Translations under genes and position numbers: made by a program | Source: Saccoglossus kowalevskii | Lineage: Eukaryota > Hemichordata > Enteropneusta > Harrimaniidae | Direction: 5' to 3' | Assembly (NCBI RefSeq): GCF_000003605.2 | Contig: NW_003137831.1 | Coordinates: forward strand, 573,455-595,827 | DNA length: 22,373 bases | Shown: positions 1 through 22,373 of the stretch, in pieces | Layout: the number at the start of each line of letters is the position of its first letter | Numbering within the stretch: position 1 is the stretch's first letter | Notes under the pieces: generated by a model | Database searches by the model: none | What the model saw: only the letters and a program-made list of their open reading frames with translations | What the model was told of the DNA's origin: nothing

Positions 1-1
1 A

Positions 2-241
2 CTATGGTCGAACATCCATTAAAAATAAATGGCGAGACTTTGGTTGCACATTTAGCTCAGAAATAAAAGACACGCCAGTAGTTGGACAACCAATCATTTT
101 ATTATTGGTCACGATGTACCACGGATCATCTCCACGTTCTTTGTAAACACCACATACACGATGTGCCGCCATCCAATGGCGGGATGAGCGGCTTCCTTTG
201 TGCACAATCAGCGTCAACTTCATGAAAGAAGCACGACGCAC
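2..241 (-). other. coding-like open frame, unrecognised
   Basis: An open frame of 79 codons lies between two TAG stops; the first real ATG comes at codon 7 (MKLTLIVHKG). It is richer in G+C and CpG than the surrounding AT-rich DNA. The product is basic, with a central segment reading ERGDDPWYIVTNN, and I do not recognise it as any family. No convincing splice acceptor or promoter was seen upstream. The stop at 2-4 would make it a short protein or a terminal exon of a minus-strand gene. An 18-base piece of it recurs at 658-675. It could equally be a remnant of a mobile element. Confidence 0.22.
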
Positions 242-915
242 TTGCTAAGCCAGACCGTCTGGTGGCGCCCTACTATTTCATCAATAACCAAATACATGTA
301 TACTATTATATTGTTCCCGAATTGAACATTTGTTTATTTGGAGTAATTTCCAATTCTACGCTAGGTTCTTAGTGATTAATGATTCCACGTATTTATTTGG
401 CCGTTATTTGACAGACGTAAAATGTCATAATGTTAATTCGCGGAAATTTAAACACACTGATACTGATAATGAATTACAAATTTGCCAAAAAAATACTAAA
501 TTTGGTATCCCATGGAAATAATTGAAATCAAAATATTTGGCAATATATTAAGTTTTGTGTCGCATGCACACAATGGAAATATCATACAAAATGGGCCTAA
601 TATACTAATGTTGTATTTAATTTATTGTAAGAACGAGTTTACATCCTGGAATGGCCGCGATGTACCACGGATCATATATATAGGTTGTAAATGTATTTCA
701 CATAGTAGAGAAAAAAAATACAGCAAACTCATTATGAAAACAAAATATTAGCACAAAATTAAGTTTCTAATGGCCCACCCCTTAGGGCAAAATTTCATTA
801 GCAGAAAACTAGATTCGTTTAAGATTTGGATTAGCCGAAAAGTAGATTTCTTTCACTGTCAGTGAGAAAAAAAAATATCATTTGCAACTTTATGTGCGAA
901 AAAAATTTTCATCGA
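242..915. other. intergenic stretch, no gene seen
   Basis: AT-rich DNA between the edge open frame and the tRNA gene. The short open frames here have no family resemblance or splice structure. The only structure noted is the 18-base repeat at 658-675 and an A-rich tract at 897-905, which reads as the T-run terminator of the tRNA on the other strand. Confidence 0.5.
897..905 (-). terminator. Pol III T-run terminator of the tRNA gene
   Basis: On the minus strand the tRNA 3' end is followed by GATGAAAA and then a run of at least five T residues, the usual RNA polymerase III stop. Confidence 0.7.
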
Positions 916-987
916 TGCGTAGGCCGGGAATCGAACCCGGGACTAAAGCTTGGAAGGCTTCAATGCTAACCACTACACCACCTACGC
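916..987 (-). tRNA. tRNA-Gly (anticodon UCC)
   Basis: The reverse complement folds into a complete 72-nt cloverleaf. The acceptor stem GCGTAGG pairs with CCTACGC and is followed by discriminator A. The D arm contains GTGTAGTGGTTAGCA. The anticodon loop CTTCCAA gives anticodon TCC, on a stem AAGC/GCTT closed by a G-T pair. The T arm CCGGG-TTCGAAT-CCCGG is perfect and doubles as box B (GGTTCGAATCC). No CCA is encoded, as is normal in eukaryotes. There is no intron. A run of T on the minus strand about ten bases past the end (plus positions 899-905) fits a Pol III terminator. The gene runs divergently from ARL2BP, about 240 bp away. Confidence 0.95.
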
Positions 988-1159
988 GACCTGTTGTAAC
1001 AGCGTATTCAAACTTAATATAACAATCAATTTAACATCTGTCAATTTCTGCATGATGATTTCAGACTATATACTGTTATTTAAGTATATTAGTACCAAAA
1101 GGAATTATGTCGTTTATATTTAAATCGGTATATGCAATTTGGTGAAACGTAGCAGCTAT

Positions 1160-1238
1160 ATACTAGTTCTCACGAGAACTCATCTTTTCACGCATTCTGC
1201 GCTATTTGTTACATACCAGTAACACCAAGATGGCGGCT
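1160..1238 (+). promoter_or_regulatory. probable ARL2BP core promoter with YY1-like start site
   Basis: There is no good TATA box. A quasi-palindrome GTTCTCACGAGAAC sits at 1166-1179; its core TCTCACGAGA (1168-1177) is one base from the TCTCGCGAGA motif of animal housekeeping promoters. A pyrimidine run CTTTTC follows at 1183-1188 and may be a start site. The initiator ATG lies within AAGATGGCGGC (1228-1238), a strong match to the YY1 consensus, as in many housekeeping genes with very short 5' UTRs. The promoter role is inferred from motif and position only. Confidence 0.45.
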
Positions 1239-4200
1239 TCCAACATAGGTAAGTTCAAACGTAGTAACTCTTTCAACATTTATCAGGGTGAAATTTCGGT
1301 TTACCGTTTATTTTCTGTTTCAGCCATGGTATTTAATTAAAAGCCAATCCGTGTTCATGTTATGTCTTACAATAATTGGCATTATTACCTCTAACAACGT
1401 CATTTTGTATTGAACTGAACGTGTTGTATCGTTGTATGTTCCCGATCTGGCATTCGTGGCGGCCAGTTTATTTACTGTTTACTTTTCACTAGATGAACGT
1501 TATAAGTTATAAACGACTATTTTTGAATCTGTATACTGAATAGTTAACACGCAACAATAATGATGCCTTTTTTTTCATTTATAGATGTTTTTCTCATGAT
1601 ATAAAATGCACCAACAATTTTCCAAAAAAATACTATCGGCACAAATACCACACGTAATGCAATTAGTACATAGAATGTAGTTATTATGTATTGCATGACA
1701 GTATAATCAGCGACCTGATGACATTTCCTATAAAAAACAAAACAAAAACAACATGAACGATAAATACCGTAACACTGTGATTTCTGTGTGGTTATTCATG
1801 ATTCAACTATGCTCATTTCTAAAGTCACCTGACCTTCGTTGATTCAATGCAAATGCCAAATTCTGCTTATACGATGCCGTTTGGCTGATGTCCGGTAACC
1901 AGGCAACATAATCTACGATTTGTTAGCCTAAAATGTTCTAGATACAAGCTAGCACTGTCGACGTTGAATTGCTTTTAGCTATACAACATAAAAAATAAAT
2001 ACTTTGCCATGTTGTTTTGATTCGCTGGTGAACTTTTCTTGTACTTTTTCTACGAGTTTGGTAGCTGTATTTCTGATTTGTCATTGTATGATATTCTATT
2101 TGATTATTCATGATATAATTTTTTTTTAGTTATTTAGAATTAACTTGCTTACAGTTTTGATTTTCAATTTTCAATGATTTGTATTGTCTTCACACTAATT
2201 AATCATGTTCTAGCAGGCCAAGTGTTGACTTACAAATGGTCTGGTCATTTAGATCATAATGTTGTAAACAGCATTCATTGCTGTATTTGCGATAAAGTTC
2301 TGACAAGTGACCAATACAGAATGCTGAAAACATGTTTTACCTGGTGAAGTGTCCAAAGAAGGTGAATTGATCACTGACCAGTTTACATTTGGGGTCTTTT
2401 AAATACAGTACGTGTCAGTGCTTGCATGTATTGGTCTTTATTTGTACTGTATGTGGTTTAAAGATCAGTCTGTTGGAAGTCTCTGTAGTGAACACTGAAC
2501 TTGGATTTTGCTCTCTGTCACTGGTTGATATAAATATGGATGTCATAATACGTCTAATTGGTAGAATTGCATTCCTTTACGTTTCCACTGAGCAATATAT
2601 TTTAGTTATTACGATATTCATGAAAAACTGTAATTTGAAAACCTGTGAAGATACTCAGAAAAAGTAGTAATAGGAAGTCAAGTACCAATATTAACCCTTA
2701 TCTAGTCAAGTCAATGTACATGGGGCTGGCAGGATAAGAGTTTATCTTTACCATGACAGTCTGTAGTTTATTCACTAATTTTGTTTTTACTATGAGCAGG
2801 AAATGACGATATTGAAGACATGGAATTTCAAGAGGAAAACTTGTGCTCCTCTAGGTAAGCCAACTGTGTTCTATAATAATCTAATATTTATTTGATACTA
2901 ACTATGATCTTCTTGTTATGCCGATGAAAATTGCTCAGAAAGTACAACCGCTTGTGAAAACCCTTTCTACTTCTACCAGTGGTGTGATTCAAACCCACAA
3001 AGCTAATACTTTCTAGTCCACAACCCTGTTCACTTGACTTCCAAGCCACTACTATAGTATAGTTCAATTAATCTCATTGACTAATGATATAGTGTTCCTG
3101 TTAGTTTTTTATTTGGATGTTAAACAATTCAGATGGACTGTTCTAATGCCTAAATTACAAATTAATTTCTACCGATACTTATGTTCTTTATTTCAATGAT
3201 TCTTTTCTTGCATATATTTATTTTTTTCTATGTTTTATTAATTTCACAGCTCTAGTATATCTGACACCAAATTTGACATGACCATAGGTCATATAGAAGA
3301 CATCATAATGGGTATGTGATCTGAATTCTGTATTACCGGTTTACAAATTAATCATAAGTATATGTTCCTGTAATAGTGAGTAGTGATCTGCTTTAAGGTA
3401 GCAAGACTATTATTTGTGTTGAAAATTACGATTTTCACATTTATTTATTAATTGATGAAATGCACTATAGACTTCCATCTGATCAAGTCAACGCAACTTA
3501 GAATGTCATGTAAGTTGGTTGAAATGTAGATTTTCTGAAGGGGAGCAAGGCAGCTTCAGTAGTGTTTTCCAAAATCAACAACATAGGTTTAATCTGTGTG
3601 CCTATAAGTTTCAAAGATTAACTCAAGACAAAGCAATGTTAGGATGTGTTATCAGTAACTATCTGACACACAATTAGTGTTTCCAAACATTTGAGTGGTT
3701 TGTCTCCGCCCCTGTTTATTTCACAGATTAGTCATTTGCATATGAATGTGTCAGACACAAGGTCACACAGCCACTGAAAAAAATCAATGATTTTGGTGTT
3801 TTCATCTGCCGATTTTATTGAACTATAGCTATCCCATTCCTTTATTTTTTTGGTTTCCAATAGCCTTACACATTTTGATGCTCCTACACATGTTAAAACA
3901 GACCTTGATGGGAAAACGAATCGCTTGTGCAGATAAACAAGCTTGAAAATATTGCTGTGACTTCATCGACGTTTTCTAGGAGTTTATGTTTTTCAAAATA
4001 CAAGGTCTTTAACAAAAAATAATGTATACTTATTGTCGTCGGATTAACACCAAATTTTCACAGCTTTAAGGTGACAATGAGAGGAACTTGAATGTGTCCA
4101 GACAAACTATTTCATGGATTATTTACCAATGTGTCGTGGTTTAGGTTGGGGGCAATGCGACTAAAACAGAAATTAAAATTCGGAACACTACTTTTTGAAA

Positions 4201-7200
4201 CGCGTTGCTTGAATAATACTGACCAGACACATTCAATTTACCAGACTATTGAAAAACTAGGAAAAGTGAAAAAAAAACTTCTTATCACCAGCATAAATGC
4301 GTACCGTAATTATTATTTTTTACAAAAAAAGTAATTTTTCACTTTTGATTGAGTAACGCATCGTAGAATGCAGATACGGGCATCGCAAACACACCTTTGA
4401 AAAGCTTGAAGTCTGGCGATTCTAAAAATATATACTTTCCTGGGTCTATTTGTAGTCATTTGGTCACAATTAGAAGATGAAAACAAGTATGCAAATAATA
4501 GTCCCGCTACCTTAAGGTAGAAGTCTACTCATAAATTAAAAACCCAGAATTTATTCATTTTGCAATGGCAATATAAGGTTATTGACCTAAAAAAAGTTGG
4601 AGGTCACCAGCCTTTTTTTCAAGAAATTGATGGTTGTTATTTAGTGGAAAGTCACCACTTTGACACTATTATAACACTCTTACCACAGGTTCCTATGGCA
4701 GAGATATTATGCAATATCTCAAAATCTAGCCTGGTGACATAGGCTGAAAAAATCATATATTGGTAATGATGGAGTACTTTTTGTTGTTCTGAATTATTTA
4801 AAAAATCTGGGTTTTAAAAAGTGTCAAAAAGTGCAATTTTTCTTTAACATTGTGGTCTATGGAATTGTTCTAAAAATAGCAATTTTCAAGAAATATTAGG
4901 ACACGTTACTCAAAAAGCATAACTGTAACACACAAAATAATGCTATTTCATTGCACCATGGGACATAAGCTTCATGATTGTACATAATAAACTAATGAAC
5001 ATTGTCATGCGATTTATGGCCAATTTTGTCAAAAATGATGACTAGGTTTCTACCTTAAGTGTGAGCTGTAGTAAAAAAAAAAGCTGTAGCAAATACATTT
5101 TACCTCCAATGAGTGGGTATGGAGAGATTAATATAATATGAGGTTATTATGAGGATACCCCTGGTACCTCAAAGTATGCACGAAGACAGTACAGCGGGAG
5201 TATCGAGCGACGTGCAGTGGAGGTCGATGCGATGGCGTACTGTCTAGGTAACTTATGGCGTTGCTGTGACAGATGTATAATAATAGAAAGTATCAATATG
5301 AAATTATTTATAATAATATATTTATTATATTGCTCTTCTTGTAGATGACGATTTCCAAGACATGCAGCAAAATTTCATGGAGAAAAATTATGTACATTTT
5401 GAAGACACAGAAGAAAATAAGTTCATTTATACAGATATTTTCAAAGAATATGTAAGTATTCTTAAAAATCAATATCAAGACAGTGTGATGTCATATAAAC
5501 CTAACTTGTATCCTACCAGATGATTGTCTGGAGTTCTGTGTTTTCATACAGTCTTTCTAAGTAGAAGATACAAGTCAATAGTGCAAAGGTTCATCTTCAA
5601 AATTGATTAGAAGTTAACATTTGAGATAAAATTATATTTTTGAGTCTCACTTTCACACAAATTTAATACATGCTTAAGAATAGAAACATTTGCCTAATCA
5701 AGTTTGGCAGGATTTTGTTATTTTTGTTTTGTGATTGTTTTGGAGGCATGTGATAAAAATGTTATTGCCTGGATACTGCCCTCGCCAAATGAGATTTGAT
5801 ATCTATAAGTAATATATATTCTAGTTTATATTTATTGTGTTACGTTCATAGAAGCTGTATCTGAATACTAAAATTTTTTCCTACTCACATGTTTTTTTCA
5901 TTTTATAGACTGATCTTATAGAGAAATTCATAGAAGATAAATTAACTGCCAGAATGCCTGGATTTGTTATGTCAGAATTTACAAGACAATTACAGTGAGT
6001 ATCTTTGCTGTTATTTTATCTTTGCATACACAGAGCGTAAAAAAGTGTGACTGTCTATAGGAAATACATAATCATGTCTTAAACACTTATTATCTTGTAT
6101 GTTATAATAGCAATGTGTTTGTGACTTCTCCCTGGAAATTTGCTGTCAAAATAAATGTAAATATGATAGGCATAAACCTGTCAACAACAAAGTTTACTAA
6201 CCATGTTATTGTTTGTTTCAGAACAAGGCAAAATGAATTATCTGGTGAAATCTTTGAAATACTATTAACATTCAGTGATTTCATTTCATTTAAGGAAATG
6301 TTCATAGATTATAAAGCGGTAAGTAAATTAAATTATCAAGTCATATCATGAAGGTAAATGACTATGGGGCTCTCCAGTGGTTCTGCGAATAAATATTATT
6401 TGTTTTGGGTCATAGTATTCTTGATGACAAATTTATGAAGTAGAATTGGTTCTAGCTTTTAGCAGTAGAGTACAAACATGTGTGCACTTGTGACAGCATA
6501 CAACTTCGGTGATGTAAAGTCTGACCCAAATTTAAATGTTGAGACCTCAGGCAAAGACATTTTATTGGTGGGAGTCCTTATTCAGAAGAGTCCTTGTTAC
6601 AAGGCCTATATCTAACTTGAAACCCACCACGTGATTAATAACAACAATAATGAATCAAAGCATGAGGCGAAGCCAAACACATTATCTTGCTAAAGACTTG
6701 TCTCCTCATTCCATATGGCACTTTTGGGGATTCATTATTGTTTAAATATATATTTTAAAAAATTTTTCCTTCATTTGATTCTGCATACATATCAAAGTAT
6801 GTCTTGTATAAATGCTTTGACTCAACTACATAATTGGAGTATGCATGCGTGTTAACCTTTAGGAATTAGCAGTTGTTCTCATAAAATTTGCCTCATGAAA
6901 TTCTAGCATGTGTACCCAATATAGTGCTTTTGTGCAAGATCTGCATAATAACAATTTATGAATATTCATGATCTAACTCAAAACAACCTACATTGTATAC
7001 TATAGCTCAAAGGGCAGGCAGCACTAAGTGTCAGATTACCTGTTGTGTGAGCTCAGAGTTTGAATCCAATATTTGTAGTTTTTAGCACAGTAAAACTTAG
7101 TAAGTGTTGCATCTTTGATGTTGCATGATCTATAAGTCCTAGGACAATTTCTGAGAACAAATAGATTTGACTGGAAAAAAACAACTCAGACTCACTCAGG

Positions 7201-7434
7201 AACAGTATTCTGATTGGTTAAGAAGCACTAGGTGGGTTTTACGTTCTGTATTCTGGCTGGGAAATCTCAGTGATATATAAATTCTCATTACATAATGTTT
7301 GAGTGTGATGTTTGTTGTTTTCTTTTCAGGAGAAAGAAGGTAGAACAGTAGATTTCAGCTCGGGATTTGTCATTACGCCATGTTCACAACAATTAGAAAT
7401 ATCGTCACAGAATTTAGAACCACCGACTAGTTAA
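1230..7434 (+). CDS. ARL2BP: ADP-ribosylation factor-like 2 binding protein (ARL2BP/BART), complete, 7 exons
   Basis: Exons: 1230-1248, 2800-2854, 3250-3311, 5345-5451, 5909-5994, 6222-6318 and 7330-7434, joining to 531 nt (176 aa plus TAA). All six introns are GT-AG and phases match across every junction. The family binds the GTP-bound small GTPase ARL2, acts in cytosol, mitochondria and cilium base, and helps retain STAT3 in the nucleus. The human protein is 163 aa; the extra length here is mostly in the tails. The acidic N-terminus (MAASNIGNDDIEDM) is variable. The BART domain starts near residue 38 with IGHIEDIIMDDDF, then FEDTEENKFIYTDIFKEY, IEKFIEDKL, IFEILLTFSDFISFKEMF (near 120-137), then EKEGRTVDFSSGF. 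The start is chosen because the ATG is in a good context, directly precedes a GTAAGT donor, and gives the expected N-terminal length. The C-terminal tail after residue 160 is divergent. Confidence 0.97.
1249..2799 (+). other. ARL2BP intron 1 (1551 bp), no further gene seen
   Basis: Donor GTAAGT, acceptor TATGAGCAG. It lies between codon positions 1 and 2 of a glycine codon. The interior is AT-rich with no repeat, RNA gene or long open frame that I could support; the 92-codon open frame near 2389-2667 has no recognisable domain. Confidence 0.6.
2855..3249 (+). other. ARL2BP intron 2 (395 bp)
   Basis: Donor GTAAGC and acceptor TTTCACAG split a serine codon between positions 2 and 3. I see nothing else in it. 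Confidence 0.6.
3393..4515. mobile_element. 1.1-kb element with TTAA ends and ~24-bp inverted termini
   Basis: The left end reads TTAAGGTAGCAAGACTAT and on to TATTTG. The right end, reverse complemented, reads TTAAGGTAGCGGGACTAT and on to TATTTG. The first 24 bases match at 22 positions. TTAA at both ends is the target duplication typical of piggyBac-type DNA transposons; the GGTAGC terminus is not the classical CCC start, so family assignment is inference. No transposase-like open frame is present (the best is 80 codons at 4092-4334, unrecognised), so it would be non-autonomous. It sits in ARL2BP intron 3 and directly abuts a second such element, sharing the TTAA at 4512-4515. Confidence 0.55.
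4512..5058. mobile_element. 547-bp element with TTAA ends and ~21-bp inverted termini
   Basis: The left end TTAAGGTAGAAGTCTACTCA matches the reverse complement of the right end, TTAAGGTAGAAACCTAGTCA; 18 of the first 21 bases agree. The first nine bases are shared with the neighbouring 1.1-kb element, so the two are probably the same or sister families. Subterminal inverted pieces (ACCCAGA near 4545 and TCTGGGT near 4805; GTCACCAG near 4604 and CTGGTGAC near 4730) suggest a foldback structure. Its 60-codon open frame (4560-4742) is not recognised. Confidence 0.5.
5184..5245. repeat. CpG-rich island bounded by a 9-bp inverted repeat
   Basis: AGACAGTAC (5184-5192) and GTACTGTCT (5237-5245) are perfect inverted copies, with ATCGA/TCGAT nested inside. 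The stretch holds many CpG dinucleotides, unlike the intron around it, which is nearly CpG-free. It is either a recent insertion end or a structured RNA segment within ARL2BP intron 3. Confidence 0.4.
5452..5908 (+). other. ARL2BP intron 4 (457 bp)
   Basis: A phase-0 intron with donor GTAAGT and a pyrimidine-rich acceptor ending TTTTATAG. Nothing else was seen in it. Confidence 0.6.
6643..6742. mobile_element. 100-bp element with perfect 14-bp terminal inverted repeats
   Basis: AACAATAATGAATC (6643-6656) is repeated in perfect inverted form as GATTCATTATTGTT (6729-6742). The interior carries partial inverted similarity (GCATGAGGCG versus CTCCTCATTCC). This is the shape of a very small MITE or of a hairpin-forming piece of a larger element. 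No target-site duplication is clear. It lies in ARL2BP intron 6. Confidence 0.4.
6996..7140 (+). mobile_element. tRNA-derived SINE-like fragment
   Basis: TAGCTCAAAGG (7003-7013) matches the Pol III box A consensus at every position. AGTTTGAATCC (7057-7067) is two bases from box B. The 43-base gap is as in a tRNA head, but the acceptor and anticodon stems do not pair, so this is not a tRNA gene. The tRNA-unrelated body after box B has an unclear 3' end, and I see no tail. It lies in ARL2BP intron 6, sense strand. A degenerate tRNA pseudogene is the alternative. Confidence 0.45.
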
Positions 7435-8300
7435 TTTGTAGGGTCAAAAACATTGTTTACAGGAATGCCTTTCAATCGGTGTTCCAGCTCAAGTCCCATT
7501 TGCAACCTCATCAAGTTGTGCATCAACAATTTTCACATTTGCGCAACTTAATGCTTTAACAAAATTAATATTTGACTTAAATTTTCTGGAGAAAATAGCT
7601 CAGTGCTAATTTGTTTAGAGAAAAGTTTCAATGTCACATGATAATCATGTACAATGTTTCTTGCATTCCTTTTAATGTACATCATTTAATTCGGAATTCT
7701 GGCAAAGAAATTTAAATACACAAGTTTTGTGACACGTTTAGCAAAAAGTTTAGTGAAATTTGGCAAGTATGTAATACATGTATAAACAAATTTACACATT
7801 AAGCAAATGTAATTTGAGAATTTTCAGAACGGTTTTGCATCTATACTTAAAATTGATAAAAGTTTGGTTCCAATGTTATTTTTTTTATAACATTCTATAC
7901 CCAGACTAAGTTTTAATGTACACTGCAGTCATTAGTCTATTTAGAAAAACTGAATTTATGAATGGCTGTATTTTGAGTTAGTTTGATCTTTATTATTTAT
8001 ATTCTTTCCTCCACTGTATGTTGTCAAAAGATTGTTCTTTGACTGCTAGGAAAAGGAACAGTTGATGACCATATACTTTCTTAGTTAGTGGCAATTTAAC
8101 CAGTCTCCATCCAATAATTATATTTAATTTTCCTACAAATATCAAAGATGCTGATAGACCACAGACAGCTCTTGTTTGTCACTATTTGTAATGTTGGTGG
8201 TTTACCTTGAAGAGAATTTTTATATATGTAGCTATTCAGGTGAAATGACCAATTATTTCATTGCCGTTAACTTTTTAAATAAACCATTTATTATATTATT
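7435..8300 (+). other. ARL2BP 3' UTR (inferred)
   Basis: AT-rich, no coding signal. It runs from the TAA to a poly(A) signal at 8278-8283. Its extent is inferred from that signal and the GT-rich stretch just after it. Confidence 0.55.
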
Positions 8301-8313
8301 ACTGTGTGCTTGT
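8278..8313 (+). terminator. poly(A) signal of ARL2BP with GU-rich downstream element
   Basis: AATAAA at 8278-8283 is followed about 20 bases later by CTGTGTGCTTGTC, a typical GU-rich downstream element. TTTATT at 8287-8292 makes an AATAAA on the other strand only three bases away. Confidence 0.55.
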
Positions 8314-8968
8314 CATAGCCTACAATCAGTGAACGTTTACTGGCCAACCCTTAAACATCGATACCGCTCATACACTATCATATTTACCTGTATCTATAGG
8401 TTGTTATATTATCATGCTTAATAACTTTTAGAGAATATCTGAATCACAGTTCAATTTTTAATGTTTTAACCGGTGCCACCTTTAAAGGCTAAAACCCAAA
8501 CAGAGTGTCAAATACTGTAAATGCATAATTTGCAATTTCATTATTTTTGTTGATAAATCCATGTAAAGATGACATTGTCTCCCTGCCAAGTTCGTGAACT
8601 TAAAACCCAGTGAAATTAAATTGTTTTACATCTCTGACATGCTTGGACCGATCACATCAAACATGTTAAACAGGCACTCCTCACAATATAGCCAAATTAT
8701 TTCAAGTATTTTCATTTACATATCACCTCAATTTGTTTTATTCAACTTTATGGTAAATATGCACTATTTTTACAATCTTTGGTTCTATGTAAAAATAAGC
8801 TCTTTTATTAATTTTAAATGGTTGATATTTCTGTTCTTGTGATACAATTGGCGACAGAAAAGGTAATGGGTAAACTCATACATACATGAAGCAGAAAGGA
8901 GGTAAGAGAGAACTAGCACTATAATTTGTAAAACAATCACATGCAGTACATTGATATGAAAACTAGCT

Positions 8969-8974
8969 TTTATT
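8969..8974 (-). terminator. poly(A) signal of NUP93
   Basis: The minus strand reads AATAAA here, about 330 bases past the NUP93 stop codon. It is followed on the minus strand by a GU-rich stretch (ATGTGATTGTTTT), which fits a cleavage and polyadenylation site. Other minus-strand AATAAA matches lie further on at 8804-8809 and 8287-8292. Confidence 0.5.
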
Positions 8975-9306
8975 AGTTATCAAAACAGTACAGTTGACAA
9001 AGCCTTATGATGAAATCTATTATTTTAACATTTTTCAAATGTTTCAGAACATTTGATTTAAATATGCAAAATCTTCCTGCCATTGAATAGAAAATGTGAC
9101 CTTGAATTTTCACATCTTTTAATAGAATAAGTGGAAAGATAAGTGTTACCATAGTTGCAAGCAGATGTTGGCTTCATCCTGTGCACTATGTAGATTAAGT
9201 TCTTGTTCAAAAGTTATTTTTCCATTAGAAACTCTGGGGTGATGGCTAAGTTGTTGTTGATAACCGATCCGAAAAGTTGCTATTGGTCCACCCATTAGTG
9301 GATTGC
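8975..9306 (-). other. NUP93 3' UTR (inferred)
   Basis: This lies between the NUP93 stop codon and its nearest good poly(A) signal. No coding potential was seen. Confidence 0.5.
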
Positions 9307-12300
9307 TTAATTCATCAAGACTTCTAATTGGACCAATCTGGCATTGGTGTCGCCGGGCATCCTGTACGGCAACATGCCAGCAAACGTAATCAGTGCTCTG
9401 GCTTGCTTTCGTAAATAGTTAACATACTGCAATGAAAATCAAAGCACAATTACAGTAACCATTGAAATAAACAATTGAAACTAGTTTTTCTAAATTGAAA
9501 GCTAGCATCATGTTTAATTATCAGACTTGGCGGTAGATTAATTCATGAAACTTGTACGACACAGTATATAACAAAACCTGTTTAGGCTATTGTACTTGAG
9601 TCTCATACTAAAACTTACTGATTCCTTGCCACCATCTTCCGTTCTTAGTCCAGTTCTGATTGTTCTCTTACTGGCATTCTTATACTGGGCGTACAGTATA
9701 TTCATTGTGGCTAATAAAACTGCAGCAAGGTTATGTCTTATCTGTAATGAAAAACATGAATTTGCATAAACTACTGTAGAAGTGAGAGCCTTTCATACAC
9801 AACATTGGCCCCATCCACTGTTGAATTATAGGCCAGCAAACTAGGATGTTACTTGTTTACATTTTGTAAAGCTGCATGGTGATTTCTGATAAAACATTTA
9901 AAAAAAAAAGACCAGTTTAGATGAAAAGAAGAAAAGGTACCTCATCAGTATACTGCTTGAATGCATGTACTCTCTGTTCCACCGAGTCCAATGTTAATGG
10001 CACCAATTTTAGTTGCTGAATGATCTGTCAAAATATGACATGGCGCATGCATTAACAAATATGCCGCATCAAAAAGTAATATGGTGCATAAACAAATCCA
10101 GTAGCTACAGTAATATGGTACATCAATAAATAATATGGACATATAGATGTAATATGATGCATTAACAAATTTTATGATGCATTAACGAATATGTTATGAT
10201 GCATTAGCAAACAATACACACTCGATATGTTGCATCAAATGATATTAGCAGTTTGTAGAGTGACAGTGATTGGATTTATCCATCAACTCTCCATACAAGA
10301 TGAAGAATAAATGAACCACACTCACCTCCATGGCTTCATCCAGATTTCCACTATGAAAATGATCAAAGAATGTAACAAGGTCTAATAGCAGAAAAAATGT
10401 GGGTGTGACCAACTGACTAGCATGGTGACCATGTGCATGATATCTATAATACATGATAGGTAACACGTCAGTATGCATAATCAGAGTAAGGAAAAATAAT
10501 ACTAATAAATACTTAGTATTCAAGGATACACAAATAACTCTTATAAGAAAGCTGATACTTAACAGATAATCTATGAGAACAAGCATTATTCTTTGATCAG
10601 TCATACAATGCCTGACTTTCACGCATACCATGAACCAATCCCTTTTCAGGGTTATTGTACATGCGCAAAGCCCATACAAAATGAACCTCTTGTTCATACT
10701 TTCGGTAAATACGGAAAAGTACATAACTCAACAAACCGATCTGAAGAAGTTTGTCAGATGAAAACAAAACTAACCTTTCTGCAATAGATAATGATAAGTT
10801 TTTCAGCCGATCCCTTGTAGACTGTGGACTATTAGGAGTAGACACCAAAGGAGACAATAATTTATTTAACAGTTCAAGAACCTTGTCATGATTCTGTAAA
10901 ACAAAAATAACAGAGGTTACAGGTCGAGTTAAAGGCCCAATTCACTTGCCCCGGGCAAGTGTGAATTGGAGGTGTGATTATGCTAATGAGTGTTGTTAAT
11001 CACTTGCATAGCCTAGGACGCATCCTGTTTCAGCGGTCCAACATCACGTGACTTTGATTGACAGTAGTTAATTATTCAAGATTAGTTGCGCGTCCCTTTC
11101 CCCGGTTCGAGTTTTTGACTTTTATCCGCCAAAATCTCAGCTCGTACACTATTTATTGTCATAAATACTACACACAGTCACTGCTGTGATATTCATAGTC
11201 GCATGCATCCACTTTGGCATGACATAATCGACCTGTAAGTTCGAGAAAACGCGCTATTACCGGGGCTTGGCTGGAGCTGTTTACTACAGCGTGACAAGCA
11301 AGGAAATAATCCCTATTGTTTAGGACCGTATTTATAGTATATCTGGGCCTTTAAGTCAGCTTAGTCTTTTCCATGAAACAAAACCCTAACCCTAACCTTA
11401 AATTTTGAACGACTTCAAACATCGTCACGTCACAGAAATAAATTTGTTGAGAATATTTAGTTTCCACCTCTTTTCCGTCTACTTTGCAGCTTGATTCATT
11501 TGTGCTGACATGACGTGACAGCCATTTTGGAATTGTTGAACACTGATGGCGCTATTCATTTCATGTTTCACAGTGTGAAATTTTCTCAGATATTATTAGG
11601 CCAATGAAAAAAAATGCGGGTTAGGGTTTCGTTTCGTGGAAAAGACTAAGCCGGTTAGGTCAGGTCAGGTAAGGTAAGGTCAGAGAACTTTCACATTAAA
11701 GTAGTACTGTATTGTCGTTGAAAGTCCATTCAATTTTCAGTAACTTGGTCAAAAACCTGAAAGTTGTGGCATTCGCGAGTCGAGTTATACAGAATGAAAC
11801 CTGATAGTCGTTTATCACCTACATTATTGTTCTCTTCACTAGAATAAATTCTGTCATGCATTACCTTTTGGAATTCTGCTTTGGATGCGTAGTAAATGTT
11901 CGAAAATTTAAAGTTTGTAAAATGAGTAAAATAGTAGTCCTATGAATTCAGAATAGAGCAATGTACATAAAAATAGATTTTGGAGTACATAATACAAAAT
12001 TCTTCATATCAAATATGATTTTATAATGAGGAACATTTTTCATTATTGAACAGACAATCTTGCATGAGATTACTGTAAACTTAAGCATAACTTTTCGAAC
12101 ATCTTTCCTGACACCTAAATTGTAATTTAGATTTTTTGTAGTTACAGACGTCAATTCAAGAGTACATTGTTGAATTTGTGTTATTGTCTAGACTATACTT
12201 TTTGTTACAAAGTTAAAACCAATACATATTACACTGAAATCACAGTTATACATATTAATGAGTATCTTTTGTTATGTGGAAATACCAAAATTGTTTTTTT

Positions 12301-15300
12301 GCTTGACAGATTCAAAAGTTTCAACAGTTTGTGATTCCTATTTTCAGAACTAAATTAAGGTAACTCTTCCCTGGTGCCTAAATTAGAGTTTTTATGGTAG
12401 GTGTGAACATGACACCATAAGATACTGCAAAAAATCACTCACGAATGAATCCGCAAGTACTCAGCATTTTGGCAAATACAAAAATTGTTGCATTTATTAT
12501 ATTACACATAATACTTGCCAAAAGTTTCAAACAAAATGTTTCAGAAAATGCAACTCTAACCGGGCCATGTGCATCACATAATACACTGTACATGGTATTG
12601 ACTGCAACTTACCCCAGCTAAATCATACAACTTGACAGCATCTTCAAAAAGTCCTTTGTCTTCAGTATCCCTGGCAACAAGCTGAATAATTTTCTGAGTA
12701 TCATCCTGAAACTTATCGATGGCACCTGGTTTCCGACAACCATCGCGTTCCAAGTGCCCCAACAACATTTCAAATTCCCTCGTTTCAGTAACAAGCTCAC
12801 TAACACACTTCATGAATAAACTCTCACGATTGGAGTCTTTCATGTTTCTGTAACAGTACAAAAATATGTTGTATATATGTAGTAATAAAATTTCAAATTC
12901 TGAATCAGTAAGGTGTTTACCGTTAGTGTTCACTGGAATACTGCCACTTAGACACGTGTCCAGTACTGATATAAGAAAAACACTTTCTGCCCTCAGCCCC
13001 CTGATATGTACACCCACATGGCGTCAAATATCAAAGGTCCCATAGAATTCTTCACATGATATGTCATACCATTCTATGTGCGCAAGGATGTTATCATCAT
13101 AGGGCAGAAGATAATCAACTCTTTATCATCTCGATGACCTTATGTCATTTCTACACAGTATACGCTGGAGATTATAGATCAGAAAAGGTCATTAAAGTTG
13201 TAATGTCATCAAAATTATTATTCTCTACACTACAATAAATTCTGTCATGTAGTTATGGTCTCTCAACTTGGTTGCAACAGTAGAGAGGAACTATCAATGT
13301 TAATTATACTCTTATAAACTCTCACATCACTTCTTTACCTGAGAAGGTAGAAATACTGCAATGCCTCTATGGGATCGGTACTTTCAAACTTTCTGGTATA
13401 TGTTGTGATAAGACGGGCACAATTGAGTCTCCTGATTGGGACTGGGTCTGTAGATTCTCGGCTCACTGAAACAAGAATCAGACTATTAAAATCGCACTGG
13501 GAGACAGTTTTAACATCAAAATCAATATTTGTTATCTTTTCTCAAATTTTTTTTCAACACTTCTGATCAATACCTACAAGCAATTAAAAAAAATCAAAGA
13601 AAGCTTAGAAAGAACTCGCATGTAGGGTATTGGGGATATGAAGTACAAATAAGGAATACTGTATTTACTATATTAGAAGTACATCTTGAATTCACATAAA
13701 ACAAAAATTGTATTTATTGCATGCAAAATCTTTGAAATATGTCTTATTTTGACCACAGAATTGCCTTTGTCTAAGATATTACAGTTATACATATTAATGA
13801 GGTCACATGACCATACATGAACATGTGGAATGTTAGTCGTATCTCTTGTCAAATAGTAAAGGACTATAGCACTTGTGGCATGTCATTATCTGCAGCAGTG
13901 GTTGAGATATTACACTTATGCATATTAATGAGGTCACATGACCATACACGAACATGTGGAACATTAGTCGTATCTCTTGTCAAATAGTAAAGGACTACAG
14001 CACTTGTGGCATGTCATTATCTGCAGCAGTGGTTGAGATATTACACTTATGCATATTAATGAGGTCATATGAACCCATTTATACAAGTTGGGTAATTAAT
14101 ATACAGATTCCTACCCCGAAATAATCAATCTGTGAATTTTCCAAAAGCACCTATGTACCAATTTTTATTGAAATTTGATGAGTGGTACTCAAGATATCTG
14201 TAGAAAATTAGGTAATTAGTAAGCACATAATTTAACACTATACTAAACTAAACATTATATGACTTATACCAGAGCACCTATGTATCTAGTTCATTGAAAT
14301 CTGATGAGTAGTGGCGGAACTAACAATTTACTAATTAATATGCAAATTAGGTGATTAATATTCAAAGATAGTAACACAAAACTAATCAGGTCTGTGAATT
14401 ATTACAGACCATCTACAAATCAAGTGTTATTGAAATCTGTTAAGTAGGTCTTGAGAAAAAAGTGAAAAGTAAATGACAATGATGTAGCACATTTATAATA
14501 ATGTAATTACATTTTGGAATATTCAGTAAATCTTGAGAACAAATCTGAAGAGAAAGCATAGAGGTGGTAGATCACGATAAAATAGCCGTATTAACAAGAC
14601 GAAAACTTACATAACTGTGCTTGTATGTTAACGGGTAATGCAAGAAAACCAAGTTCGTACAAGACAGCGGCAACATGTACGGCGTGACATCGGAGTCTAT
14701 CTCGCCTGGAGAGGAACTCAACAGCTGCCTCAAATTGTGCTGTTAGAAACAACACTTTGAAATAGAGAAATGGATGATGATGAGCGTTGAAGTGGGACTC
14801 TCCGTACTCCTCCAATAAAGATGTCTGAAATTGACTCATACTCAGTCCATCGCTGTTGTTATCATAATGAACTTGACATAACTGAAACAGAAGACAAATT
14901 AGAGGATACATTAAAGTGAATGAGTGGTGTTGTATGCATGTGTGACCCTTGACTCACTGGACTGTAGCTGTGCACCACTTCCTCCATTCTCGCCGCCAGA
15001 GTTTATTTTCGCTTCAAGATTCAACGAAATATTTCTCTCTGTGTTAGGCTTGCCGTAAAAGAGGTCGAGGCTGTGGCGTACAACGATGCACTTCCTCATA
15101 CTCACAAAAAATTGAATGACACATTTATGGATGAGTGACATAATAAAATCAGTACATAAAAAAAATGATAATTTCTGTAATGTTCATTAACCAGGCAAGG
15201 CAGCTATAACTAAACCAAAAAGTACTTTAGCAGGTATACAATAACTTCTTGTACTGAGCATGAGTTCCAGCATAGACTCTTTAGTCCCAATCAATTTACA

Positions 15301-18300
15301 ATATATGATTTTTTTGTGGGGATGCATCAATGTTTTTTGATTTCTCAATTAATATAGCTTTGAGGTACCCTTGATGAAAAGTGAGCTATGTACATAAATC
15401 ATAAAGTGATGACTGCCCTCAGCCCCCTGATATGTACACCCACATGGCGTCAAATATCAAAGGTCCCATAGAATTCTTCACATGATATGTCATACCATTC
15501 TATGTGCGCAAGGATGCTATCATCATTGGGCATGTCATCAATATGTCTCACATGTACTATAAAGCTTTGTATATGATAAAAGTGAGAGTTGTTAGTACCC
15601 TCACTTGCATTGCAGGGTAGGGTGTGATGAGTTGATGCGGCAATTCCAGAATGAAAACTACAGCCTCCCCGGGTCCTCGCTCTCATACAAGAAATCAAGG
15701 CAGGAATTTTAGTAGGTTATATTCCCACACTTTTAAAATCTGAGGTACCAGCACATATATGCTTTGTTACTCAGAGTGGATACTTGCCTTAATCCACAAG
15801 TAATCATCTGTTTTATCAGCAACATCAGAGTGGTTCTCATTGGGATCACAGTGACCGATAATACAGTACACAGCCCTGAAAGACAATTTCAAATAGAGCA
15901 ATATTTATTTTTCCTTGAATGTCACCAGATTGGTACCCTTTATTGCTCATATTGCTGATTGCATTGGAGTTAAAAGTGTACTCTCAAAATTCAATTTGAG
16001 TGTCAAGTTACCCCCTCGTTTTTTTTTTTACCGAAGACAATTTCAAATTTCGAGGTTCCAAGTTCCAAGTCAGTGGCTGGGCTGTAGATGACATACGAAG
16101 ACACAAAATAGTATTTGGTTTTTCTTTGTACATTTATAATTTACATATTTCTGAAATCATATTCTTATTGATTGTTGATTCCATCATTTAAAAATACAGT
16201 AAATATTTATTTTCAAGAACTTTTTTTTAAAATTTCACTGTTTCAAAACTAAGCAATGTAAATAAATCTTAAAATGATGACTGCCCTCAGCCCCCTGATA
16301 TGTACACCCACATGGTGTCAAATATCAAAGGTCCTATAGAATTCTTCACATGATATGTCATACCATTCTATGTGCGCAAGGATGTTATCATCATAGGGCA
16401 GTTTTTGAACTAATCGGTTGACCATTAGAAACTCTTGGATGGGAAATGCTAGAAAATCTGTGCACTTATTCAGAAAATCCTAGAGGGGAGACGAGATAGA
16501 AAAACTGTGCAATTTATTTTTCAAAATATCATCATGAAGTTTCATACTCACCGTTTATATGGATCATTGCTTCGTTTTACAGCTCTCCGGTAGTGAAGGT
16601 GTACTTTACTCTCTGTGTTAGGTGGCAGTCTAGAAACACAAAACACATAGCATTAGCGTGCACACATAATAACTTAGATCATTCCAGATTTAAATAATGT
16701 AGATTACATGTATCAATGTTCTACCATAAGAGAAATTACATTCACTGGATTTATATTTAAAGGTGAGGGTGAATACCTTTTATCTTCTGTGTGCATGTAC
16801 TCTTCTAAATACTCTCTAAATTCACCAAGATTTTGCCTGCAATTAATTATAATGAAAGTAAATAAAACTAAAATTTACAATTACTATCCAACCTCTTGTG
16901 GTGCATAAAACACATAACCCCTCCCAATGGTACAGTCGCTCTCCCATTGAGAGATCAGTAGCAATTCCACATGCACAACTATTTTGGGGTAATAACCTCT
17001 TTATCGTATCATACACACACATGGTTATGCTTTCATGGATCTCATGCAGACGGATTTACAGCATAGCTCAATAGTATTCATAGATGTATGTGCTAAAAGC
17101 GTACTGTGTTTGACACAATTGTTTTTTGAATTTTCTTTGTCATTCATGTGCACATTACTCGTAATAAATACCATAACAAATGGATATAATTTTAATATAG
17201 CAATTATTATTATCATAGTATGCATATCATTTTCCATGTTTGGGTCAAATAACAGATCGACGAATGAGGGCGTGATTTCAGCACGAGCCGAGTCGGTTCT
17301 AAATGGGTCCCAACTAATGTGAACGCAACTGCTGTAATCCCTCTGCGAACACAAAAGATTAAACATTTCGGCACATGCCGAGATTCCGTAACGTGAACAT
17401 AGTAAATATCAGTGTAACATGGAATTAGATATTTTAGGTAAACGCCACTGCAAAAGAACCATAACAATCATGTGAAACCATGACAACCACAGAATTTAAT
17501 ACCCTCCACTATGTAATCAGTAAGATCAACAAATAGATTATCTTACGTTGCTTTTTTGACAGCTTGCATTGCTCCGTGTAAGTCACCACATCGAATACAA
17601 TAATAGATGACAGCCCAGACAGGGTGCCCTTCTACATCGCCATCCTGTGAAAACCGAACGATTTTAAATGGAACAAATCATGACATTTTACCTATTTTAC
17701 CTAAAATGACTGATAGTGCTCCTTATTAGACCCTAACCTAATACTGGTAAGTTATTACAGATAAAAATGCTGACAATACAGATGTGCAAGGAATATTGCT
17801 TGCAACACAACTTTGTCATTGTCACTCAATTTAATAGCTGATGAAAACACAGATTAGGTGTATAAAACAAAATCAAAAAAAATACTTGGCTACTTACCTC
17901 CAGGCCTGGTGTGTTTGGAGGTAATTTGATATTCAGGTAACTTCTGACAAGATGGTAGGTGCCTGGAATTCCACCAAGCTGTGCCTGCTGAAGGTTTCCA
18001 TATATGGTGGTGCTAATAAACTTTTTGTAACTGGGAAAAAATAAGAAATTACAAAAAATATTGAATTGTACAAAATATGAAATTATACATCATACTGTAA
18101 ATTGAGACAAAGAAGACATAAATTCCTGAACATTTTGTAGCACTGAACATTTCAGAAAATGCCCTTGAGTCAAGAAATAACAAAAATGGAATAGTTTATG
18201 ACAATGACATCAATGATGGACAAAAATGAAATGGACAAGAGACATTTTGCCACTGCTACACATATAACTTTCCCTTCACTTCACTTCACTCTGGCTGCTT

Positions 18301-21300
18301 TGTTCATCAGATGTATGATAAACAACTCTTACCTTTCTTCCAAGTATTCCCTGGCCTGCTTCACGAATCCCATTTGCATTTCTTTAGAAGCACGGGCTAA
18401 GACAATGGACGACTGAGTTTTCAAAGCCACTCTTGTCATAGCTTTTACAGCAATCCACATATCCTTGACATTCTATTGATGAAACATTTAAGCTGTAGTA
18501 TTATATGTTTATTGTTTTCACATTTGTCTCCGTATTGACAGTTTCAATTCAAAGACAGTAGTAACAAGCTGATAATTGTAGTCATCCAGCATGCGTTGGT
18601 ACTAACATTTTCTTGTATTTAATTATGCACAATTATATACATTTTATTTTCCATTACAAAATACATATACAGCACAAGTAAAAAGAAAAAAGACTGAACA
18701 GAAAAATTAATAAAAGAAAAATGGATGAGTACCAAGGATGATTATACAATGATGTACTCTTATTAAACATACTCTGCACTGTTTTTAGAATTATTACATT
18801 TAAATAATACAAAATCAATGGCTTAGAACGATTTGCAACTAAACTTGTGGAAACAAAATATGCAATATCCTGCAGTTCAGATACGCTACAAGAATTACTC
18901 TACCATCTCTATAAGCTCTGCCAACTTACCCCATTTTTTATTAAAAATTACCTTACTATTTCTGGCCAAATATTTTTCTATTTCCAAACAAAATTTAAAA
19001 TGCCCCCAAAAACCAAAGAAGAGAGGCAAATGCACAATTATATTATTAATCACGACAAAGAAGTAGATTTTTTTTCAAAATATTTAAGTGACAATGTGTC
19101 TCTGAAACCGAGAATTTACATATTTTCAAGCATGAAATAATTAACTTCTCCATAGAAATAATCTAAGTTTTCTCCTGTTTATAAAGTTAAATTTCTTTAC
19201 ATTGTCTAGTGGTCAATATGCAAAGGTTTGACTGTATATAAATTCATACTTGTGGGATTTGTATTGGACACACACTGAAAACTAAGTTCTATAAGTATTT
19301 CTTAATAAAGGCATGTTATGGTATTAAAATTTGACGGATACACAAATTACATAAAGGCATATGTAATTACATATGTAATTTCCAGTCAAAAAGACTGGGT
19401 AATCAAGAGACAACGACTCTTACCTCATCATCAATTTTGTCTGCAACTTGTTGAAATAATTCAATAAGATTTGGTTTATTCCCTGTGTGTACTATTCTAT
19501 CATTGTAGATGAAGAGCTGAAGATGGAAAACAACATTAAATAATATGACACAATATTATCAATATAAGAGTATTTGTGTATGTTATCAAAGGCAAATAAG
19601 AGGTAGGGGTGATCAACTATGGGACACGGAAAAACAGTCTTACTCTCACAAATCAATCACCAGGAATCATAAACAATGACAGATATTTTTCTCTAGAGTT
19701 TCTGAAGGGATATATATCTAATCATCTGATTGGCTACATCTCTGTAGAATGAAAAGATACTGTGACGACAACTTTCACTGATATTGACAAATATTTTTTG
19801 CACCAAAAAGCCATATCAGGTTCATTCTATTTCGTCACTAATTAGTGTTGAAAATTGAAAGATATAAAAGTGAATTCTGTAAGGCAGTGGAAGGAATTAA
19901 CACATTCCTTGCTGACAGTTTTTTCACTTTCATTGTTGGCTATATATGGAGGCTAACAACAGGTGGTGTGTTTAAACTGACCTGTCTAGAATAAGCCATT
20001 TCTACATTATCCATAGCACTTCTGCCTTGCATGGTGATGGAATCACTTAATATGCTCTCGGTTTCTTGCGGTATATCCAATACATCGGTACCAGCACCTA
20101 TCAAAGCGTTCAAGATTTTCTGTTTTTCTTGCTCCCACTCACTCAGCATGCAATCCCAGTGATGTTTCTCAGCTTGATTGAATGTCTGCAAAATTAGCAT
20201 ATTTATGAAATGAGCAAACAACAATGAAATGTTTAGATACATTTTTATGTAATTATACCCAAGCTTCCTTCGTTTGTTTCTCTGCTTCGCTAACAAAAAT
20301 AAGACTCCAGTATATTTGCTATAGCTGGGGTTATTATAAATCTAGCACTGAAAACAAATAGAATTTTAATAGTGTTCTGTGACAGGGGTGAAGGTATTTT
20401 CATAGAATTTGTGAAATCAGATTATCAGAATCAGACTATGTTAATAAGATTGCATTTTAAGTGTATTTCGTTTTAAAATTTCTATTCAGCCTACTTCATA
20501 TTTACTGTTTTGGGTTAAAATATCAATATAGTCCACATATTGAGTAGGTTTTTAAATTTAATAAAAGACGATAGAAACAAGTCAAAATATAATGATCAAC
20601 CATATGTTTTACATGAGTGGACTAAATACCTGTGGAGTGATTTACCCTGATAATAAAATACACAAATCATAATAGAATTATTACCAGACCTTAATTAAAT
20701 TTTCAGTCTGCCATCTTTGAATCTTGTTTTTTTTTTTGGAATATGCAATAAAATTTCATTTTGAACAAAATTGTCTGTGATTTGTTAGAGGAGTTGACAG
20801 ATCCTTGTTCACACACACATACATGTATGTCACACGCAACGTAATATTACCGTAATTGGTATAGTACAGGTATGATGGTTCAAATACCAAAATGGCAACA
20901 GTAACAAAAAGACTTCCCTGGCGGCGATGATAAAATACAAACACGGAGCCAACAGATGAGGTTTCAACTGGTACTGGTATTATTATACTCTGCAAACATC
21001 AAGTACAATAACGTGGTAAAACTCCACTACTCCAATAACTAGATACTTAAACTCCAATACAATTCAACGAGATCTCCGATCTGATCTCAGTGCTGAACAA
21101 CTCCCCTATATATACCCATACTGTCTATAAATAGACCATTACATCAGCATACATAATGAGTCTGGAATTTACTACAAATTTCTAGAATGTTCCATTACCT
21201 TCTATTGCCTTCTACAGTGTCCTATTACCTATTCAACCAGCTTCTAAAAATTCCACCCAGACACAGTACGGTTCTAGAACATTCTGAGTCACACGGAAGT

Positions 21301-22026
21301 GGTAAACAAGTCGTATGCGACAATGTACACGTACATATACATGTATATAGTAAAGTTACAAATCAATAACAATTAATAGCATATAGATGATTATTAGTGT
21401 TCAAAGAGTCACTATTAAAAACTACACAATATATTAACCTACATTTTTCCGAGTTTCTTCAATGGTGGCAAGAAGAGCATTTTCTCTTTCATTTCTGAGA
21501 AAACCCTACAAAAAAACACAACAACATCCAATGCCATAAAAAATAAATAATGACATGCATTGTACATATATAAACTACTACATGGTTTCAGTTCTGGGAA
21601 CAAGAAGGAGCACTTCAGTCAGGATTTCAGGATTTCAGTCAGGCCCCTTCCCATAAATAAAACATCTGGTAAACCCTAGGATATGGGAATTCTTTGTTGT
21701 TAAAAACTCACCCAACACAACACAGATATTTCAATTTCTACGCCAACGTTCAACACTTATGACAAAATAGTGATTATGATGTGTGTTTTAAGTCGCCACT
21801 TTCTAAGGAAGTGTATGCTAAATACTCCGGACAGACTGGTGCATGTGACTACAGTCAAAACAATTTTGAATTTACATACACTATAATAACAATTGAAATG
21901 GTTCTCACCTGTATGTCTGTTTCTCTGACCGGTTCTAAGGGTTCAAATGTCTTGGCAACACTTAAACTTTCAAGTCTCTGTGGCATTTTTGGAACATCTA
22001 AACCTCTTGAGCCAAGTAAAATAGAT
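9307..22026 (-). CDS. NUP93: nuclear pore complex protein NUP93, 18 exons, 5' end outside the window
   Basis: The joined exons give 756 codons that align without gaps of note to vertebrate NUP93 (819 aa) from about residue 61 to the end; only the N-terminal ~60 residues are missing, beyond the right edge. NUP93 (yeast Nic96) is the scaffold of the inner ring: its N-terminal helices hold the NUP62 complex and NUP205/NUP188, and the long alpha-solenoid (Nic96 family) binds NUP35. Landmarks in order: [243 protein letters not shown], and the conserved end LEVLMN. No frame break was seen; one intron has a GC donor. Confidence 0.97.
10037..10235. repeat. degenerate minisatellite, ~20-bp unit
   Basis: This is a run of imperfect units of the type ATATGATGCATTAACAAA. 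ATATG followed by a GCAT or CAT core recurs about eight times with variable spacing, clearest at 10150-10215, where GATGCATTAACAAA, GATGCATTAACGAA and GATGCATTAGCAAA follow one another. It fills most of the 301-bp NUP93 intron between exons 10326-10443 and 9941-10024. Confidence 0.55.
10444..10774 (-). other. NUP93 intron (331 bp), nothing further seen
   Basis: Donor GTTAGT, acceptor TTATAG. The long open frames overlapping it on both strands are extensions of the flanking exons or their shadows. No repeat or RNA gene was seen. Confidence 0.55.
10929..11354. mobile_element. ~430-bp element with TTAA ends and a terminal hairpin
   Basis: TTAAAGGCCCA (10929-10939) and TGGGCCTTTAA (11344-11354) are perfect inverted copies ending in TTAA. 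Next to the left end, CCAATTC-ACTTGCCC and GGGCAAGT-GT-GAATTGG (10937-10969) form a strong hairpin with a 2-base bulge. The interior is richer in CpG than the rest of the intron. There is no open frame of note. It is consistent with a non-autonomous TTAA-targeting element, and five bases separate it from the foldback element that follows. Confidence 0.4.
11360..11650. mobile_element. 291-bp foldback element with 33-bp arms carrying telomere-like repeats
   Basis: The 33 bases at 11360-11392 (starting CTTAGTCTTTTCC) match the reverse complement of 11618-11650 at 31 positions. The inner end of each arm carries the animal telomere motif: AACCCTAACCCTAACC at 11382-11397 on the left and GGGTTAGGG at 11618-11626 on the right. 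Inside, GTCACGTCA and TGACGTGAC form a further inverted pair. No transposase frame. It lies in the 1.7-kb NUP93 intron upstream of exon 10775-10893. Confidence 0.6.
11657..11683. repeat. short pentamer tandem repeat (AGGTC/AGGTA)
   Basis: Five and a half units of AGGTC or AGGTA in a row, just outside the right arm of the foldback element. Confidence 0.7.
11824..11858. repeat. short dispersed repeat, copy 1
   Basis: The stretch ending AATAAATTCTGTCATG recurs at 13214-13249 with about 31 of 36 bases matching. Both copies lie in NUP93 introns. Family unknown. Confidence 0.4.
12987..13107 (-). ncRNA. putative box C/D snoRNA, copy 1 (NUP93 intron)
   Basis: Read on the minus strand (host sense), this 121-nt unit begins CTGCCC-T-ATGATGA and ends CTGA-GGGCAG. 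CTGCCC/GGGCAG makes a six-pair terminal stem, with box C (ATGATGA, nt 8-14) and box D (CTGA, nt 112-115) just inside it: the kink-turn layout of a C/D snoRNA, which guides 2'-O-methylation after trimming from a spliced intron. CATAGAAT and ATTCTATG form an internal 8-bp stem. Boxes C' and D' are not clear, so the middle is atypical, and 121 nt is longer than usual. The guide next to box D would be the bases ending ATATCAGGGGG; I cannot name a target. The unit lies 139 bases before the 3' splice site. Two near-identical copies sit in other NUP93 introns. Alternative: a tiny MITE with 7-bp termini. Confidence 0.55.
13214..13249. repeat. short dispersed repeat, copy 2
   Basis: Partner of the copy at 11824-11858, sharing a 16-base identical end (AATAAATTCTGTCATG). 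Confidence 0.4.
13775..14076. repeat. 131-bp tandem repeat, 2.3 units
   Basis: The units start at 13775, 13906 and 14037 (each GATATTACA), giving an exact 131-bp period. The first two are almost identical; the third stops after about 40 bases. Each contains CATATTAATGAGGTCA and CTCTTGTCAAATAGTAAAGG. A 21-base piece of the unit start also occurs at 12242-12262 in another intron, so the sequence belongs to a dispersed family. It lies in the 1145-bp NUP93 intron 13466-14610. Confidence 0.85.
14085..14460. repeat. degenerate tandem repeat, three ~115-140-bp units
   Basis: Three diverged units start near 14091 (GGTAATTAAT), 14207 (GGTAATTAGT) and 14348 (GGTGATTAAT). Each carries, in order, a CACCTATGTA- or CCATCTACAA-like motif, ATTGAAAT and TGATGAGT or TTAAGTAG. 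It follows directly on the 131-bp tandem repeat and may be an older part of the same satellite-like region. Confidence 0.45.
14882..15787 (-). other. NUP93: NUP93 GC-AG intron (906 bp)
   Basis: The exon ending at 15788 encodes KTDDYLWIK and is followed on the minus strand by GCAAGT. The only frame-preserving join to the next exon (TTATGTCAAG at 14881) uses this GC donor; the nearby GT four bases on would shift the frame. The flanking AAG|GCAAGT is the strong consensus seen in GC-AG introns. The acceptor is TTCTGTTTCAG. The intron also holds one putative snoRNA copy and a CpG-rich coding-like patch. Confidence 0.88.
15413..15533 (-). ncRNA. putative box C/D snoRNA, copy 2 (NUP93 GC-AG intron)
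   Basis: 121 nt, three differences from copy 1. On the minus strand it begins ATGCCC-A-ATGATGA and ends CTGA-GGGCAG. Two of the changes fall at the outermost stem base and at the spacer between stem and box C; boxes C and D are untouched and five stem pairs remain. The third change is just after box C. The flank on the 3' side resembles that of copy 3 for about 30 bases, so these two may share a longer duplication. Confidence 0.5.
16281..16401 (-). ncRNA. putative box C/D snoRNA, copy 3 (NUP93 intron)
   Basis: 121 nt, two differences from copy 1, neither in the stem nor in boxes C (ATGATGA) or D (CTGA). One change weakens the last pair of the internal 8-bp stem. It lies about 150 bases after the 5' splice site of the 676-bp intron 15876-16551, in host sense. 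Confidence 0.55.
16837..17546 (-). other. NUP93 intron (710 bp), no gene supported
   Basis: Donor GTAAGA, acceptor AATTGCAG. The part around 17255-17400 is CpG-richer than its surroundings and holds small palindromes such as TCGGCACATGCCGA. Overlapping open frames of 84-113 codons on both strands have no recognisable domains and are most likely chance. Confidence 0.5.
18473..19423 (-). other. NUP93 intron (951 bp)
   Basis: Donor GTAAGA, acceptor ATCAATAG. It contains two overlapping open frames of 77 and 97 codons on the plus strand near 18833-19140 that I do not recognise, and the palindrome at 19358-19375. Nothing else was seen. Confidence 0.5.
19358..19375. repeat. perfect 18-bp palindrome
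   Basis: CATATGTAATTACATATG is its own reverse complement. A further AATTACAT to the left (19346-19353) and ATGTAATT to the right extend the inverted pattern. Confidence 0.8.
19517..19981 (-). other. NUP93 intron (465 bp), nothing further seen
   Basis: Donor GTCAGT, acceptor CATCTTCAG. AT-rich, with no repeat or RNA gene that I could support. Confidence 0.5.
20186..21442 (-). other. NUP93 intron (1257 bp) with regulatory-looking segment
   Basis: Donor GTAGGT, acceptor AATTTTGCAG. The part at 21100-21290 carries two heat-shock-element matches and TATA-like boxes. The 79-codon minus-strand open frame at 20756-20995 starts with TTG, follows a CAG acceptor-like site and is unrecognised. A palindrome ACATACATGTATGT lies at 20817-20830. 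Confidence 0.5.
21103..21284 (-). promoter_or_regulatory. paired heat-shock elements upstream of a TATA-like box
   Basis: TTCTAGAATGTTC (21180-21192) and TTCTAGAACATTC (21272-21284) each satisfy the three-unit HSF1 consensus TTCnnGAAnnTTC perfectly. On the minus strand (NUP93 sense) they lie upstream of GGGTATATATAGGGGAG, a TATA-type box at about 21101-21117, with ATCAGATC about 30 bases beyond as a possible initiator. A second TATA-like box, CTATAAATAG, is at about 21124-21133 on the plus strand. Whether any of this is used is not shown by the sequence. Confidence 0.35.
21506..21908 (-). other. NUP93 intron (403 bp)
   Basis: Donor GTGAGA, acceptor TTTTTTTGTAG. It contains a small direct repeat: TTCAGTCAGG occurs at 21614-21623 and 21634-21643. 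Nothing else was seen. Confidence 0.55.
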
Positions 22027-22123
22027 CTGATGGCAGAAAATGGAAAACAATTTGAGGGGGGAAAAACAAATCATGTGGCTCTGCATGTATGTAAATATGT
22101 CGAAATGGACGTAGTACGAGTGG

Positions 22124-22142
22124 TTAGTGCTAGTAGCACTAA
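22124..22142. repeat. 19-bp inverted repeat next to the 23-bp array
   Basis: TTAGTGCTA and TAGCACTAA flank a single G. The arms share the TAGTGCTA word with the tandem array that starts 12 bases later. Confidence 0.8.
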
Positions 22143-22153
22143 TCCGAAAAAGT

Positions 22154-22243
22154 ACTAGATCTAGTGCTAAAATGGCACTAGATCTAGCGCTAAATTGGCA
22201 CTAGATCTAGCGCTAAAATGGCACTAGATCTAGTGCTAAAATG
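22154..22243. repeat. 23-bp palindromic tandem array, 4 units
   Basis: ACTAGATCTAG starts at 22154, 22177, 22200 and 22223, an exact 23-bp period. Each unit is of the form ACTAGATCTAGTGCTAAAAT plus GGC. CACTAGATCTAGTG is a perfect palindrome, and the link between units, GATCTAGTGC with GCACTAGATC around a 7-base loop, folds as a 10-bp hairpin. The two middle units read TAGCGC instead of TAGTGC. It lies in the most upstream part of NUP93 visible here, probably an intron. Confidence 0.85.
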
Positions 22244-22373
22244 TGCACAGTGCGAGTGGCATTGTTATCGCATTGTCAACAACGTCGAATAATTGGAGAG
22301 ACATCAACAACCACTTTCATATGCAAACTACAAACAGTATAAAACTGTAGCACATTTCCAATGAATGAAATAT

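Follow-up and report, generated by a model that had tools for sequence, protein, structure and literature searches.

SNORD23-like box C/D snoRNA units in three NUP93 introns of Saccoglossus kowalevskii, candidate guides for U6 snRNA methylation

SNORD23 (HBII-115) is a vertebrate box C/D snoRNA whose target is given as unknown, or which is listed as an orphan, in passages of PMC3349704 and PMC8881200. No link between SNORD23 and U6 snRNA appears in those passages, and an earlier publication of one may exist. The table of U6 modifications in a 2021 review (PMC7960923) names no guide for Gm54, Cm63 and Am70, while five other U6 methylations are credited to C/D RNAs. The same table includes SNORD7, 8/9, 67 and 10, C/D RNAs that act on U6 as we propose here for a new RNA; compared by site alone, they differ from it in serving positions 47, 53, 60 and 77. 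SNORD94 (U94), the guide for U6 Cm62, likewise targets the U6 internal stem loop, which spans positions 61-80 according to a portion of PMC13109388, and a primer printed in a part of PMC6124571 (CAGGCTGTGATGATTGGCGCAG) suggests that its U6 complement also starts right after box C. SNORD94 pairs with a neighbouring stretch of U6 and is likened to our units by target, not by sequence. The guide of fission yeast U6 A64, sno530, is described in a portion of PMC10484740 as an unorthodox C/D RNA whose complementarity to U6 spans 12 nt and includes one non-Watson-Crick pair; by that description it is similar to our units, except that it has no hairpin flanked by its C and D boxes. U6 Am70 has been detected in neurons in a study whose main text does not mention SNORD23 (PMC12724518), and crosslinking work has highlighted candidate guides for the remaining U6 sites (Supplementary Fig. 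S7a, as cited in a portion of PMC13109388).

The window, a stretch of 22,373 nucleotides of the Saccoglossus kowalevskii genome, contains three units of 121 nt on the minus strand (Table 1). A preliminary description had placed them in host-sense orientation in three introns of NUP93. The sequence contains all three at those positions. The intron bounds come from splice sites read by eye in the sequence, and the joined translation of three exons identifies the host, matching NUP93 structures (best E 8.6e-57). The copies had been said to differ at two to three positions, which is right for copies 1 and 2 (three differences) and copies 1 and 3 (two) and too low for copies 2 and 3 (five). Copies 2 and 3 do share the reported 30 or so flanking bases, 3' of the unit in snoRNA sense; 25 of 30 are identical, an identity equalled by none of 20000 random 30-mer pairs drawn from the window, and the 3' flank of copy 1 is unlike both (7/30 and 8/30 identical). 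A DNA search of the 572-Mb genome with the unit, one of the checks that had been suggested, returned three matches, all within the window. No copy is present in the NUP93 intron at 14610-13466, between copies 2 and 1, and a literature search for NUP93 as a snoRNA host gene found nothing relevant.

Table 1. Positions of the units and their elements in the window
Feature	Position	Strand	Remarks
NUP93 stretch with the three carrier introns	12848..16551	-	
Copy 1, SNORD23-like C/D snoRNA unit (121 nt)	12987..13107	-	NUP93 intron 13338-12848; RF00603 24.1 bits
Copy 1 box C ATGATGA	13094..13100	-	
Copy 1 U6-complementary element CATCCTTGCGCA	13079..13090	-	complement of U6 64-75
Copy 1 hairpin 2 (10-bp outer stem, 5-bp inner stem, 5-nt loop)	12998..13037	-	ends one nt before box D
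Copy 1 box D CTGA	12993..12996	-	
Copy 2 of unit	15413..15533	-	NUP93 intron 15787-14882 (GC-AG intron); outer stem pair lost; RF00603 24.0 bits
Copy 2 box C ATGATGA	15520..15526	-	
Copy 2 U6-complementary element	15505..15516	-	
Copy 2 box D CTGA	15419..15422	-	
Copy 3 of unit	16281..16401	-	NUP93 intron 16551-15876; RF00603 22.5 bits
Copy 3 box C ATGATGA	16388..16394	-	
Copy 3 U6-complementary element	16373..16384	-	
Copy 3 box D CTGA	16287..16290	-	

The units have the layout of box C/D snoRNAs. The terminal stem CTGCCC/GGGCAG comprises 6 bp in copies 1 and 3 and 5 bp in copy 2, which begins with ATGCCC. A single base separates box C from the stem, and box D directly adjoins the closing strand; the two boxes lie near the ends of the unit and are unchanged in all three copies, as are the outer stem of hairpin 2 and the U6-complementary element. 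When the interior of the unit was shuffled 1000 times, a helix of at least 9 bp ending at box D, with a span of 34-44, formed 4 times (2 of 1000 for the Rfam SNORD23 family, RF00603). In copy 3 the change G67A leaves hairpin 1 absent from the predicted fold. Recognisable C' and D' boxes, often degenerate in C/D snoRNAs and lacking from some, are missing as previously remarked: by eye, no CTGA-like D' directly follows the U6 element. The units are intronic and host-sense, as is usual in animals. Together with full-model similarity to SNORD23 at scores below the family cut-off, the placement of the hairpin and the occurrence in a single gene, this argues for the snoRNA interpretation of the preliminary description; on sequence grounds, the identification of the three units as intron-encoded box C/D snoRNAs is supported.

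All three copies align end to end with the SNORD23 model (positions 1-110 of 110). RF00603 matched a 200-base stretch with an E-value of 0.0023 against 4227 Rfam families; SNORD28, snoR26, sR9, sca_ncR27 and SCARNA18, at E 5.9 or worse in the family scan, were rejected. Scanning the 572-Mb genome with RF00603, where 51 of 5448 candidates were scored, gave three matches at E <= 10, which are exactly the three units (E 1.6, 1.6 and 4.58 genome-wide; 0.26, 0.26 and 0.75 for the window). Their scores lie about 40 bits below the curated gathering cut-off of 64, and most of the interior sequence differs from that of SNORD23. Unit and SNORD23 have in common the stem TGCCC/GGGCA and both boxes, the sequence CATCCTTGC immediately following box C, a GGGGG that leads into box D, and a hairpin of the same layout ending 0-1 nt before box D, which the folded Rfam consensus also shows. 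Stem and boxes aside, CATCCTTGC and GGGGG are the longest invariant runs in a MAFFT alignment. Because MAFFT puts gaps inside hairpin 2, its pairs were matched between the unit and RF00603 by how far they lie from box D: from D-2 to D-9, all eight columns are paired in both, three of them through double changes. The host genes differ, the units being three copies in NUP93 and human SNORD23 residing in what we take to be an intron of NOP53/GLTSCR2. The genome has one NOP53-like match (26.8 bits, E 7.1e-4), which lies on a different contig from the units and in 9.5 kb gave no Rfam hit at E <= 1; a pattern scan of viral contigs for a SNORD23-like start found none. The units are probably relatives of vertebrate SNORD23 that multiplied within NUP93. 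This relationship and the U6 complementarity are new beyond the earlier snoRNA reading.

The element CATCCTTGCGCA is a perfect 12-nt complement of UGCGCAAGGAUG in the U6 internal stem loop, positions 64-75 in what we presume to be the usual numbering. The Rfam U6 consensus contains UGCGCAAGGAUG, a sequence that the unit's opposite strand reproduces exactly; the Rfam U6 match on that strand is weak (E 1.7) and is absent with a shorter query stretch. Of 5000 shuffled units, 4 attained a Watson-Crick run of 12 nt to U6, and most of the actual match falls in the block conserved with SNORD23. With the sequences we take U1, U2, U4 and U5 to have, the unit forms no Watson-Crick run of at least 8. When G-U pairs are allowed, U2 (sequence likewise assumed) reaches 15 nt, more than the 12 of U6, and U1 and U5 reach 10; the U2 run extends across the G run, box D and the closing stem. 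RNAduplex, applied to the whole unit and five whole snRNAs, gave long gapped duplexes for all and was judged uninformative; for copies 1-3 it made U2 and U1 energetically more favourable than U6. The pattern of box C core, 3 nt and U6 element occurs at three places in the genome, all of them units, and its reversed control at none. In predicted folds CAUCCUUGC is unpaired at 0.78, 0.48 and 0.61 in copies 1-3 and at 0.43 in the RF00603 consensus. In the same folds GGGGG is largely paired, its unpaired value being 0.20 for every copy and 0.00 for the consensus. A genome search for an intact U6 gene of S. kowalevskii found none; the best copy, L007, keeps TGCGCAAGGATG but resembles a pseudogene, with GGCCTCTG against GGCCCCTG in human U6 as we presume it to be.

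A guide for U6 2'-O-methylation is expected to have at least 9 nt of complementarity over the methylated residue and to place that residue five nt upstream of box D or D'; the 12 nt found here include A70, to which fission yeast A64 presumably corresponds. The duplex covers Am70 and stops just short of Cm63. The A70 register would place D' at CACA in the unit or CCCC in the SNORD23 consensus, both non-canonical. For C63, the stretch immediately 5' of box D, CAGGGG, is able to pair with U6 60-65, and in these units C63 then falls at the fifth position from box D. Because this register, which fits the unit, fails in the RF00603 consensus and the G run is mostly paired in the fold, a box-D-proximal guide for C63 was not adopted as the main site.

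On balance we favour the reading that the units are SNORD23-like guides for U6, most likely for Am70 and possibly for Cm63, with expression, methylation and site extrapolated from sequence. Splicing of NUP93 would release each unit with its intron, and trimming to the terminal stem and binding of the C/D core proteins, such as fibrillarin, NOP56/58 and 15.5K, would follow. The segment CAUCCUUGCGCA, just after box C, would then pair with U6 64-75, to which it is complementary, and fibrillarin would be positioned to methylate U6, most likely at A70; C63 may be a second site, through CAGGGG. In a broader form, which we hold only tentatively, the guide still lacking for the internal stem loop of animal U6 would be the SNORD23 family itself, whose conservation would reach past the vertebrates. 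A single RNA would pair with U6 60-75 in two contiguous pieces (64-75 after box C, 60-63 before box D) and direct both Am70 and Cm63 by means of a non-canonical D'. The G strand of hairpin 2 would stay constant while its partner drifts to G-U pairs, because the G strand must also open for U6.

The same RNA might bind the internal stem loop of U6 without methylating it: as an anchor or chaperone, it would open the stem so that other guides could bind or U4 could pair. Such a role would suit a 12-nt element with no adjoining canonical D' box, a duplex contained within the stem loop as delimited in that portion of PMC13109388, and the second U6 complement of the RF00603 consensus, CAGGGGCUGUG, which matches U6 55-65 with two G-U pairs. 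It accounts less well for a duplex that covers a methylated residue with no guide in the PMC7960923 table, where C/D RNAs are credited with the five other methylations, and for sno530, also unorthodox, being required for A64 methylation (part of PMC10484740). We regard a chaperone or anchor as unlikely, though as the strongest competitor of the U6 guide.

Most C/D snoRNAs act on rRNA, and our target comparison covered spliceosomal snRNAs; the units could be ordinary snoRNAs that serve rRNA, the processing of pre-rRNA or some other RNA, with a coincidental match to U6. A search with RF00002 for rRNA to compare with the unit gave no match, and pattern scans with 18S and 28S oligonucleotides had no hits in viral contigs, nor the 28S oligonucleotide in genome contigs. 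Another target has been suggested in silico, with SNORD23 acting on immunoglobulin switch regions, in a proposal that calls itself unvalidated in a portion of PMC11232215. The rarity of the 12-nt match among shuffles and its location mostly within the SNORD23-conserved block argue against coincidence, and the passages of PMC3349704 and PMC8881200 assign SNORD23 no target, so that we give this explanation a low probability.

It is still less probable that the units are decaying or silent copies, duplicated within NUP93 and unexpressed. The lost stem pair of copy 2, the lost hairpin 1 of copy 3 and the distance of these copies from the 3' splice site (about 531 and 405 nt, as against 139 nt for copy 1; the remoteness had been pointed out before) would fit decay. 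Boxes, U6-complementary element and hairpin 2 outer stem are all invariant, which speaks against it, as does the greater similarity of the unit than of the shared flank (between copies 2 and 3, changes at 5 of 121 unit sites and 5 of 30 flank sites; Fisher p 0.027), and neither the DNA nor the RF00603 search of the genome found a better copy. A short inverted-repeat transposon (MITE) merely resembling a snoRNA would explain terminal inverted repeats, near-identical copies and differing flanks, but is practically ruled out by the similarity to SNORD23 and by the DNA search, which found just three copies in 572 Mb, in one gene and one orientation, where a MITE would have many dispersed copies.

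If the units are SNORD23-like guides for U6, such RNAs would extend to S. kowalevskii, in a host gene other than the one we presume for human. SNORD23, listed as an orphan, would gain a target, and a guide would be proposed for U6 marks that have no listed one, Am70 and perhaps Cm63. The latter acts jointly with Cm62 in vitro to promote m2G72 in U6, as reported in a portion of PMC13109388. The guide of U6 Am70 and Cm63 in animals would thereby become testable by the knockout of a single snoRNA.

The window holds three snoRNA-like units of 121 nt each, all in sense orientation to their host gene, NUP93. The preliminary description put their pairwise differences at 2-3 positions, which holds for two of the pairs (3 and 2 positions) but not for the third (5 positions). 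The NUP93 intron between those that carry copies 2 and 1 is without a unit. Copies 2 and 3 also share similarity over the roughly 30 bases 3' of the unit noted earlier, but the identity there amounts to 25 of 30 bases, against 5 differences among the 121 positions of the unit (Fisher p 0.027). The unit is better preserved than this shared flank, through either selection or gene conversion, which the data cannot separate. In copy 2, where the outer stem pair is lost, the unit is bordered 5' by TGATGA and 3' by TCATCA; judged from their sequence, the two could pair as an external stem.

Features of the window (window coordinates) and U6-like stretches found elsewhere in the same genome (L007, L008 and L009, each in its own coordinates)
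Feature	Position	Strand	Length	Remarks
Copy 1	12987-13107	minus	121 nt	
Copy 2	15413-15533	minus	121 nt	
Copy 3	16281-16401	minus	121 nt	
Copy 1 carrier intron		minus	491 nt	splice sites read from sequence
Copy 2 carrier intron	15787-14882	minus	906 nt	splice sites read from sequence; GC-AG intron, GC donor AAG/GCAAGT
Copy 3 carrier intron		minus	676 nt	splice sites read from sequence
tRNA-Gly	916-987	minus		anticodon TCC, 66.6 bits
Direct repeat	11815-11858 and 13206-13249		44 bp	86%; one of the two lies close to snoRNA copy 1
Tandem repeat	13774-14072			131-bp unit, 2.3 copies, in a NUP93 intron without snoRNA copy
Tandem array	22154-22248			23-bp unit, internal palindrome ACTAGATCTAGT; weak miRNA-family matches (E 0.57 and 0.23), probably spurious
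L007	1501-1607			U6-like, best of 3 copies (48 of 29,445 candidates scored)
L008	1501-1598			U6-like
L009	1501-1608			U6-like

Copies throughout the genome had been named beforehand as the mark of a MITE. When the whole 572-Mb genome was searched with copy 1, scoring being limited to the best candidates, three matches came up, every one inside the window, and the transposon reading is therefore dropped within the sensitivity of that search.

At the curated cut-offs, Rfam reported the tRNA alone in the window. An E-value scan of 200 bases around copy 1 gave as best family SNORD23 (RF00603), also known as HBII-115, a vertebrate C/D snoRNA, at 24.1 bits (E 0.0023; curated cut-off 64 bits, below which the units fall), in an alignment spanning the full model (positions 1-110 of 110). 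A scan of the entire window gave 24.1, 24.0 and 22.5 bits for the three copies (E 0.26, 0.26 and 0.75); over the whole genome at E<=10, the only matches were again the three units (E 1.6, 1.6 and 4.58; 51 of 5,448 candidates scored). This threshold is permissive, since 14 of 14 prokaryote controls matched at E<=10, with 0 over the cut-off. What argues for SNORD23 is thus not the E-values alone: the matches coincide with three places picked beforehand on other grounds, and the units are probably SNORD23 relatives that fail the formal cut-off. Human SNORD23 resides in NOP53, whereas the units reside in NUP93, so that the host gene differs. One NOP53-like match was found, on another contig (26.8 bits, E 7.1e-4), and Rfam gave nothing at E<=1 in the surrounding 9.5 kb.

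Leaving aside the terminal stem and the two boxes, the longest runs invariant between the unit and the RF00603 consensus are CATCCTTGC, shortly 3' of box C (9/9 positions), and GGGGG, directly 5' of box D; apart from these, invariant columns lie scattered, with TGTG as the next longest run. With the boxes held open, unit and consensus are alike in having a predicted hairpin (hairpin 2) that stops 0-1 nt short of box D, with an outer stem of 9-10 bp, a small internal loop, an inner stem of 4-5 bp and a loop of 5 nt. Counted from box D, both RNAs are paired at all eight columns from -2 to -9, three of which are changed on both sides, one on one side and four not at all; column -1 is paired in the consensus only, and columns -10 and -11 in the unit only. 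A helix of at least 9 bp ending at box D arose in 18/1000 interior shuffles of the unit and 49/1000 of the consensus, and with the same span (34-44) in 4/1000 and 2/1000, respectively. Through G86A, copy 3 has A-U in place of a G-U pair in the inner stem of hairpin 2. Hairpin 1 is less robust, being abolished in the predicted fold by the copy 3 change G67A.

The Rfam scan also gave a weak U6 match on the strand opposite the unit (E 1.7), because U6 UGCGCAAGGAUG has its exact reverse complement in the unit; the match was absent when a shorter stretch was scanned. Unit positions 18-29 form a 12-nt perfect complement of U6 64-75 in human numbering, and 9 of these 12 bases belong to the block that the unit has in common with SNORD23. 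In the predicted folds this element is partly paired. Dinucleotide shuffling produced such a U6 complement in 4/5000 cases and, counting five human snRNAs together, a 12-nt match to at least one of them in 4/1000; the complementarity is well beyond chance. No Watson-Crick run of at least 8 was found between the real unit and U1, U2, U4 or U5. With G-U pairs counted, there are runs of 10 with U1 and U5 and one of 15 nt with U2, which covers the G run, box D and closing stem and is therefore discounted as a guide. Genome-wide, TGATGA-N3-CATCCTTGCG occurs three times, always in the units (reversed control, 0). The consensus has an additional U6 complement, CAGGGGCUGUG, which matches positions 55-65 if two G-U pairs are allowed; it is the most favourable short duplex of the consensus with U6, and is given little weight because the consensus RNA is G+C-rich.

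An intact U6 gene was not found in the assembly (exact 36-nt U6 pattern, 0 matches), nor was there a 5.8S rRNA match (RF00002) among the scored candidates. From their sequence, the three U6-like stretches look like pseudogenes, with the terminal T run missing or many changes; L007 lacks the T run and keeps the 12-mer. Exact 12-mers common to L007 and the window, on either strand, fall at the three units only.

The middle of the U6 duplex common to the unit and SNORD23 is A70, which we place opposite A64 of fission yeast U6. Five bases on, at the D' position for A70, the unit has CACA and the consensus CCCC, so a canonical D' box is absent. By the box D + 5 rule, CAGGGG of the unit puts C63 in register with 6 pairs, a register unsupported by the RF00603 consensus. 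In the predicted fold the G run before box D is mostly paired within the RNA; that it stays invariant while its partner varies between CCCC and CCUU may point to a second role.

In the table of a 2021 review, guides are entered for U6 Am47, Am53, Cm60, Cm62 and Cm77 but not for Gm54, Cm63 or Am70 (PMC7960923). The target of SNORD23 is listed as unknown in 2011 (PMC3349704) and 2022 (PMC8881200); immunoglobulin switch regions were proposed in silico in 2024, a proposal its own authors call unvalidated (PMC11232215). In fission yeast, sno530, of unorthodox architecture, has 12 nt complementary to U6 and is required for A64 methylation (PMC10484740). LARP7 knockdown lowers Am70, Cm62 and Cm63, and Cm62 with Cm63 is enough to promote m2G72 in vitro, Am70 being dispensable there (PMC13109388). 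The same paper states, with reference to a supplementary figure, that candidate guides for the remaining U6 sites have been highlighted by crosslinking work, so a role of SNORD23 on U6 may already have been suggested.

The box C/D snoRNA reading of the three units is supported: they are a real candidate, triplicated within a single gene and probably related to SNORD23, with a putative guide role on U6.
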